In this document: positions 1-64,000 of the stretch, piece after piece
How positions within the stretch are numbered: the first letter of the stretch is position 1
How the letters are laid out: every line of letters begins with the position of its first letter
Source of the DNA: Nitrospirota bacterium
GTDB lineage: Bacteria > Nitrospirota > Thermodesulfovibrionia > Thermodesulfovibrionales > Dissulfurispiraceae
Direction of reading: 5' to 3'
DNA length: 64,000 nucleotides
Assembly: GCA_004321915.1 (NCBI GenBank)
Contig: SCQE01000044.1
Location: 1-64,000, forward strand
Program-made: the position numbers and the translations under genes
Notes under the pieces: generated by a model
What the model was told of the DNA's origin: nothing
The model's input: only the letters and a program-made list of their open reading frames with translations
The model's database searches: none

Positions 1-118
1 TCGCTCCCCAGCCCAGCAGGTCCATGCCTGTAAACGATCCGAGAGAAAGAACAAATATGAAGAGTCCCAGCCACAAGGACAACCAGTCCTCGCTTATTCC
101 AGCCTTTTTTTCTTCCAT
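1..118 (-). CDS. YeiH-family putative sulfate exporter, N-terminal fragment
   Basis: Only the first 39 codons lie in the window; the gene continues past the left edge. The start ATG is at 118 on the minus strand, with a GGAGG about 10 nt upstream. The visible protein begins MEEKKAGISEDWLSLWLG and runs into a hydrophobic helix, the way long (about 500-residue) members of the YeiH/UPF0324 putative sulfate exporter family begin. The family is an inner-membrane transporter whose substrate is only weakly established. The call rests on a short N-terminus, so the family is probable and the function tentative. Confidence 0.5.
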   Translation of the reverse strand, partial: MEEKKAGISEDWLSLWLGLFIFVLSLGSFTGMDLLGWGA

Positions 119-210
119 GCCCTTAAACCTCCGAATATTTTTTTACTGACGACAAAAATATGAAAATTATTTTTCACCTCCCCCCTGTTTTATTACCGGC
201 GAGCTGCCCC

Positions 211-468
211 CTACCGCAGCATATGGTAAAGTTCATGGTACTGCCGTCTTAAGCTCTGCCATCTGTTCAGGGATTCATAAAGTCCGTACCAGTCTGCAAA
301 ATCTTTGTTGTCTTTCAGTGTCCCTTCTTTATGCATTTTTACAAATACGTCAGTATCGAAACCGTATTGCCGCTCCAATTTTTTAAGCGACAGGGTTATC
401 CCTTTTATCTTGCATTCGCAGGCATGAAGCTCTCTGGACAGTGTTATCCCGTATTCATCCGTATGCAT
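211..468 (-). CDS. Small hypothetical protein, 85 aa, probably leaderless
   Basis: This is a charged, helical, coiled-coil-like protein of unknown function; I do not recognise the family with confidence. The reading frame is open back to 597, but I place the start at the internal ATG at 468. A TTGACA (499-504) and TATTTT (476-481) pair with 17-nt spacing ends only 7 nt before that ATG, so transcription should begin at about the start codon. No Shine-Dalgarno is visible, consistent with a leaderless mRNA. Its size and Lys/Glu-rich helices resemble small antitoxin-like orphans, but no toxin partner is adjacent, so no function is assigned. Confidence 0.5.
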   Translation of the reverse strand: MHTDEYGITLSRELHACECKIKGITLSLKKLERQYGFDTDVFVKMHKEGTLKDNKDFADWYGLYESLNRWQSLRRQYHELYHMLR

Positions 469-475
469 TTGTATA

Positions 476-504
476 AAAATATACCTATTTACAGGGGTTG
501 TCAA
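476..504 (-). promoter_or_regulatory. Sigma70-type promoter for the 85-aa gene
   Basis: The minus strand reads TTGACA, 17 nt, TATTTT. The predicted start of transcription falls at 468-469, on the ATG. Confidence 0.55.
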
Positions 505-562
505 GTTGTTGTATCGACTGTGGCCGCGCTCATCACGCTTGGGCCGGCGTGTTGGCTGCTTT

Positions 563-1462
563 TTATAGGAGCTGATAGAGAACGGGCAAGGTCGCAAAAC
601 TCAGGACTATGCCTAGGCCGACCAATGCGGAGGCGAGGCGGGGCGAAAGATTGGCCAATATGGCCAGAGCTCCGGCTGAGATCATCGGCGGCATCCCGGA
701 TTCGAATACCGATACGCGCACCGCTTCTCCTTCCAGCCCTGCTGCCTTGCAGACGAACAAGGCTGCAAGCGGGGCGCCGATAAGCTTGATGCAGAGCCCT
801 ATGGAAAGCTGGGCGGTTGCTGTCCTGTCCAACCTCATGGTCAGCTGGAACCCCACTGCGATCATTACTATGGGCACGAGGGTCGAAGATAATGCCTTTA
901 AAATATCGACCGCTATATCGGGATAAGAAAAAGGCCTCAGCAGCAGGGCAAGCACGAGCGCGATGAACGGCGGAAAGGAAACTATTTTCTTTAACACATC
1001 ACGCATTGAAGGCCTGCTGTTACCTGTCCCGTACAGGGCCAGAACCGATGAGCCGTAGGTGGACAGCGCCAAGAACGAACCCAGCTGGTCATACAGCACC
1101 GCATAGGGAATGGCCTGCTCTCCGAAGAATGCCCTGACCATGGGAATGCCGAGAAAGGAGGTGTTCCCGAGCGGGACCAAAAGGAGGAGGCATCCTGTGG
1201 TGGGGCGGTCCCATCTGAGTGTCTTGGCCAAAAACAATATCAGAGAAGCGGAAAAAAGAAGAATGGCCCAAGGCATAAAGGCGGGGGCCAATAAATTTCC
1301 GGACAAGGACAATTCCGGAATTTTGATAAAGACGAGAGCAGGGAGCGAGACATGTATTACGAACAAATTAAGCGCATTTCCCGTCTCGGCCGGGAATGCG
1401 GGAATGCGCCTTAGGCCCATGCCGATGAGCAGATAGGCCAGTATTATTACAAAATTTTCCAT
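563..1462 (-). CDS. AEC (auxin efflux carrier) family transporter
   Basis: The 299-residue protein is almost entirely hydrophobic, with about ten predicted membrane helices arranged as two repeats, the usual size and shape of the AEC/PIN-like Mem_trans family. The conserved half-repeat starts are visible: an N-terminal YLLIGMGLRR segment, an NTSFLGIPM segment near residue 100, and a C-terminal segment rich in small residues. Bacterial members move small organic acids such as malate or malonate; the substrate cannot be read here. The start is ATG at 1462 without a clear Shine-Dalgarno. It precedes the small orphan gene on the same strand and follows the HD-GYP gene by about 40 nt. Confidence 0.85.
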   Translation of the reverse strand: MENFVIILAYLLIGMGLRRIPAFPAETGNALNLFVIHVSLPALVFIKIPELSLSGNLLAPAFMPWAILLFSASLILFLAKTLRWDRPTTGCLLLLVPLGNTSFLGIPMVRAFFGEQAIPYAVLYDQLGSFLALSTYGSSVLALYGTGNSRPSMRDVLKKIVSFPPFIALVLALLLRPFSYPDIAVDILKALSSTLVPIVMIAVGFQLTMRLDRTATAQLSIGLCIKLIGAPLAALFVCKAAGLEGEAVRVSVFESGMPPMISAGALAILANLSPRLASALVGLGIVLSFATLPVLYQLL

Positions 1463-1502
1463 GCAATGTATCGGCCGTAATATAAAACCGCTGTTTTAAA
1501 TG

Positions 1503-2522
1503 TCATGAAGTTTTGGCCATTTTGCCGAGCATCTTTACAAAGGCCGCGAGCAAGGCGCGGTCGTAGTCCTCTTTTTCGGCCGCTATCGTCTTGAGCGCTT
1601 CGTAAGGGTTGAGGGCGTATTTGTTGGGACGCGGTGTGGTGAGGTAGTCGTAGCAATCCGCGATTGCCGAGATCCTTCCGGCTGTCTTTATTTCTTTGTC
1701 GGACAATCCCAGAGGATATCCTTTGCCGGTAAGTTTTTCATGGTGCTGCAGGACTATTATCAACGATTCGTCCGGAAGCCCGCCGACCTCCTTCAGGATC
1801 TTCATGCCTTGGGCGACATGTGTTTTGTATATATGGAATTCCGCGCTGCTGAGTTTGCCCTGTTTGTTAAGGATTTCGAGAGGTATTGCGGTCTTGCCTA
1901 TGTCATGCAGCAGCGCCCCGGTCCCGTGGTGTTCGATGGTTTTTTCAGGAAGCCCCATAATTCTTCCCAACCCTATGCATAGAACAGCCACGTTTACGGA
2001 ATGCATATAAGAATAGAAGTCATGTTTTTTCAGCGTAAGCAGGTCATAGATGACCTCCGGCTCTTCGAAGATGCATTTGATTATATGGCTTGCGGTATCT
2101 CTCACGGTTTCTACCGTCTGTCTGCTTACCGGGTTTGCAAAGAGATCCTTCATGACCATTTTCGACTGTTCTTTTATTATGACGGCCGCTTTTGACTTGT
2201 CCCCTTTGAAGGCGCTGTCCGTTTTGGTAAGCATGGACAGATAATCCTGATAAAGCGGTATGTCCGAACTCTTTATCAGGAAATCGCTCTTTTCGTCGAC
2301 CGTTGTTTTGTCTATTGCTGCAGGGGCCGACTCATCGGCGTCTAAGACCAGTTTCAACATCTGGCCGTGAAGGGAAAATATCCGGAATGAGACTTTTTGC
2401 CCCGGAACAAGAAAGGCTTGGTCTATGAGATAGTATTGTTCCGCATTCAGCGTGTATTCTTTGTAGGACTGCAGCCCGTCTTCAGGCGGCTGCTCGGGTA
2501 TATTTATGATCTTAGTGGACAT
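1503..2522 (-). CDS. HD-GYP domain protein (cyclic-di-GMP phosphodiesterase)
   Basis: The 339-residue cytoplasmic protein has a variable N-terminal region (about 1-140) and a C-terminal HD-GYP domain (about 155-330). The metal-binding HDIGK motif, the paired HH of LQHHE and the GKGYP signature are intact, so it should hydrolyse c-di-GMP. No REC domain is present, so control would come through the N-terminal region. It lies 28 nt downstream of the HAMP/PAS kinase gene on the same strand and is probably co-transcribed with it. The start ATG is at 2522; no strong Shine-Dalgarno is seen, consistent with translation coupled to the kinase gene. Confidence 0.85.
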   Translation of the reverse strand: MSTKIINIPEQPPEDGLQSYKEYTLNAEQYYLIDQAFLVPGQKVSFRIFSLHGQMLKLVLDADESAPAAIDKTTVDEKSDFLIKSSDIPLYQDYLSMLTKTDSAFKGDKSKAAVIIKEQSKMVMKDLFANPVSRQTVETVRDTASHIIKCIFEEPEVIYDLLTLKKHDFYSYMHSVNVAVLCIGLGRIMGLPEKTIEHHGTGALLHDIGKTAIPLEILNKQGKLSSAEFHIYKTHVAQGMKILKEVGGLPDESLIIVLQHHEKLTGKGYPLGLSDKEIKTAGRISAIADCYDYLTTPRPNKYALNPYEALKTIAAEKEDYDRALLAAFVKMLGKMAKTS

Positions 2523-2550
2523 ATCGGGCTAAGGTCGTAATAAGCATCCG

Positions 2551-4440
2551 CTATGCTACCGGCAGATAAACGGTGAATGTCGTTTCTTTGTCGGGCACGC
2601 TTTTGGCTGACACAAAGCCGGAGTGCTCTTTGATGATGTTATAGGTCACGGAGAGCCCCAGACCGGTGTGTTCGAGCATGCTCTTAGTGGTAAAGAACGG
2701 CTCGTAGATCCTCGAGCGTACGCTTTCTTCCATTCCGGTCCCGGTATCGCTTATTTTCAGCACCACGGTCTTGCCGAGTTTTTGCAGCGGGTGTTCGGCG
2801 ACATTGATATCTTCCGCATACGTTTCTATTTTCAGGACACCTCCGTCAGGCATGGCCTCTTTCGCGTTTATGCATATGTTCAGTATCGCCTGCTTCATAT
2901 GTTCTTTGTCGCCTTTAATGTTCGGAAGGTCGGGCTGCGTCTTCTTCTCTATCTTTATGCTTTTGGGGAAGGAAGGGGCGATTATAGTGATGATCTCGTC
3001 AACCAGTTCGTTCATGCTCAAAAGGTCGGCCTCAAAGCGGCTCTTGTGCGAGAAGGTCCGGAGTTGCTGAATAAGCGCGGACGCCCTGTGCGCCGAGCTC
3101 TCTATGGTTTCGGCTATACGGGCGAGCTCATGCGAGTCCTTGTGCTGAAGGGACGAGAGTTTCATGCGGAGGAGCCCCGAATACCCGAGCACCCCGACAA
3201 GAATGTTGTTGAGATTGTGGGACAGTCCGGCCACGAGGGTCGTTACCGATCTGAGTCTTTGCGTTTCGAAAAGATGGGTTTCGAGTTGTTCTTTTTCGGT
3301 TATGTCTATGCCAGTTCCGACCACGTACTTTATTTCGTTCTCCTCGACTATAACGGTGTTGTTCCACAGCAGTGTGAACTCCCTGCCGTCTTTTGACAGG
3401 ACCGGATTTTTTATGGAGTTCGGCGCTTTCTGTTCGACGAGTTCGTCAAAGGTCGTGCGCACCGGAGGAATAAAACGCTCGGGTATAAGAAAGTCCCAGA
3501 TACACAATCCCTTTACCTCGTTCTCGTCGTAGCCGGTCAGGTCCTGTGAGGCCTTGTTGAACATGACTATCTTGCCGTCTTTGTCCAGTACGACTATGAT
3601 CGCCCCGACCGTCGAAATCAACTGGTCCATAAAATCCTTCTGGTGCTGCAGTTCTTTGAGCGTGTTATGCAGTCTCTCTGTTCTAAGCGTTATGACGTAT
3701 TCGAGGTTTTTGCGATAGTTGTCCATTTCCGCATTCATGCTGTTGAGCCTGTCGACCATGAAATTGAAGTTGTCCGCAAGCGTCCTGAATTCGTCGTTAG
3801 TGTCCGCAACTACCGACACGGACATTTCTCCCGCCGCTATTTTCATGGATGCGTCCGATATTGCCGAAAGGGGTTTTATAAGTTTCTTTGAAACGATGAT
3901 GCCTATTATTATAAAAACAAGGCTTATGAAGATCGTTACTATTATGAAATATACGCTCTTGCCCATAAGATACGAGGTGAGGAACCCCGCATCGTATTCG
4001 AAATAAATAAAACCGGCCGTAGCTTTATTTACGGTCACAGGTTCGATGTATAACAGGGTATTGTCTCTCCATTCGTAGGCCGGTGATTCAAGCACCATGC
4101 CCTTTCTCAGCAGTGTCGTCTCGAACTGCGGTTGCGCGCTTGAGCGTGACTGCTCTGCAAGGAGTCTTTTGCTCCTGTCGTACAGGCCGATCCGGTTTAT
4201 GTGCTTGAACTTCCACATGACCGCTTCCATATGCATGCCCGCGTCCGATACCCTGTTTTTTTTCAGGGGGTCCGAAAAAAGTATGCTTAGGGCCTTTGAG
4301 ATGTCCTCCACCCGCTCGATGATATGCTCTTTTTCGTCTTCCTGATAATACATTTTAAATACATAACCCAGCGCTAAGCCGGTGGTCAGGACGGCGGCGG
4401 TGATAAGGATGCCTATTTTATAACTGAAGCCTAATCGCAT
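2551..4440 (-). CDS. Membrane sensor histidine kinase (HAMP-PAS-HisKA-HATPase)
   Basis: The 629-residue protein has a membrane helix at about 8-29, an extracytoplasmic sensor loop, a second helix at about 158-180, a HAMP domain (about 182-235), a coiled coil, a PAS domain (about 265-385), a phosphoacceptor region with the H-box LSHNLNN near residue 410, and an ATPase domain (about 475-628) with N, G1 (DTGTGM) and G2 (GLGLS) boxes. The Asn-rich H-box marks the NtrB-like/HisKA_4-type kinases. No response regulator is fused; the downstream HD-GYP gene has no REC domain, so the partner is elsewhere. It is divergent from trxA across about 130 bp. Confidence 0.88.
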   Translation of the reverse strand: MRLGFSYKIGILITAAVLTTGLALGYVFKMYYQEDEKEHIIERVEDISKALSILFSDPLKKNRVSDAGMHMEAVMWKFKHINRIGLYDRSKRLLAEQSRSSAQPQFETTLLRKGMVLESPAYEWRDNTLLYIEPVTVNKATAGFIYFEYDAGFLTSYLMGKSVYFIIVTIFISLVFIIIGIIVSKKLIKPLSAISDASMKIAAGEMSVSVVADTNDEFRTLADNFNFMVDRLNSMNAEMDNYRKNLEYVITLRTERLHNTLKELQHQKDFMDQLISTVGAIIVVLDKDGKIVMFNKASQDLTGYDENEVKGLCIWDFLIPERFIPPVRTTFDELVEQKAPNSIKNPVLSKDGREFTLLWNNTVIVEENEIKYVVGTGIDITEKEQLETHLFETQRLRSVTTLVAGLSHNLNNILVGVLGYSGLLRMKLSSLQHKDSHELARIAETIESSAHRASALIQQLRTFSHKSRFEADLLSMNELVDEIITIIAPSFPKSIKIEKKTQPDLPNIKGDKEHMKQAILNICINAKEAMPDGGVLKIETYAEDINVAEHPLQKLGKTVVLKISDTGTGMEESVRSRIYEPFFTTKSMLEHTGLGLSVTYNIIKEHSGFVSAKSVPDKETTFTVYLPVA

Positions 4441-4509
4441 TCGTTTTTCCGTTAAAAGGCAGGTAGTGAAAGTATATGGCCTGTCAGGAGATTTTGCAAG
4501 TCTTCAAAA

Positions 4510-4539
4510 TTGACAAAAAGAGAAACTTAAAACTATAAT
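4510..4539 (+). promoter_or_regulatory. Consensus sigma70 promoter for trxA
   Basis: A perfect TTGACA (4510-4515) and perfect TATAAT (4534-4539) are separated by 18 nt. Transcription would start at about 4546, giving a 25-nt leader with an AGGAGG Shine-Dalgarno. This is one of the strongest promoters by consensus in the window. Confidence 0.8.
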
Positions 4540-4571
4540 CACATACTTTTCTTCAAATCAAGGAGGATGTT

Positions 4572-4904
4572 ATGGCAGAAGGAATTGTTGAGCTCACCTC
4601 TTCCACATGGGAGCCTGAAGTATTACAGGCCAAGGGGCTCGTTATGGTTGATTTTTGGGCGGTTTGGTGCGGCCCGTGCAGGATGATAGCTCCTACCGTA
4701 GAAGAGCTCGCAAAGGAATATGCCGGAAAGATAAAGGTCGGCAAACTCAACACCGACGAGAATTCCGAAGTGGCAAGCAAGTATAAGATCATGGGAATCC
4801 CCACCATAATGTTCTTCAAGGACGGTCAAAAGGTGGACCAAGTGGTCGGAGCGGTCCCGAAACCGCAGCTCAAGTCCAAGATAGACGGCCTGCTCGGAGG
4901 GTAA
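4572..4904 (+). CDS. trxA: Thioredoxin
   Basis: The 110-residue protein is a complete single-domain thioredoxin. It has the WCGPC redox motif near residue 35, the buried acidic residue before it (VDFWA) and the cis-proline in GIPT near residue 77. It reduces disulfides in cytoplasmic proteins with electrons from thioredoxin reductase. An AGGAGG lies 6-7 nt before the ATG. Its stop codon overlaps the start of the next gene as TAATG, so the two are translationally coupled. Confidence 0.95.
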
Positions 4905-5440
4905 TGAGGAGACTCTTCCCTTTACTGGTTTTTATAGCGTTAGCTTTACAGATAACAGCCTGCTCTCAGAAGGGGAACGAAGCCGAAAAGACACAGCAGC
5001 CCGGCCGTTCCTCTTCTTCATTTACGCTTATCGGCCTCGACGGCAAAAAGACGGGTTTCGATGAATTTAAGGGCAAGGTCGTGCTGCTCGAGTTTTTTGC
5101 GACTTGGTGTTATCCGTGCGAAGTTGCGGCGCCGGACATCCAGCATATTTACAATAAATACAAGGACAAGGGGTTTACCGTAGTGGCCGTGTCCGAAGAC
5201 GAAGGCCCGGGGGCTGCGGCCGCCGTGAAGAAATATGTGCAGGACCTCGGAATTTCATACCCTGTTTTCATGGACGATGCAAAAGGCGGCGCAGCCAAGC
5301 ATTACGGGATTTTCGGCCTGCCGACGAGTTTTATAATCGACAGGGAAGGCCGGGTTGCAGCCAAGCATTCAGGATTGTCGCCGGACATGCTTAACGAAAT
5401 GTCGCGCGAGATAGAGACGCTTCTTAAGAAGCCGCAATAA
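4904..5440 (+). CDS. TlpA/ResA-like thioredoxin-fold lipoprotein
   Basis: The 178-residue protein starts with a signal peptide ending in the lipobox ITAC near residue 20, so it should be lipid-anchored on the periplasmic side. A Ser-rich linker follows, then an AhpC/TSA-type thioredoxin fold with the redox motif WCYPC near residue 67 and the cis-proline loop GLPT near residue 140. Family members reduce disulfides outside the cytoplasm, for example during cytochrome c maturation or copper-site assembly. The TAATG overlap with trxA shows coupling. The specific client protein is not shown by the sequence. Confidence 0.88.
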   Translation: MRRLFPLLVFIALALQITACSQKGNEAEKTQQPGRSSSSFTLIGLDGKKTGFDEFKGKVVLLEFFATWCYPCEVAAPDIQHIYNKYKDKGFTVVAVSEDEGPGAAAAVKKYVQDLGISYPVFMDDAKGGAAKHYGIFGLPTSFIIDREGRVAAKHSGLSPDMLNEMSREIETLLKKPQ

Positions 5441-5465
5441 AAGCAATTTAACAAGGGAAACCGCT

Positions 5466-6797
5466 ATGTTTGAAACGCTGAGCGACAAACTCGATTCGAT
5501 ATTCAAAAAACTCAAGGGCAGGGGACTGCTCAAAGAGGAGGACGTTGACGTTGCGCTCAAGGAGATAAGGCTTGCGCTGCTCGAGGCGGACGTTAACTTC
5601 AAGGTCGTAAAGGATTTTGTAGAAAAGGTCAGGGAAAAGGCCGTGGGCAAAGAGGTCCTCGAAAGCCTTTCTCCCGGACAGCAGGTGGTCAAGATAGTCC
5701 ACGAAACCCTCTGCGATTTTCTAGGCGCGAGCAATACGAGGATCCAGCTTGCGCCGAACCCGCCTACCGTCTTGATGATGATAGGGCTCCAAGGTTCGGG
5801 AAAAACCACAACCTCCGCCAAACTCGCACGCTTCTTTAAGAAAGAGGGCAGGAGGCCCATGCTCGTTGCGGCGGACTTACAGAGACCGGCTGCTATAGAC
5901 CAGCTTATAACGCTGGGCAAACAGCTCGACATCCCGGTCTTTTATTCCAAGGAATCGAAAAACCCTGTGGCGGTCTGCGGCGACGCGCTCAAACAGGCCA
6001 AGCTCGACGGCAGGGACATTGTTATACTCGACACTGCCGGAAGGCTCCATATAAACGAAGAGTTGATGCAGGAGCTCAAAGATGTAAGGAATTCGGCGGT
6101 CCCGAAAGAAGTATTGCTGGTGGCCGACGCCATGACCGGACAGGATGCCGTTAACATGGCAAAGAGCTTTAACGAGCAGATAGGCATAGACGGCGTGATA
6201 CTTACCAAGATGGACGGCGATGCAAGGGGCGGCGCGGCCCTGTCCATAAGAAGCGTGACCGGCAAGCCTATAAAATTCCTCGGCATGGGCGAAAAGATAG
6301 ACATGCTCGAACCGTTCCATCCCGACAGGATAGCAGGCAGGATATTGGGCATGGGCGATGTGCTCACTCTTATAGAAAGCGCCCAGCAATCGTTTGACCA
6401 GAAAGAGGCGGAGAAGCTCCAGAAGAAAATGCTCGAGGACAGTTTCTCGTTCGATGACCTTAAAGATCAGCTTAAAAAACTGAGGAGCATGGGGCCGCTC
6501 GAAAACATCCTCGGTATGATACCGGGGCTGAACAAGGCGGTAAAAGATGTGAAGGTCGACGAAAGGGAGTTTGTGAGGATAGAGGCGATAATCAACTCGA
6601 TGACCATGAAAGAGAGAAACAATGTCAACCTTCTGAACGGCAGCCGCAAGAAGAGGATAGCCATGGGCAGCGGCACCTCTGTTGCCGATGTGAACCGTCT
6701 GGTAAAGCAGTACCTCGACATGAAAAAGATGATGAAGATGTTCAAGGGCGGCAAAGGCATGAAAGGCTTCAGGATGCCCAGAGGGTTCGGGTTCTGA
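5466..6797 (+). CDS. ffh: Signal recognition particle GTPase Ffh/SRP54
   Basis: The 443-residue protein has the N-domain four-helix bundle (1-90), the NG GTPase domain with P-loop GLQGSGKTT near residue 103, DTAGR near 187 and TKMDGDARGG near 245, and a Met-rich C-terminal M domain (about 325-443) that binds 4.5S RNA and signal peptides. Together with FtsY it targets nascent membrane proteins co-translationally. Length and motifs are complete. In many bacteria ffh is followed by rpsP-trmD; here rpsO-pnp follow after a 142-bp gap, so that neighbourhood has been rearranged. Confidence 0.97.
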   Translation: MFETLSDKLDSIFKKLKGRGLLKEEDVDVALKEIRLALLEADVNFKVVKDFVEKVREKAVGKEVLESLSPGQQVVKIVHETLCDFLGASNTRIQLAPNPPTVLMMIGLQGSGKTTTSAKLARFFKKEGRRPMLVAADLQRPAAIDQLITLGKQLDIPVFYSKESKNPVAVCGDALKQAKLDGRDIVILDTAGRLHINEELMQELKDVRNSAVPKEVLLVADAMTGQDAVNMAKSFNEQIGIDGVILTKMDGDARGGAALSIRSVTGKPIKFLGMGEKIDMLEPFHPDRIAGRILGMGDVLTLIESAQQSFDQKEAEKLQKKMLEDSFSFDDLKDQLKKLRSMGPLENILGMIPGLNKAVKDVKVDEREFVRIEAIINSMTMKERNNVNLLNGSRKKRIAMGSGTSVADVNRLVKQYLDMKKMMKMFKGGKGMKGFRMPRGFGF

Positions 6798-6939
6798 AAG
6801 CCTTTACAGAAGCGAAAAGCATGTGCTAATCTAAACACTCTGTTTTATAGAGGGTAATTCGCGGAAATCCAAATACATAGAACGGGTTTACTGTGAAACA
6901 GACCGGAAATAAGAAAATATTTTAAGGAGGTGAAGAAAC

Positions 6940-7209
6940 ATGGCTCTAAACTTGGAAAAGAAGCAGGAGATAATCTCCTCATACAAGATACATGAGCAGG
7001 ATACCGGATCGCCTGAGGTGCAGATAGCGCTTCTCACAGAGAGGATATCCTATCTTACGGAGCATTTTAAGACCCATAAGAAGGACCACCACTCAAGAAG
7101 GGGGCTTCTTAAGCTCGTTGCGCAGAGGAAGAGGCTTATCGGCTATCTGAAGGCCTGCGACAAAAAGCGTTATGACACCGTCATGGAGCGGTTGCAGATC
7201 AGGAAGTAG
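6940..7209 (+). CDS. rpsO: 30S ribosomal protein S15
   Basis: The 89-residue protein is full length for S15. It has the family hallmarks [15 protein letters not shown] near residue 22 and the [21 protein letters not shown] region near residue 46, cut here only by reading limits of the description. S15 binds the central domain of 16S rRNA early in 30S assembly. An AAGGAGGTG Shine-Dalgarno precedes the ATG by 6 nt. pnp follows after 61 bp, the widely conserved rpsO-pnp pair. The 142-bp leader may hold S15 autoregulatory structure, but I could not identify a known motif. Confidence 0.97.
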
Positions 7210-7270
7210 AAACTACTTTGCCCGAACCGGAGACGGAAACAGAAAATTACATAAGGAGAAGTGAATCGAT

Positions 7271-9403
7271 TTGACCAATATTGTAGAACTTGAGCTGAAA
7301 GGCAGAAAACTGATACTCGAAACAGGGCAGATGGCAAGGCAGTCGGGCGGTTCGGTAATAGTGAAATACGGCGACACGGTCGTGCTTGCCACGGCAGTAG
7401 CAGACAAAAGGAAAAAAGAGGGGTTGGATTTCTTTCCTCTCACCATAGACTATCAGGAGAGGACTTATGCTGCGGGTAAAATTCCCGGGGGCTTCTTTAA
7501 AAGGGAAGGGAGGCCGTCGGAAAAAGAGATCCTCACTTCCCGTCTTATAGACAGGCCGCTCAGACCGTTATTCCCCAAAGGTTTTTATCATGAAACGCAG
7601 GGAATAGCCTCTGTACTTTCTTACGGAAACGAAAATATAGCGGACATGCTCGGGATCATAGGCATGTCGGCTGCCGTCCATATATCGGACATCCCGTTCG
7701 GCGGCCCTGTAGGCGCCGTAAGGGTGGGAAGATCGAACGGAACATTTATCGCAAACCCCGATCTGTCCGAATACGAAACTCTCGACCTCAACCTCGTTGT
7801 GGCCGGGACCGAAGAGTCGGTCATTATGGTCGAAGGCGGAGGCGCCGAGGTTTCCGAAGCAGTTGTCATAGAGGCGATAGACTTCGCCCACCAAGAGATC
7901 AAAAAGATAGTGGCACTCCAGAACGAACTTAAAAAGCTTGCAGGCAAAGAAAAACGGCCTGTTACGCCTCCGGTGGAGTCTGAGGAACTGAAGAAGCTGG
8001 TTGGCAGCTTTGTAGCGGAAAGGGTCAACGAGGCGATAACCATACCCGGCAAACACCGCAGGCAGGAGGCCCTCGATATAATCCTCGAAGAAGCCATAAA
8101 GCATTTCAATACAACCGAAAACGCAGAGAAGTTCTTTGCCGACGCCCAGAAAAACCTTACAAGAGAGATCGCCAACATCTTCGACAACTACGAAAAAAAT
8201 GTTGTAAGAACGATGATAATCAACGAAAACAAACGCGCGGACGGCAGGAAGTCGGATGAGGTGAGGGCCATCAACAGCCATATCGGGATACTGCCGAGGG
8301 TGCATGGTTCCGCCCTGTTTGTGCGCGGCGAGACGCAGTCCCTTGTTGTCACTACGCTCGGCACGGCAGACGACGAGCAGAAGATAGATTCTCTCGACGG
8401 CGAGATGTATAAGACCTTTATGCTCCATTACAATTTCCCGCCTTTCAGCGTAGGCGAGGTAAAACCCCTCCGCTCGCCCGGCAGAAGGGAGATCGGGCAC
8501 GGCGCGCTTGCGGAAAGGGCGTTGAAGTATGTGATGCCTTCCAAAGAGAAATTCCCCTACACCATAAGAATCGTGTCCGACATACTCGAATCCAACGGTT
8601 CATCGTCGATGGCCACGGTATGCGGAGGTACGCTTTCGCTTATGGATGCGGGAGTGCCTATATCCGCGCCTGTTGCCGGGATCGCGATGGGACTCATAAA
8701 AGAGGGCGACAAGGTCGTGGTGCTCACCGACATACTGGGGCTTGAAGACCACCTCGGCGATATGGACTTTAAAGTGGCGGGTACGGAAAAAGGCATTACC
8801 GCCTTCCAGATGGATGTGAAGATAAGCGGGGTCAGCCGCGCGATCATGGAGACCGCTCTCGAACAGGCAAGGACCGGAAGGATACATATTCTTTCGAAAA
8901 TGAACGAAGCCATATCAGAACCGAAGCAGGAGCTCTCTCCTTATGCTCCGCGCATATACACAATGAAGATAAAGCAGGAGAAGATCCGCGAGGTCATCGG
9001 GAGCGGAGGAAAGGTCGTTCGAGGAATAGTCGAGAAGACCGGGGTCAAGATAGACATAAACGACGACGGCACCATAAACATAGCCTCTGCAGACGGCGAA
9101 TCGGCCCAGAAAGCGATAGATATTATCAACGGCATAATAGCAGAGGCCGAACTTCATAAGATATATCTCGGCAAGGTCGTAAGGATAGCAGATTTCGGGG
9201 CGTTTGTCGAGATAATGCCCGGCACTGACGGCTTGCTCCATATCTCACAGATCGCGGACCAGAGGATCGCAAAGGTCACGGACGTGCTTAATATGGGAGA
9301 CGAGGTGCTCGTAAAGGTCATCGAGATAGACGGGCAGGGTAAAATAAGGCTCAGCCGTAAAGAGGCCATGAGAGAAAGACAGACTGACGGGGGCAAACAG
9401 TAG
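7271..9403 (+). CDS. pnp: Polyribonucleotide nucleotidyltransferase (PNPase)
   Basis: The 710-residue protein has two RNase PH-like domains separated by the all-helical linker, then KH (about 560-615, motif VIGSGGKVVRG) and S1 (about 625-695, motif GKVVRIADFGAFVEI) RNA-binding domains. It degrades RNA 3'-to-5' phosphorolytically as a trimer and joins degradosome-type complexes. The start is TTG at 7271: an AAGGAGA lies about 10 nt upstream, and the nearby GTG at 7261 is out of frame. It is followed by a clear intrinsic terminator, closing the rpsO-pnp unit. Confidence 0.97.
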   Translation: MTNIVELELKGRKLILETGQMARQSGGSVIVKYGDTVVLATAVADKRKKEGLDFFPLTIDYQERTYAAGKIPGGFFKREGRPSEKEILTSRLIDRPLRPLFPKGFYHETQGIASVLSYGNENIADMLGIIGMSAAVHISDIPFGGPVGAVRVGRSNGTFIANPDLSEYETLDLNLVVAGTEESVIMVEGGGAEVSEAVVIEAIDFAHQEIKKIVALQNELKKLAGKEKRPVTPPVESEELKKLVGSFVAERVNEAITIPGKHRRQEALDIILEEAIKHFNTTENAEKFFADAQKNLTREIANIFDNYEKNVVRTMIINENKRADGRKSDEVRAINSHIGILPRVHGSALFVRGETQSLVVTTLGTADDEQKIDSLDGEMYKTFMLHYNFPPFSVGEVKPLRSPGRREIGHGALAERALKYVMPSKEKFPYTIRIVSDILESNGSSSMATVCGGTLSLMDAGVPISAPVAGIAMGLIKEGDKVVVLTDILGLEDHLGDMDFKVAGTEKGITAFQMDVKISGVSRAIMETALEQARTGRIHILSKMNEAISEPKQELSPYAPRIYTMKIKQEKIREVIGSGGKVVRGIVEKTGVKIDINDDGTINIASADGESAQKAIDIINGIIAEAELHKIYLGKVVRIADFGAFVEIMPGTDGLLHISQIADQRIAKVTDVLNMGDEVLVKVIEIDGQGKIRLSRKEAMRERQTDGGKQ

Positions 9404-9439
9404 CAGCTTAGTTTTTTCTGCGCAGTCGCAAAAAATAAG

Positions 9440-9472
9440 CCCCTAAATCTTTTCGGATTTAGGGGTATTCAT
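9440..9472 (+). terminator. Intrinsic terminator after pnp
   Basis: A perfect 10-bp stem (CCCCTAAATC with GATTTAGGGG, 9440-9449 and 9456-9465) encloses a 6-nt loop and is followed by a T-rich tail. Confidence 0.75.
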
Positions 9473-9487
9473 TTATAAAGGACCAAA

Positions 9488-10735
9488 ATGTTCAAAAAAC
9501 TTCATCTTGATAACGGCATACCTGTTGTAATGGAGCAGATAAAGAGCGTCCGCTCCTGTATCTTGGGGATATGGATAAAGGTCGGCGCGCGCCACGAGAG
9601 TCCGGACAAAAACGGCATATCCCATTTTCTCGAACATATGTTTTTCAAGGGGACCAAAAAGCGCACGGCAACCGATATCGCCATCGAGATCGATTCGCTC
9701 GGAGGCGACCTGAACGCATTTACCTCGCGGGAGAATACCGCATTTTATGTTAAGGTGCTCGACGAATACATAGACCGCGGCGCAGAACTTCTCACCGACA
9801 TATTCCTTCATTCGACCTTTGCCGAGGACGAGATCGAAAAAGAAAAAGGCGTTATAAAGGAAGAGATAAAAATGGTCGAGGACACGCCCGACGATTACAT
9901 ACACGACCTCTTCAGCAAGACCGTCTGGGGGGAAAAGGGCATCGGGCAACCGGTGCTCGGAAAGCGCGAGACGATAAAGACCTTTACAAGAGCGGACCTT
10001 ATAAACCATGTAAGGAAATATTACGGCACGGCCGATACTGTCGTGGCCTGCGCAGGCAACTTCGATCCGGACCATGTCATCGGACTTCTGAACCAGCATT
10101 TAGGCGGCCTCAGGCGAGGCTCCGAACCTAAGACCCTGAGCCCCTCGCTGTTCAGAAAAGAGGTTGCGGTCTATCAGAAAAATCTGTCCGAAGTCCATCT
10201 CTGCCTAGGTGTGGAGGGGATATCGTTTGCGAGCGAAGAGCGTTATGCCAGCGCGCTTTTGAATTCGATACTCGGGTCGAGCGTAAGTTCGCGGCTTTTT
10301 CAGGAGATACGGGAGAAGAAAGGATACGCCTATTCCATTTACTCTTTTACATCCTCCTATCACGACACCGGCTATTGGGCCGTTTATGCGGGCACAGGCA
10401 AGAACAAGATCATGCCCGTGACCGAGCTTATCGTAAAAGAGATGCGCGGGCTGCGCGACACCGTTACAGACATAGAGCTGAGGAGGGCCAAGGACCAAGT
10501 CAAAGGCACGCTGATACTCGGCATGGAATCGACGAGCAGCAGGATGCAGAGCATTGCCCGGCAGCAGATCTATTACGACAGGTATTTTTCTCAGGAGGAG
10601 ATCATGAGGGAGGTCGAATCCGTGACCCTGCCGCAGTTGAAGGCGCTTGCAGACAGGCTTATCAATAACGGCGTTATGAGCGCGGCCATACTAGGCCCGG
10701 TCAAAGAAGACCAGTTCAAAGGGGTCCTCGGATAA
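9488..10735 (+). CDS. M16-family zinc peptidase (PqqL/YmxG-like)
   Basis: The 415-residue protein carries the inverted zinc motif HFLEH near residue 45 and the distal glutamate region with SRENTAFYVKV near residue 80, then a second homologous, inactive half. This is the single-chain layout of bacterial processing-peptidase-like M16B enzymes, of which B. subtilis YmxG sits near pnp. These are peptidases of uncertain substrate. It has no signal peptide, so it is probably cytoplasmic. recN starts 6 nt after its stop, suggesting an operon. Confidence 0.92.
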   Translation: MFKKLHLDNGIPVVMEQIKSVRSCILGIWIKVGARHESPDKNGISHFLEHMFFKGTKKRTATDIAIEIDSLGGDLNAFTSRENTAFYVKVLDEYIDRGAELLTDIFLHSTFAEDEIEKEKGVIKEEIKMVEDTPDDYIHDLFSKTVWGEKGIGQPVLGKRETIKTFTRADLINHVRKYYGTADTVVACAGNFDPDHVIGLLNQHLGGLRRGSEPKTLSPSLFRKEVAVYQKNLSEVHLCLGVEGISFASEERYASALLNSILGSSVSSRLFQEIREKKGYAYSIYSFTSSYHDTGYWAVYAGTGKNKIMPVTELIVKEMRGLRDTVTDIELRRAKDQVKGTLILGMESTSSRMQSIARQQIYYDRYFSQEEIMREVESVTLPQLKALADRLINNGVMSAAILGPVKEDQFKGVLG

Positions 10736-10741
10736 CCTTCG

Positions 10742-12412
10742 ATGCTTCGAGAGCTGTACATCAAGAGCTTCACAATAATTGACGAGGCAGCCCTCAGTTT
10801 CGAGGAGGGGTTCAATGTGCTCACAGGAGAGACCGGCGCAGGCAAATCCATCGTAGTTGACGCCATAGGTCTGCTTTTAGGCGACAAGGCATCGCAGGAT
10901 GTGATAAAGTCGGGCGCGAAGGAGGCCGTAATAGAGGCCTCTTTCGATGGGCCGGAAATTCCGGAACTTGAAGAACTCTCGATAGGGAGCGAGGACGGGG
11001 TTGTTCTTCGCAGAAATATTTCATCTCAGGGCAAGGGAAAATCTTATGCGAACGATCTGTCCGTAAACATGCAGAACCTGTCCTCTGTAGGCAGGAAACT
11101 CGTTGACATACACGGGCAGCACGATCAGCAGGGGCTTCTCAAAAAAGATACTCATCTTCAGTTCCTCGATTCTTTTGCCGGGACCTTGGAGGAGGCGGAA
11201 AGTCACCGGCTGCTTTATGCCGAAGCTGCCGGGACCAGAAACGAACTCCAAACGCTCAAGACCCAAATACGGGAGAGAAGCCAGAGGATAGAGTTTCTGA
11301 CTTTTCAGATAAATGAGATCGATGCAGCAGGCCTGAAAGAAGGGGAGAGGGAAAAGATAGAGGAGGAGCGCAGCATACTCCTCAATGCCGGCAAACTCAA
11401 AGAGCTCTCCGAAAACGCTTATAGCCTGCTTTACGGCGGAGACAATGACTGTTCTGCGCAGCTTGCAGCAGCCCTTTCCTGCGCTAAAGAGATATCCCGG
11501 ATAGACAGCGACACATCCGAATTCAGGGAGCTTCTCGAAGCTGCCGCGCCCCTGATTAAAGACGCCTCGCTTTTAATAAGAGACATTAAGGACAAATACG
11601 ACATCGACCCCAAGAAACTCGATCTCCTTGAAGAGCGGCTCGACCTCCTTAAAAAGCTCGAAAAGAAATACGGCCCCGGCGCAGATGCTGTTCTTGCCTT
11701 TCGAGAAAAAGCCGCGGCGGAACTCGAAGGCCTGACAAAAATAGAGGACAGGCTCGAAGCGCTTACCGGACGGCTTTCGGATTATGAAGAAAGGCTCAAG
11801 TCATCCGCGCGCAATCTTTCGGAAAAACGAAGAGAGGCTGCCAAGAAGATCAAGACGGCGACGGTGGAAGAGTTGCATCAGCTCGGTTTTCCCAAGGCCG
11901 AATTCGGCGTCGAGATGACGGAAAAATCCGAAGTCTCCGATACGGGACAGGATGACGTGGAATTTCTTTTTTCGGCCAATCCGGGCGAGCCGGCAAGGCC
12001 GTTGTCAAAGGTGGCGTCGGGAGGAGAACTTTCGCGTATAATGCTGGCCTTGAAATGCGTAGAAATACAGCGCATGGCGGGCGGGAAAAAACGCAGCGGG
12101 CCGGCCGGATCCAAGACACTGATCTTCGACGAGGTGGATTCGGGCATAGGCGGCGTAACAGCCCGGCATGTGGGCAGAAGGCTGCGTGAGATATCGAAAA
12201 ATTATCAGGTTTTGTGTATAACCCATCTCCCTCAGATAGCGGCCATGGCCTCGAACCATTTGAAGGTCGAAAAGTCGACCGGGAAAGATGCGGTAAGAGT
12301 ATCGGTCAAAAGGCTCGATAAGGATGAGCGGAAGACTGAAATAGCGCGCATGCTGAGCGGAAATATAACGGACAGTTCGCTCAAACATGCTGCCGAACTG
12401 CTCGAAGGCTGA
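10742..12412 (+). CDS. recN: DNA repair protein RecN
   Basis: The 556-residue SMC-like ATPase has the N-terminal Walker A GETGAGKSI near residue 28, long coiled-coil arms (about 150-370) and a C-terminal ABC signature and Walker B (IFDEVDSGIGG near residue 460), with ITHLPQIAA after it. RecN holds broken DNA ends together during recombinational repair. The length is usual. It starts 6 nt after the M16 peptidase stop and may be co-transcribed with it. No LexA-like box was recognised upstream, which lies inside the peptidase gene. Confidence 0.95.
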   Translation: MLRELYIKSFTIIDEAALSFEEGFNVLTGETGAGKSIVVDAIGLLLGDKASQDVIKSGAKEAVIEASFDGPEIPELEELSIGSEDGVVLRRNISSQGKGKSYANDLSVNMQNLSSVGRKLVDIHGQHDQQGLLKKDTHLQFLDSFAGTLEEAESHRLLYAEAAGTRNELQTLKTQIRERSQRIEFLTFQINEIDAAGLKEGEREKIEEERSILLNAGKLKELSENAYSLLYGGDNDCSAQLAAALSCAKEISRIDSDTSEFRELLEAAAPLIKDASLLIRDIKDKYDIDPKKLDLLEERLDLLKKLEKKYGPGADAVLAFREKAAAELEGLTKIEDRLEALTGRLSDYEERLKSSARNLSEKRREAAKKIKTATVEELHQLGFPKAEFGVEMTEKSEVSDTGQDDVEFLFSANPGEPARPLSKVASGGELSRIMLALKCVEIQRMAGGKKRSGPAGSKTLIFDEVDSGIGGVTARHVGRRLREISKNYQVLCITHLPQIAAMASNHLKVEKSTGKDAVRVSVKRLDKDERKTEIARMLSGNITDSSLKHAAELLEG

Positions 12413-12486
12413 GACCTAAGTTTTTTTGATTATAGTTTATCTGTTAGTATATCTAGGAGCGTTTCACCGGAGAGCTCCGAAACCGT

Positions 12487-13050
12487 ATGTCGAAGAAACA
12501 ATGGAAATATGATGCCACAGTCGCCAAATACACTAGGGCGATAGAGCAGAACCCTGCGGATTACAGGGCCTACAACAACAGGGGCATTGCGCATGAGAAA
12601 AAGGGCGAGTACGACCTTTCGATCTACGATTTCGACAAAGCGATAGAGATAAACCCGTCATTCGATTCCGCTTTAATAAACAGGGGCAATGTGTATCAGG
12701 AGATAGGCAAATACGACCTCTCCGTGGCGGACTTCAATAAGGCCATAGAGCTGAACCCGGAAAACGGCATGGCCTACAATAACAGGGGCTTTACCTATAT
12801 GCTTATGGGCAGGTACGAAGAAGCCGAAACCGACATAAGGAAAGCTCTGGAATTAAGTCCCGACAATATCTACGCCTTGAACAGCATGTCCGAACTTTTC
12901 AGCGCTAAAAAAGAGTCCGAAGAGGCCTGCAAATGGCTTAAGTTGGCCATCGAGCACGGTTACAATAACTGGCATTACATAAAAACATCCAAGACCTACG
13001 ATAACCTCAGGAAATACGCCTGTTTCAGAAGACTGCTCGAAGGCAGGTAA
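12487..13050 (+). CDS. TPR-repeat protein
   Basis: The 187-residue protein consists of about four tetratricopeptide repeats. Three are close copies built on the pattern YNNRG...GEYDLSI.DFDKAIEINP (about residues 20-125) and the last is more diverged, ending in a helical YIKTSKTYDNLRKYACF cap. Such proteins are scaffolds for protein contacts. There is no signal peptide or membrane segment. The upstream spacer (12413-12486) holds TTGATT and TATATC about 16 nt apart as a possible weak promoter, and GGAGAG near the start. The partner is not known. Confidence 0.85.
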   Translation: MSKKQWKYDATVAKYTRAIEQNPADYRAYNNRGIAHEKKGEYDLSIYDFDKAIEINPSFDSALINRGNVYQEIGKYDLSVADFNKAIELNPENGMAYNNRGFTYMLMGRYEEAETDIRKALELSPDNIYALNSMSELFSAKKESEEACKWLKLAIEHGYNNWHYIKTSKTYDNLRKYACFRRLLEGR

Positions 13051-13064
13051 GCTTACTCTCTATC

Positions 13065-13108
13065 CTGACAGGTTTCATACATATCAGTGCGTTCGCCCTA
13101 GGTTAAAT
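13065..13108 (+). promoter_or_regulatory. Candidate FNR-like dyad and -10 upstream of the RACo-like gene
   Basis: CTGA-N6-TCAT (13065-13078) followed by ACA is one base off the ATGA-N6-TCAT dyads at 50909 and 53370. A TTAAAT (13103-13108) lies 24 nt downstream, close to the 23-nt spacing of the other two. This is the weakest of the three matches. Confidence 0.3.
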
Positions 13109-13184
13109 ATCTCGCAACAAAGCTGCTAAAGCTGATAGAATAGGCGAAATATTTTGAAACAGGTCGTTCCATAATTATTGAGAG

Positions 13185-15074
13185 GTGCTGATGAAACTGA
13201 AACTTACATCCGATGAAGTTATCGAGGTAAAAGAGGGCGAGAGCATCTATGCGGCCCTTAAGCGTTCGGGCATATACCTGACCGCTTCCTGCGGCGGCAA
13301 AGGCGCCTGCGGTAAGTGCAAGGTAAAGGTGCTTGAAGGCGGCGTGAATATTACGTCTCAAGGCAAACTTACCGCAAAAGAGAAAGAGTCCGGCCTATCG
13401 CTTGCCTGCGCCACCTTTCCGATGGACGATCTGCTCGTCGAAATACCTAAGGAATCGAGGCTGATAGTCGGGGACAAGATATCCATAGCAAAGACCAAAG
13501 ACCTAGCCGAATATCTCAGGTCTTACGGCGTCGATATTTCGTTGACCATAAAGAGCGTTGCGCTCGATCTTCCCCATCCGTCGCTCAGCGACAACATAGG
13601 CGACCTTGAAAGGATAAAGAGGGCACTGGAAGAGAAGGGCATTACCAATATGCGCTTCTCGCACGGTTTCACCTCGACAGCTGTAGAAGCGCTCAGATAC
13701 TCAAACTGGAAGGTCGAACTGACGTATGTAACGGGCGATGTTATTCCCAATGAAGCCATATTTCTCACATCGAAAGAGTTCTGCTATAAGCGCTACGGGA
13801 TAGCCGTGGACATAGGCACTACAACGGTTGTCGTATACCTGATAAACCTTATGACAGGCCAGATAGTGGATGTGGGTTCGACTTATAATTCGCAGATGCG
13901 TTACGGCGACGACGTGATAACTAGGATTGTTTATGCCACAGAGGGCGGCGGTCTGAATGAGCTGCGCGATGCCGTCGTAGGTGACATAAATACGATAGTG
14001 AATTCCATGAAAGAAAGGCATCACATAGAAACCTGCGAAATAGAGACCGCTGCCGTTGCCGGTAACACTACCATGGCGCATATCTTCTGGGGGCTGAATC
14101 CGGCCACCATCCGCGAAGAGCCGTACATCCCGACACTTAATAAATTTCCGCTGTGGAAGGCGGGCACCGCAAAGGTCGAGATAAACAAGCAGGCGCCCCT
14201 TTACACTGTGCCGTGTGTGGCGAGTTACGTGGGGGGCGACATAGTTGCGGGCGTTCTGGCGTCGAAGATGCACAGGAATGCCGAGGTCGCGCTTTTCATG
14301 GACATAGGCACAAACGGCGAAATAGCGATAGGCAACAACGAATGGCTCATGACAGCGGCCTGTTCTGCGGGGCCCTGCTTTGAGGGCAGCGGCATAAGGT
14401 GCGGAATGAGGGCCACTCCCGGAGCCATAGAGTCGGTCAAGATAGACCCTCAAACGTATGAAGCGACTATCGGTGTTATAGGCGGCGGCCATCCTATGGG
14501 CATCTGCGGTTCGGGCATGATAGACGCTGTTTCGGAAATGTTCCTTACCGGAGTATTGAACCAAAAAGGCAAATTCGTAAGAGAAAAATCATCAAAGATC
14601 AAGGACGGGGAAGAAGGGCCGGAGTTCATCTTTTATCACGATGAAAAACTCAACAGGGACATAGTCCTGACCGAGGTGGATATCGAAAACCTGCTCAGGG
14701 CCAAGGCCGCGATATATGCGGGGGTGACAACCCTGCTGGGCGAGGTGGGGTTTACGCTCGATTCGATAGAAAAAGTTTATATCGCCGGAGGGTTCGGGAA
14801 TTACATTAACATCGAGAGGGCCATAATACTCGGCATGCTGCCTGATATGCCTTTGGACCGCTTTGTGTTCATGGGCAACACGTCGGTTACAGGGACCTAC
14901 CTCTGCCTGCTTTCCGAGGATTTAAGGCGCGAGGCCGAAGAGATCGCCTCCAAGATGACCTACATAGAGCTTTCGGTTTCGAGGAACTTTATGGACGAGT
15001 ATATGTCGGCGCTCTTCCTGCCGCATACAAACATGGACCAGTTCCCCACGGTGCAGGCGCTTTTACAAAAATAG
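13185..15074 (+). CDS. RACo-like [2Fe-2S] ferredoxin/ASKHA ATPase (corrinoid reactivation)
   Basis: The 629-residue protein has an N-terminal plant-type [2Fe-2S] domain (1-95) whose cysteines are in CGGKGACGKC near residue 36 and in ACATF near 75. A linker follows, then a large ASKHA-fold ATPase region (about 205-600, DUF4445) with the DIGTTTVVVYL phosphate loop near residue 208 and DIGTNGEIAIG near 372. Characterised relatives use ATP to reduce inactive Co(II) corrinoid proteins in the Wood-Ljungdahl pathway or in methyltransferase systems. No corrinoid protein or methyltransferase is in the window, so the client is unknown. GAGAGGTG precedes the ATG. Confidence 0.88.
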   Translation: MLMKLKLTSDEVIEVKEGESIYAALKRSGIYLTASCGGKGACGKCKVKVLEGGVNITSQGKLTAKEKESGLSLACATFPMDDLLVEIPKESRLIVGDKISIAKTKDLAEYLRSYGVDISLTIKSVALDLPHPSLSDNIGDLERIKRALEEKGITNMRFSHGFTSTAVEALRYSNWKVELTYVTGDVIPNEAIFLTSKEFCYKRYGIAVDIGTTTVVVYLINLMTGQIVDVGSTYNSQMRYGDDVITRIVYATEGGGLNELRDAVVGDINTIVNSMKERHHIETCEIETAAVAGNTTMAHIFWGLNPATIREEPYIPTLNKFPLWKAGTAKVEINKQAPLYTVPCVASYVGGDIVAGVLASKMHRNAEVALFMDIGTNGEIAIGNNEWLMTAACSAGPCFEGSGIRCGMRATPGAIESVKIDPQTYEATIGVIGGGHPMGICGSGMIDAVSEMFLTGVLNQKGKFVREKSSKIKDGEEGPEFIFYHDEKLNRDIVLTEVDIENLLRAKAAIYAGVTTLLGEVGFTLDSIEKVYIAGGFGNYINIERAIILGMLPDMPLDRFVFMGNTSVTGTYLCLLSEDLRREAEEIASKMTYIELSVSRNFMDEYMSALFLPHTNMDQFPTVQALLQK

Positions 15075-15088
15075 CCATTATTTTCCTG

Positions 15089-15094
15089 TATAAT
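15089..15094 (+). promoter_or_regulatory. -10 box 5 nt before the cysE-cysS start
   Basis: TATAAT ends 5 nt before the ATG at 15100 inside TTTTCCTGTATAATA. The same TTTCCTGTATAATA string precedes the gene at 33795. There is no good -35 and no Shine-Dalgarno. Confidence 0.45.
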
Positions 15095-15099
15095 AGCGT

Positions 15100-17229
15100 A
15101 TGGGTTTTTTATCGGATATCAAGAGGGATTTTCGCGCTGTTTTCGAGCGCGATCCTGCTGCAAGAAGCGCTTTTGAAGTGGCGCTCACGTATCCCGGATT
15201 TCATGCTACTGCGGCGCATCGTATAGCCCATGCGCTGTGGAATTCCAGCGTGCCTGTGCTTCCTAGGCTTATCTCGAATATTTCGCGTACTCTTACAGGC
15301 ATAGACATTCATCCCGCTGCCAAGATAGGGCCCGGATTTTTCATCGATCATGGGATGGGAGTTGTTATAGGCGAGACGACCGAAATTGGCGAAGAATGCC
15401 TTTTGTATCAGGGCGTGACCCTTGGAGGGACGGGCAAAGACAAAGGCAAGAGGCACCCCACTCTAGGCAATCACGTTGTGGTGGGCGCAGGCGCTAAGAT
15501 ACTGGGCCCCATAACCATCGGCAATTATGTTAAGGTCGGGGCGAACTCGGTCGTGCTGAAGCCGGTGCCGGACCACGCCATTGTGGTCGGTGTGCCGGGG
15601 AAGGTCATAAAGAAAAAGATAGTCAGGATCGGTGAGGAAGGAGTGTTCGAAACCCTCGACCACGTAAGACTTCCTGACCCCGTTGACGAGAGGCTGCAGG
15701 AGATGGCCGATTATATCGAAAAACTTGAAGGCAGGATAGACAGGCTTGAAGGAAGAGGAGGCAGGATGAAGGTATTCAACACCATGAGCGGCAGGAAAGA
15801 GGATTTTGTGCCGTTTGTTAAAAATAGAGTCGGCATTTACGCCTGCGGAGTTACGGTTTACGACTACTGCCATATAGGCCATGCACGCAGCGCGATTGTC
15901 TTCGATGTGATGGTGCGGTATCTGCGCCATAAAAGTTTTGACGTGAAGTATGTCAGAAACTTTACAGACATCGACGACAAGATAATCAGGCGCGCGAATG
16001 AAGAAGGCAGTGCATGGGATGCGGTGGCCTCAAAATATATAGACGAATATTACCGTGACATGGATATGCTCGGCATAGCGAGGGCCGACATAGAGCCCAA
16101 GGCGACCGAACATATTCATGAGATGATAAATGTGATAAAGGCGCTGGTCGAGAAAGGCGCGGCATACGCCGCTGCGGAAGGCGAGAACAGCAGCGTTTAT
16201 TTTGCCGTCGAGAAATTCGGCGAGTACGGCAAGCTTTCGAAGAAAGAGCAGAAAGACCTGCTGGCAGGCGCCCGCGTGGATGTTGACGGCAGGAAGAAAA
16301 ATCCGATGGACTTTGCCCTATGGAAGGCCTCAAAAGAGGGCGAGCCGTGGTGGGAAAGCCCGTGGGGCAAGGGCAGGCCGGGGTGGCATATAGAATGCAC
16401 AGCTATGGCGATAAAACATCTTGGGGAATCCATAGACATTCACGGCGGCGGCGCAGACTTGATCTTTCCTCACCACGAAAACGAGATCGCCCAGTCCGAG
16501 GCGTTCACAGGCAAGCCCTTCGCCAAATACTGGATGCACAACGGTTTCATAACCATCGACAAGGAAAAGATGTCGAAATCGCTCGGCAACTTTTTTACGA
16601 TAAGGGACATATTGGACAGGTATGACGCTGAGGTCGTCAGGCTGTTCGTTCTCTCAAGCCATTACAGGAACCCGATAGAGTTTTCTCACGAGCAGTTGAG
16701 GGATGCCGAATCCTCGCTCGACCGCGTTTACAGCACTATTGCTAGGACGGAGGATTTTCTCGTTTCCGATGTTTCATCGAAGAAAGCGGTGCAGACTGCG
16801 GAGTTCGAAGATTTTCTGGTAAAATTTAACGGCCTGTTCGAAGAAGCGATGGACGATGATTTCAACACAGCTCTCGCAATCGGCCATATGTTCGAATTTG
16901 TGAGAGAGATCAATAAATTCTTGGATGCAAAACCTCACGGAGACGCTGCGAAGGCGCTTGCAGCAAAGGCCAAGGAAGTGATGGCAACGGCAGGCGGTGT
17001 GCTGAACCTTTTCGGAAGGACGCCGCTTCAGTGGAATGTGGACCTGCTTAGAAGCAAGAGAATAGAGCTTTCCGAGCAGCAGATAGTCCAAAAAATCGCT
17101 GCAAGACAGGATGCGAGACAGAATAAGGATTGGGCCATGGCCGATGCTGTAAGAAAGGAACTCGAGGAGAAGGGGATCCTTCTTGAAGACAAAAAGGAAG
17201 GAACCGACTGGAAGGTCAAAATTGCCTGA
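15100..17229 (+). CDS. Serine acetyltransferase-cysteinyl-tRNA synthetase fusion (CysE-CysS)
   Basis: One uninterrupted 709-residue frame encodes both proteins. Residues 1-222 are serine O-acetyltransferase: an N-terminal helical part, then a left-handed beta-helix with hexapeptide repeats including [18 protein letters not shown] near residue 82 and [12 protein letters not shown] near 109. Residues 223-709 are a full cysteinyl-tRNA synthetase with a CHIGH signature near 255 and the [10 protein letters not shown] motif near 488. There is no stop between them. At the junction a GAGGAGG lies about 4 nt before the CysS ATG (15766), so a separate CysS could also be made by internal initiation. The fusion joins cysteine supply to cysteine charging. 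Adjacent separate cysE and cysS genes are common in Firmicutes, so this may be a fused operon. Confidence 0.93.
15755..15768 (+). promoter_or_regulatory. Internal Shine-Dalgarno and start codon for a free CysS
   Basis: GAGGAGG followed by a short spacer and the ATG at 15766 is in frame with the fusion and encodes the Gly-Gly-Arg-Met junction. It is well placed to start an independent CysS chain. Confidence 0.5.
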
Positions 17230-19321
17230 GTCTCTCTTCAATCCGAAAGCGATAGCCGTAATCGGAGCATCCAAAGACCCCAAAAAGGTCGGTTATGCAG
17301 TACTCAAAAATCTTATAAAATTCGGATACAAGGGCGCGCTTTTTCCGATCAACCCTACGGCCCAAGAGATCCTCGGTATTAAATCCTATCCTAAAGTTTC
17401 GGAAACAAACTCGCCTATAGACTTGGCCATCATTGCGGTGCCTGCAAAATTTGTCGCTGAGGCCCTGCTCGATTGCGCGAAGGCAGGCGTGGGCTCTGCG
17501 GTCATACTCAGCGCGGGGTTCAAGGAAACAGGCCATGAAGGGATAAAACTCGAAGAGGAGCTGAAAAGAATAGGCAGGGAAAACAGGATAAGGATACTAG
17601 GTCCTAACTGCCTTGGTGTTATAAGCACATCGAACAGCATGAACGCTTCCTTTGCGGGCGATATGCTGCCGGCCGGAAGAATAGCCTTCTTTTCCCAGTC
17701 AGGCGCGCTCGGCATAGCCATACTCGACTGGGCGCTCGGCAACAGGATGGGGTTTTCAAAATTCATCAGCCTAGGCAACAAGTGTGATCTGAACGAGATA
17801 GATTTTATCGAGTACTTTATGGACGACCCTGACACGGACGTAATACTCGGATACATCGAGGATGTGGTTGACGGCAAGCGGTTTATGGATGTGGCCCGTC
17901 GGGCGACGAGGGTCAAACCCGTGATCCTGATCAAATCCGGGGGTACCGAAGCAGGGGCGCGTGCAGCCTCTTCCCATACAGGCGCGCTTGCAGGTTCCGA
18001 AACCGCGTTCAACGCGGTATTCAAGCAGACCGGCATTCTGCGGGCACAGGGCATTCAGGACCTCTTCGATAACGCATTGGCCTTTGCTTCGGGAAAAGTC
18101 CCTGATGGCAACAGGCTGCTGATAATAACGAATGCGGGCGGCCCCGGCATACTCGCGGCAGACATGTCCGAAAGGCAGGGGCTCCAACTGCCGCAGATGA
18201 CAAAAGATAATATTAAAGCAATGGCCCAAGCGCTTCCTGCGAGCGCGTCGTTATACAATCCTGTGGATATTATCGGGGACGCGACCTCTGAGCGTTATGC
18301 GGTTGTGCTCGAGAGGGCCGTCTCCGACCCCGGTGTTGACGGCATTCTCGTAATACTCACGCCTCAGGCCATGACAGATGTGGAAAATGTTGCGGATATG
18401 GTAATCAACGCGTCAAGAAAAACCGACAAGCCGATCATATCCTCATTCATAGGAGAGATGCGTGTAAGGAGTTCGATAGAAAAACTCAAAACCGAATCGC
18501 TGCCCTGTTTTTCATACCCTGAGACAGCAGTGTCCGCTTTCAGACGCCTTTATGATTTCGGAATTATGAAGCGTTCGAAAGTCAAAGATGAATATGAGTC
18601 GCCTGTTTCAAGGAACAGAGAGGCTGCCGGCCGTTTGATAGAGGATGCAATAAAGGCAGGCAGGTTCGAGCTGGGCGAGGACTCGGCAATGGATATACTG
18701 TCGCTGTACGGTTTTTCTTTCCCGGACAGGGCGCTTGCGAGGAGCTCGAGCGAGGCTGCGGCAATCGCCGAAAGGATAGGCTATCCGGTCGTGATGAAGA
18801 TCTCGTCGCCTGAGATCCTGCACAAGACCGATGTCGGGGGGGTCAAAGTCGGTGTCGGCAGCGAAGCTGCAGCCGAAGACGCTTTTATAGAGATTACCAC
18901 TAATGCGCGCAGGTTTATGCCGGACGCTTTCATAAAAGGCGTGATGCTTTATGAAATGATAAAGGGCGGGAAAGAGGTCATTCTGGGGGTTACCTATGAC
19001 AGGACCTTCGGCCATATGATCATGTTCGGGCTTGGCGGCATATATGTCGAAGTGCTCAAGGACGTATCTTTCAGGATAGCCCCGCTTTCACGCAGCGATG
19101 CGACCGCTATGATAAACGAGATAAAGACGGTAGGGCTTTTGAAAGGCGCGCGCGGCGAAAAACCTGCCGATATGAACGCTATAGTCGACGGCATTCTCGG
19201 CATCTCGGCAATCGTAAACGATTTCCCGCAGATAAGGGAGATAGATATTAATCCGCTGCTGGTGATGCACAGCGGCGCGATTGCGCTGGATGCCCGTATT
19301 ATTTTCGAGCATACCAAGTGA
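17222..19321 (+). CDS. ADP-forming acyl-CoA synthetase (acetate-CoA ligase, fused alpha-beta)
   Basis: The 699-residue protein has the N-terminal CoA-binding Rossmann domain (from [14 protein letters not shown]), the succinyl-CoA-ligase-like domain with the phosphohistidine motif [10 protein letters not shown] near residue 248, and a C-terminal ATP-grasp domain (about 480-699) with [21 protein letters not shown]. It interconverts acyl-CoA, ADP and Pi with the free acid, CoA and ATP. I choose the TTG at 17222, which overlaps the CysS stop by 8 nt and has GGAAGG 6 nt upstream, over an upstream TTG at 17183. The preferred acyl group is not evident. The Pta-N/DRTGG gene follows after 35 nt. Confidence 0.92.
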
Positions 19322-19356
19322 AACATATATACTAAGATTTGCGAGGAGGGGATAAA

Positions 19357-20418
19357 ATGGTTCCGGTTTTCATACTGTCCAGCAGAAACTATACGGGTAA
19401 AACTTTCTTTGCCTTGGGGCTTGCCTTAAAGCTTATATCCATGGGCCACAAGGTCGGTTATATGAAGCCGTTGGGCCAGACGCCAATGAAGGTGGGCAAG
19501 GGGCTTTTTGACGAAGATTCGATTTTTATCAAGGAACAGCTTTCACTGCCCGAGGAGTTGCAAATGGTCTCCCCGTTTGTTTTGAGCTTTGAGGCGCAAA
19601 GCATGATTTACAACGGCAGCCTTAAAGGGGTCAAGGAAGATATAATGAACGCTTTCGGTTCTTTTAAGGACAAGGACTTTCTTTTAATCGGCGGGGCCGG
19701 GGATTTTTTCGACGGGGCCACGCTTGGGATAGACGCAATAGAACTGATACGTCGTATGCAGGCCAAGGCTTTATTTGTCGAAGCGTGGCGCGGAGATATT
19801 TCCGCAGACGCGCTGTTCGGCGCCCGGCAGCTCCTCGGCGACAGCTTTGCGGGCGGCGTGCTCAATAAGGTCCCGGCCAATGCATACGGCCATGCTGTAG
19901 AAACGGTCAAGCCTTTTCTTGAATCCAAAGGGGTCAATGTCTTGGGTGTTTTTAAGAAAGACAGCATACTCGAATCGTTTACCGTAAGACAGCTCAATGA
20001 ACTATTGAACGGAACGGTGCTCTGCTGCGAAGACCGTCTTGATGAGTCTGTCGAGCATTTTTCGGTAGGGGCCATGGATGTGGACAGCGCCCTGAACTAT
20101 TTCAGAAGGATACAGAACAAAGCGGTAATAACAGGCGCTCACCGAGCCGATATACAGCTTGCGGCCATGGAGACCTCCACAAGGTGCATAATACTTACCG
20201 GCGGGCTGCATACGAACGAGATTGTGTTAGGCAAGGCCCAATCCAAGGGCATACCTATAATTTCGGTTGCGGACGATACCTTCACCACAATAGATAAAAT
20301 AGAGGGTGTGATGGGCAAGACGAAAATAAGGGAAAAAGAAAAGATAAAACGGACAAAAGAGCTTATAGAAGAGCAATTCGATATGCAGAAATTTTTGTCC
20401 TGCGTAAAAAACGTGTAA
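19357..20418 (+). CDS. Pta N-terminal-like P-loop/DRTGG protein
   Basis: The 353-residue protein combines a BioD/CobQ-like P-loop domain (about 1-210, with TGKT near residue 14) and a DRTGG domain (about 225-330, with LTGGLHTNEI). This equals the N-terminal half of long phosphotransacetylases without their catalytic domain. Its place directly after an ADP-forming acyl-CoA synthetase suggests a regulatory role in acyl-CoA/acetate metabolism, which is an inference. The frame is open back to a TTG at 19339, but the ATG at 19357 has GGAGG 8 nt upstream and is preferred. It converges with the response regulator gene downstream. Confidence 0.85.
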   Translation: MVPVFILSSRNYTGKTFFALGLALKLISMGHKVGYMKPLGQTPMKVGKGLFDEDSIFIKEQLSLPEELQMVSPFVLSFEAQSMIYNGSLKGVKEDIMNAFGSFKDKDFLLIGGAGDFFDGATLGIDAIELIRRMQAKALFVEAWRGDISADALFGARQLLGDSFAGGVLNKVPANAYGHAVETVKPFLESKGVNVLGVFKKDSILESFTVRQLNELLNGTVLCCEDRLDESVEHFSVGAMDVDSALNYFRRIQNKAVITGAHRADIQLAAMETSTRCIILTGGLHTNEIVLGKAQSKGIPIISVADDTFTTIDKIEGVMGKTKIREKEKIKRTKELIEEQFDMQKFLSCVKNV

Positions 20419-20428
20419 GCCGGGAAAA

Positions 20429-20815
20429 TTATTCCTGCTGGGACTTGCCTGCCAGAAAGTCCTCGACCGCGCCTAGGAAATCCTTCATCTTGATAGGCTT
20501 GGAAATGTAACCGTCAAAGCCTTTTTCGAGAAACATTTCTTTGTCGCCTTTCATGGCATACGCTGTCAGGGCGATTATCTTCATGTTTTTTGTATTTTCC
20601 TGAGACCTTAATATCCTCCCCACCGTTATCCCGTCCATTCCCGGAAGCTGAATGTCGAGAAGGATAAGGTCCGGCTGCTCCCTGTTCGCTATCCCGATCG
20701 CCTCTTCTCCGTCAACGGTATGTATGCATTCATATCCCCCTGCGCTTAGGATGTCCATAAACAGTTCCATATTGACGGGGTTGTCTTCAACGATAAGTAT
20801 TCTGCCTTTACTCAT
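20429..20815 (-). CDS. Single-domain response regulator
   Basis: The 128-residue CheY-like protein has the acidic pocket VEDN, phosphoacceptor aspartate in LILLDIQLPGMDG, the conserved Thr/Ala switch (ALTAYA) and the lysine in SKPIK. It has no output domain and would act by docking, like DivK-type regulators. The ATG at 20815 overlaps the end of the large hybrid kinase gene by 8 nt; a GGAGGAGG lies about 14 nt upstream, and an in-frame TTG at 20842 is a weaker alternative. Overlap with the kinase gene points to a shared phosphorelay. Confidence 0.9.
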   Translation of the reverse strand: MSKGRILIVEDNPVNMELFMDILSAGGYECIHTVDGEEAIGIANREQPDLILLDIQLPGMDGITVGRILRSQENTKNMKIIALTAYAMKGDKEMFLEKGFDGYISKPIKMKDFLGAVEDFLAGKSQQE

Positions 20816-23800
20816 AGGATACGAGTTTGCCTCCTCCTTCAATTTTTGTTTTTCTCAGAAGCTGGTGGGACTTGAATATAAGATCTTCCGGCGAATTTGC
20901 GTCCTTTGGAAAATTTAAAAGGGAGATGCTTGACGTAATTTTTCCGTGCGGCATGATGTTCACGCCGTAGAACGGATAGGTCTCGATGTAGGACAGGAAC
21001 CTGCGCGCAACTATCTCGGCCGATTCTTTTGGAGTTTTAGCCAGTATTATGCCGAATTCGTCTATGCCGTAGCGCACGAGGGTGTCTGAATTCCTCAAAG
21101 ATTTCCTTAGGAATTCGGCGATCTTTTTTATGCAGATGTTCGCCCTGTGGATTCCGTGGCATTTGATGTATTCGGTGAAGTTGTCGAGGTCTATCATGAC
21201 CAGAGTAAAGACGTCTTTGTATCTGGCCGCTTTGCCCACCTCCTGCGCGAGGCGTATCTGGAAATACGAATGGTCGAACAGGCCGCTGACCTCATCGAGA
21301 AGCCCCGCCCTTGTAGGGTATGTGACTTCGAGGTCTTTTATATGCATCAACAGGTCGTCCTTTGTAAAGTGGCTTTTCTGGATGAAGCTTTCGATCTTGC
21401 CCGCAAGCCTGAGTTTGTCGTCAACGGTCAGGTCTTTTGCTGTGAGCACGAGGATCGGGATATCGATCGTGGCCTGATGGTTTTTGAGCGTCTGCGCCAC
21501 TTCGAAACCGTCTACTTCGGGCATCATAAGGTCGAGGATTATTATATCGGGTTTGAAGGCCACGGCCTTTTCGAGTCCCTGCCTGCCGGACGTGGCAGTA
21601 ATAATGCTGTAGTCCGCGGTTTCGAGAATAGAGACGAGCAGTTCAAGCGCTTGTTCGTTGTCGTCGATGCATAGTATTGTCGTGTGGGTGCCCCGTTTGC
21701 GCTTGCTCAGGTCTTTTATTCTGGAGAGAAGGGTTGTTTTATCCACGGGCTTTACAAGATAATCGGCTGCGCCCAGCGCGAAGCCCAAGTCCTTATTGTC
21801 TATGACCGACGATATTATGACCGGTATGTCCTTGAGTTCATGGTCGAGCTTGAGTTCCTGAATGACTTCCCATCCGTCTTTCTCGGGCAGCATCACGTCG
21901 AGGATTATTGCGAACGGTTTGAGTTCTCTTGCCCTGTTCATGACCTCCATGCCCGTATACGCATGCGCAACCCTGTACCCTTCTCTTACCAGACTGAGCG
22001 TTATAATCTCGGAGGTCGAACGGTCGTCTTCGGCCACAAGTATGAGCGGATATTCGCTCCGGCGCGTGACTGCGGATTCCATGCCTTCAAGATTGAGTTC
22101 GTCTTTTGCTGGAATGTGTTGGATCTCGCTGTGTACGCTTGAAATGTCGAAGGGCGGAATGATAATTGTAAATGTGCTTCCCTTGCCCTCTTCGCTTTCC
22201 ACAAAGATGGCGCCCCCGTGGAGTTCAACTAATTTTTTGGTCAGGGCCAGCCCCAATCCGGTGCCCTCGTATTTTCTCGAATGGCTGCTGTCAACCTGCT
22301 CGAATTCGGAAAAGACCCTTTCTTGATCCTCCTCGCGTATGCCTATGCCTGTGTCGGTCACCGAAATCTTCAGGCATTTTTCAGGGCCGAGGTATGAATG
22401 GACCTTTTCCATTATCGGCGAGGCGGAATTGGTGTCCAGCATTTCCGCAGACAGTGTTATCTCGCCGCCTTCGGGCGTGAATTTCACCCCGTTTGAAAGA
22501 ATGTTGTACAGGATCTGTTTGAATTTGATCTTGTCCGCCTTGATTATGGAAACGTCATCGGCGATTTTTATGGTAAGTTTCTGGCCCTTCTTGTCCGCAA
22601 GGGTTTTTACTACCGTCTGCACTTCGGAAATCGACTGGGCCACGGTAAAACCCTCGTAGCTGAGTTCCATTTTGCCGGACTCTATCTTTGCTATATCGAG
22701 CACGTTATTTATGAGCTGGAGGAGATGGCTGCCTGAATTGTAGATGTTGCTCACATAACGTTTTTGTTTTTCGTTCAGCGGACCGAAAACCTCGTCGATC
22801 AGCAATTCCGAAAATCCTAATATCGAGTTGAGCGGCGTCCTGAGCTCATGACTCATGGTTGCGATAAACTGGCTTTTGAGCTTGTTCGAGCGTTCCAGTT
22901 CCCTGTTTGCGCGTTCAAGCTCTCTTGTTCTTTCGAGCACCTTTTCTTCGAGCCTTTCGTTCAGGTCCTGAAGTTCGAGGCTCCTTTCGTGTATTGCAAG
23001 CTCCAAGCGTTTCTTTTCCGTTATATCTTTTGAGATGCCGACGGTGCCTATGACCTCTCCGGCCGCGTTTCTGATATACGAAAGCGTAAGGCTGGCGTCT
23101 ATAAGCGTGCCGTCTTTTGTTTTTAGCCGCGTTTCGTAATTCAAAACGCTGCCGCTCGCCTCGATGGTCCTCATTACTCTGCGCCTGTCTTCTGGTTTTT
23201 CCCAGAGGACCTCTACAAGCATGCCTATGATCTCTTCTTGGGCGTAGCCGAGCAGCTTAGACGCGCCCTTGTTGAACTCCACCACCCTGCCGGACTGGTC
23301 CGTAGTTATGATTATGTCTGCAGAGTTGTCCAGAACGTTTTTGAGATAATTTTGGGTTTCGGATATTCTTTCTATAAGGCTGAATTTTTCTATGGCATAG
23401 GCGGCCTGAATGCCGAGTAGGGTAAGAAAGTCTATTTCGCGCTGTGTCCACGACCTTGTCTTGAAGTCGTCGATGTAAAGTATTCCTATTATGTTTTCAC
23501 TTGCTATGAGAGGCACGCATATCAGGCTCTTTATGCCCTCGTTAAGAAGCACTTTGTTGTCCACGTAACTGTATTTTTCTATGTCCGGAATTACAGTCGG
23601 GATTTTCTTCTGTAGTATGTGGTCGGTCATTCCGCCGGGCCGTCTTGTCCATTGCGTGACCTTGGAAAGGTTAGGCGAAAAACCGCTGCTTGCTTTAAGG
23701 ATAAGTGTTTGTGTTTTTTCGTCGTGAAGCGCGATGCTGCCCGCAGGCGCAGAGAGCGCTTGGAGCGCTTCGGTCAGGAGATTGTCCAACACTTCTTCCA

Positions 23801-24233
23801 GCTTTTCGGAAGAGGTGAGCGTGACCCCGATTCTGTAAAGGTCGCGCGCATCGTTAAGAAGGTTTTTTATCTCTTCTTTTGCCTGCTGTCTTTTTTCGAG
23901 CAGTTCCAAGAAGAGGGCGGTGCTTTTGCCGCAGATGATGCCTGTATTGGACGATTTGAGCTCCGTTATCTCGGACATCATGAACGAGTTGCTCGACGAC
24001 ACTATAAGGATGTCCGGTTCTTTTGCCAAAAGCTCTTTGAAGTCGGAGAGGTGAGGGATATTGTGTTTTTTTATGATCGCCGCGGCTTCGGACGAAAGGT
24101 TTGTGTCGGTTATGCCTACAACCGTTATCTTTCTTTCGGCGGTAAGGACGGACAGAAGGTTATACCCTTCTTTTCCTCCGCCCATTACGGCAACGCTGGT
24201 TGTAGGCCCGTTTTTCAGTTTGAAATTATCCAT
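20808..24233 (-). CDS. Hybrid histidine kinase with Rossmann-like N-terminus, two REC and degenerate GGDEF
   Basis: The 1141-residue cytoplasmic protein is read as: Rossmann-like NAD(P)-binding domain (about 10-112) with glycine pattern GGGKEG; helical linker; GAF (about 130-290); PAS (about 300-420); coiled coil; HisKA with MSHELRTPLNS near 463; HATPase (about 565-690); REC1 (about 725-840, phosphoacceptor in ILDVMLPEKDG); REC2 (about 850-970, IILDLMMPEVDG); and a GGDEF-like domain (about 990-1140) whose signature is GIDEF. No membrane helix is seen. The altered signature suggests the GGDEF domain binds ligand or protein and does not make c-di-GMP. The dinucleotide-like domain is an unusual sensor. 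It overlaps the response regulator gene. Confidence 0.9.
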   Translation of the reverse strand: MDNFKLKNGPTTSVAVMGGGKEGYNLLSVLTAERKITVVGITDTNLSSEAAAIIKKHNIPHLSDFKELLAKEPDILIVSSSNSFMMSEITELKSSNTGIICGKSTALFLELLEKRQQAKEEIKNLLNDARDLYRIGVTLTSSEKLEEVLDNLLTEALQALSAPAGSIALHDEKTQTLILKASSGFSPNLSKVTQWTRRPGGMTDHILQKKIPTVIPDIEKYSYVDNKVLLNEGIKSLICVPLIASENIIGILYIDDFKTRSWTQREIDFLTLLGIQAAYAIEKFSLIERISETQNYLKNVLDNSADIIITTDQSGRVVEFNKGASKLLGYAQEEIIGMLVEVLWEKPEDRRRVMRTIEASGSVLNYETRLKTKDGTLIDASLTLSYIRNAAGEVIGTVGISKDITEKKRLELAIHERSLELQDLNERLEEKVLERTRELERANRELERSNKLKSQFIATMSHELRTPLNSILGFSELLIDEVFGPLNEKQKRYVSNIYNSGSHLLQLINNVLDIAKIESGKMELSYEGFTVAQSISEVQTVVKTLADKKGQKLTIKIADDVSIIKADKIKFKQILYNILSNGVKFTPEGGEITLSAEMLDTNSASPIMEKVHSYLGPEKCLKISVTDTGIGIREEDQERVFSEFEQVDSSHSRKYEGTGLGLALTKKLVELHGGAIFVESEEGKGSTFTIIIPPFDISSVHSEIQHIPAKDELNLEGMESAVTRRSEYPLILVAEDDRSTSEIITLSLVREGYRVAHAYTGMEVMNRARELKPFAIILDVMLPEKDGWEVIQELKLDHELKDIPVIISSVIDNKDLGFALGAADYLVKPVDKTTLLSRIKDLSKRKRGTHTTILCIDDNEQALELLVSILETADYSIITATSGRQGLEKAVAFKPDIIILDLMMPEVDGFEVAQTLKNHQATIDIPILVLTAKDLTVDDKLRLAGKIESFIQKSHFTKDDLLMHIKDLEVTYPTRAGLLDEVSGLFDHSYFQIRLAQEVGKAARYKDVFTLVMIDLDNFTEYIKCHGIHRANICIKKIAEFLRKSLRNSDTLVRYGIDEFGIILAKTPKESAEIVARRFLSYIETYPFYGVNIMPHGKITSSISLLNFPKDANSPEDLIFKSHQLLRKTKIEGGGKLVSYE

Positions 24234-24370
24234 AAATCACCTGTAAGCGGTCAAAATATACATTTATTAATAATATGCTTATTGCTCTGAAGTGTCAAGG
24301 TTTTCCTGTCCGGTGGAGGCCGCTCTAAAGTTCTATTTTGCGATTAACTTATCCAAACCGAATAATAATA

Positions 24371-24400
24371 CTTGACATAATTCAACTAAAGTTTTATGAT
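24371..24400 (+). promoter_or_regulatory. dnaJ-hspR-clpB promoter overlapping a HAIR-like operator
   Basis: TTGACA (24372-24377) and TATGAT (24395-24400) are 17 nt apart, with transcription expected near 24407. Overlapping the -35 is CTTGACA-N7-ACTAAAG (24371-24391). The HspR-associated inverted repeat is CTTGAGT-N7-ACTCAAG; the first arm matches 5 of 7 bases and the second 6 of 7, with the exact 7-nt gap. HspR is encoded in this operon, so autoregulated heat-shock repression is the natural reading. Confidence 0.7.
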
Positions 24401-24423
24401 ATGAACAGGGAGAGGTAAAAGCC

Positions 24424-25488
24424 ATGACAAGAGCCAAAGACTATTACAAAATTCTCGGGGTCGATAAAAATGCCTCGCAGGAGGAGATCAAGAAGGTCTT
24501 CCGTAAACAGGCAAGGAAGTACCACCCTGACCTGAATACCGGAGACAAGCATGCGGAAGAGAAGTTTAAGGAAATAAACGAGGCTTATGCGGTTCTGGGG
24601 GACGAGCAAAAACGTAAGGAATACGACAGCGGCGGCACATTCAACTTCGAAGGGTTCGACGGCCATCAAGGCTTCGGCGGGGGCGGCGCGGGATTTGATT
24701 TTTCGGATATTTTCGGCGATATGTTCGGGGGCATGCGAGGTGAGCCTGCACATGCAAGAGGCGAATCCATACTGGCAAGCATGGAGTTGACGCTCGAAGA
24801 GGCATTTTCAGGCGTCACAAAACCGATAACCTTTCGCAGGACGGCGAACTGCGATTCATGCGGGGGCACAGGGGCCGAGTCTTCGCAGTCCTGCCGCAAC
24901 TGCGGCGGGTCAGGCCGCACCCATTCACAGAAAGGTTTCTTTAACACGGCGCAAGGCTGTCCCGAATGCCGGGGGAGCGGCAGGAAAACGCTCGCCGTGT
25001 GCGGCAGATGCGGCGGACGCGGCAGCGCTTATACTACGGAAACAGTGAACGTAAAAATACCGGCGGGTGTCGACAACGGCTCGGTAGTAAGGCTGAAAGG
25101 AAAAGGAAACGCAGGTTTGGGCGGCGGCCCTTCAGGCGACCTGCAGCTCGAAATAAGCATAAAGCCGCACACTGTATTCAAGAGAGAGGGAGACAATGTT
25201 CATGTCCATCTCCCTGTAACCTTCGGTGAGGCGGCTTTAGGCGCAAAAGTGGACGTGCCTACGCTCGAAGGGATTTCGGTCATGAAGCTTCCGCAAGGCA
25301 CGCAGGGCGGGCAGAAGTTCAAGCTTTCCGGAAAGGGTTTCTCTGTCCCCAAATCCTCAAGGCGGGGCGACCAGTATGTCGAGATAAAAATAATGGTGCC
25401 TAAAGAGATCAGCGAAGAGGGCAGGGAGGCCATAAAAACCATCGAAGCTCTGTACAAGGAGAGCCCGCGAAAGGGAATGGTGAGCTGA
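24424..25488 (+). CDS. dnaJ: DnaJ-type co-chaperone
   Basis: The 354-residue type I J-protein has a J domain (1-70) with the HPD motif in YHPDLN, a Gly/Phe-rich segment (about 75-105), a zinc-binding region with four CxxCxGxG-type repeats (about 140-200: [32 protein letters not shown]) and C-terminal substrate-binding domains. It stimulates DnaK ATPase and presents unfolded clients. dnaK and grpE are not in the window. A GGGAGAGG lies upstream of the ATG. It is the first gene of the heat-shock operon with hspR (2-nt gap) and clpB. Confidence 0.95.
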
Positions 25489-25490
25489 CT

Positions 25491-25844
25491 ATGTTCAAGA
25501 AAAAAGAACATAAAAACAGGCCTCTGTACATGATAAGTGTTGTGTCGGAGATACTTGAGGTGCATCCTCAGACACTCAGGATGTATGAGAGGGAGGGGTT
25601 TGTATGCCCCCACAGGGTCAATAAACAACGGTTGTATTCGGACGAGGACGTAAGAAGGCTGAATTTTGTAATCCAGCTTACGCGGGACATGGGGGTAAAT
25701 AAGGCCGGGGTGGATATTATTCTGAGGATGAGGAAAAAGCTCGAAGCGCTCCAGACCGAAACGTTCGAAATGCTGCGACACCTCGATGACGATATAAGGA
25801 CTGAATTCGAAAAAAGATTGAAAACGATATTTTCGGAAGAGTAG
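25491..25844 (+). CDS. hspR: HspR-like MerR-family heat-shock repressor
   Basis: The 117-residue protein has a MerR-type winged-helix at its N-terminus (YMISVVSEILEVHPQTLRMY near residues 13-32, followed by EREG and an RLYSDEDV segment) and a coiled-coil tail. It lacks the effector-binding domain of larger MerR proteins, as HspR does. HspR represses chaperone operons by binding HAIR elements and is controlled by DnaK feedback. The start lies 2 nt after dnaJ and the gene precedes clpB, a dnaJ-hspR-clpB order like that of actinobacterial operons. The HAIR-like site at the operon promoter supports the assignment. Confidence 0.88.
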   Translation: MFKKKEHKNRPLYMISVVSEILEVHPQTLRMYEREGFVCPHRVNKQRLYSDEDVRRLNFVIQLTRDMGVNKAGVDIILRMRKKLEALQTETFEMLRHLDDDIRTEFEKRLKTIFSEE

Positions 25845-25862
25845 GATTTCAGGAGGACCGAA

Positions 25863-28508
25863 ATGAGAATAGATAAGATGACGGCCAAAAGCCAAGAAGC
25901 CCTGCAGTCGGCGCAGCAGCTTGCCGAAAGAAAAGGCAACCAGCAGATCGACGCTGAACACCTCCTTTTTGCGCTTGTCGAAAACGAGGAGGGTATAGCC
26001 TGTCAGATACTGAAGCGTCTCGGCGTTGACATAAGGCTTCTTTCGGCAGACGTGGAAAAAGAGATAGATAAATTCCCGAAGGTGTCTGGCGCGACGCCCT
26101 ACGGACAGATTTATATATCGCCTAAACTCAAAACCGTGCTCGAAAAGGCCTTTGATGAGGCGACCCATCTTTCGGACGAGTTCATAAGTGTTGAGCATAT
26201 ACTTATAGCTTTGATAAACGTTCCGTCCAACGCCTCGGACTTGCTGAAAAAATACGGGGTCACATCCGATAAGGCCCTTTCTGCAATGAGAGAGATACGC
26301 GGGGTACACCGCGTCACAGACCCGAACCCCGAGGAGAAATATCAGGCGCTGACAAGGTACGGCAAGGACCTTACCGAACTTGCGAGAAAGGGGAAGCTTG
26401 ATCCCGTGATAGGCAGGGACGAGGAGATCCGGAGGGTGGTACAGGTGCTGTCGAGACGCACAAAGAACAATCCGGTAATAATCGGCGATCCGGGCGTGGG
26501 CAAGACCGCCATAGCAGAGGGGCTTGCACAGAGAATAGTTGCGGGCGATGTGCCTGAAACTTTGCGCGACAAGAAACTGTTGAGTATAGATATAGGCGGT
26601 CTTGTTGCTGGGGCCAAGTATAGGGGCGAGTTCGAAGAAAGACTCAAGGCGGTGCTTAAAGAAATAGAGCAGTCGGAGGGCAGGGTAATCACTTTTATTG
26701 ACGAGCTGCACACGCTTGTCGGGGCAGGCGGGGCCGAAGGCGCGGTTGACGCATCCAACATGCTGAAGCCGGCGCTTGCACGGGGCGAACTCCGGTGCAT
26801 AGGCGCAACCACTGTGAATGAATACAGGAAGCACATAGAGAAAGACCCTGCGCTCGAGAGGCGGTTTCAGCCTGTTTATGTAAAAGAGCCTTCCGTTGAG
26901 GACACGATCTCTATACTGAGGGGAATAAAGGACAAGTACGAAGTCCATCACGGCGTTAAGATAAAGGATTCCGCGCTTATCGCGGCCGCGGTGCTTTCGC
27001 ACCGCTACATATCAGACAGGTTTTTGCCGGACAAGGCCATAGACCTGATAGACGAATCGGCGGCGCGGTTGCGTATGGAAATAGACAGCATGCCGGTGGA
27101 GCTTGACGAACTCGAACGCAGACTGAGGCAGCTGGAGATCGAAAAGCAGGCGGTATCGAAGGACGGTTCTGCGGACGCACGGGAAAAACTCGAAAGGCTG
27201 TCGAGGGAGATGGCGGAACTCAACGGCAGAAGGGACCAGCTCAGGGCGCAGTGGCTCGGAGAAAAAGAGGTAATACAAAAAATAAGGGCCGTTAAAGAGA
27301 GCATAGAGAATACAAAGACGGAGTCTGAGCTTGCCGAGCGTGAAGGTAATTTGGTGAAGGCCTCGGAACTCAGATACGGCAGACTTCTAGAACTCCAGAA
27401 AGCCTTAGATACTGAAACGGCAAGGCTTCGTGAGACGCATTCACGTAGGAAGATGCTTCGCGAAGAGGTGGACGAGGAGGACATCGCCGGTGTCGTATCC
27501 AAATGGACGGGTATTCCCGTATCTAGGATGCTTGAAAGTGAAGTGCATAAGCTCATAAAAATGGAAGAGAGGCTGAGAGAGAGGGTCATAGGGCAGGAAG
27601 AGGCCGTAGTAGCGGTCTCCAACGCGATAAGGCGTTCGAGGGCCGGGGTGCAGGACCCGAACAGGCCGATAGGGTCGTTTCTTTTCTTGGGACCGACGGG
27701 GGTCGGAAAGACGGAGCTTGCAAAGGCGCTCGCCGAATTCATGTTTGACGACGAGGCTGCCGTTGTCAGGGTTGACATGTCCGAATATCAGGAACGCCAT
27801 ACGGTATCGAGGCTGATCGGAGCGCCTCCCGGTTATATCGGATACGATGAAGGCGGCCAGTTGACGGAGGCTGCGAGGAGGAGACCTTATTCGGTGATAC
27901 TTTTTGACGAGGTGGAGAAGGCCCATCCGGAAGTCTTCAATGTACTGCTTCAGCTGTTGGACGACGGGCGGCTTACGGACGGCCACGGCCGGACGGTCGA
28001 CTTCAGGAATACGGTGGTCATTATGACATCCAATATCGGAAGCGGCCATATACAACAGTTGCTCGAAGAGAGGGCCAAAAGACCTCACGACTACTGGTAC
28101 GGGGACAGCGCCAACGAGCTGAAGGAAAAGGTGATAGAAGACCTCAAGAAGTTCTTCAGGCCCGAGTTCCTGAACAGGATAGACGACATTCAGATATTCA
28201 ACCCTCTGACAGAGGAGCTGCTGAAAAATATCGTCGGCATTCAGGTGGTCAGGATGAAGAAGCATCTGCGGGAAAAGAAAATAGACCTGAGACTTACTGA
28301 TGCCGCAAAGGCCCATATCGCTAAATTGGGATACGACCCTGTATATGGGGCGAGGCCGTTAAAGAGGACGATCCAGAAAGAGGTGCTGAATACGCTTGCA
28401 ATGAGAATACTGGACGGATCGGTCAGAGAAGGGGACACCGTCGAGGTTGATTTCGACGGCAGCGGTATAAAATTTAACAGTATTGCAGAGCTTGGGGCTG
28501 CAGCTTAG
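25863..28508 (+). CDS. clpB: ClpB disaggregase
   Basis: The 881-residue AAA+ protein has the ClpN repeats (1-145), first ATPase domain with GDPGVGKT near residue 207, a coiled-coil M domain (about 405-525) that separates ClpB from ClpA/ClpC, a second ATPase domain with [12 protein letters not shown] near 610, and the C-terminal domain. With DnaK/DnaJ it extracts polypeptides from aggregates. AGGAGG precedes the ATG. It is third in the HAIR-controlled operon. The length is usual and all Walker motifs are intact. Confidence 0.97.
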
Positions 28509-28553
28509 TATGGCAAGAACGGGCCCTTGGCCCTTACAACAACTATAGTCGTG

Positions 28554-28583
28554 CTTCCGGCCGCGCACTACGGCAGCCGGAAG
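28554..28583 (+). promoter_or_regulatory. Hairpin in the hsp20 leader
   Basis: CTTCCGGC (28554-28561) and GCCGGAAG (28576-28583) form a perfect 8-bp stem ending 3 nt before the GGAGG of hsp20. Small heat-shock genes are classic sites of RNA thermometers, but this stem stops short of the GGAGG itself. Confidence 0.35.
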
Positions 28584-28596
28584 GAAGGAGGTAGCT

Positions 28597-29052
28597 ATGT
28601 CGATCGTAAAATGGAGTCCTGTAAAGGAGCTTGAGGAGATGAGGAGGGACATGGACAGGCTTTTTGAAGATTTTCTCGCCCCCGGACGCAGAAGGGGATG
28701 GATAAGAAAGCCTGAACAGACCGTGGTTGTGCCGAACATCGAGATGTTCGACAGGACTGACGAGATTGTTGTGAAGGCGGAGCTGCCGGGCGTCACCAAG
28801 GAGGACATAGACCTTACCATCACTAAAGACTCGCTTACGCTGAGGGGCGAGATCAAGAAGGAAGAAGAGGTGAAGGAAGAGAATTACTATGCCTGCGAGA
28901 GGAGCTTCGGCAGTTTCACGAGGTCTATAGCCCTCCCTGTTGAGGTGAACAACGAGAAGGCCAAGGCGTCCTTTAAGAACGGCGTACTGGAGATAGTGCT
29001 GCCCAAAAGGGAAGAGGCCAGACCTAAAGAGATCAAGATCGAAGTATCGTAA
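28597..29052 (+). CDS. Hsp20/alpha-crystallin small heat-shock protein
   Basis: The 151-residue protein has a short basic N-terminus and an alpha-crystallin domain (about 45-140) with the conserved VKAELPGVTKEDIDLT start and the closing KNGVLEIVLPK. It holds unfolding proteins in oligomers for later refolding by the DnaK/ClpB system, whose genes are directly upstream. A GGAAGGAGG lies 5 nt before the ATG. The 88-bp spacer after clpB carries a hairpin and no obvious promoter, so it may be read from the clpB transcript. A strong terminator follows. Confidence 0.95.
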   Translation: MSIVKWSPVKELEEMRRDMDRLFEDFLAPGRRRGWIRKPEQTVVVPNIEMFDRTDEIVVKAELPGVTKEDIDLTITKDSLTLRGEIKKEEEVKEENYYACERSFGSFTRSIALPVEVNNEKAKASFKNGVLEIVLPKREEARPKEIKIEVS

Positions 29053-29065
29053 AAACGGCCGTAAA

Positions 29066-29105
29066 AAAAGCCCACCCGATTTGCGCGGGTGGGCTTTTGG
29101 TTTTT
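29066..29105. terminator. Bidirectional intrinsic terminator between hsp20 and csp
   Basis: A 13-bp stem (29066-29078 with 29086-29098) around a 7-nt loop has an A-run on the left and a T-run on the right. It can end the hsp20 transcript on the plus strand and the csp transcript on the minus strand. Confidence 0.88.
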
Positions 29106-29114
29106 TTAGGTCGA

Positions 29115-29315
29115 TTACTGTTTTACAACGTTGATCGCCTTGAGACCTTTCGGTCCCTTTTCCGTATCGAAGCTGACCGATTCGCCTTCGGCAAGGGATT
29201 TAAACCCGCTGCCTACGATCGATGTGTGGTGTACAAAAACGTCACTTCCGTCTTCGCTTGTTATAAAGCCGAAGCCCTTAGAATCATTGAACCACTTAAC
29301 TGTTCCATTAGCCAT
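29115..29315 (-). CDS. Cold-shock domain protein
   Basis: The 66-residue protein is a single cold-shock OB-fold. It has RNP1 as KGFGFIT near residue 13 and RNP2 as VFVHHTSI near 26. These proteins bind single-stranded RNA/DNA and melt mRNA structure. The frame is open further upstream, but the ATG at 29315 has an AAGGAGGTAACGAA leader and gives the family's normal length. A long 5' leader of about 110 nt (from a promoter at 29435-29464) is typical of csp genes and may regulate expression. Confidence 0.96.
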
Positions 29316-29434
29316 TTCGTTACCTCCTTGCTTACGAACTAAAGTTTCAGATTTGTGATGGTAATAAAAAAAGACCACCAAGCTAAAAGTCTTTGTGGCC
29401 TTTACAGACATAAAAACTCTGAAACTCTGTTTTA

Positions 29435-29464
29435 ACAATAGCAGGTCTTAATGCAAATAGTCAA
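29435..29464 (-). promoter_or_regulatory. csp promoter
   Basis: The minus strand reads TTGACT (29459-29464), 18 nt, TATTGT (29435-29440). Transcription would begin near 29428, leaving about 113 nt of leader. Confidence 0.55.
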
Positions 29465-29480
29465 TTATATTAATTTTTTC

Positions 29481-29510
29481 TTGACAAGCCTAAAGACGAC
29501 GGTTCATAAT
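29481..29510 (+). promoter_or_regulatory. Promoter for the small lipoprotein gene
   Basis: TTGACA (29481-29486) and CATAAT (29505-29510) are 18 nt apart on the plus strand, back to back with the csp promoter. Confidence 0.55.
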
Positions 29511-29569
29511 GTTTATTGAAGTTTTCAGCCAATATTTCGGCAATTCCAAATTAAGGAGGTGATTCAAGA

Positions 29570-29788
29570 ATGAAAAAGTTACTCGCACTCGTATTGTCGG
29601 CAATGCTACTCGTAGCATTCACATTTACGGTCGGTTGTAAGCCTGCTGAGGAGAAGAAGCCTGAGGCACCGGCGGCGCCGGCACCGGCTCCGGCTCCGGC
29701 CCCAGCTCCGGGCGCAGAGCAGAAGCCTGCAGATCAGAAACCTGCAGAGCAGAAGCCTGCAGAAGCAAAACCGGCAGACAAGAAGTAA
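29570..29788 (+). CDS. Small Ala/Pro/Lys-rich lipoprotein
   Basis: The 72-residue protein has a signal peptide with the lipobox TVGC near residue 23. The mature part is low-complexity: an Ala-Pro dipeptide run followed by repeated QKPAE/QKPAD units. No globular domain is present, so it is probably a flexible surface or periplasmic anchor. Expression signals are strong: a consensus-like promoter, a near-perfect AAGGAGGTGATT Shine-Dalgarno and a 13-bp terminator. That suggests an abundant product. I do not recognise a named family. Confidence 0.8.
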   Translation: MKKLLALVLSAMLLVAFTFTVGCKPAEEKKPEAPAAPAPAPAPAPAPGAEQKPADQKPAEQKPAEAKPADKK

Positions 29789-29801
29789 TTTGGGTAAAGA
29801 T

Positions 29802-29844
29802 ACGGCCGGGACCGCATACGCGGCCCCGGCCGTGTTGCTTTTTT
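29802..29844 (+). terminator. Terminator of the small lipoprotein gene
   Basis: A GC-rich stem (29802-29815 with 29820-29833, one mismatch) with an ATAC loop is followed by GTTGCTTTTTT. Confidence 0.85.
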
Positions 29845-29893
29845 AAGCCTGAAATTGTTATATTTTTAATCATCTTACAGTATTTTTTTATTT

Positions 29894-29923
29894 AAGAGTG
29901 GGCCACCCCACTCTTTTATTTTG
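29894..29923 (+). terminator. Terminator-like hairpin just upstream of rimP
   Basis: AAGAGTGGG (29894-29902) pairs with CCCACTCTT (29907-29915) around CCAC, followed by TTATTTT. It lies 19 nt before the rimP start, so it may be a second terminator or an attenuator. Confidence 0.55.
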
Positions 29924-29941
29924 TACGGGAAGGCATTTTAA

Positions 29942-30469
29942 ATGTTAGACATAAAACAGAAGATATACGGGCTTGCTTCTCAGGCTGCCGAGGCGGAGGG
30001 CCTCGATTTGGTGGATATAATCGTGTCCGGAAAGGGAAGGGTGCTTCTAAGGGTGATTATAGACAGGGACCCCGATGGTGTCACGATAGAGGACTGCGAG
30101 CGTATGAGCCGGTCTTTAGAGGCATTGCTTGATGTTGAGGACGCTATAAGCGCCTCTTATATGCTTGAGGTTTCATCCCCCGGCATTGACAGGCCCTTGC
30201 TCAAGCCTAAGGATTTCGAAAAGAACATCGGCAGGCTGGCAAGGATTGTAACAAAGGAGGCGGTCAACGGGGAGACATTTTTCCTAGGCAGGCTTGTTGA
30301 TGTTGGGGACGGCTGGGTAAGGCTGAGGCCTGAAAAATCCGGCCCGCAGAAACCCCACGCAAAAAAGGTTTCTAAACCGTCCGACGGACAGGACGATAAA
30401 TTCATTCCGTTTGACGTTATTTCCAAGGCGAAACTTGAAATAGAGATAGGGCGGTCAGAAAAAGGCTAA
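29942..30469 (+). CDS. rimP: Ribosome maturation factor RimP
   Basis: The 175-residue protein has the RimP N-terminal alpha/beta domain (about 1-85, with LLRVIIDRD and the ISASYMLEVSSPGIDRPL segment near residues 60-80) and a C-terminal SH3-like domain with a short charged insertion. RimP helps assemble the 30S subunit. GGAAGG precedes the ATG. It is followed by nusA, the conserved rimP-nusA order. Confidence 0.93.
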   Translation: MLDIKQKIYGLASQAAEAEGLDLVDIIVSGKGRVLLRVIIDRDPDGVTIEDCERMSRSLEALLDVEDAISASYMLEVSSPGIDRPLLKPKDFEKNIGRLARIVTKEAVNGETFFLGRLVDVGDGWVRLRPEKSGPQKPHAKKVSKPSDGQDDKFIPFDVISKAKLEIEIGRSEKG

Positions 30470-30509
30470 TTCCGGCGGCATGCCGTTAAGACATAAAGGA
30501 GGACATATT

Positions 30510-31655
30510 ATGGCTAAAGAATTGTGCATAGTTGTAGACCAGTTAAGCAGGGAAAAAGGGATCCCGAAAGAGTCCCTTCTTAAGCTCCTTGAGACGGTCC
30601 TTTTGTCTGCGGCCAGAAGCAAGTTCGGTGAACGGGAAAATATAAATCTTCACATAGAGCCGAAAAACTGTGAGATAAAGGTTTACGAGACAAAAACGGT
30701 AGTGGAGACCGTTGCCGACAAGGACAAAGAGATTTCTCTTGAAGAGGCGAAGAAACAGGATGCCGGCAACAAGATCGGCGATACGATAGACATGCCTATC
30801 TCTCTCCATGACTTCGGCAGGATAGACTCGCAGAAAGTAAAACAGGTCATATTCCAGCGGGTAAGAGAGCACGAAAGGGACATAATATTCGAAGAGTACA
30901 AGGACAGGGTGGGCCAGATCGTAAGCGGTACTGTGCTGAGAAAAGAGAAAGGGCTTTATTATGTAAACATAGGCAAAACAGAGGCCATGCTGCCGCAGCG
31001 CGATACGCTGCCCCGCGAGACGCTTAAACGTGGTGATATAGTGAAAGCCTACCTTGCGGATGTAAGACAGTCGCCGAGGGGGCCTGCAATAATACTTTCG
31101 AGGACCGAACCGCGCTTTGTCGTCAAACTTTTCGAGATGGAAGTGCCCGAAATAGCCGACGGTGTCGTGATAATAAAGGACATTGCGAGAGAGCCGGGAG
31201 AGAGGACGAAGATCGCGGTAATTTCGAAGGACACTTCGGTCGACCCTGTCGGCGCATGCGTGGGTATGAAGGGCACCCGTGTCCAGTCTATAGTGAGGGA
31301 GCTCAGAGGCGAGAGGATAGACATAATACCTTGGAGCGACGATCCCCGTGTATTTATTGCAAGGGCGCTTACGCCCGCAACGGTTGACAGGGTCGGCGTG
31401 AGCGAAGAAGGCAAGACCGCAATGGTTATTGCCGAGGACCAGCAGCTTTCTCTGGCTATAGGCAAGCGCGGGCAGAACATCAAACTTGCCACCAAGCTGA
31501 CCGGCTGGGAGATAGATATCTTGAGCGAGAGCGAGTATTCCAAGGTCAAGATGGAGGAGACCGAGAAGTCGCTCGACGACGCTGTCAGGAATTTCAGGAA
31601 CAAAGTCGCCGAGGAAGAAAAAGAAGAAGAAGACAAAAACGAAGATAAAGAATAG
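30510..31655 (+). CDS. nusA: Transcription termination/antitermination factor NusA
   Basis: The 381-residue protein has the RNA-polymerase-binding N-terminal domain (1-130), an S1 domain (about 135-200, motif VGQIVSGTVLRKEKG) and two KH domains (about 220-345; ACVGMKGTRVQSIVRELRG cut at the family core GMKGTRV and IGKRGQNIKLA). It lacks the C-terminal acidic repeats of enterobacterial NusA and ends in a Lys/Glu-rich tail. It modulates pausing and rho-dependent or intrinsic termination. The ATG at 30510 has AAGGAGG 8 nt upstream; an upstream in-frame ATG at 30480 is less likely. infB, its usual next neighbour, is replaced by recG. Confidence 0.95.
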   Translation: MAKELCIVVDQLSREKGIPKESLLKLLETVLLSAARSKFGERENINLHIEPKNCEIKVYETKTVVETVADKDKEISLEEAKKQDAGNKIGDTIDMPISLHDFGRIDSQKVKQVIFQRVREHERDIIFEEYKDRVGQIVSGTVLRKEKGLYYVNIGKTEAMLPQRDTLPRETLKRGDIVKAYLADVRQSPRGPAIILSRTEPRFVVKLFEMEVPEIADGVVIIKDIAREPGERTKIAVISKDTSVDPVGACVGMKGTRVQSIVRELRGERIDIIPWSDDPRVFIARALTPATVDRVGVSEEGKTAMVIAEDQQLSLAIGKRGQNIKLATKLTGWEIDILSESEYSKVKMEETEKSLDDAVRNFRNKVAEEEKEEEDKNEDKE

Positions 31656-31670
31656 CGTAGAAAATTAAAG

Positions 31671-33761
31671 ATGGAAAAGGACCTCAACGCTCCCATACAG
31701 TATATAAAGGGGGTGGGTCCTCACAGGGCTTCCCTTCTCGGCCGTATCGGCATCAATAACGTAAGGGACGCCCTTTTTTGTCTGCCTTATCGCTACGAAG
31801 ACCGCCGGGTCTTCAAGAAGATTGCCTTTCTCCGTCCGGATGAGCTTGTTACGGTTTCGGGAAAAATACTCAAGTCGGATGTGATATCCATAAACCCCCG
31901 GTTAAAAATATTGGAGGTAATAATATCCGACGGGAGCGCTTTGCTGAAGGCAAAATGGTTCAACCAGCCTTATCTGAAGAAGAATTTAAGGCCGGGTCTC
32001 GATGTTATTTTTTATGGCCAGATAAAGGCCGGATTCAGAGGCGTCGGCCTTGAACTCCAGAACCCCGATTACGAGCTTGTTGCTGAAGACGATGGGGACG
32101 GCGGGGTCCCGGCAATGCATACCGGAAGGATAGTCCCGATATATCATTCGACGGAAGGTCTAAGCCAAAGGCAGTTCAGGACCATCATGCATTCCATTGT
32201 AGGGCAATATTCGGCAGCCGTTCGTGATTTTCTTCCGGCTGAAATAGTTTCGAGATATAACTTCCCGAACATTACCGAAAGCCTTATGAATGTTCACTTT
32301 CCTGATTCGGCTGTCCCGATAGAGGACCTGAACAGGGGCGTGACAAATTATCACAGACGGCTTGCTTTTGACGAGCTGTTTACTCTTCAGTTGGGCCTTG
32401 CCTTGATAAAGAGGGACGAGGCTTCCGAGAAGGGCGTATCTTTTGAGCCTGACGGCAGGCTTGTATCGAGGCTCGTCGATAAGCTTCCATATGAGCTCAC
32501 CGGCGCACAACAGAGGGTTGTTAAAGAAATTCTTTCGGACATGCGCTCTTCCTCTCCGATGCACAGACTGCTGCAAGGCGATGTGGGTTCGGGCAAGACA
32601 ATAGTGGCGCTCATTTCTATGCTTTCCGCGGTAGAATGCGGTTATCAGGCGGCCATCATGGCGCCTACCGAGATCTTGGCAGAGCAGCACTACCTCAATA
32701 TACACAGACTTGTCGAGGAGCTGGGGCTGAGGATCCATCTGCTGACAGGCAGCCGTAAGAACAAGGAATACGAAGCTATCGCGTCCGGCGATACGGACAT
32801 CGTAGTAGGCACGCATGCCTTGATACAGGAAAGCGTGGTCTTTGCAAAACTCGGACTTATAGTCATTGACGAGCAGCACCGTTTCGGTGTCATGCAGAGG
32901 GCCTGTCTAAGAAAGAAAGGCCTCAATCCCGACACTCTCATCATGACGGCAACGCCGATCCCCCGTACACTCGCCCTTACGCTTTACGGAGACCTCGACT
33001 ATTCCGTTATTGACGAACTGCCCCCGGACCGCACACCTATAATAACCAAACTTTTATACGAGGACGGGAAGGAGCGGATATACCGCATGCTCGATGATGA
33101 GGTAAAGAGAGGCGGACAGGCTTATGTAGTTTATCCTGTCATAGAGGACTCCGAGAAAACAAACCTCAAGGCTGCGATTACAGGCGCTGAGGCGCTTCAG
33201 AAGATGTTCCCCGAAACGGTCGTTGGACTGATACACGGACGAATGAAGACTGTCGAAAGAGAAGATATAATGCGACGGTTTAAGGAAGGCCGCATAAACG
33301 TCCTTGTTTCGACCACCGTTATCGAGGTCGGGGTGGATGTCCCTAACGCAACGCTTATGGTGATCATACACGCCGAAAGGTTCGGCCTCTCGCAGCTTCA
33401 CCAGCTGCGGGGACGTGTAGGCAGGGGAGGCGGGCAGTCTTTTTGCATACTGCTGTGCTACGGCTACGGAGAGGATTCCAAGAGGCGGCTTGATGTTATG
33501 GTAAAAACATCGGACGGCTTCAGAATAGCGGAGGAAGATCTGGATATACGCGGTCCCGGCGAGTTTTTCGGAACCAAGCAGTCCGGCATCCCCGACCTCA
33601 AGGTGGCCAATCTTTTAAGAGACGGGGTGCTGCTCGAACCCGCGCGCAAAGAGGCTTTTGCGCTTATCGAAAGCGATCCTGAGCTCGTCCGCTTCCCCGG
33701 ACTGAAAAGCTCGATCGAGGGCTTCTGGGGAAGTAAAATAGGGCTGTTTAAGACCGCATAA
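31671..33761 (+). CDS. recG: ATP-dependent DNA helicase RecG
   Basis: The 696-residue superfamily 2 helicase has the N-terminal wedge/OB domain (about 1-190) that grips forked DNA, then helicase motifs: Walker A GDVGSGKT near residue 303, the DEQH box near 400, ATPIPRT near 425, and the C-terminal motif VI region with QLRGRVGRGG near 580. RecG remodels stalled forks and Holliday junctions. It starts 15 nt after nusA and is probably read through from the rimP-nusA operon. No strong Shine-Dalgarno is seen (AAATTAAAG before the ATG). Confidence 0.96.
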   Translation: MEKDLNAPIQYIKGVGPHRASLLGRIGINNVRDALFCLPYRYEDRRVFKKIAFLRPDELVTVSGKILKSDVISINPRLKILEVIISDGSALLKAKWFNQPYLKKNLRPGLDVIFYGQIKAGFRGVGLELQNPDYELVAEDDGDGGVPAMHTGRIVPIYHSTEGLSQRQFRTIMHSIVGQYSAAVRDFLPAEIVSRYNFPNITESLMNVHFPDSAVPIEDLNRGVTNYHRRLAFDELFTLQLGLALIKRDEASEKGVSFEPDGRLVSRLVDKLPYELTGAQQRVVKEILSDMRSSSPMHRLLQGDVGSGKTIVALISMLSAVECGYQAAIMAPTEILAEQHYLNIHRLVEELGLRIHLLTGSRKNKEYEAIASGDTDIVVGTHALIQESVVFAKLGLIVIDEQHRFGVMQRACLRKKGLNPDTLIMTATPIPRTLALTLYGDLDYSVIDELPPDRTPIITKLLYEDGKERIYRMLDDEVKRGGQAYVVYPVIEDSEKTNLKAAITGAEALQKMFPETVVGLIHGRMKTVEREDIMRRFKEGRINVLVSTTVIEVGVDVPNATLMVIIHAERFGLSQLHQLRGRVGRGGGQSFCILLCYGYGEDSKRRLDVMVKTSDGFRIAEEDLDIRGPGEFFGTKQSGIPDLKVANLLRDGVLLEPARKEAFALIESDPELVRFPGLKSSIEGFWGSKIGLFKTA

Positions 33762-33782
33762 ACTACTTTTTATTCTTTCCTG

Positions 33783-33788
33783 TATAAT
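33783..33788 (+). promoter_or_regulatory. -10 box 6 nt before the gene at 33795
   Basis: TATAAT lies in TTTCCTGTATAATA, nearly the same string as before cysE-cysS, and ends 6 nt before the ATG with no Shine-Dalgarno. It suggests a leaderless message. Confidence 0.45.
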
Positions 33789-33794
33789 ACCGCT

Positions 33795-34604
33795 ATGCGG
33801 GGAGACTACAGCAGGAAATTTTTGATTGCTGCGGGCGTGTTACTCTCGACTTCGGTAATAATTTTTCTGATATTCGACACGCTTTTTTTTGTCAGTCATA
33901 AGCCGCACCGCAGCTTGATGACCGAGCATGCCGATATGCGCCGCTCCGGGTCTGTAGACGGTGAAGAGGTCGCTTCGGTGTTCGGCCAAAACAGGCCTGA
34001 GAAAAAGAAATCGGACCCGATAGGCAATCCCGGGGACAAAGGTCCTTCGATTATAACGTTCACCCCTCAGGTTGAATACCAATACAGGTCCGGGGAGACT
34101 AATGCAAAGGAAGAGACCGTTAAAAGCAGTCTCTTTGTGAGACAGCGCACGCGAGAGAGCTTTGAGGCGCACAGTAATATCGGCGGATTGACCGTAATAC
34201 ATTCTTTTACGGAAATCGGCCGGGAGGGTGTCACTGATCATAAGGCTTATTTCAAGTCTGCCCCGCAGGTTTCAGCGGAAGAGCGCATAACAAAATCGCT
34301 TGCTGAGGTTTCAGCGAACAGGAATTTTTATATCCACGGATACGATTACTACTTTGACCTGAAATTATGCGCTGCGCTGATGTCCCACCTGCGCTATTTT
34401 TTTGAGGCCGGAACACAGAGGGCGGTCCAGTCGCCCGGCGATAAGATCGTTAAACGGCTTGAATTGAAAGGCAGTTCCAATTTCGACGCCATGGTGTTTT
34501 TTACTCTCGACAATAACCGGTCTTATCCGCTTACGGACGCGTATCTGGTAGGCATACTCAGGTCAAAGCCTTATCATCCGGCGACTTTGGCCGATGTCAA
34601 GTAG
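33795..34604 (+). CDS. Membrane-anchored hypothetical protein, 269 aa
   Basis: The protein has one N-terminal membrane helix (about 10-32) after a short basic cytoplasmic tail, then a polar, extracytoplasmic region. Residues about 45-85 are a disordered charged linker. The C-terminal part (about 85-269) looks folded, with beta-rich segments and two Tyr-rich stretches (YIHGYDYYFDLKLC, YFFEAG). I do not recognise the family. It follows recG by 33 nt and converges with ftsK. It has its own probable promoter, so it need not share recG function. Confidence 0.7.
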   Translation: MRGDYSRKFLIAAGVLLSTSVIIFLIFDTLFFVSHKPHRSLMTEHADMRRSGSVDGEEVASVFGQNRPEKKKSDPIGNPGDKGPSIITFTPQVEYQYRSGETNAKEETVKSSLFVRQRTRESFEAHSNIGGLTVIHSFTEIGREGVTDHKAYFKSAPQVSAEERITKSLAEVSANRNFYIHGYDYYFDLKLCAALMSHLRYFFEAGTQRAVQSPGDKIVKRLELKGSSNFDAMVFFTLDNNRSYPLTDAYLVGILRSKPYHPATLADVK

Positions 34605-34627
34605 CCTCTGAATTATTGCGCAACCAT

Positions 34628-36793
34628 TTATCTTCCGCCCAGAAAGTCTCTCGGCTTGCCGGCGCCTTTATGGGGGCCCACAAGGCCGTCCCTCTCGAAC
34701 TGCTCCATTATGTTCGCCGCCCTGTTATAACCTATCTTGAACCTGCGCTGGATCGAAGAGATCGAAATTTCTCCGGCAGACTCTGCAAACTCAATTGCCC
34801 TGTCGTAAAACTCATCGCGGCCCTCAGCCTCGCCGTTCTCGCCGCCGCCTTCATTCAGCGCTATGCTCTGAAACGCCGTATATTCAGGTCTCCCCTGAGC
34901 TTTTACAAAATCTACCACATCTTTCACTTCGGTTTCACTCACATAAGCGCCGTGAATGCGGACTATCTTTACGCCCGGGATCATAAAGAGCATGTCCCCC
35001 ATGCCTAGGAGCTTTTCCGCGCCCTGTGAATCCAGTATGGTCCTCGAATCGATCCTCGACGTGACCTGAAAAGATATGCGCGCAGGGAAGTTGGCTTTTA
35101 TCAACCCGGTAATAACATCGACCGAAGGCCTCTGCGTTGCGAGTATAAGGTGAATGCCTGACGCCCTCGCCATCTGCGCAAGTCTTGCTATGGCTGTTTC
35201 CACATCGCTCGGCGCTGTGAACATCAGGTCAGCAAGTTCGTCTATCACCACTACGATATACGGGAGCCTGTCTCCATCATCTTCGGTCAGTTTGTTGTAA
35301 GTCTCGATATTGCGTGTGCCTTTTTCGGCAAGAAGCTTGTAGCGCCGCTCCATCTCGAACACAACTTTTTTAAGCGCTTCCGACGCCTCTTTGGGGCTGG
35401 TTATGACCGGCGAGATAAGATGCGGTATGTCGGCATATGTCGAAAGCTCAAGCAGTTTGGGATCGATCATGAGCATCTTTACTTCGTCGGGCGACGCCTT
35501 ATAGAGCAGGCTCATGATCATCGCGTTCACTGATACGCTTTTACCCGAGCCTGTTGCGCCTGCTACCAGTAAGTGGGGCATCCGGGCAAGGTCGGTCACG
35601 AGAGGGTTGCCGAAAATATCTTTGCCTAGGGCCAGTGTCAAGAGCGAAGAGCTTTTCCTGAAACTGTCGGATGCGATTATCTCTTTAAACGACACGGTGG
35701 CGCGTACTTTGTTGGGCACTTCTATTCCGATGGCGGCTTTGCCGGCTATCGGATAAACTCTGATGCTGGGGGCGCGCAGTGCGAGCGCAAGGTCGTCGGC
35801 CAGAGAGATTATTCTGCTTATCTTTACTCCTGCGGCAGGCTCGAACTCATACATGGTAACAACCGGACCGGGGTGCGCCTGCTTTATCTTGCCGTCAACT
35901 TTAAAATCCAGCAGTTTCTTTTCGAGTCCGGAAGCGGCGGAATTCATTTCTTCCCTCGACGGGGGCGCTGTTCCTTCGCCGTCCTTCAGCAAATCTAGGG
36001 ACGGCAGGATATAGTCTTCCGGAGTTTCGCCGCTGACGCTTTCGAGGGCTTCAGCCGCCTGTTTTGCCGAAAGCCTGCTGCGCTGCCTCTTCTTTACTTC
36101 ACGGACAGGCTCGGACTGTTCTTCCTGAATGGCCTCGGCCTGCAGCGGAAGTTCCGGAACGAGCAGGCCGTCGTTGGCAAGGTCCGAGGCTGGAAGCCCG
36201 GACATCTCGGCTGAGGGCTCGTCAGGTTCGGGGCCGGTCTCTTCTACAGATTTTCTGTTCATCAAGAGAGCGACCGGAGAGACGGGACTCATCATAAAAA
36301 TAGAGACGATAAGTACGGCAATGCTGACTATAAAGGCCCCTATGACCGAAAGCAGGCCCTCGAGCAGCTTGGCCGCTAAAACGCCTATTATGCCTCCTGC
36401 CTCATTCAGTTTAAGTTGAAGTGATTGGGACAGCAACTGCGAGAAAACCGCAGAGGCGAACAGGAAAACGAACGCTCCGGAAAACTGCATCACATTTTTA
36501 GGCCGGTTAAGGACCCGTTTAATGCCGTAAACAAAGAGGAATAAGGGAACGGCGTATCCGGCGGTCCCGATAAGCGACATTATAATATCGGACAGATACG
36601 CGCCTACAACGCCGCCGTAATTCTTGATCTGCGTGTTCGAAAAGGTAAAGAGCGCATTGTCCCATCTGCTGTAGCTGTAAACAGACACCCCGGCGTAAAG
36701 GCTGCCGAGCACCGCTATTATGCCTTTGATCTCCTGAAGCCGTCTCTCGCCGCCGTGAGACGCCTGCGTATCGTTTTCTCTTTCTCCGTTCAC
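34628..36793 (-). CDS. ftsK: DNA translocase FtsK/SpoIIIE
   Basis: The 721-residue protein has four N-terminal membrane helices (about 20-170), a short Glu/Arg-rich linker (about 185-265), the alpha/beta motor with Walker A GATGSGKSVSVN near residue 412 and VVIDELADLM near 520, and a C-terminal gamma winged-helix (about 655-715, SISSIQRRFKIGYNRA) that reads KOPS-type polarity sequences. It pumps chromosomal DNA through the closing septum. The linker is short, closer to SpoIIIE than E. coli FtsK. The gene starts 1 nt after uppP ends and follows it in the same direction. Confidence 0.95.
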   Translation of the reverse strand: MNGERENDTQASHGGERRLQEIKGIIAVLGSLYAGVSVYSYSRWDNALFTFSNTQIKNYGGVVGAYLSDIIMSLIGTAGYAVPLFLFVYGIKRVLNRPKNVMQFSGAFVFLFASAVFSQLLSQSLQLKLNEAGGIIGVLAAKLLEGLLSVIGAFIVSIAVLIVSIFMMSPVSPVALLMNRKSVEETGPEPDEPSAEMSGLPASDLANDGLLVPELPLQAEAIQEEQSEPVREVKKRQRSRLSAKQAAEALESVSGETPEDYILPSLDLLKDGEGTAPPSREEMNSAASGLEKKLLDFKVDGKIKQAHPGPVVTMYEFEPAAGVKISRIISLADDLALALRAPSIRVYPIAGKAAIGIEVPNKVRATVSFKEIIASDSFRKSSSLLTLALGKDIFGNPLVTDLARMPHLLVAGATGSGKSVSVNAMIMSLLYKASPDEVKMLMIDPKLLELSTYADIPHLISPVITSPKEASEALKKVVFEMERRYKLLAEKGTRNIETYNKLTEDDGDRLPYIVVVIDELADLMFTAPSDVETAIARLAQMARASGIHLILATQRPSVDVITGLIKANFPARISFQVTSRIDSRTILDSQGAEKLLGMGDMLFMIPGVKIVRIHGAYVSETEVKDVVDFVKAQGRPEYTAFQSIALNEGGGENGEAEGRDEFYDRAIEFAESAGEISISSIQRRFKIGYNRAANIMEQFERDGLVGPHKGAGKPRDFLGGR

Positions 36794-36794
36794 G

Positions 36795-37571
36795 CTACTG
36801 CATCCTGAAATATGCCGCCGCTATTACAACAGCGAGCCCGAACCTGTAATAAACAAAGGCGTTGAGGGGATATTTTTTAAGGTATGCCAGTAAAAATTTG
36901 ATAGCGAAAAAACCGGATATAAAAGAGGCCAAAAAGCCGACCGAGAACATATCGAGATTGTATGCCCCGGGATTTTTAATCAGTTTTCTGCATTCGAGCA
37001 GCGTTGCGCCTGCTATTACGGGCGTTGAGAGCAGGAACGAAAAGCGCGCTGCGGATTCCCTCGAAAGCCCCCTGAAAAGCCCTGCGGTTATGGTGATGCC
37101 TGAACGCGACACGCCGGGAATAAGTGCTATGGCTTGGGCCATTCCTATGAATAGCGCATCTTTAAAAGAGACCGAGTCGCGGTTTTTTGGGGAAAGTTTT
37201 TCAGCCGCAAGCATCACAACGCCGAACAGCGTCAGTGTGGCGACCATGATAAGAGGGTTCCTGAGCTGATGCTCTATGAAGCCTTTGAAAAGGATCCCGA
37301 CCACGCCCGCAGGAACGACAGCGGCAAGGATAAAGCCGAGTTTCTGGCGTTCTTTTGTCAAAAGCTCCAGCCAGTCTTTATAAAAACATACCAGCAGGGC
37401 AAGCAGGGTGCCGCCGTGCAGGGCCACATCGAAAGTAAGAGAATCGATATCGCCGTGCCATCCGAAAAACCATGGGAAGAGTATAAGGTGCGCTGTGCTG
37501 CTTACAGGCAAGAATTCGGTAAGCCCCTGAACTATGCCGAGTATTATGGCCCTTTGTATTTCTTGGTCCAC
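36795..37571 (-). CDS. uppP: Undecaprenyl-diphosphatase (UppP/BacA)
   Basis: The 258-residue integral membrane protein has the BacA signature near its N-terminus (GIVQGLTEFLPVSSTAHL, residues 12-29) and the second active-site segment with PGVSRSGITIT near residue 155. It removes a phosphate from undecaprenyl pyrophosphate so that the carrier can re-enter peptidoglycan and polysaccharide synthesis. Length and motifs are complete. It lies 7 nt after the response regulator-TPR gene and 1 nt before ftsK on the minus strand. Confidence 0.96.
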   Translation of the reverse strand: MDQEIQRAIILGIVQGLTEFLPVSSTAHLILFPWFFGWHGDIDSLTFDVALHGGTLLALLVCFYKDWLELLTKERQKLGFILAAVVPAGVVGILFKGFIEHQLRNPLIMVATLTLFGVVMLAAEKLSPKNRDSVSFKDALFIGMAQAIALIPGVSRSGITITAGLFRGLSRESAARFSFLLSTPVIAGATLLECRKLIKNPGAYNLDMFSVGFLASFISGFFAIKFLLAYLKKYPLNAFVYYRFGLAVVIAAAYFRMQ

Positions 37572-37577
37572 AAGAAC

Positions 37578-38759
37578 CTAAATCGAGACCTTGCCCGTCT
37601 GCGCCAAGGCCCTGAGGTCCTGCGTGATCTGGTTCGAAAAAGGGTTCAGCTCCCACGCCCTCTTTATGGAGTTTATTGCGCTTTCTTTTTCACCCATTTC
37701 TAGATACGCCTTCCCCATATTGTAGTGGGCATTTGCATTGTCGGGGTTTATCTTCAGGATTGAGGAATAAAGGGCTATCGCCTCGTTGTGTTGTCCTACT
37801 GCGCGATAGGCTTCGGACAGGCTCATCATGATCGTAATGTCCGAAGAATTTTTCTTATGCGCCTTCAAAAGCGCTTCGAGAGCCTTTTCGTTCTCGTTTT
37901 TGCCTAGATACATTTCCCCTAAGAGGTGAAGAGAGGCAGAGGCGTCCTCCCTTAAGTCCGACTGCGCGGTAGAAAGGACCGTTTCCGCTTTTTCGACCGC
38001 GCCTGTTTTTTTGTAGAGCTTGCTGAGCGCGATAAGCCGCTCGCTGTTTGCCGGGCTGATGTTATGGGCCAATTCATAGTATTTCACGGCAGATTCCATG
38101 TCGCCGAGAGATTCGTAAATAGAGCCGAGAGAATTGTAGGCCCTGACATACATAGGTTTTATTTCGATGGCCTTTTTGAACGAGCTTATCGCCGCGTTAA
38201 CATCGCCCTTTGCGAGGTAAAGCTGGCCGAAGCAGTAGGAGACCGTGGCGTTTTCTGAAATAAGCTCCGCGGCTTTGGAGAGCTCTTCCTCGGCCTTATC
38301 GAATTTTTTTGCATTCATGTGCTGTTTGAAATTCTTCATATGGACATCGTACATGGAAGGATTGAATTTTTTAATGAGGACTTTCGATATCTTATCTTCA
38401 AGCGTGGCCATTACGAAGGGTTTTACTATATATTCGTTGACGGCGCCTTCGGCCACGCGCGCCACCATATCTTTCCGGGCCTCTGCCGTTATGAAAATGA
38501 AACTGATCTGATCGAATTTTTTGTTCTCCCGCACTGTATTAAAAAGCTCGACTCCGGTCATCTCGGGCATATTCACATCGCATATCGCAAGTTCGACCTT
38601 TTTGCTTTTCATGAGTTCGAGCGCTTTTTTGCCGTTTTCGGCCATAAGCACATTCTTAAAACCCATTCTGCTCAGCATATTCTGTATGGTTTTGCGCATG
38701 GTGATCTCGTCGTCTATAACGAGGCAGTTAACGTTGAGATACTGGAGAGGCACTCCCAT
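37578..38759 (-). CDS. Response regulator with TPR repeats
   Basis: The 393-residue protein has an N-terminal REC domain (about 10-128) with phosphoacceptor aspartate in LAICDVNMPEMTG, FITAE and VKPF residues, followed by about six TPR repeats (about 165-375). Phosphorylation would therefore govern a protein-scaffold output and not DNA binding. The start ATG overlaps the upstream kinase stop as TGATG, so kinase and regulator are translationally coupled and very likely partners. The targets bound by the TPR region are unknown. Confidence 0.9.
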   Translation of the reverse strand: MGVPLQYLNVNCLVIDDEITMRKTIQNMLSRMGFKNVLMAENGKKALELMKSKKVELAICDVNMPEMTGVELFNTVRENKKFDQISFIFITAEARKDMVARVAEGAVNEYIVKPFVMATLEDKISKVLIKKFNPSMYDVHMKNFKQHMNAKKFDKAEEELSKAAELISENATVSYCFGQLYLAKGDVNAAISSFKKAIEIKPMYVRAYNSLGSIYESLGDMESAVKYYELAHNISPANSERLIALSKLYKKTGAVEKAETVLSTAQSDLREDASASLHLLGEMYLGKNENEKALEALLKAHKKNSSDITIMMSLSEAYRAVGQHNEAIALYSSILKINPDNANAHYNMGKAYLEMGEKESAINSIKRAWELNPFSNQITQDLRALAQTGKVSI

Positions 38760-40003
38760 CAGGCCGGTCCTTCCTGCAATCTCTCGGGCAGAGTAAATTT
38801 AAATGCAGCGCCTCCGCCGGGGGCGTCTTCGACCCATATCCTGCCGCCGTGCGCGGTCACGACTAGTTTGCAGAATGTAAGGCCGAGCCCCGTAGTGGCT
38901 TTTCTCTGGCTGGCTTCGGAATGCACCTGAAAAAATTTGTCGAAGATCTTTTCCTTGAATTCGTCTTGAACGCCGGTGCCGTGGTCCGATATGCTTATCA
39001 AGACTTCGTGCAGAGCATCGTCATAACGCAGGCTTACAGCCAGTTCCGCTTCTTCGGGAGAGTAATCGATCGCGTTGAAAAGAAGATTGGCCAGCACCCT
39101 GCCGATCAGGCTTTCGTCGATATAGCAAATATGCGGACCGCCTTCGAGCTTGAGTTGAATATTTTTCTGGCTCAGGCTGTTTTTGCATGAAGCCGTCTCT
39201 CTCTTTACAAGGTCGTAAACGTCGACTTCGTCGCGGTAGATCTTGATCTTTCCGTCTTCCAGCTTGGAAACGTCGAGGATATTCATTACCATCCTCTGCA
39301 GCTTGTATATGTCGGACATGGCTATATTCAGGTATTCGAGCTGGAGAGGCGTAAGCTCCTCATAGCTCAGCATATCGAGGTTGGCCATTATCGTGCTTAT
39401 CGGCCCCTTCAGGTCATGGACTATAAAGTTTGCGAGGTCGGTCTTCAGCGCGTCCAGTTCAAGCATGTGCTTCGTGGTCTGTTCGCATTTCGCCACTTTG
39501 GATTCTATCAGTTCTTTGCTTTGCACCGCGTAAATATACGGCGCTATGTGCCGTGTGACCCTGATGGCCGAAACTTCCTGTTCTGCCGATAGGGGATTGC
39601 CGTCCTTAGGGTCGCTCAAAATAAAGACCCCCAGTTTTTTGTCCAAGTAACTGAACGGGATATTTATAGAATAAGGGCATGAAAAACGCGAGGAATCGAG
39701 AGGCTGAAAGAAAGAGAGCGTCTCGGGGTTGGTTTTAAGCGGTGTGTTGTCGAGCAATGCGCGTGTGGATATGGTGACGTCCGACAGTTTTCTCTTGCAT
39801 CCGACAAGCTCCTCTTTTGTCGAGGCCAGCACTTCGAGGGTCTGCTCCCCGCTATTTACGGACATTATGGAGCACCTCGACACGCCGAACGCTTCGGCGA
39901 GGGAGACAGCCGCATTACCGAGGTTCTTATCAAAGGCGGTTTCGGTTTTAAGAAGCGTCTCTTCTATGGCATAAATTATCTTTTCGGTGCTTTCGCTTTG
40001 CAT
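38759..40003 (-). CDS. GAF-domain sensor histidine kinase
   Basis: The 414-residue soluble protein has a GAF-like sensor region (about 10-155), a coiled coil, a HisKA domain with VHDLKGPIS near residue 194 and an ATPase domain (about 300-408) with SDHGTGV and GLGLTF boxes. It should phosphorylate the REC-TPR protein encoded next (TGATG overlap). A minus-strand TATACT (40012-40017) ends 8 nt before the ATG and no Shine-Dalgarno is visible, so this unit may begin with a nearly leaderless transcript. The signal is not evident. Confidence 0.9.
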   Translation of the reverse strand: MQSESTEKIIYAIEETLLKTETAFDKNLGNAAVSLAEAFGVSRCSIMSVNSGEQTLEVLASTKEELVGCKRKLSDVTISTRALLDNTPLKTNPETLSFFQPLDSSRFSCPYSINIPFSYLDKKLGVFILSDPKDGNPLSAEQEVSAIRVTRHIAPYIYAVQSKELIESKVAKCEQTTKHMLELDALKTDLANFIVHDLKGPISTIMANLDMLSYEELTPLQLEYLNIAMSDIYKLQRMVMNILDVSKLEDGKIKIYRDEVDVYDLVKRETASCKNSLSQKNIQLKLEGGPHICYIDESLIGRVLANLLFNAIDYSPEEAELAVSLRYDDALHEVLISISDHGTGVQDEFKEKIFDKFFQVHSEASQRKATTGLGLTFCKLVVTAHGGRIWVEDAPGGGAAFKFTLPERLQEGPA

Positions 40004-40043
40004 ATGCTTCTAGTATAACAGATTGAATAAACCGGAGGTCCGG

Positions 40044-41753
40044 TCACAATTCCACGATCAGGGGCATTATCATGGGCCTGCGGTCCATTCTGTTCCGCAA
40101 ATATTTTTTAAGTGTCGAGCGGAGCTTTGCCGAAACATGCGAAACATCGCTTTTAAGGCTTTCTTCGAGTTCCGAAATCGTGTTGGCGGTCAAGTCTCTG
40201 ACCTCGATCAAAAGGTCCTGCGAAGCGTCTTCCAAAATGAACCCCCTGGATATTATTTCGGGGCCGAACAATATTTTTTTCGTGGCCGCCTCCATGCCCA
40301 GCAGCACTATCACGATGCCGTCCTCGCCCAGCTGTTTCCTGTCTCTAAGCACGACGTCCTCCACGGCCGGAGAGCCTTTGCCGTCGATCAGTATTCTTCC
40401 CGAGCTCACCCTGCCTTTTACCGAGGCGCCTTCCTCCGTTATCTCGAGAACTGCGCCGTTTTCGAGGATAAATATATTTTCGGAAGGTATTCCGGACTTC
40501 TCGGCAAGACGCATATGGTATTTCAGGTGACGGTACTCGCCGTGTATCGGCATGAAATATCGCGGCCTCACCATGTTCATCATAAGCTTAAGCTCTTCTT
40601 TCGAGGCGTGGCCCGAAACATGTATTTCGGAAACTTTTTCGTATATGACATCGGCGCCTTTACGCATAAGATGATTGATGATTTTACCTATAGAGCGCTC
40701 GTTGCCGGGTATCATTTTTGCCGAGAGTATTACGGTATCGCCGTCTTTTATCTTTATCTCTTTGTGTTCGCCCACTGCGATGCGCGCCAGCACGCTCATA
40801 GGTTCGCCTTGACTGCCGGTGGTTATTATCACCACTTCGCTGTCGTCCATGTCCTTGAGTTTGTCGAGTTTGACCCATGTTTCCGGGGGTATCTTGAGGT
40901 ATCCGAGTTCCAGCGCTATCTGAGAATTGGTCACCATGCTTCTGCCGCACATCATCACTCGTCTTCCGAACTGCCGGGCCACGTCTATGACCTGCTGTAT
41001 CCTGTGTATATTGGAGGCGAAGGTGGCTATTATGATACGCCCCTTTTTTTTGTAGAAGATGTCCTCAAAGGCCCTCCTGACTTCTTTTTCGGAGAAGGTG
41101 AAGCCCCCTTTTTCTGCATTGGTGCTGTCGGAGAGCATAAGGACTACGCCGTTCTCGCCGTATTCCGCGAATTTGTGGAAATCCATAAGCTCGCCGTCCA
41201 CGGGTGTGGGGTCGAGCTTGAAATCTCCCGTATGTATTACATTTCCTATCGGCGTTTGTATGCCGAGCGCTACGCCGTCCACGATGCTGTGCGTGACCCT
41301 GATGAACTCTACTTTGAAAACGCCGAGTTGGATGGTGCCTCTGGGTTTGACCGGGACCAGAGAAACGTCAGTAATCTTGTATTCATCCAGCTTGTCGCGC
41401 ACGAGGGCCAGCGTAAGCGGGGTGCCGTAAACCGGGGCTTTAAGCCCGTCCAGCAGAAAGGGGAGGGCGCCTGTGTGGTCTTCATGGCCGTGTGTCAGAA
41501 TTACGCCCCTGATCTTGTCTTTATGTTCGAGCACATATGAAAAGTCGGGGACCACGAAATCCACGCCGGGCATGTCCTCCTCCGGAAACATAAGCCCGCA
41601 GTCGACAATGAACATATCGTCGGCGTATCTGAATACGGTCATGTTCAGGCCTATCTCCTCGATGCCGCCGAGAGGAATGACCAAGAGTGAGTTGCCGTTC
41701 ATAGGGTAGTCAGGACTGTTGTTTTGCGGGTCCGATGATAGGTCCGGGATCAT
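40044..41753 (-). CDS. rnj: Ribonuclease J
   Basis: The 569-residue protein has the metallo-beta-lactamase core with zinc motif HGHEDHTG near residue 80, the beta-CASP domain (about 210-370) and the C-terminal dimerisation domain. SGHASKEELK near 375 carries another metal ligand. RNase J is both an endonuclease and a 5'-to-3' exonuclease in mRNA turnover and rRNA processing. The start overlaps the end of the HD-GYP regulator gene as ATGA. PNPase is also in this window, so two mRNA decay enzymes are represented. Confidence 0.95.
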   Translation of the reverse strand: MIPDLSSDPQNNSPDYPMNGNSLLVIPLGGIEEIGLNMTVFRYADDMFIVDCGLMFPEEDMPGVDFVVPDFSYVLEHKDKIRGVILTHGHEDHTGALPFLLDGLKAPVYGTPLTLALVRDKLDEYKITDVSLVPVKPRGTIQLGVFKVEFIRVTHSIVDGVALGIQTPIGNVIHTGDFKLDPTPVDGELMDFHKFAEYGENGVVLMLSDSTNAEKGGFTFSEKEVRRAFEDIFYKKKGRIIIATFASNIHRIQQVIDVARQFGRRVMMCGRSMVTNSQIALELGYLKIPPETWVKLDKLKDMDDSEVVIITTGSQGEPMSVLARIAVGEHKEIKIKDGDTVILSAKMIPGNERSIGKIINHLMRKGADVIYEKVSEIHVSGHASKEELKLMMNMVRPRYFMPIHGEYRHLKYHMRLAEKSGIPSENIFILENGAVLEITEEGASVKGRVSSGRILIDGKGSPAVEDVVLRDRKQLGEDGIVIVLLGMEAATKKILFGPEIISRGFILEDASQDLLIEVRDLTANTISELEESLKSDVSHVSAKLRSTLKKYLRNRMDRRPMIMPLIVEL

Positions 41754-42871
41754 CTCCAGCGATCGACGAGGTCGTCGAGTGCGACTTCGCCGTCCAGCAC
41801 CTGCTGCAGCATAGCTTTTTGGGAAGGGAGGTCCGCCTTGGATTCTTTGACCTTTTTAATTGAAGTCTCGATGTTCAGGAACGCGTCTACGACCGAAGGG
41901 TCGAACTGTTTTGCTCGTTGCTCCTTTATGTATTCGAAGGCCTTGCCTACATCCCAAGCTTTCTTATAGACCCTTTCGGAGGTCAGGGCGTCGAAGACGT
42001 CGGCCACAGCCACGATCCTGCCCGAAATAGGGATCAGGTCTTTATCGAGCTTGAAAGGATACCCGTTGCCGTCCCAGCGTTCGTGGTGGCTTACGGCTAT
42101 CTCTTTTGCGAGTTCCATCAACGGAAGCGTGGTCCCGCTAAGTATCTTGCCGCCTATCACCGTATGCAGCTTGATTATATCGTGTTCGCTGTCGGTAAGC
42201 TTTTCGGTCTTGAGGAGTATGACGTCCGGTATGCCTATTTTCCCGACATCGTGCATCGGAGAAGCGTAACGCATCATCATCGTCTGGTCCATATTAAAAC
42301 CGAGTTCTTCAGAGATCATGTTCACATAGTCCGAAATCCTTTCGACATGCATGCCTGTCTCGTTGTCCCTGAATTCCGAGGCCCGGCCGAGTCTGTGCAC
42401 TATTTCGATCTGCGTGTGTTCGAGCATGCGCATTTTTTCGTGCAGGTTAGATTCAAGAAAGTCCAAGGAGGTATTGAGGAACTCGTCCCTCTCTTTCAAC
42501 TTTAGCATGTTGTAGACCCGGGCCTTAAGCTCTTCGACGAAGAAGGGTTTGGTCACATAGTCGTCAGCGCCTACAGAGAGAGCTCGTATGATGCTCTGTT
42601 TGTCGCTCAGGGCCGAGAGGATTATTACCGGGAAATAGGTCTTGCTCCTGATCTCCTTAAGCGCTTCAAGCACCGCAAACCCGTCCATAACAGGCATCAT
42701 GAGGTCGAGGATGAGCAGGTCAGGGACCCCGCTCTTGTCTATAAGGTCCAAGAGCTCCTTGCCGTGCAGCGCCTGCCCGATGCTGAGGTTCTGGTCGGTT
42801 TTAAAAACAGCCTCGACGAGTTCTATGTTGGTTTCCACGTCGTCTACAACGTATATCATTCGCTTCTGCAT
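41750..42871 (-). CDS. Response regulator with HD-GYP output (c-di-GMP phosphodiesterase)
   Basis: The 373-residue protein has a REC domain (about 4-122) with phosphoacceptor aspartate in LLILDLMMPVMDG, a coiled coil and an HD-GYP domain (about 155-345) with HDVGKIGIP, SHHERWDG and GNGYP intact. It is the RpfG-like architecture: a kinase signal turns on c-di-GMP degradation. I use the ATG at 42871, which overlaps the copA stop as TGATG and has GGAG 6 nt upstream, over a TTG one codon earlier. The cognate kinase is not adjacent. RNase J follows with a 4-nt overlap. Confidence 0.92.
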   Translation of the reverse strand: MQKRMIYVVDDVETNIELVEAVFKTDQNLSIGQALHGKELLDLIDKSGVPDLLILDLMMPVMDGFAVLEALKEIRSKTYFPVIILSALSDKQSIIRALSVGADDYVTKPFFVEELKARVYNMLKLKERDEFLNTSLDFLESNLHEKMRMLEHTQIEIVHRLGRASEFRDNETGMHVERISDYVNMISEELGFNMDQTMMMRYASPMHDVGKIGIPDVILLKTEKLTDSEHDIIKLHTVIGGKILSGTTLPLMELAKEIAVSHHERWDGNGYPFKLDKDLIPISGRIVAVADVFDALTSERVYKKAWDVGKAFEYIKEQRAKQFDPSVVDAFLNIETSIKKVKESKADLPSQKAMLQQVLDGEVALDDLVDRWR

Positions 42872-45417
42872 CAATTGCTCCTGCGCCTTTCGGCGGGTTC
42901 GAATTTTTTGTTTCGCAGTCTCAGTGAATTCCCGACCACCGAAACCGAACTGAAGGCCATCGCGGCCGAGGCTATCATAGGGTTAAGCAAAGGCCCTCCA
43001 AAAGGATAAAGTATGCCGGCGGCCACCGGTATGCCTATTACATTATAAAAGAAAGCCCAGAACAAATTCTGCTTTATTGTTCTTATCGTAAGCCTGCTGA
43101 GTTTTACGGCGTCGACCACGCCTTTTAAAGAACCCCTGATCAGAGTGATGTCTGAGGCCTCGATCGCAATATCGGTGCCGGTCCCCATCGCTATACCCAC
43201 ATCCGCTTCCGCAAGCGCGGGGGCATCGTTTATGCCGTCGCCGACCATGGCCGTAATCTTTCCCTCCGCCTTTATTTTTCTTACCGCTTCCGCTTTCTGG
43301 TCAGGCAGCACATCGGCTATAAAGCGCGACGTGCCTACCGCCTTGGCGATTGCGGCCGCCGTGTTTTCGTGGTCGCCTGTAAGCATAACGGTCTCTATGC
43401 CCATAGCGTTCAGTTCTTTGATGGTCTCCACAGACCCTTCTTTCAAGGTGTCGGCTATCGCAAAAACCCCCTCTACCGAACGGTCCACAACGAAAAATAC
43501 CGGGGTCTTGGCCTCGGAGGATATCTTGTCGGCCATTATGCCCGATACCGAAAGGTCTATGCCTTCTTTTTCGATAAAAGTCCTGTTGCCTATCAGTATA
43601 TCCAGAGGGCCGGTGTACTCCTTGGCCTGCAGCATTATTTTCGCCTTGACCCCGCCGCCCGGAACAGCCGTGAATTCAGCAGGCTCCATAAGCTCGATAC
43701 CGTTTTCGAGCGCTCTTTTTACGATAGCCTGTCCAATAGGGTGCTCCGATCTTTTTTCTGCGGACGCCGCTATCTGGAGCATGCTGAAAGACGATTTTTT
43801 TGCGGGCGGTCCGGCTGGGTCCTCCTCAACGGCATTCTCATCATGCCGGGGCGAAAAGAGCGAACAATGGCCTTCCCCGTGAAATTCTATTATATCGACC
43901 ACGTCAGGTTTGCCTGTCGTTATCGTGCCTGTTTTGTCTATAAGCACGGTTTCTATTCTGTGGCACAGTTCCAGAGCTGCCGCGTCCCTTATTAAAATCC
44001 CTTTTTCAGCCCCCTTGCCGGTCCCGACCATGATGGCGGTAGGCGTGGCAAGCCCGAGGGCGCACGGGCAGGCTATGATCAAAACCGCTATAAAATTCAT
44101 AAGCGCAAGAGCGAAAGAAGGACCGGGAACCAAGAAAAACCACAAACAGAAAGTCAGCGCTGCGATGCTTATTACCGTTGGGACGAATATAGATGCGACC
44201 TTGTCGGCGAGCCTCTGTATCGGGGCCTTGCTGCCTTGGGCCTGTTCGACAAGTTTTATTATTCTGGACAGGGCGGTGTCTTTTCCGACCTTTTCCGCCA
44301 TAAACATGAAGCTGCCTGCGCTGTTGACCGTGCCGCCGAAAACAGCGTCCCCCTGCGTCTTTTCGACGGGGAGGCTCTCCCCGGTAAGCATCGATTCGTC
44401 GATGCTCGAAAAACCTTCCGTAACTTTTCCGTCGACCGGTATCTTTTCACCCGGCCTGACGATTATTACGTCGCCTATCGTGACCTCTTCTATGGGCAGT
44501 TCTTTTTCTACGCCGTCCCGCAAGACCGCAGCGGTCTTGCTCTGAAAGCCCATAAGCTTTCTTATGGCGTCGGAGGTCTTGCCCTTTGCCTTTGCCTCGA
44601 GAAGCCGTCCGAACAGGATCAGTGTTATGATGGTCGCGGATGTGTCGAAATAAACCTGAGGGGCCACTCCGCTGGAGGAGAAAAGCTCTGGCGCAAAGAC
44701 CGCCGCGAGGCTGTAAAGATAAGCGGACATGGTGCCGACGCTTATAAGCGTATTCATATTGGCCGAACGGTGCCGCAAGGCCGCAATGGCGGCCTTATGA
44801 AAATTCCATCCTATAATGAACTGTACCGGGGTTGCGAGTAAAAATAAAACGAACCGGTCCGAGATCAGGGGGAGGCTGAACATGCTCCCGAGCATTATCG
44901 GCGCCGAAAGTATCAGGCTTGCCGCCAAGCGGTTTTTCAGGGTCTTATATTCCCGCTCCCGTCTTTCGCGCTCCCTGTCTATAAACTCTTCCGCAGTATG
45001 CTCCGCGCCGTATCCTGACTTGCGTATGGCATCTCTTATTGCGTTTATGCTTGTGACCGTCGGGATGTATTCCACCGAAGCCTTTTCCGAAGCGATGTTC
45101 ACCGACACCTTTATGACCCCGTTAAGTTCCGCCAACGCACGTTCGATAGTCCCTACGCACGCTGCGCAGGTCATGCCGGTGACCGCAAGGTCCGCTCTGG
45201 TCGTAACGACCCCGTATCCTTCGCCGGTTATGGCGTCAACCACATTTTTGATGCCTGCTTGTGAGACCGGTCCGGTGAACTCTATCGAAGCTCTTTCTGC
45301 GGGAAGGTTGACGGATACGGATTTTACGCCTTCGAGCCGTCCTACCGTTCTTTCGACAGCTGATGAGCAGGCAGCGCAGGTCATTCCCGATACGGGGATA
45401 TCTATCCTGTGGGTCAT
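42871..45417 (-). CDS. copA: Copper-translocating P1B-type ATPase
   Basis: The 848-residue protein has two N-terminal heavy-metal-associated domains, each with GMTCAAC (near residues 11 and 85), eight membrane helices, the metal channel motif [10 protein letters not shown], the phosphorylation site [11 protein letters not shown], and [10 protein letters not shown] in the P domain. The CPC motif and paired domains indicate Cu(I) export. The frame is open to 45507, but the ATG at 45417 puts the first metal domain at the N-terminus as usual. Upstream sequence shows no obvious CueR-type dyad. It is divergent from the hybrid kinase gene. Confidence 0.94.
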
Positions 45418-45478
45418 AAACACTTTATTGTAAAAAAGGCCTGAAACAAAAAGCAAAAATCTTGCCTTAAATTCCGTT

Positions 45479-48400
45479 ATGTCCGATAATAAAACGATGA
45501 CTGACAAAAAATCGCTGCCGATCTTCTTGAGGCCCTTCGTGGCCTTGATGGACCGCCTTAGGTATCCCTATAAAATTTTACTGGTAGGGTCGGTCTTCCT
45601 GATGTTGTCCATCATATTGTTTGTTTTGCACCTTCAGGATGTGAACAGGAAGATATCCGTGGCCGAAAAGGAGATGAAAGGGTTCCAGAACGCCAAACGG
45701 ATAGAGCGGCTTATACGCGACGTGCAGATGCACAGAGGCATGATGAGCGCCTTTTTGAACGGAGACCGGAAATTCCGTGACCGTATAGGCCCGAAGCAGC
45801 TCGAAATAAAAGAGGGTTTTCAGCTCTTTGATGAACAGCTTAAGAGGGACAAATCCATTCTGCGTTCTGTCGGGACGTGGGACAGCGCAAAGAAGCATTT
45901 GAATGAATTGCTGGTTTGTTGTTTAACGCTGTCTTCCTCCGAAAGCTTCGGACGACATACCGAACTTATCGGTGAACTCAGGACCCTGCTGCAAAAAGTG
46001 TCCCAGAATGCCGACCTGTTTCTGGACCAATATCCAGATTCATACCACCTCATAAGCTTTGTCTTGAATGACGTTCAGGACATCATAGAAAATTTAGGAC
46101 AGATCCGGGCCATCGGTACGGCGGCCGTAACGCGTGGTTTTCTGGAGACGCCGGACCCGGCCATGCTTTTGAACCTGATCAGCCTGATACGGCGGGATCT
46201 GGATAAAAGTTCTCATAATATCGAAGAGGTTTATACTTTCAACCCTGATATAAAAAAAGCGCTGCAGGCAAAGCAAAAAGTTTTTTATACAGATATCGTC
46301 TCTCTTTTAGCTAGTGTAGATAACGATATCATAAAAAAGAGTCCGAAAAGTATTTCTACCGAATTTTTCTTTGAGCGTGTGACCGAGGTTATAGAGAGAG
46401 GTTACGGTCTGTCGGCAGAGGCCATAGTTGTTCTCGATGATCTGCTTAAAGAGCGGGTAAGACAGTCCAATCTGCGGAAAATAGTTCTTATTGTATTTGC
46501 CGGTCTCTCTTTTATCGCACTGGCCATACTTGGTACCGCCTCTTACCTTTCGATGACGAATATGCTCTATGAATTTTCGAATGTGTCAAAGGACATTGCC
46601 GACGGCAGATTCTCTTCGCGGGTGGCCATTCAGACGCGAGATGAGCTAGGCAGAGTGGGGCAAAATTTCAATGCGATGGCGCTGAAACTCGAAAATTATG
46701 TAAATGCGTTGAGGGACAGCGAGGAACGGTGGGCGTTTGCGCTTGAAGGCAGCGGCGACGGCGTATGGGACTGGAACCTTCAGACCAACGAGGTCTTCTT
46801 TTCGCGCAGATGGAAGGAGATGCTCGGTTTTGAGGACCATGAGATCCCGAACCATATCGATTCATGGGACAAGAGGGTGCATCCGGACGACCTCGTCTGG
46901 GTCACGGAAGAGATATGGAAATGTTTCAGAGGAGAAACTTCGGTATATATCACCGAACACCGCGTACTCTGCAAAGACGGCACATACAAATGGATATTAG
47001 ACCGCGGGAAGATAGTCTCCTACACTCAGGACGGGAAGCCGCTGCGTATGGTGGGGACGCATTCGGACATTTCCGAACGCAAGCGTTCCGAGGCCGAGTA
47101 CCGCGCTATTCTGAGGACCACTAGGGACGGGTTCTGGATTGTGGACATGCAGGGACGTTTTATCGATGTGAACGATTCGTATTGCAATCTTATAGGTTAT
47201 ACGAGAGAAGAGCTGCTTGGAATGAGCATAAGCGATATCGAGGTCATTGAAAATCCGGAACAGACTCGGGCGCATATAGAAAGGATACTTATATCGGGTT
47301 CCGACCGTTTCGATACGAAACATCGCGCTAAAAACGGGGCAATAGTCGATTTTGAGGTGAGTACAAACTATCTTGATATGGCCGGAGGGCGATTGGTGGT
47401 CTTTCTGCGGGACATTACCGAGAGGAAGCTGCTGGATGACGCTTTGAAGGACCGTGAAGCAAAGCTCAGTACGATCCTTAACACCACGGTCGAGGCGATA
47501 ATCACGATAAATGAAGACAGGATCATCGAGAGCTTTAATCAGGCCGCCTCAAAACTCTTCGGCTATGGGCCTTTGGAGGCGATAGGCCGGAATGTGAATA
47601 TGCTGATGCCCGAGCCTTATTATTCGCAGCACGAAATGTTCGTAAAGAACTATCTGAAAACAGGCGAAAAGAAGCTCATAGGCATAGGCATCGAAGCGCA
47701 TGCCCGGCATAAGGACGGACGTGTATTCCCTATAAGCCTTGCCGTCAGCGAAGTGCCTCTGGCCGACCGCAGGATATTCACGGGTATAATTAAAGACATT
47801 ACGGAGAGAAAGCGTTTTGAAGAAGAGATAAAAGCGGCGAAGGAAGCGGCTGAGGCGGCCAACAGGGCCAAGAGCGAGTTTTTGGCGAACATGAGCCATG
47901 AGATACGCACGCCGATGAATGCGGTCATAGGGTTGAGCCATCTCGCGCTTATGACGGATTTAAATCCAAAGCAGCTCGATTATCTGACCAAAATAGAAAT
48001 GTCGGCGCAAGCGCTCCTCGGCATCATCAACGATATCCTCGATTTCTCAAAGATAGAGGCGGGCCGGCTCGTTATTGAATCGGTGATCTTCAATATCGAC
48101 GATATTCTGGAGCAGGCAATTAATCTCATGTCGGTAGGCGCCAAAGAAAAAGGGTTGAAGATAGAGCTTTCGCTTTCTCCAGATGTCCCGCGCCTTTTGG
48201 TTGGTGACCCTATGCGTCTGCGGCAGGTTTTAATAAATCTGATAAGTAATGCCGTCAAGTTTACGGAGCAGGGGCTGGTGCTGATCAGCGTGGAAGCGGC
48301 AGCGGAAGGGTCGCAAGAAACGATAATTCTAAGCTTCGGCATACGCGACACCGGCATAGGCTTGACCGAAGAACAGCGCAGCTCTCTCTTTAATATGTTC

Positions 48401-49684
48401 ACTCAGGCGGATTCGTCCACTACGCGCCGGTACGGGGGGACGGGCCTAGGTTTGAGCATCTCGAAAAAACTTGTCGAGATGATGGGCGGCTCGATCTCTG
48501 TAGATAGCGAATACGGGAAGGGCAGCCTGTTCTCTTTCACAGCGCGTTTTGGCAGGGTGAAAGATGAAGATATAAAGATAAGCGAGGCCCGTTCGACCGG
48601 CGCTGCTGAACAGTTGTCGGTATTGCAGGGCAGTCGGGTATTGCTGGCTGAGGACCATCTTATCAACCGGCAGGTGGCGCTCGAAATTCTGAAGAATGCC
48701 GGCGTGACCGTGGATGTGGCCTCAAATGGCCGTAACGCGGTCGAGATGGCGCTTTCCGGAGAAACGTATGATGCGGTGCTGATGGACATCCAGATGCCGG
48801 AAATGGACGGCTACGAAGCCACCCGCCGTATTCGCGAAAAGAAGACTGCGGAAGAGCTGCCTATTATAGCCATGACCGCCCACGCTTTTGCGGAGGAGCG
48901 TGAGCGATGTCTTTCCGCAGGCATGAATGCGCACATAGCCAAGCCGATCGATCTGAATGTCTTGTACGAAACGCTCAGCCGATGGATACATAAAAAAGAT
49001 CGGGCCGCAATGCCTGTCCGCCCCTTATCAAAGGATGAGGCCGATATTACGTTCCCCGGAACATTGCCGGGTATAGATCTGTCTGCCGCTTTGGACCGCA
49101 TAGCCGGAAACCGGCGGCTTTTTCTGAATATGTTGCGGCGCTTTGCGGAAGACAACCGTGACAAAATCGATGAGATACGTCGTTTGGCTGCAGTTGGCGA
49201 GACGGGCAGGGCAAGAGAGATTGTGCATGCCTTGAAGGGACTTTCGGGCAATATCTCCGCGACCGGTCTGCATGCGGCCATGGGGTCTCTGGAAAGAGCC
49301 CTTAGGTCCGATGATGACAGTGACCGCATACCGGATTTGTTGAATGATGCCGAACGGAGGCTTCACGAGGTCGTTGCCGCAGCCCGCGAGGCTGAAGAAT
49401 ACAGCGCATTGAAAAGCGGCGGTCCTTCTGCAGCCGCTTCTTCCGGGCCGTCAAATGCCGATGCGGTAAGGGGCATTTTGGAGGATTTGGCAAAATACCT
49501 GCTCACAAATAACCTCAAGGCCTTGAATACGGCAGGCCGGCTTAAGTCCGTTCCGGGAGAAACCGGGCCGGCGGAAGACTTCAGGCGGTTGGAAGACCTG
49601 ATAGGTAAACTTGATTATAAGGGGGCTCTGGAAATGACGAAAAAGATGGCCCAAAAACTGGGCATAAGGATAGATGCTGAATGA
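45479..49684 (+). CDS. Membrane hybrid histidine kinase (HAMP-PAS3-HK-REC-Hpt)
   Basis: The 1401-residue protein has a membrane helix (about 32-52), a long helical sensor region (about 55-335) with [12 protein letters not shown] resembling nitrate/nitrite-sensing (NIT-like) helical domains, a second helix (about 340-362), HAMP (about 362-412), three PAS domains (about 420-540, 545-660, 665-785), HisKA with [11 protein letters not shown] near 820, HATPase (about 920-1035), REC (about 1050-1170, [12 protein letters not shown]) and an Hpt domain (about 1200-1290, phospho-His in HALKG). The relay His-Asp-His is complete. ATGA overlap with the REC-GGDEF gene marks that protein as the likely terminal receiver. 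Confidence 0.92.
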
Positions 49685-50589
49685 GCAGGACAGGTCAGGA
49701 AGAATACAGCATTCTTATAGTGGACGACATGCCGCTTAATATTCAGGTGTTGAACGAGTTGCTTCAGGACGATTACCGTGTTTTTTTCTCTACCACTGGG
49801 GCCGATGCATTGGAGCGCATCCACGTTTTAAAACCGGACTTGGTCCTGCTGGACATCATGATGCCCGATATGGACGGATATGAGGTTTGTCGCCGGCTGA
49901 AGGCTGAGCCGGAGTTCAAGGATGTCCCGGTGATTTTCATCACGGCAATGGCGCAGGAGGAAAACGAGGCCGAAGGCCTGAAATTGGGCGCTGTGGACTA
50001 TATCACCAAGCCTTTTAATCCGCCTATCGTGCGTTTGAGAATAAAAAACCAGCTTGAACTGAAAAGACAGCGCGACCTTCTGGCGCGTCTTTCCTCGCTG
50101 GACGGTCTGACCGGAATAGCCAACCGCAGGTCTTTCGATGAATATCTCGATCGCGAATGGCGCAGGGCCACTCGCACCGGAAGTCCGATGGGGCTTATAA
50201 TGCTGGACATAGATTATTTTAAGAAATACAACGATACCTACGGCCATGCTATAGGGGACGAATGCCTGAAAGCTGTGGCAAAGGCTTTTCAGTCGGCGCT
50301 TGAACGGCCTGCGGATTTCGCGGCCCGGTACGGGGGCGAAGAATTTGCCTGCATACTGCCGGATACCGATATTCAGGGGGCCACGGTAATTGCAGGGTAT
50401 ATCGCGGAAGCGGTGCGGAAGCTTGCCATTCCCCATTCCGCTTCGCCTGTTGCGCCGTATGTTACGGTCAGCATCGGGGTGTCAGTAATCCAACCGTCTC
50501 CCGCGTTACATCCCTCGTCTCTGATAGAGGCCTCGGACCGCAAGCTTTACGAAGCAAAGCATAAGGGCAGGAACCGCATATCGAGTTGA
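49681..50589 (+). CDS. REC-GGDEF diguanylate cyclase
   Basis: The 302-residue protein has a REC domain (about 8-125, [14 protein letters not shown]) and a GGDEF domain (about 135-300) with active-site GGEEF near residue 220. An RPAD sequence five residues before it fits the inhibitory I-site RxxD. It should make c-di-GMP when phosphorylated and be limited by product. The start overlaps the hybrid kinase gene by 4 nt, so the Hpt output of that kinase probably feeds it. It is a PleD/WspR-like design with one REC domain. Confidence 0.95.
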
Positions 50590-50615
50590 ACGCGGTTTTT
50601 TAAAGTAAGGCCCCT

Positions 50616-50843
50616 CTAAACCGATTCTACGGATTTTACTTCAGGGATCACCCTCTTCATTTCTGCCTCGATGCCGCCTTTTAGCGTCATGAGAGACATA
50701 GGGCAGGAACCGCAGGCGCCTTTAAGCCGGACCTTCACGATATTGTCGTCCGTGATTTCGACAAGTTCGACATCGCCCCGGTCCCTCTGGAGCGCCGGTC
50801 TTATCCTGTTTATGACCTCTTCAACTTTTGTCTTGTCAATCAT
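50616..50843 (-). CDS. NifU C-terminal-like (Nfu) iron-sulfur protein
   Basis: The 75-residue protein is a stand-alone Nfu domain with the CGSCPMS motif near residue 39 (CxxC). Such proteins carry [4Fe-4S] clusters at a dimer interface and deliver them to apoproteins. I place the start at the ATG at 50843, which has AGGAGG 4-5 nt upstream, over the open upstream extension to 50906. It converges with the REC-GGDEF gene and is divergent from the GGDEF-EAL gene; the dyad at 50909 lies in the shared upstream region. Confidence 0.93.
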   Translation of the reverse strand: MIDKTKVEEVINRIRPALQRDRGDVELVEITDDNIVKVRLKGACGSCPMSLMTLKGGIEAEMKRVIPEVKSVESV

Positions 50844-50908
50844 ACATCCTCCTGAATTTTTTATTGTGCCGGACTGTTTAAAAATAACATAATGCCGTAC
50901 ACCCATCC

Positions 50909-50951
50909 ATGACCTAAATCATACATAACAAATCCGCGGGTTGTCTATAAT
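50909..50951 (+). promoter_or_regulatory. FNR-like dyad and -10 box of the GGDEF-EAL gene
   Basis: ATGA-N6-TCAT (50909-50922) is followed after 23 nt by TATAAT (50946-50951). With a start near 50958 the dyad centre is at about -42, the class II activator position of CRP/FNR proteins. No -35 is present. Confidence 0.5.
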
Positions 50952-50998
50952 CGAAAGGAACCGTATAATTATTTAATCATCGGCGCATAGAGGGATTT

Positions 50999-53359
50999 AT
51001 GCTGGACAACGAAACCATTAAGCTGCTCGCCAAATTTCCTGAAGAGAGCCCTGATCCGGTCTTCGCCGTAAGGAAGGACGGCACGCTCGTTTATGCGAAT
51101 GCGGCAAGCCTTCCTGTTCTGCAATCGCTCGGATGTCCTGCGGACCTGAAAAATCCGGTTTGCGACAGGGTGTTTCTTACGGATGAATTTTCTGTTTTTT
51201 CGGCAGTTGAAGAAAACACAAGGACATATTCTTTTTTTCGCGTGCCTGTCGGCGAGGACATCATATTTTTTTACGGACAGGATGTGACCGAAAAAAGGGC
51301 CGTCGAGACTGCCTTGAGAAGAAATCAGGAAGGCCTGCAGATAGCCCAATCCATAGCGCATATCGGAAACTGGGACTGGAACATAGCCGAAGGCACGCTC
51401 GCGTGGTCGGACGAGATATACCGCATCTTCGGACTCAAACCTCAGGAATTCGGGGCTACATACGAGGCTTTTCTAAGCCATGTCCATCCCGACGACAGGG
51501 AAACGCTCAAAAACGCCGTCAACGACGCTATTTCCGTAAGAAGCCCTTACGAAATGTATCATCGCATTATTCAACCCGATAAAAGCGAACGTATCGTTCA
51601 TGAGCAGGGCAGGGTGATCTTTGACAAAAACGACAAGCCTTCACGCATGGTCGGGACCGTGCAGGACGTTACCGAGCTTAAAAGGACCGAGAGGGAGATG
51701 AAGAAACTCCTGTCGGTAATAGAGGAAAGCATAAACGTCGTGATCATAACCGGCTTCGACGGCTCGATAGAATATGTAAATAAAATGTTCGAGAATGTGA
51801 CCGGATATTCAAAAGCGGAGGCCATGGGTCAGAACCCGCGCATCCTGTCTTCCGGAGAGACCGCCCCTTCGCAGTACGAAGGCTTGTGGCAGACCATAAC
51901 TGCCGGCAAGACATGGAGGGGTATCTTCAAGAACAGGAAGAAAAACGGCGAACACTACTGGGGCAACGGCATTATTTCTCCCATAAGGGACGAACGCGGC
52001 AATATAACCCATTTTATGGCGATACAGGAAGACATTACTGACAAGATGCAGGTGACGGAGCAGGCGCAGTATCTGTCGCTTTATGACAAGACGACCGGCA
52101 TATTCAACCGGTCCCACTTTGTCGGTATGCTCGACGAATGGCTCGGCCGCCCGGATATAAGCAGCAGGACTGCAACACTTTTGCTTCTGAATGTGGACGG
52201 TTTTAAGCTCGTCAATAACACTTACGGGCACGGCGCAGGGGATGAGCTCCTTCGTATCGTGGCGGATACATTGCTCGAAACGGTGCTGCAACTGGACACC
52301 TTGCTCGACAACGGGGCAAAGGGTTTTGTAGGACGTCTCGGCGGCGATGAGTTTGCGGTCTGGCTTCCTGACAGGAATAAAAAACAGGGGCTGGAATCGG
52401 CCGAGCATATAAGGAAAAAGATCGAGGTCTCAAGGTTTTTGAGCTTTTCGGTGCGTATCACCGTAAGCGTCGGGATCGTCCTGTTTCCCGAACACGGCAC
52501 GAACACCAAAGAACTTCTCTCAAAGGCCAACGCCGCGATAAACCGCACGCGCGAAATGGGACAAAACAGGCTGCACCTCTACCAGAGCGAAGACGATTAT
52601 CTCGCAAAATTCAATACAAGCCTTGAAGAGAAGGCCAATATCATGTCGGCGCTGGAAGAAAACCGCTTCCTGCCTTGGTTCCAGCCTATCTTGGACATTA
52701 AAGACGGGACAATAACGCATTATGAGGCGCTCGCGCGCATGCTCGACGGCAAGGGCGGCATAATCCCGCCGAGTTCTTTTATTTTTACTGCAGAGCGGTT
52801 CGGGCTTATAACGCACATCGACAAGGTCGTCACCGAGAAGACCATGACGCTTCAGTCCATCATGGCAAAACAGGGCAAGGCCTATTCCTTCAGCATGAAC
52901 ATATCCGGGAAAAATATAGGCGACAGGGAGCTTTTGAAGTTTCTGGTGTCGGCCATCAGAAGGACCGGCGCAGACCCCGAGGCCTTGGTATTCGAGATAA
53001 CCGAGACGGCTGCGGTCAGCGACCTGAAAAGCGCGATAAATTTTATAAGGGCGCTTAAGGCCATGGGGTGTTGTTTTTCTCTCGATGATTTCGGCGTAGG
53101 TTTTACCTCTTTCAGCTATCTGATGGAGATGGGGGTGGACTATATAAAAATAGACGGTTCTTTCGTCAAGGACCTTACAGGCAATCCTAAGAACAGGCTG
53201 CTGGTCAGGGCCATCGCGGACATGGCGAGAGGGCTTGGGATAAGAACTGTGGCGGAGTTCGTCGAAAACAAAGAGACGCTCGATCTGCTCGGGGAATACA
53301 AAATAGACTATGCTCAGGGTTACTTGATAGGCAAACCTTCTCCTACGCTTCTCGATTGA
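50999..53359 (+). CDS. PAS-GGDEF-EAL protein
   Basis: The 786-residue cytoplasmic protein has an N-terminal PAS-like domain (about 5-105), two further PAS/PAC domains (about 115-230 and 235-360), a GGDEF domain (about 365-535) with intact GGDEF near 448 but no RxxD I-site, and an EAL domain (about 548-780) with the EAL motif (YEALARM), the DDFG segment near residue 698 and KIDGSFVK. It is competent on sequence for both synthesis and hydrolysis of c-di-GMP; which dominates cannot be read. The upstream FNR-like dyad suggests control by redox or oxygen. Confidence 0.94.
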   Translation: MLDNETIKLLAKFPEESPDPVFAVRKDGTLVYANAASLPVLQSLGCPADLKNPVCDRVFLTDEFSVFSAVEENTRTYSFFRVPVGEDIIFFYGQDVTEKRAVETALRRNQEGLQIAQSIAHIGNWDWNIAEGTLAWSDEIYRIFGLKPQEFGATYEAFLSHVHPDDRETLKNAVNDAISVRSPYEMYHRIIQPDKSERIVHEQGRVIFDKNDKPSRMVGTVQDVTELKRTEREMKKLLSVIEESINVVIITGFDGSIEYVNKMFENVTGYSKAEAMGQNPRILSSGETAPSQYEGLWQTITAGKTWRGIFKNRKKNGEHYWGNGIISPIRDERGNITHFMAIQEDITDKMQVTEQAQYLSLYDKTTGIFNRSHFVGMLDEWLGRPDISSRTATLLLLNVDGFKLVNNTYGHGAGDELLRIVADTLLETVLQLDTLLDNGAKGFVGRLGGDEFAVWLPDRNKKQGLESAEHIRKKIEVSRFLSFSVRITVSVGIVLFPEHGTNTKELLSKANAAINRTREMGQNRLHLYQSEDDYLAKFNTSLEEKANIMSALEENRFLPWFQPILDIKDGTITHYEALARMLDGKGGIIPPSSFIFTAERFGLITHIDKVVTEKTMTLQSIMAKQGKAYSFSMNISGKNIGDRELLKFLVSAIRRTGADPEALVFEITETAAVSDLKSAINFIRALKAMGCCFSLDDFGVGFTSFSYLMEMGVDYIKIDGSFVKDLTGNPKNRLLVRAIADMARGLGIRTVAEFVENKETLDLLGEYKIDYAQGYLIGKPSPTLLD

Positions 53360-53369
53360 TAGCGCTCTT

Positions 53370-53412
53370 ATGATTTAGCTCATACAAACAATCCTGCCGT
53401 TCGTGCAACAAT
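53370..53412 (+). promoter_or_regulatory. FNR-like dyad upstream of the cupin gene
   Basis: ATGA-N6-TCAT (53370-53383), followed by ACA, sits 23 nt before AACAAT (53407-53412), a weak -10. Motif, flank and spacing match the site at 50909. Confidence 0.42.
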
Positions 53413-53461
53413 AAAGCACAAGCTTAAAAGACTAAATCCGGCCGCATACAGGAGGCATAAA

Positions 53462-53779
53462 ATGGCAACCGTTTTGGACTTGAAAAAACTGATCAAATTT
53501 CATCCCGACAAAATTTCGAGGGAGATGTTGGCCGAAACGCCCGAAATGCGTGTGGCCCTTATGTGCCTTGAGGCAGGACAGGAACTCCAGCCCCACAAGG
53601 CGCCGCTCAGACTTATGATGTACTGCGTGCAGGGCAGGGGCGAATTCGTCGTAGGCGACGAGACGATCGAGGCTGACGAGAAGACAGCTATTATTTGCGA
53701 CCCTATGGTGCCTCACGGCTTCAAGGCCAACAAGGGAGAAAAACTCGTGGTCATGGCCGTCGTCACGCCTGTCGATTGA
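53462..53779 (+). CDS. Small cupin-domain protein
   Basis: The 105-residue protein is a single cupin barrel. The first metal-ligand region reads LQPHKAPL near residue 42 with only one His, and the second ends in VPHGF near 83. Small cupins bind a metal or small ligand; the altered first motif leaves metal binding open. AGGAGG precedes the ATG. It appears to be a monocistronic gene, with the FNR-like site upstream and a weak terminator (53791-53815) downstream. Function is unknown. Confidence 0.88.
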   Translation: MATVLDLKKLIKFHPDKISREMLAETPEMRVALMCLEAGQELQPHKAPLRLMMYCVQGRGEFVVGDETIEADEKTAIICDPMVPHGFKANKGEKLVVMAVVTPVD

Positions 53780-53790
53780 TTTCCGGGGAA

Positions 53791-53817
53791 GGGGGCAAGA
53801 AGCCCCTTTCCCTTTTC
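53791..53817 (+). terminator. Weak terminator after the cupin gene
   Basis: An AAGGGG/CCCCTT stem with a purine-rich loop is followed by TTCCCTTTT. The stem is short. Confidence 0.4.
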
Positions 53818-53832
53818 AAGCAATCCCGGTTA

Positions 53833-53862
53833 TTGACGATAATATAAGAAGTTTGTTATAAA
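53833..53862 (+). promoter_or_regulatory. PilZ gene promoter
   Basis: TTGACG (53833-53838) and TATAAA (53857-53862) are 18 nt apart. GGGGAG lies 7 nt before the ATG at 53889. Confidence 0.55.
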
Positions 53863-53888
53863 AAACATCATAGAATCCGGGGAGAACT

Positions 53889-54158
53889 ATGGAAAACAAC
53901 AACAGAAGAGAAACCAGATACCCTCTTGTAAAGACGATCTATTACACTGCGGAATCCGGGAAAAAGAGCGATGTTTTCAAAGGCGTTGTAAAAAATGTCA
54001 GTAATTCGGGGCTCTGCATTTATCTTTCGGGACTGGTGGACGAGGGCAAACGCATAAGCATCAACAGCGCGCTGCCTATATCCTGCAACAAGGCCGTGGT
54101 CCGCTGGGTAAAGCAGATAGACACGGGTTTTTATATGGCGGGGCTTGCCTGCGCGTAA
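53889..54158 (+). CDS. PilZ-domain c-di-GMP receptor
   Basis: The 89-residue protein is a stand-alone PilZ domain. The c-di-GMP binding RxxxR motif is RRETR near residue 6 and the following NVSNSGLCIYLSG element (near 38) is the second conserved motif (D/NxSxxG). It should bind c-di-GMP and change shape to act on a partner. It sits near three genes for c-di-GMP synthesis or breakdown. A perfect 11-bp terminator follows. Confidence 0.9.
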   Translation: MENNNRRETRYPLVKTIYYTAESGKKSDVFKGVVKNVSNSGLCIYLSGLVDEGKRISINSALPISCNKAVVRWVKQIDTGFYMAGLACA

Positions 54159-54185
54159 GCAAGCGATTGACTGAAGCTGTGTTTC

Positions 54186-54217
54186 AAAGGCGCTGCTAAC
54201 CCTGCAGCGCCTTTTTT
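54186..54217. terminator. Terminator between pilZ gene and aroB
   Basis: AAAGGCGCTGC (54186-54196) pairs with GCAGCGCCTTT (54204-54214), then T-run to 54217. It overlaps the aroB stop and ends plus-strand transcripts. Confidence 0.85.
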
Positions 54218-55272
54218 ATCGTACTTTCGCTTACACCCTTTACTATTTTTACACGGCCTATTTTCTCGGGCAGAACAAACTTTATATTTCCGGACACGGC
54301 TTTCTTGTCGAGTTTCATATGCCCTATCAGGGCGTTGATGTCCGTGCCTGACGGGACCGAGGAAGGCAGGCCGTAGGCCTCTACGACGCTTTTGATTCTT
54401 TCCGCATCTTCATGTTTCATAAGCCCGAGTTCAACCGCCAGCCTTGCTGCCGAACACATGCCGATGGCGACCGCCTCTCCGTGCAGGTATTTCGAGTAGG
54501 AGGTTTCGGTCTCGATGGCATGTCCTACGGTATGTCCGTAGTTCAATATCTCGCGAAGTCCCGATTCCTTTTCGTCTTCGGACACGACATCGGCTTTTAT
54601 TTCGCAGGAGCGCTTGACGATATATGCTACAGCGTCTTCTTTGAGCGAAAGCAGGTCCGCGCAGCGTCTTTCCATAAAATCGAAAAGCTCCGCGTCTTTT
54701 ATAACGCCGTATTTGAGCACCTCGGCCATACCGCACAGGACCTCTCTTTGCGGAAGGGTTTTGAGCGTAGATGTGTCTATCAGTACGAGCTTGGGTTGAT
54801 AAAAAGAGCCTATCATATTTTTGCCCGCCGGGTGGTTGACGCCTGTTTTCCCACCTACGGAGCTGTCGACTTGGGCCAACAGCGTTGTCGGTATCTGTAC
54901 GAAGCTTATTCCGCGCATATATAAAGACGCTGCAAAGCCGGTGATGTCGCCTATTACCCCGCCGCCCAACGCGAACAGGCAGGACTTTCTGTCGTGCCTG
55001 TTTTTTAGCAGTTCGCTTAGGATGTGATAGCACCACGAAAAGTCTTTGTAGGACTCTCCGTCGGGTATCAGTACGGTATCGCAGCTTAATCCGGATTTTC
55101 CGAGAGAGAAGAGCGCCCTTTCGCCGTAAATGTCGAAGACCGTGGGATTGCTTATGATCGCGGCCCTGCTGAATCCGAAAGGCCTTGATCTTTCTCCCAA
55201 AGAATCCAAATTGCCTTCCCCGATAATTATATCGTAGCTTCTTTCACCGAGTTCTACTCTAACACTTTCCAT
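54196..55272 (-). CDS. aroB: 3-Dehydroquinate synthase
   Basis: The 358-residue enzyme has the NAD-binding GGGVIGDITGFAAS segment near residue 95 and zinc ligands in the GHAIE region (NYGHTVGHAIE near 250) with HGEAVAIG near 263. It converts DAHP to 3-dehydroquinate in the shikimate pathway. I use the ATG at 55272, which overlaps the aroK end by 14 nt and has GGAGAG 4 nt upstream, over an ATG at 55296. It is the second gene of an aroK-aroB operon. Confidence 0.95.
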   Translation of the reverse strand: MESVRVELGERSYDIIIGEGNLDSLGERSRPFGFSRAAIISNPTVFDIYGERALFSLGKSGLSCDTVLIPDGESYKDFSWCYHILSELLKNRHDRKSCLFALGGGVIGDITGFAASLYMRGISFVQIPTTLLAQVDSSVGGKTGVNHPAGKNMIGSFYQPKLVLIDTSTLKTLPQREVLCGMAEVLKYGVIKDAELFDFMERRCADLLSLKEDAVAYIVKRSCEIKADVVSEDEKESGLREILNYGHTVGHAIETETSYSKYLHGEAVAIGMCSAARLAVELGLMKHEDAERIKSVVEAYGLPSSVPSGTDINALIGHMKLDKKAVSGNIKFVLPEKIGRVKIVKGVSESTIKKALQG

Positions 55273-55801
55273 TTTTCTCTCCTGCGCGGGCGTCATTCAG
55301 ATGAGGCAGCGCGCCGATTATCTCTTCAGCCGCCGAAAGCGGCGTCATCCTGTCCGTCTTTATTACGATATCGGATTTTTCATAATACGGTCTTCTGGAC
55401 TCCAGCAATTCTTTTATTTTCCGGAGCGCGTCGGGGACCTGCAGCAGCGGCCTGTTCTTCCCTGAGCCGATGCGTCTGAATATGACCTCGGGAGAGGCTG
55501 TCAGGCATATAAGTATGCCGCTGCTTTTAAGGTTTGCGATATTTTCCTCCCTGAGCACTGCGCCGCCGCCGGTCGATATTACTAAATTTTTCATTCCCGA
55601 GACCTTGCGTACTGCCTGAGCCTCGAGTTCCCTGAAAGCGTTTTCCCCTCGTTCTTCGAATATCCGGCTTACCGACATTCCCTGCTCTTTCTCGATAAGC
55701 CGGTCAATATCCGTAAAGACCAGCCCGAGTCTTTTTGCCAGTATTTTCCCGACCTCGGTCTTGCCGGTGCCCATGAATCCTGTCAGAACAATATTCTTCA
55801 A
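55259..55801 (-). CDS. aroK: Shikimate kinase
   Basis: The 180-residue P-loop kinase has Walker A GFMGTGKTEVG near residue 8, the shikimate-binding DxD-type DIDRLIE near 32, and the STGGGAVLR segment near 78. It phosphorylates shikimate. The start appears to be TTG at 55801, with AAGGGG 10 nt upstream supplied by the inverted repeat in the intergenic space. It precedes and overlaps aroB, the conserved aroK-aroB arrangement. Confidence 0.93.
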   Translation of the reverse strand: MKNIVLTGFMGTGKTEVGKILAKRLGLVFTDIDRLIEKEQGMSVSRIFEERGENAFRELEAQAVRKVSGMKNLVISTGGGAVLREENIANLKSSGILICLTASPEVIFRRIGSGKNRPLLQVPDALRKIKELLESRRPYYEKSDIVIKTDRMTPLSAAEEIIGALPHLNDARAGEKNGKC

Positions 55802-55810
55802 TTTCGATCG

Positions 55811-55919
55811 GTCCCCTTGACCCCGTTAGAAAACAAAATTTGCATTTCATATCGAGGTATAAAAATATATCAGACTGGTTTGCTCCCCGTTCAATTTTCT
55901 AACGGGGTTGACCCCTTAT
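55811..55919. repeat. REP/MITE-like inverted repeat between aroK and nuclease genes
   Basis: ACCCCGTTAGAAAA (55820-55833) and TTTTCTAACGGGGT (55895-55908) are perfect 14-bp inverted arms about 60 bp apart. A nested 7-bp hairpin CCCCGTT/AACGGGG lies at 55885-55907. Both outer sides carry a TTGACCCC-type flank. The form resembles palindromic REP-like or MITE-like intergenic repeats; copy number in the genome is unknown. Confidence 0.55.
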
Positions 55920-55937
55920 GTTTTTCCCACTTATTAT
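55908..55937 (+). promoter_or_regulatory. Nuclease gene promoter with -35 in the repeat arm
   Basis: TTGACC (55908-55913) at the end of the inverted repeat and TATTAT (55932-55937) are 18 nt apart. The -10 ends 6 nt before the ATG. Confidence 0.5.
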
Positions 55938-55943
55938 ATATTC

Positions 55944-56480
55944 ATGCAAAGATTTTTTTGTACACGTCTATTCCTGATAGTGGTTTCTCTGTTTTGTTTC
56001 GTTTCTTTATCCGAGGCCTTACAGCCCGGGCCATACCGTGTTACTGAGGTGCACGACGGAGACACGGTCACCATAAGGACCAGCAGTTTCATAGGCATTC
56101 CGTTCAAGACCGAACGTGTGAGGCTGATAGGCATAGACGCGCCTGAACTCAAGCAGGAGAACTGGGGAAGGAAGGCGAAAAGGTATCTGAAGAAGCTGAT
56201 AAGCGAAAACGACTGGGTGGTGCGTCTGGAGTTGGATGTAGAGCAGCGTGATAAATACGGCAGGCTTCTCGGTTATCTATGGGACAACAGGGGGAGAATG
56301 ATAAACGAGCTTATGATAGAGCACGGCTATGCGGTCCTTTACACTATTCCGCCGAATGTAAAGCATGATGAACGTTTTATGTTCGCACAGAAACGCGCCC
56401 AAACCAGAAAAGCCGGGGTGTGGCATAAAGGCGGCCTCCAGAAGAGTCCTCACCGGTGGAGAGAAGAACATCCGAGATAG
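55944..56480 (+). CDS. Secreted thermonuclease-family (SNase) protein
   Basis: The 178-residue protein has a signal peptide (about 1-25) followed by an SNase OB-fold domain. Catalytic residues in VHDGDTVTI near residue 35, RLIGIDAPE near 60 and VEQRDKYGRLLGYLW near 105 are present, so it is probably an active calcium-dependent nuclease acting outside the cytoplasm. I choose the ATG at 55944 because it opens the signal peptide; an upstream ATG at 55908 is unlikely. There is no Shine-Dalgarno and the -10 box is 6 nt away, so the message is probably leaderless. It converges with rlmB. Confidence 0.88.
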   Translation: MQRFFCTRLFLIVVSLFCFVSLSEALQPGPYRVTEVHDGDTVTIRTSSFIGIPFKTERVRLIGIDAPELKQENWGRKAKRYLKKLISENDWVVRLELDVEQRDKYGRLLGYLWDNRGRMINELMIEHGYAVLYTIPPNVKHDERFMFAQKRAQTRKAGVWHKGGLQKSPHRWREEHPR

Positions 56481-56486
56481 CGGCCT

Positions 56487-57233
56487 CTATTTCCTTCGCT
56501 GCCTTAACGCCTCGTAAGCAATGATCCCCGCGGCCACGGACACATTGAGCGAATTCACCTTTCCGAGCATAGGCAGGCTTATGATGTTGTCGCACATGTC
56601 CTTTACTGTACGCCTTAGCCCATGACCTTCCGAGCCTACTACAACAGCTAGAGGGCCCTTCATATTTATGTCCCACATCGACAGGTCCGAGTCGGCCTCC
56701 GCGCCTATTATCGTTATGTCTTTTTTCTTCATCTTCTCTATGGCATGCTTGATATTGACTATTTCTACAAGGTTTGAATGTTCGAGCGCCCCGGCCGATG
56801 ACTTGGAAACGGTCTCTGTAATGCCGGCAGACCTGTGCGACTGGAAAACGACGCCGTGCATTCCTGCGGCATCGGCCACTCTAAGCAGCGCTCCAAAATT
56901 CCGGGGGTCCTCTATGCAGTCGAGGACCATAAAAAAAGCGGCCTCTCCTTTTCTGTCCGGCAGTTCAAGCAGTTCTTCGATAGTTATCTTCTTTTTGGCT
57001 TTAACAGATGCAGCTACGCCCTGATGTCCTTTTGAAAAGCGGGCATCGAAAAAATTCTTTTCTTCAAACTTTATTCCAACCCCTCTTTCACGCGCAAGCC
57101 TTAAGATCTCATCGATATTCACTTGACGCTGCTTTGAGATATGCACCGAAACCACCTTGTCTCCGGTCTTGAGAGCTTCGGTTACAGGATTGATGCCGCA
57201 AATCAAATGCGCAGCCGTATGCTTGTCGTTCAT
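56487..57233 (-). CDS. rlmB: TrmH/RlmB-type RNA 2'-O-methyltransferase
   Basis: The 248-residue protein has an N-terminal substrate-binding domain (1-80) and a SPOUT methyltransferase domain (about 95-245) with LDCIEDPRNFGALLR, VVGSEGHGLRR and SLPMLGKVNSLNVSVA, cut to the knot motifs NSLNVSVA. Family members methylate G2251 of 23S rRNA or a tRNA ribose; RlmB is the best match by layout. It is divergent from the tRNA-Arg gene, with start ATG at 57233 and GGCGG upstream. Confidence 0.9.
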   Translation of the reverse strand: MNDKHTAAHLICGINPVTEALKTGDKVVSVHISKQRQVNIDEILRLARERGVGIKFEEKNFFDARFSKGHQGVAASVKAKKKITIEELLELPDRKGEAAFFMVLDCIEDPRNFGALLRVADAAGMHGVVFQSHRSAGITETVSKSSAGALEHSNLVEIVNIKHAIEKMKKKDITIIGAEADSDLSMWDINMKGPLAVVVGSEGHGLRRTVKDMCDNIISLPMLGKVNSLNVSVAAGIIAYEALRQRRK

Positions 57234-57264
57234 TTTGCCGCCGCCTATATTTTGTCTTTTCGCG

Positions 57265-57294
57265 TTGACGCTTCAACGCTGTTCCTGATAATAT
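57265..57294 (+). promoter_or_regulatory. tRNA-Arg promoter
   Basis: TTGACG (57265-57270) and TAATAT (57289-57294) are 18 nt apart; transcription would start about 5 nt before the tRNA. Confidence 0.55.
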
Positions 57295-57305
57295 TAATAT
57301 TCCTT

Positions 57306-57379
57306 GCGCCCTTAGCTCAGCTGGATAGAGCGTCAGACTACGAATCTGCAGGCCGGGGGTTCGAATCCCTCAGGGCGCG
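57306..57379 (+). tRNA. tRNA-Arg (anticodon ACG)
   Basis: The 74-nt sequence folds as a cloverleaf. The acceptor stem is GCGCCCT with AGGGCGC, the D stem GCTC/GAGC, the anticodon loop CTACGAA and the T arm GGGGG-TTCGAAT-CCCTC. The anticodon ACG reads CGN arginine codons after deamination to inosine. CCA is not encoded. The 3' half from the anticodon loop on is duplicated at 59131 at the far end of the islet, so this gene is the insertion site and its present 3' half was supplied by the element. Confidence 0.95.
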
Positions 57380-57383
57380 CTTT
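57338..57383 (+). repeat. Left attachment site (tRNA-proximal 46-bp direct repeat)
   Basis: This stretch runs from the first base of the anticodon loop to three bases past the tRNA end. It is identical over 46 bp to 59131-59176. Confidence 0.9.
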
Positions 57384-57397
57384 AAAATCAATAGGTT

Positions 57398-57423
57398 AGG
57401 GCATCCGATAAGGATGCCCTTTT
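57398..57423 (+). terminator. Terminator after tRNA-Arg, inside the islet
   Basis: AGGGCATCC (57398-57406) pairs with GGATGCCCT (57412-57420) around GATAA, followed by TTTT. The islet brings its own terminator for the reconstituted tRNA gene. Confidence 0.7.
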
Positions 57424-57433
57424 CTCTTGGTGA

Positions 57434-57447
57434 CCGTTTGTCGACCG
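57434..57447 (+). repeat. Left-end islet repeat CCGTTTGTCGACCG
   Basis: It matches 58985-58998 at 13 of 14 positions in the same orientation and forms part of a short tandem of roughly 10-nt units containing CCG. The place just inside the attachment site fits integrase arm-type binding sites. Confidence 0.45.
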
Positions 57448-57448
57448 C

Positions 57449-57841
57449 CTAAATCTTGGTATCCACTTTTTCTATACTATCTAACTTTTGAACCTCTATT
57501 CTTTTTTTATATAAATCATATTGTCTTTGCAAGACATTAATTATTCCGGGTATTTTTGCAGGACTAACAATAATACTAGCAAAACAATCTGAGCGCACTT
57601 CTTGTTCTAAAGGTTCGTTTTCATTTATCCGAAGTTGTGGTTTTGTTTCAAAGAATAGTAGCTTAAATTCATTTTCAAGAAGTTGCACCATCATATTGCT
57701 AGAATAAAAAGAGTTCAACCCCTCTGGTATATTCCATTTAATTGGCACTTGTATTGCTTTTATTATTTCTTTGTCTTCCACTTTTGTTGCCACTTGCGTT
57801 TTCCTCTCTGAAAGTGTTTTTTTACCGTTTGTTTTCTTCAT
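57449..57841 (-). CDS. DUF3467-like protein of the islet, 130 aa
   Basis: A basic Lys/Thr-rich N-terminal tail (1-30) is followed by a domain (about 35-120) that reads IPEGLNSFYSSNMMVQLLEN, then FKLLFFE, then a VSPAKIPGIINVLQRQYDLY helix. This order (N-terminal strand carrying YSN, strand, then SP-A-K helix) resembles DUF3467 proteins, small proteins of unknown function. AAGGAG lies 9 nt before the ATG. It starts 23 nt after the XRE gene and is probably third in one operon. AT-rich codon use separates it from host genes. Confidence 0.6.
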   Translation of the reverse strand: MKKTNGKKTLSERKTQVATKVEDKEIIKAIQVPIKWNIPEGLNSFYSSNMMVQLLENEFKLLFFETKPQLRINENEPLEQEVRSDCFASIIVSPAKIPGIINVLQRQYDLYKKRIEVQKLDSIEKVDTKI

Positions 57842-57864
57842 TTGTTAATATCTCCTTTATTTTA

Positions 57865-58368
57865 TCAGTTTGAAGTTGCAGCCGATAATCCAAGCGACAC
57901 TGACGAGAACATCGTAACAGATCCTCTTGGTATATAAGCTCCTTCATCGTTAGCGGCTGCTTTTGAATATATGAACTGTTGGTTATCGGCAACAAGGTCC
58001 ATGTCTTGATTCTCTGTAGTTTCTTCAAAAGCCCAGAAATCATGAGGCTTGCCAGCTTTCTCCCAACATATCCTGAATATATCAGGGTTAATAGGCCCCT
58101 TTGCATTATCGGGATCGTTATCATCATACGCCATAATAGATACCTTCATATTTAAAGCCCTGCTATACTCTATAATTTTTTTAAGAGTAAGATTCCCAGG
58201 ATTATTAATAAATTGAGAAACACGCCCCTTCGATAATCCCAATTTTTTAGCCACAGCATCTTGAGAAAGCCCCAGCATTTCCATCTTATCTTCTAATTGA
58301 TTAACAAAGTCTGCTGCAATTTTGAACAAAAAATTCTCTGTATTTTGCGCTGTCCAATGAATATTCAT
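57865..58368 (-). CDS. XRE-family regulator, antitoxin-like, 167 aa
   Basis: A helix-turn-helix domain (about 25-85) has MLGLSQDAVAKKLGLSKGRV, INNPGNLTLKKI and the helix that follows; the remainder (about 90-167) is polar and may wrap a partner. Size and layout fit an XRE-type antitoxin or autorepressor. The ATG overlaps the stop of the toxin-like gene by 4 nt (ATGA), and its AAGGAGGAC ribosome site is written inside the last codons of that gene, so the two are tightly coupled. Its likely operator is the 24-bp palindrome at 58829. Confidence 0.78.
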   Translation of the reverse strand: MNIHWTAQNTENFLFKIAADFVNQLEDKMEMLGLSQDAVAKKLGLSKGRVSQFINNPGNLTLKKIIEYSRALNMKVSIMAYDDNDPDNAKGPINPDIFRICWEKAGKPHDFWAFEETTENQDMDLVADNQQFIYSKAAANDEGAYIPRGSVTMFSSVSLGLSAATSN

Positions 58369-58814
58369 AATGTCCTCCTTAAATAATCTTTAATTGTTTT
58401 GTGAATAGATATATCCGACCTTTTATTTTCTACATAATCAAGTTCTGATTTATCTGTTTCATGGTCTTTTTTTATTGCATGACAAACTAAAATGCAAATT
58501 TGATAACGGTTATCGTCATCTTTCGGATTACATAAAAATCCATAAAGTCTATGTTGTTTGTACTTAAAAACAAAGCATTTTGTATAGCGTCCACCAAATT
58601 CTGTTTTATTCCATCCGTGATAGCGATGTGGCTTATCTGGTTGTCCATCTCGCCAGTTATCAAATCTTGAATTAAATTGTCGTTTACTGGTGTCATTGTC
58701 TTTTAATTGGGAATAAAAATTATAAGCAGAATCCCTCCTATCATTAGAAATAAGAAAAGCCACGCTTCTTCGTTGGTGGTTCTTGTCTGTTATAGCTTTT
58801 ATCTTGTAATTCAT
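58365..58814 (-). CDS. RelE/HigB-like putative toxin, 149 aa
   Basis: The C-terminal half contains a pattern seen in RelE/HigB/Gp49-type toxins: a basic strand KCFVFKYKQHRLYGFL, a hydrophobic strand ICILVCHAIKKDHETDKSEL (KK..ET follows), then a basic helix. The N-terminal half is basic and Asn/Arg-rich. The similarity is by eye and modest. Gene order (toxin first, antitoxin second) matches higBA-type modules. The start ATG is 11 nt after a TATAAT and lacks a Shine-Dalgarno. A nuclease of another kind is not excluded. Confidence 0.55.
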   Translation of the reverse strand: MNYKIKAITDKNHQRRSVAFLISNDRRDSAYNFYSQLKDNDTSKRQFNSRFDNWRDGQPDKPHRYHGWNKTEFGGRYTKCFVFKYKQHRLYGFLCNPKDDDNRYQICILVCHAIKKDHETDKSELDYVENKRSDISIHKTIKDYLRRTL

Positions 58815-58825
58815 TTATCGGCACA

Positions 58826-58859
58826 ATTATAGTTTAGCTTTAGCTAAACTATTTGTCAA
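58826..58859 (-). promoter_or_regulatory. Islet operon promoter with palindromic operator
   Basis: ATAGTTTAGCT (58829-58839) and AGCTAAACTAT (58842-58852) form a perfect 11-bp inverted repeat with a 2-nt centre. It sits between a minus-strand TTGACA (58854-58859) and TATAAT (58826-58831). A repressor bound here would block RNA polymerase; the XRE protein is the natural candidate. Confidence 0.7.
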
Positions 58860-58984
58860 CGGTATATTATAATTTTCCTCTCTAATCCTAACCGTAAAAG
58901 GAAATAAAAACAAGAGGACAATTTTAAATGGAAACCATAATAAAAGTTTCATGAACACCAAACAATTGAATAGCATTCTGGTAT

Positions 58985-58998
58985 CCGTTTGCCGACCG
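58985..58998 (+). repeat. Right-end islet repeat CCGTTTGCCGACCG
   Basis: It matches the left-end copy at 57434-57447 with one mismatch and is followed by TTTAGTGTCTGCCG, another related unit. Confidence 0.45.
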
Positions 58999-59002
58999 TT
59001 TA

Positions 59003-59043
59003 GTGTCTGCCGCTATACGCCAAATGGCGTAAAATCAAGACAC
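59003..59043. repeat. Stem-loop near the right end of the islet
   Basis: Inner arms TACGCC (59016-59021) and GGCGTA (59026-59031) enclose AAAT. Outer arms GTGTCT (59003-59008) and AGACAC (59038-59043) add a second 6-bp helix. Confidence 0.55.
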
Positions 59044-59130
59044 AAAACAAATAGATTGAATAGCGTAAACCATTTGAAAGGCTTTAATAATCAAGCTGTT
59101 ACAGCTAAAATTCCGTAAAAGTTCTGTGTG

Positions 59131-59176
59131 CTACGAATCTGCAGGCCGGGGGTTCGAATCCCTCAGGGCGCGCTTT
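59131..59176 (+). repeat. Right attachment site (46-bp copy of the tRNA-Arg 3' half)
   Basis: It is identical to 57338-57383. It lacks the 5' half of the tRNA and cannot fold as one; it is the displaced original 3' end of the gene. A T-run follows. Confidence 0.9.
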
Positions 59177-59230
59177 TTTTTCATTGCCTGTTAAATTTAG
59201 CATATTTTCAGGCTTTGCGGTTTGAATGTT

Positions 59231-60268
59231 TTAATCGTTTTCCATCTTTGCCAGTCCTCCAAGCCTAACGCCCACAAGCCTGACCTTCTTGTTGAGCTCG
59301 AAATTACCGAGGCAATAAAAAGCCGCTTTGCGCAGCGTCTCGAGATTATGCGTCAACTCATCCATGGTCTTTGTTCGTGTTTGGGTCTTGAAATCCGCAA
59401 AGCGTATTTTAACGGTGACGTTCTTGCACATATATCCCCGCTCTTTTAACTCCGTCAGGGTCTCCCTTGTCATCCCGGCCAGATTCTTTGCGATAGTCTG
59501 CCAGTGGTCGGTATCATGCTGAAATGTTGTTTCTCTGCTTATCGATTTGGGCTCCCAGTGCGTGACGAGTTCGCTGTCGTCCAGTCCTCGCGAAGCTTCA
59601 TATAAATAATGGCCGTATGATCTGCCGAAATGTTCCAGCAATGTTTCAAGCGGTACGGCTGCAAGCTCACCTATGGTGTTGATGGATATGCTCTTAAGAT
59701 AAGCCTCCGTCTTTTCACCGACGCCCCACAATTTTCTGACGGGCATAGGCCATATTCTGCTTTCGATATCGCCTTCTTTTATGATCGTCAGGCCGTTAGG
59801 TTTCTGCATGTCTGAGGCTATTTTTGCCAAAAGTTTATTATTGGCGATACCGATTGAACAGGTTAGGCCTGTGACCGTTCCGATCCGCTCTTTTATCTCT
59901 CGCGCTATCTGTTCCGAAGATTTTTCATTGGCTGATATATCGAGAAACGCTTCGTCTATTCCGACATCTTCCATTACAGGGCTGAAATTTCTCAGGACGT
60001 TTTTGAATATTCCGGACATTCGGGAGTACTCTTCCATGTCGACAGGCAGGAATACGGCATGTGGGCAGTGTTTATAAGCGGTCTTTAGCGGCATGGCAGA
60101 GTGGATGCCGAATTTTCTTGCCTCATAATTTGCGGTCGAGACAACGCCTCTTTGCGTAGGGTCTCCGCTGCCGCCTATGACTACCGGCTTGTTTTTAAGC
60201 TCGGGACGGCGTTGTTCCTCTACCGCTGCGAAAAAGGCGTCCATGTCCATATGAAGTATGCGTCTCAT
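59231..60268 (-). CDS. dinB: DNA polymerase IV (DinB)
   Basis: The 345-residue Y-family polymerase has the N-terminal catalytic MDMDAFFAAVE near residue 7, the second acidic cluster GIDEAFLD near 104, TCSIGIANNKLLAKIASD near 140 and the little-finger domain at the C-terminus. It copies past DNA lesions without proofreading. The protein ends in LAKMEND and lacks an obvious QLxLF clamp-binding tail. A minus-strand TATAAT (60274-60279) ends 5 nt before the ATG with no Shine-Dalgarno, another likely leaderless start. It is the first host gene beyond the islet. Confidence 0.95.
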   Translation of the reverse strand: MRRILHMDMDAFFAAVEEQRRPELKNKPVVIGGSGDPTQRGVVSTANYEARKFGIHSAMPLKTAYKHCPHAVFLPVDMEEYSRMSGIFKNVLRNFSPVMEDVGIDEAFLDISANEKSSEQIAREIKERIGTVTGLTCSIGIANNKLLAKIASDMQKPNGLTIIKEGDIESRIWPMPVRKLWGVGEKTEAYLKSISINTIGELAAVPLETLLEHFGRSYGHYLYEASRGLDDSELVTHWEPKSISRETTFQHDTDHWQTIAKNLAGMTRETLTELKERGYMCKNVTVKIRFADFKTQTRTKTMDELTHNLETLRKAAFYCLGNFELNKKVRLVGVRLGGLAKMEND

Positions 60269-60326
60269 AGGATATTATAAATAAAGCCGCCGGAATGAAA
60301 AACTTCAAGGGCCTGCGGGACGGGAT

Positions 60327-60665
60327 TTAAAGTTGTCTTTCAGACGCAGTAGGCCTTAGCGTTGCCAATGTTGCGCCCCAACCCCCTGCGTCCTCACCGG
60401 CCAATCTGTACGAAATGACCTCGGGCATGCGTCCGAGAATAGCATGGACGGTCTTTCTCATCGTTCCGCCGCCCTTGCCGTGAATGACCCGTATTTCCAG
60501 TATCCCTATTTCCAAGCATTCCATAATGTAGTGGGGCAACAGGTCCTTTACTTCAGCCGGGTTGAACATGTGAAGGTCAAGGACCCCATCGATCCGGACA
60601 TTGACCGGCCCCTGTCCGTCATTTATATCGTCGCTCTTGGCCAAGCGATCGATTTCCATGATCAT
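60327..60665 (-). CDS. Smr-domain protein
   Basis: The 112-residue protein is a stand-alone small MutS-related domain (about 25-100) with LDLHMF, IHGKGGGTMR and GGWGATL. Smr domains bind or nick branched DNA or act on collided ribosomes' mRNA. The second glycine motif differs slightly from HGKGTG. The start overlaps the preceding gene's stop as ATGA, coupling it to the secreted Lys/Pro-rich protein gene. Which of the known Smr roles applies is unclear. Confidence 0.9.
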   Translation of the reverse strand: MIMEIDRLAKSDDINDGQGPVNVRIDGVLDLHMFNPAEVKDLLPHYIMECLEIGILEIRVIHGKGGGTMRKTVHAILGRMPEVISYRLAGEDAGGWGATLATLRPTASERQL

Positions 60666-61354
60666 TTTACTCTTCCGGTTTTCTGGTTCATAAGGTACAT
60701 CTCGAGCGAATTCTTGTATGTGCTCTCGCAGTTCAACTTCTTGAAGATACCGACGATATCTTTATATACCGCCTTGTCCCCAATGCTGCGGGCCATCAGA
60801 TATCCGTAAAACGGGCCCTCTACGATTGATTTCTTAAGTTCATCCAGAGGGATCTCCTCGACTATTTTTCCGCAATACATTACATCCACAACATCCTTCA
60901 ATACTGCGGCGGCCTGCGGTGAGCCGGCATCGAGGCTGTTTATGAACTTACGGCTGGTTTCAGGTTCTACGGCAGCTTGCGCCGGGACAACAGCCGTGCC
61001 CGTATCCACTTTCTGGGCAGGCTGTTGGGATTGTTTTATTTGCCCGGATTTCTCGGGCTCAGGCGGGGTTTGAACAGGCTTGTCAGTAGTCTTTACATCC
61101 GGAGAGGGCGACCGGGTCTCCTGAACTTTAGCGGGTTGCGGCTGAGTATCTTTTTTCAAAATTTCCTGAGGTTCTTTTGCAGGCTCTGCTTTCTGTGGCC
61201 CCTTGATATCTTTCTGTTCAGGTTTTTTTTCTTCGACCTTGTCTTTAGGGTTTTTATCGAACCAATTAAGCGGGTTCAGCTCTAAAGCAAAAGCCGTGTA
61301 CGAAAAAAACGGTATGAGCAGGGCTGCGGTCAGGGCACAAAAAAGTTTTTTCAT
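60662..61354 (-). CDS. Secreted Lys/Pro/Gln-rich hypothetical protein, 230 aa
   Basis: A signal peptide (about 1-23, cleavage after AFA) leads to a low-complexity linker (about 35-135) rich in Lys, Pro, Glu and Gln, then a predicted helical domain (about 135-230) with two cysteines (MYCGK and LNCES) that could form a disulfide. I do not recognise the family. AGGAGG precedes the ATG. Its stop overlaps the Smr gene start, although the two products would act in different compartments. Confidence 0.8.
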   Translation of the reverse strand: MKKLFCALTAALLIPFFSYTAFALELNPLNWFDKNPKDKVEEKKPEQKDIKGPQKAEPAKEPQEILKKDTQPQPAKVQETRSPSPDVKTTDKPVQTPPEPEKSGQIKQSQQPAQKVDTGTAVVPAQAAVEPETSRKFINSLDAGSPQAAAVLKDVVDVMYCGKIVEEIPLDELKKSIVEGPFYGYLMARSIGDKAVYKDIVGIFKKLNCESTYKNSLEMYLMNQKTGRVK

Positions 61355-61446
61355 TGCTGCCTCCTATATTGTCTATGATCGGTATTCCGGGCAATCATGT
61401 TATTGAGGATACATCGTTACAGGCTAAAAGTAAATGATATCATCGC

Positions 61447-61476
61447 AAAAAGAGCCGCACATTTCTGCACGGCTCT
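61447..61476 (-). terminator. Intrinsic terminator of the 6S RNA gene
   Basis: Read on the minus strand, AGAGCCG pairs with CGGCTCT (61470-61476 with 61451-61457) and is followed by TTTTT. No protein gene ends here on that strand. Confidence 0.7.
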
Positions 61477-61482
61477 CTGTAT

Positions 61483-61665
61483 ATTTGATGCAATGTCTCT
61501 GTGGCGGGCCAAAAGCCTCTTTGTCTGTTGTTGGAGCTTCGACAGATGCTTTAGGCTTCCCCCTCGCTTCTGGTGGGCTTGCTCACCACATCTCGTTCCC
61601 GCTCCATTGCCGCTGATAATTCCTTATGGCTTACACCACAGAGAGGCATTGCAATCCTCTCTTCT
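61483..61665 (-). ncRNA. ssrS: 6S RNA
   Basis: The minus strand has a closing helix of 9 plus 7 bp (61489-61504 with 61636-61653, 2-nt bulge), an inner helix (AAGCC/GGCTT), a stem GGAGC/GCTCC, and a terminal hairpin TGGTGAGCAAGCCCACCA. GGTGAGCA and GAAGCCTAAA match the equivalent segments of E. coli 6S RNA (GGTGAGCA and GAAGCCTTAAA) in the same order. 6S RNA mimics an open promoter and holds sigma70 polymerase in stationary phase. The ends are approximate: the 5' end from the promoter at 61672-61700, the 3' end before the terminator. Confidence 0.78.
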
Positions 61666-61671
61666 GATTAA

Positions 61672-61700
61672 AGCCTATCACCGAAAAGGGTCTTCGTCAA
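61672..61700 (-). promoter_or_regulatory. 6S RNA promoter
   Basis: The minus strand reads TTGACG (61695-61700), 17 nt, TAGGCT (61672-61677); transcription would start near 61665. Confidence 0.5.
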
Positions 61701-61729
61701 GGTAAATTTGTCGTCATCTTTAAACGTTC

Positions 61730-61758
61730 TTGACTATACCCTGAAAAGCTGTTATGGT
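61730..61758 (+). promoter_or_regulatory. Helicase gene promoter
   Basis: TTGACT (61730-61735) and TATGGT (61753-61758) are 17 nt apart; the message would start near 61765, about 16 nt before the ATG. Confidence 0.5.
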
Positions 61759-61780
61759 TCTGTCAGATATTTGCCTGCCA

Positions 61781-64000
61781 ATGGAACAAGAAAACAAAAT
61801 CACATCCATAATAGAATTCCTGAAATCGGACAGGACGATAGGGCCCGGAGTTACGGAGCACCGGTTTATATCCGCCACAGCGCCTTCTTTTGCGGACATA
61901 CGGATAACGCCTGTTCTTAGGGACGCCTTGGGCAAGAGGGGCATCACAAAGTTCTACACGCATCAGGCAGAGGGCATAGAGCGCATACGGCAGGGCGATA
62001 ATGTAGTTGTAATGACGCCTACTGCAAGCGGTAAGAGCCTGATTTACAATGTCCCGGTTGTAGAGGCAATGCTTCAGTGTCCGGACGCAAAGGCATTATA
62101 CATATTTCCTCTAAAGGGGCTTGAGCAGGACCAAGTAAAAAAGATCAACGAACTGCTTGCTGACTGTATGCCGCAGCAGATCAAAAATAAAAGCGGTCTC
62201 GATTTTGCGGAAGTCTATGACGGCGATACCACGCCTTACAGAAGAAAGAAGATACGCGACAATCCGCCGAACATCATATTTACGAATCCGGATATGCTTC
62301 ACCTTGCCCTTAACCAGTTCCATCGCAAGTGGGAGGACTTTTTCAGAAATCTCAGGTTTATCGTAGTTGACGAGATACATGCTTACAGGGGAGTGTTCGG
62401 CTCGCATGTCGGCCATGTTTTGAGAAGACTGGGAAGAATATGTACTCACTGGGGCAGCAATCCTCAGATAATCTCCTGCTCCGCCACGATCGCCAACCCC
62501 AAAGAGCTTTCCGAGTCTCTGACAGGACAGAGTTTCTCATTGGTGTGCAATACAGGCGCTTCTCAGTCCGGACGAAACTTCGTATTTATAAGCCCGATAG
62601 ACAGCGCATACTCCGAAGCTACAAGGGTTTTTGTAAAATGCGTGAACGCCGGACTGCGCACTATCCTATTCACAAAGGCAAGAAAGATAACCGAGCTTAT
62701 CTACCGCTGGAGCATAGAACGAGCGCCGCTGCTCAAGGACAAAATAAGCCCTTACAGGGCCGGGTTTCTGCCGCAGGAGCGTAGGGAGATCGAGCGGAGG
62801 CTTTTCAGCGGCGAACTTACGGGTGTCATCTCGACCAGCGCTCTTGAACTCGGCGTCGACATCGGCGGGCTGGATGTCTGCATACTCTGCGGTTATCCGG
62901 GCTCGGTTTCGAGCACATGGCAGAGGGCCGGAAGGGTAGGCAGGGAGGGGCGGGAATCTTTGGTCGTGATGATTGCATTGAAAGACGCGCTCGATCATTA
63001 TATTGTTTCGCATCCCGGGACATTTTTTGAAAAGCCGCACGAGGCTGCGATCTGCCATCCCGATAATCTCTCTATTATGAAAAAACACCTCGTATGCGCC
63101 GCTGCGGAAGTAGCCTTAAAAGATCAGGAAAAGCTGTACGGGACCGGGGTTTTTTTGTCTGCGGTGCAGGAGCTCGAAAGGGAAGGCGCTTTACGCCGGA
63201 GCAAGGCAGGCAGCAGCTGGTTCACGCCCAAGAGGCTTTTTCATGCAGAGGTTGGAATAAGGTCTATAGGCAGGCCTTTAAAGCTTAGAGACCGGAACGG
63301 GAAATATATAGGAGACCTCGACGGCAAAAGGATTTACAGAGACGGTTTTCCGGGCGCAATTTATCTTCACAGGGGCAGGCAGTATGAAGTGAGTTTCTCG
63401 GACCCTGCGGAAAAGACGGCCCGGTGCAGCGAGGTTGATGTCGATTATTACACGCAGGCTCTTTCGAACGAGCATATCGAGATAATCGGCGAGCCGCAAG
63501 CTTCTGAAAGGCAGCTAAGCCGCGACATCGGCCTTTATCACGGCAGGCTGAGGATCACTTATCGGGTTGTCGGCTATGACCGGAAGAACCTGTATAACGG
63601 CTCCAAACTTTCAAGGCATAGCGTCGAGATGCCCGAATATATATTCGAGACCGAGGGCATTGCTATGCTCATAGGTAAAAGGCTCGAAAATATTTTAAGA
63701 GATAACGGCTGCGATTTTTCGGGCGCCCTGCACGCGGCCGAACATCTTCTCATATCGGCACTGCCGCTCTTCTCGCTCTGCGACAAGGGTGACATCGGAG
63801 GATTGAGCTATCCGGTCTATCCCGATTTCAATACTCCGGCCATATTTATTTACGACGGCTGCGAAGGCGGAATCGGACTGGCAAAGCGCGTTCTGGACCT
63901 GCCTGAAGAATGGATAAACTCCGCAGTCGAGATCGCCAAGAATTGCGATTGCGAAGAGGGCTGCCCCTCGTGCGTTCAGGATTCCCAGTGCGGTTCGGCC
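61781..64000 (+). CDS. DEAD/DEAH helicase with DUF1998 (YprA/MrfA-like), 3' truncated by window
   Basis: 740 codons are visible and the frame is open at the window end. Motif I is TPTASGKS near residue 82, DEIH (VVDEIHAY) near 196, CSATIAN near 231 and motif VI WQRAGRVGREG near 385. The end of the visible protein enters a DUF1998-type region with a cysteine cluster in CDCEEGCPSCVQDSQCG (near 724-738), which binds zinc in relatives. B. subtilis MrfA and yeast Hrq1 of this class act in DNA crosslink/mitomycin repair. It has its own promoter, divergent from 6S RNA, and no strong Shine-Dalgarno. Confidence 0.93.
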   Translation, partial: MEQENKITSIIEFLKSDRTIGPGVTEHRFISATAPSFADIRITPVLRDALGKRGITKFYTHQAEGIERIRQGDNVVVMTPTASGKSLIYNVPVVEAMLQCPDAKALYIFPLKGLEQDQVKKINELLADCMPQQIKNKSGLDFAEVYDGDTTPYRRKKIRDNPPNIIFTNPDMLHLALNQFHRKWEDFFRNLRFIVVDEIHAYRGVFGSHVGHVLRRLGRICTHWGSNPQIISCSATIANPKELSESLTGQSFSLVCNTGASQSGRNFVFISPIDSAYSEATRVFVKCVNAGLRTILFTKARKITELIYRWSIERAPLLKDKISPYRAGFLPQERREIERRLFSGELTGVISTSALELGVDIGGLDVCILCGYPGSVSSTWQRAGRVGREGRESLVVMIALKDALDHYIVSHPGTFFEKPHEAAICHPDNLSIMKKHLVCAAAEVALKDQEKLYGTGVFLSAVQELEREGALRRSKAGSSWFTPKRLFHAEVGIRSIGRPLKLRDRNGKYIGDLDGKRIYRDGFPGAIYLHRGRQYEVSFSDPAEKTARCSEVDVDYYTQALSNEHIEIIGEPQASERQLSRDIGLYHGRLRITYRVVGYDRKNLYNGSKLSRHSVEMPEYIFETEGIAMLIGKRLENILRDNGCDFSGALHAAEHLLISALPLFSLCDKGDIGGLSYPVYPDFNTPAIFIYDGCEGGIGLAKRVLDLPEEWINSAVEIAKNCDCEEGCPSCVQDSQCGSA

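Follow-up and report, generated by a model that had tools for sequence, protein, structure and literature searches.

What does the N-terminal domain of a hybrid histidine kinase read, when it has the look of a dinucleotide-binding fold rather than of a familiar sensor? The question is raised by a gene in the 64,000-nucleotide stretch of a Nitrospirota bacterium analysed here, referred to as the window (contig SCQE01000044.1, positions 1 to 64,000). The kinase frame runs on the minus strand from position 24233 to 20808, ATG to stop, and encodes 1141 residues; the coordinates given in the original prediction are thus correct, and each domain in its proposed order of Rossmann, GAF, PAS, kinase, two receivers and a GGDEF-like domain was confirmed by Pfam (Table 1). 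The protein carries the features of a hybrid histidine kinase, with His462 in the HisKA H-box, an HATPase and receivers holding the phospho-acceptors Asp779 and Asp901. Synthesis of c-di-GMP by its C-terminal domain was considered and rejected on the signature: active diguanylate cyclases carry GG(D/E)EF, and the window protein, like most of its orthologues, has RYGIDEF, so this GGDEF domain is probably not a working cyclase. On balance, we favour the reading that the protein is a soluble hybrid kinase whose Rossmann input acts as a cytoplasmic nucleotide sensor, most likely of NAD(H), and controls the attached output, and we consider this moderately probable.

Table 1 Features of the kinase locus, in window positions.
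Feature	Positions	Strand	Basis or remark
Single-domain response regulator, overlapping the kinase stop codon	20429..20842	-	Conserved beside the kinase in relatives
Hybrid sensor histidine kinase, 1141 aa	20808..24233	-	Rossmann-GAF-PAS-HisKA-HATPase-REC-REC-GGDEF (degenerate)
N-terminal Rossmann domain, residues 12-107	23913..24200	-	PF01408 above gathering score; AlphaFold model and fold searches
Glycine loop GGGKEG (GxGxxG), residues 18-23	24165..24182	-	Sequence; family conservation 100/93/99% at three positions
Asp43, acidic residue ending strand 2	24105..24107	-	Family alignment; acidic (Asp or Glu) in 99% of members
Long signalling helix linking Rossmann domain to GAF, residues 103-135	23829..23927	-	DSSP on model
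GAF domain, residues 145-281	23391..23801	-	Pfam
PAS domain, residues 297-404	23022..23345	-	Pfam
HisKA, residues 453-520, H-box SHELRTP with His462	22674..22877	-	Pfam and sequence
HATPase_c, residues 567-693	22155..22535	-	Pfam
Receiver domain 1, about residues 735-845, Asp779	21699..22031	-	Pfam and sequence
Receiver domain 2, residues 853-965, Asp901	21339..21677	-	Pfam and sequence
GGDEF domain, degenerate signature RYGIDEF, residues 979-1134	20832..21299	-	Pfam and sequence

The predicted fold is well supported. The original prediction held that the first 110 or so residues form a Rossmann-type domain with a GGGKEG loop, and both profile and model bear this out: PF01408 (GFO_IDH_MocA) scores 26.6 bits on the whole protein and 31.4 bits on the isolated domain (residues 13-107), against a cut-off of 24, and an AlphaFold model of the domain (four input sequences, mean pLDDT 85) alternates beta strands and alpha helices. 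Its five strands (residues 12-17, 36-42, a short third near 61-62, 75-78 and 98-101) are followed by a helix, assigned by DSSP to residues 103-135, that heads towards the GAF domain. Structure prediction and comparison, proposed with the original prediction as a check, returned a Rossmann fold with NAD-binding domains as its matches. In Foldseek and a second aligner these were NAD(P)-binding domains of Gfo/Idh/MocA enzymes, including NAD-bound GenD2, and of acylating acetaldehyde dehydrogenases, and the dehydrogenase domains of SirC and CysG also scored high. A canonical relative, L031, fits known structures better than the window domain does, matching the acylating acetaldehyde dehydrogenase 1nvm with a Z score of 12.1, tied with those of other matches, and an rmsd of 1.9 over 96 residues; it also matches NAD-bound Gfo/Idh enzymes. 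Methionyl-tRNA formyltransferase and PurN score against the L031 model as well. Formyltransferase folds of this kind do not bind NAD, and since they too score well, the fold alone leaves NAD binding undecided. At the level of sequence, a profile of the family searched against PDB sequences found acetaldehyde dehydrogenases, Rex (weakly) and Gfo/Idh proteins (E 1e-5 to 4e-3), with an acylating acetaldehyde dehydrogenase as the best match.

Each of these known systems resembles the window protein in part. With Gfo/Idh/MocA proteins it shares the Rossmann fold, the GxGxxG loop and the acidic residue ending strand 2; however, it lacks their C-terminal substrate-binding or catalytic domain and the EKP motif after strand 5, where it has CGKSTA followed by the helix and GAF. 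Members of the sensor family, unlike those enzymes, continue through a long helix to GAF, PAS or output domains. The N-terminal domain of acylating acetaldehyde dehydrogenases (DmpF/MhpF type) is the top match in structure (tied) and in PDB sequence, but these are enzymes with a catalytic second domain and without signalling domains. The redox repressor Rex, in which a Rossmann domain senses NADH/NAD+ and thereby governs an output, is a clear precedent, and the likeness is one of principle: Rex places a DNA-binding domain ahead of its Rossmann domain, whereas the output of the window protein is a kinase, only 11 residues precede its Rossmann domain and Pfam matched no DNA-binding domain in it. 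KidO of Caulobacter, an NADH-binding oxidoreductase homologue that passes metabolic state to the CtrA control pathway (PMC7083601), is likened by function only, being a separate protein rather than a fused input domain.

We asked how far the domain is a family of its own. Used alone as a query, the window domain was found in 35 of 60 genomes of its order. A profile, A1, built from 20 rows of which the window sequence is one, made a single clear match in the window's own genome (E 2.5e-36; the next at 0.097), which argues against chance resemblance; likeness to just any NAD enzyme was ruled out in the same way, A1 picking one gene in a genome expected to hold many such enzymes. Over wider samples, drawn by the search tool so that the counts are not estimates of prevalence, A1 matched 86 of the 200 genomes sampled from the class (E<=1e-6) and 101 of the 198 from the phylum (E<=1e-8), and, at E<=1e-12, 81 of 297 in the phylum of a Desulfococcaceae genome, 92 of 249 in that of a Gallionella genome and 60 of 199 in that of Desulfotruncus. 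One genome of the window's genus (G001) matched neither the domain nor the full-length protein. No dedicated model for the domain was found in Pfam, NCBIfam or PHROGs: NCBIfam returned only enzyme models on the Rossmann region, with scores far under their cut-offs, and PHROGs gave no match.

The family is tied to signalling by its fusions. In Nitrospirota and the phyla of the Desulfococcaceae, Gallionella and Desulfotruncus genomes we took many of the matched loci, which gave 171 unique members, and labelled their domains by exemplars whose limits Pfam had set. About 155 of the 171 are fused to signalling domains, with outputs that comprise HisKA and HisKA_3 kinases, hybrids, GGDEF, EAL and HD-GYP domains, sigma-54 activators, methyl-accepting chemotaxis (MCP) domains and LuxR-type fusions. 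The search for the same domain order, also suggested with the original prediction, found that it recurs in relatives, with 22 of the 171 proteins matching the window's order exactly. Other kinases are laid out as Rossmann-HisKA, Rossmann-HisKA_3, Rossmann-PAS-kinase or, with two tandem Rossmann domains ahead of PAS (L211, L213, L217 and L272), as Rossmann-Rossmann-PAS-PAS-kinase. Layouts concerned with c-di-GMP are Rossmann-GAF-GGDEF, with GGEEF intact in L154, Rossmann-GGDEF-EAL, Rossmann-GGDEF-HD-GYP and LuxR-Rossmann-GAF-GGDEF, and there are also Rossmann-PAS-sigma-54 and Rossmann-MCP proteins. The last, of about 290 residues (L233, L256-L265 and L269), are possibly soluble chemoreceptors. 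No catalytic enzyme domain was seen among the 171 members. The window protein, which both matches A1 and is fused to a signalling output, belongs with them: its N-terminal domain is one of a separate family of Rossmann domains associated with signalling.

No other domain was found in 16 members; about thirteen of these appear truly stand-alone, and some others are cut by the end of a contig or locus. Stand-alone versions (L162-L164, L220-L226 and L299) span about 135-185 residues. Two of them, L224 and L225, adjoin a gene resembling 2-oxoglutarate dehydrogenase E1, and L162 and L223 adjoin an ispG-like gene; no common theme was seen in the gene neighbourhoods of stand-alone members.

In a FastTree phylogeny of the domain, built on about 107 columns so that single branches are not to be trusted, explaining the output labels takes at least 23 changes, compared with a mean of 85 when labels are shuffled. 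The output has therefore been inherited yet repeatedly swapped, as is typical of input domains.

Whether that input is a nucleotide can be judged from the residues that the family keeps. Over 158 non-redundant members, the glycine loop columns are nearly invariant (G8 in 100%, G10 in 93%, and Gly, Ala or Cys at column 13 in 99%, Gly itself in 72%), as are the acid at column 33 that ends strand 2 (Asp or Glu in 99%) and Thr or Ser at column 70 (97%); an APGxxxA motif after strand 2 and an (N/E/D)xTG motif at strand 4 are strongly conserved too. In Rossmann enzymes the dinucleotide lies at the glycine loop, the end of strand 2 and the strand-4 loop, and an acidic residue ending strand 2, which touches the ribose of the adenosine, gives a preference for NAD over NADP. 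The near-invariant glycine loop and strand-2 acid thus support a predicted role as a nucleotide sensor, for which NAD(H) is the first candidate. A different nucleotide, such as CoA or acyl-CoA, NADP(H), SAM or an adenylate, is to us an unlikely ligand. The nearest sequence relatives of solved structure are CoA-acylating dehydrogenases and the loop after strand 5 is unlike that of Gfo/Idh enzymes, both of which fit such a ligand, but the 99% conservation of the strand-2 acid, the usual mark of NAD ribose contact, disfavours NADP.

An acyl-CoA ligand draws some further support from the neighbourhood of the window gene. An ADP-forming acyl-CoA synthetase gene and a DRTGG/AAA_26 phosphotransacetylase-like gene occupy window positions 17183-20418 on the plus strand, and in about eight relatives both adjoin the kinase and its response regulator and converge on them. 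This arrangement suggests a link of the kinase to acetyl-CoA and energy metabolism in the window lineage. However, these neighbours were found conserved only within the window's own family, while the domain spans several phyla. Also on the plus strand (15100-17229), one frame seems, by eye, to join serine acetyltransferase (CysE) and cysteinyl-tRNA synthetase (CysS), an apparent fusion within cysteine metabolism.

The window's own copy departs from the family pattern. It retains Gly18, Gly20, Gly23 and Asp43 and has lost the APG motif, the Ala that follows it, the strand-4 T-G and a conserved Trp. The T-G is replaced by S-S within VSSSN, a stretch that the original prediction took as a feature of NAD-binding folds; relatives carry N/E/D-x-T-G there, and VSSSN is instead a departure from the typical site. 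On a signature of 14 positions the window copy scores 5, tied for the lowest of the 171 members, most of which score 12-14. Identity to six relatives with intact sites is 32-46% in the Rossmann domain and 56-90% in the other domains (linker excluded), so the Rossmann domain evolves faster than the remainder of the protein. Three orthologues from another genus of the family (L331-L333, in genomes G024, G028 and G015) have gone further: neither the glycine loop nor the acid is left, yet their other domains are conserved, so the kinase can persist without the site. Together, the low signature score and these losses indicate that the ligand role in the lineage may be relaxed. The pocket of the window copy appears partly eroded, its response to ligand may be weakened or changed, and ligand binding by this particular protein is uncertain. 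Of the originally predicted sensing of NAD(H) or another nucleotide, then, the Rossmann fold, the NAD-binding relatives and the conserved family site stand, and the loss of many signature residues counts against it in the window copy. With those residues lost and the domain evolving faster, the case for sensing is stronger in the family at large than in the window copy.

The same erosion speaks for a rival reading, in which the domain binds no ligand and serves as a Rossmann scaffold for dimerisation or partner docking, its glycine loop kept for structural reasons. In the window copy and L331-L333 the site is largely or wholly gone with the kinase conserved, and the stand-alone versions could be partner proteins. 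Against this, the polar and glycine contact positions rank among the most conserved columns in the 158 members, which would be unusual for a mere scaffold, and we give this explanation only a minor share of the probability.

For the nucleotide sensor that we favour, a mechanism can be outlined. A nucleotide, most likely NAD+ or NADH, would be held between the glycine loop, the acidic strand-2 residue and the strand-4 loop; depending on its occupancy or redox state, the long helix that follows strand 5 would move, and the attached kinase would change its activity in response. From there, phosphate would be handed on to both receiver domains and to the single-domain response regulator encoded next to the kinase. 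In this scheme, we infer ligand binding, NAD(H) as the ligand, transmission through the helix and phosphotransfer to the neighbouring regulator.

In a literature search drawn mostly from outside the subscription journals, covering NADH sensors and the occurrence of Rossmann or Gfo/Idh domains in histidine kinases and diguanylate cyclases, we found no description of the fused domain. The word Rossmann is absent from a census of sensory inputs to c-di-GMP signalling published in 2022 (PMC8846402), and PMC554113 was dismissed as a precedent, as it only names the Pfam families separately. A Rossmann nucleotide sensor is of a known kind; the contexts of the domain are what is new. More widely, we tentatively propose, with confidence just short of even, that the domain is a widespread cytoplasmic NAD(H)-sensing module, present in several phyla and repeatedly fused to kinases, c-di-GMP enzymes, sigma-54 activators and chemotaxis domains as a common redox input.

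To our knowledge, direct input of NADH/NAD+ to phosphorelays, c-di-GMP and chemotaxis is represented by scattered cases only. Such a link would become testable with this compact domain, which spans about 100 residues, has a site of the dinucleotide type and is carried on many outputs in Nitrospirota, in sulfate reducers and elsewhere; some orthologues have naturally lost the site and provide a built-in comparison. If the proposal is true, many bacterial signalling outputs would share one common redox input.
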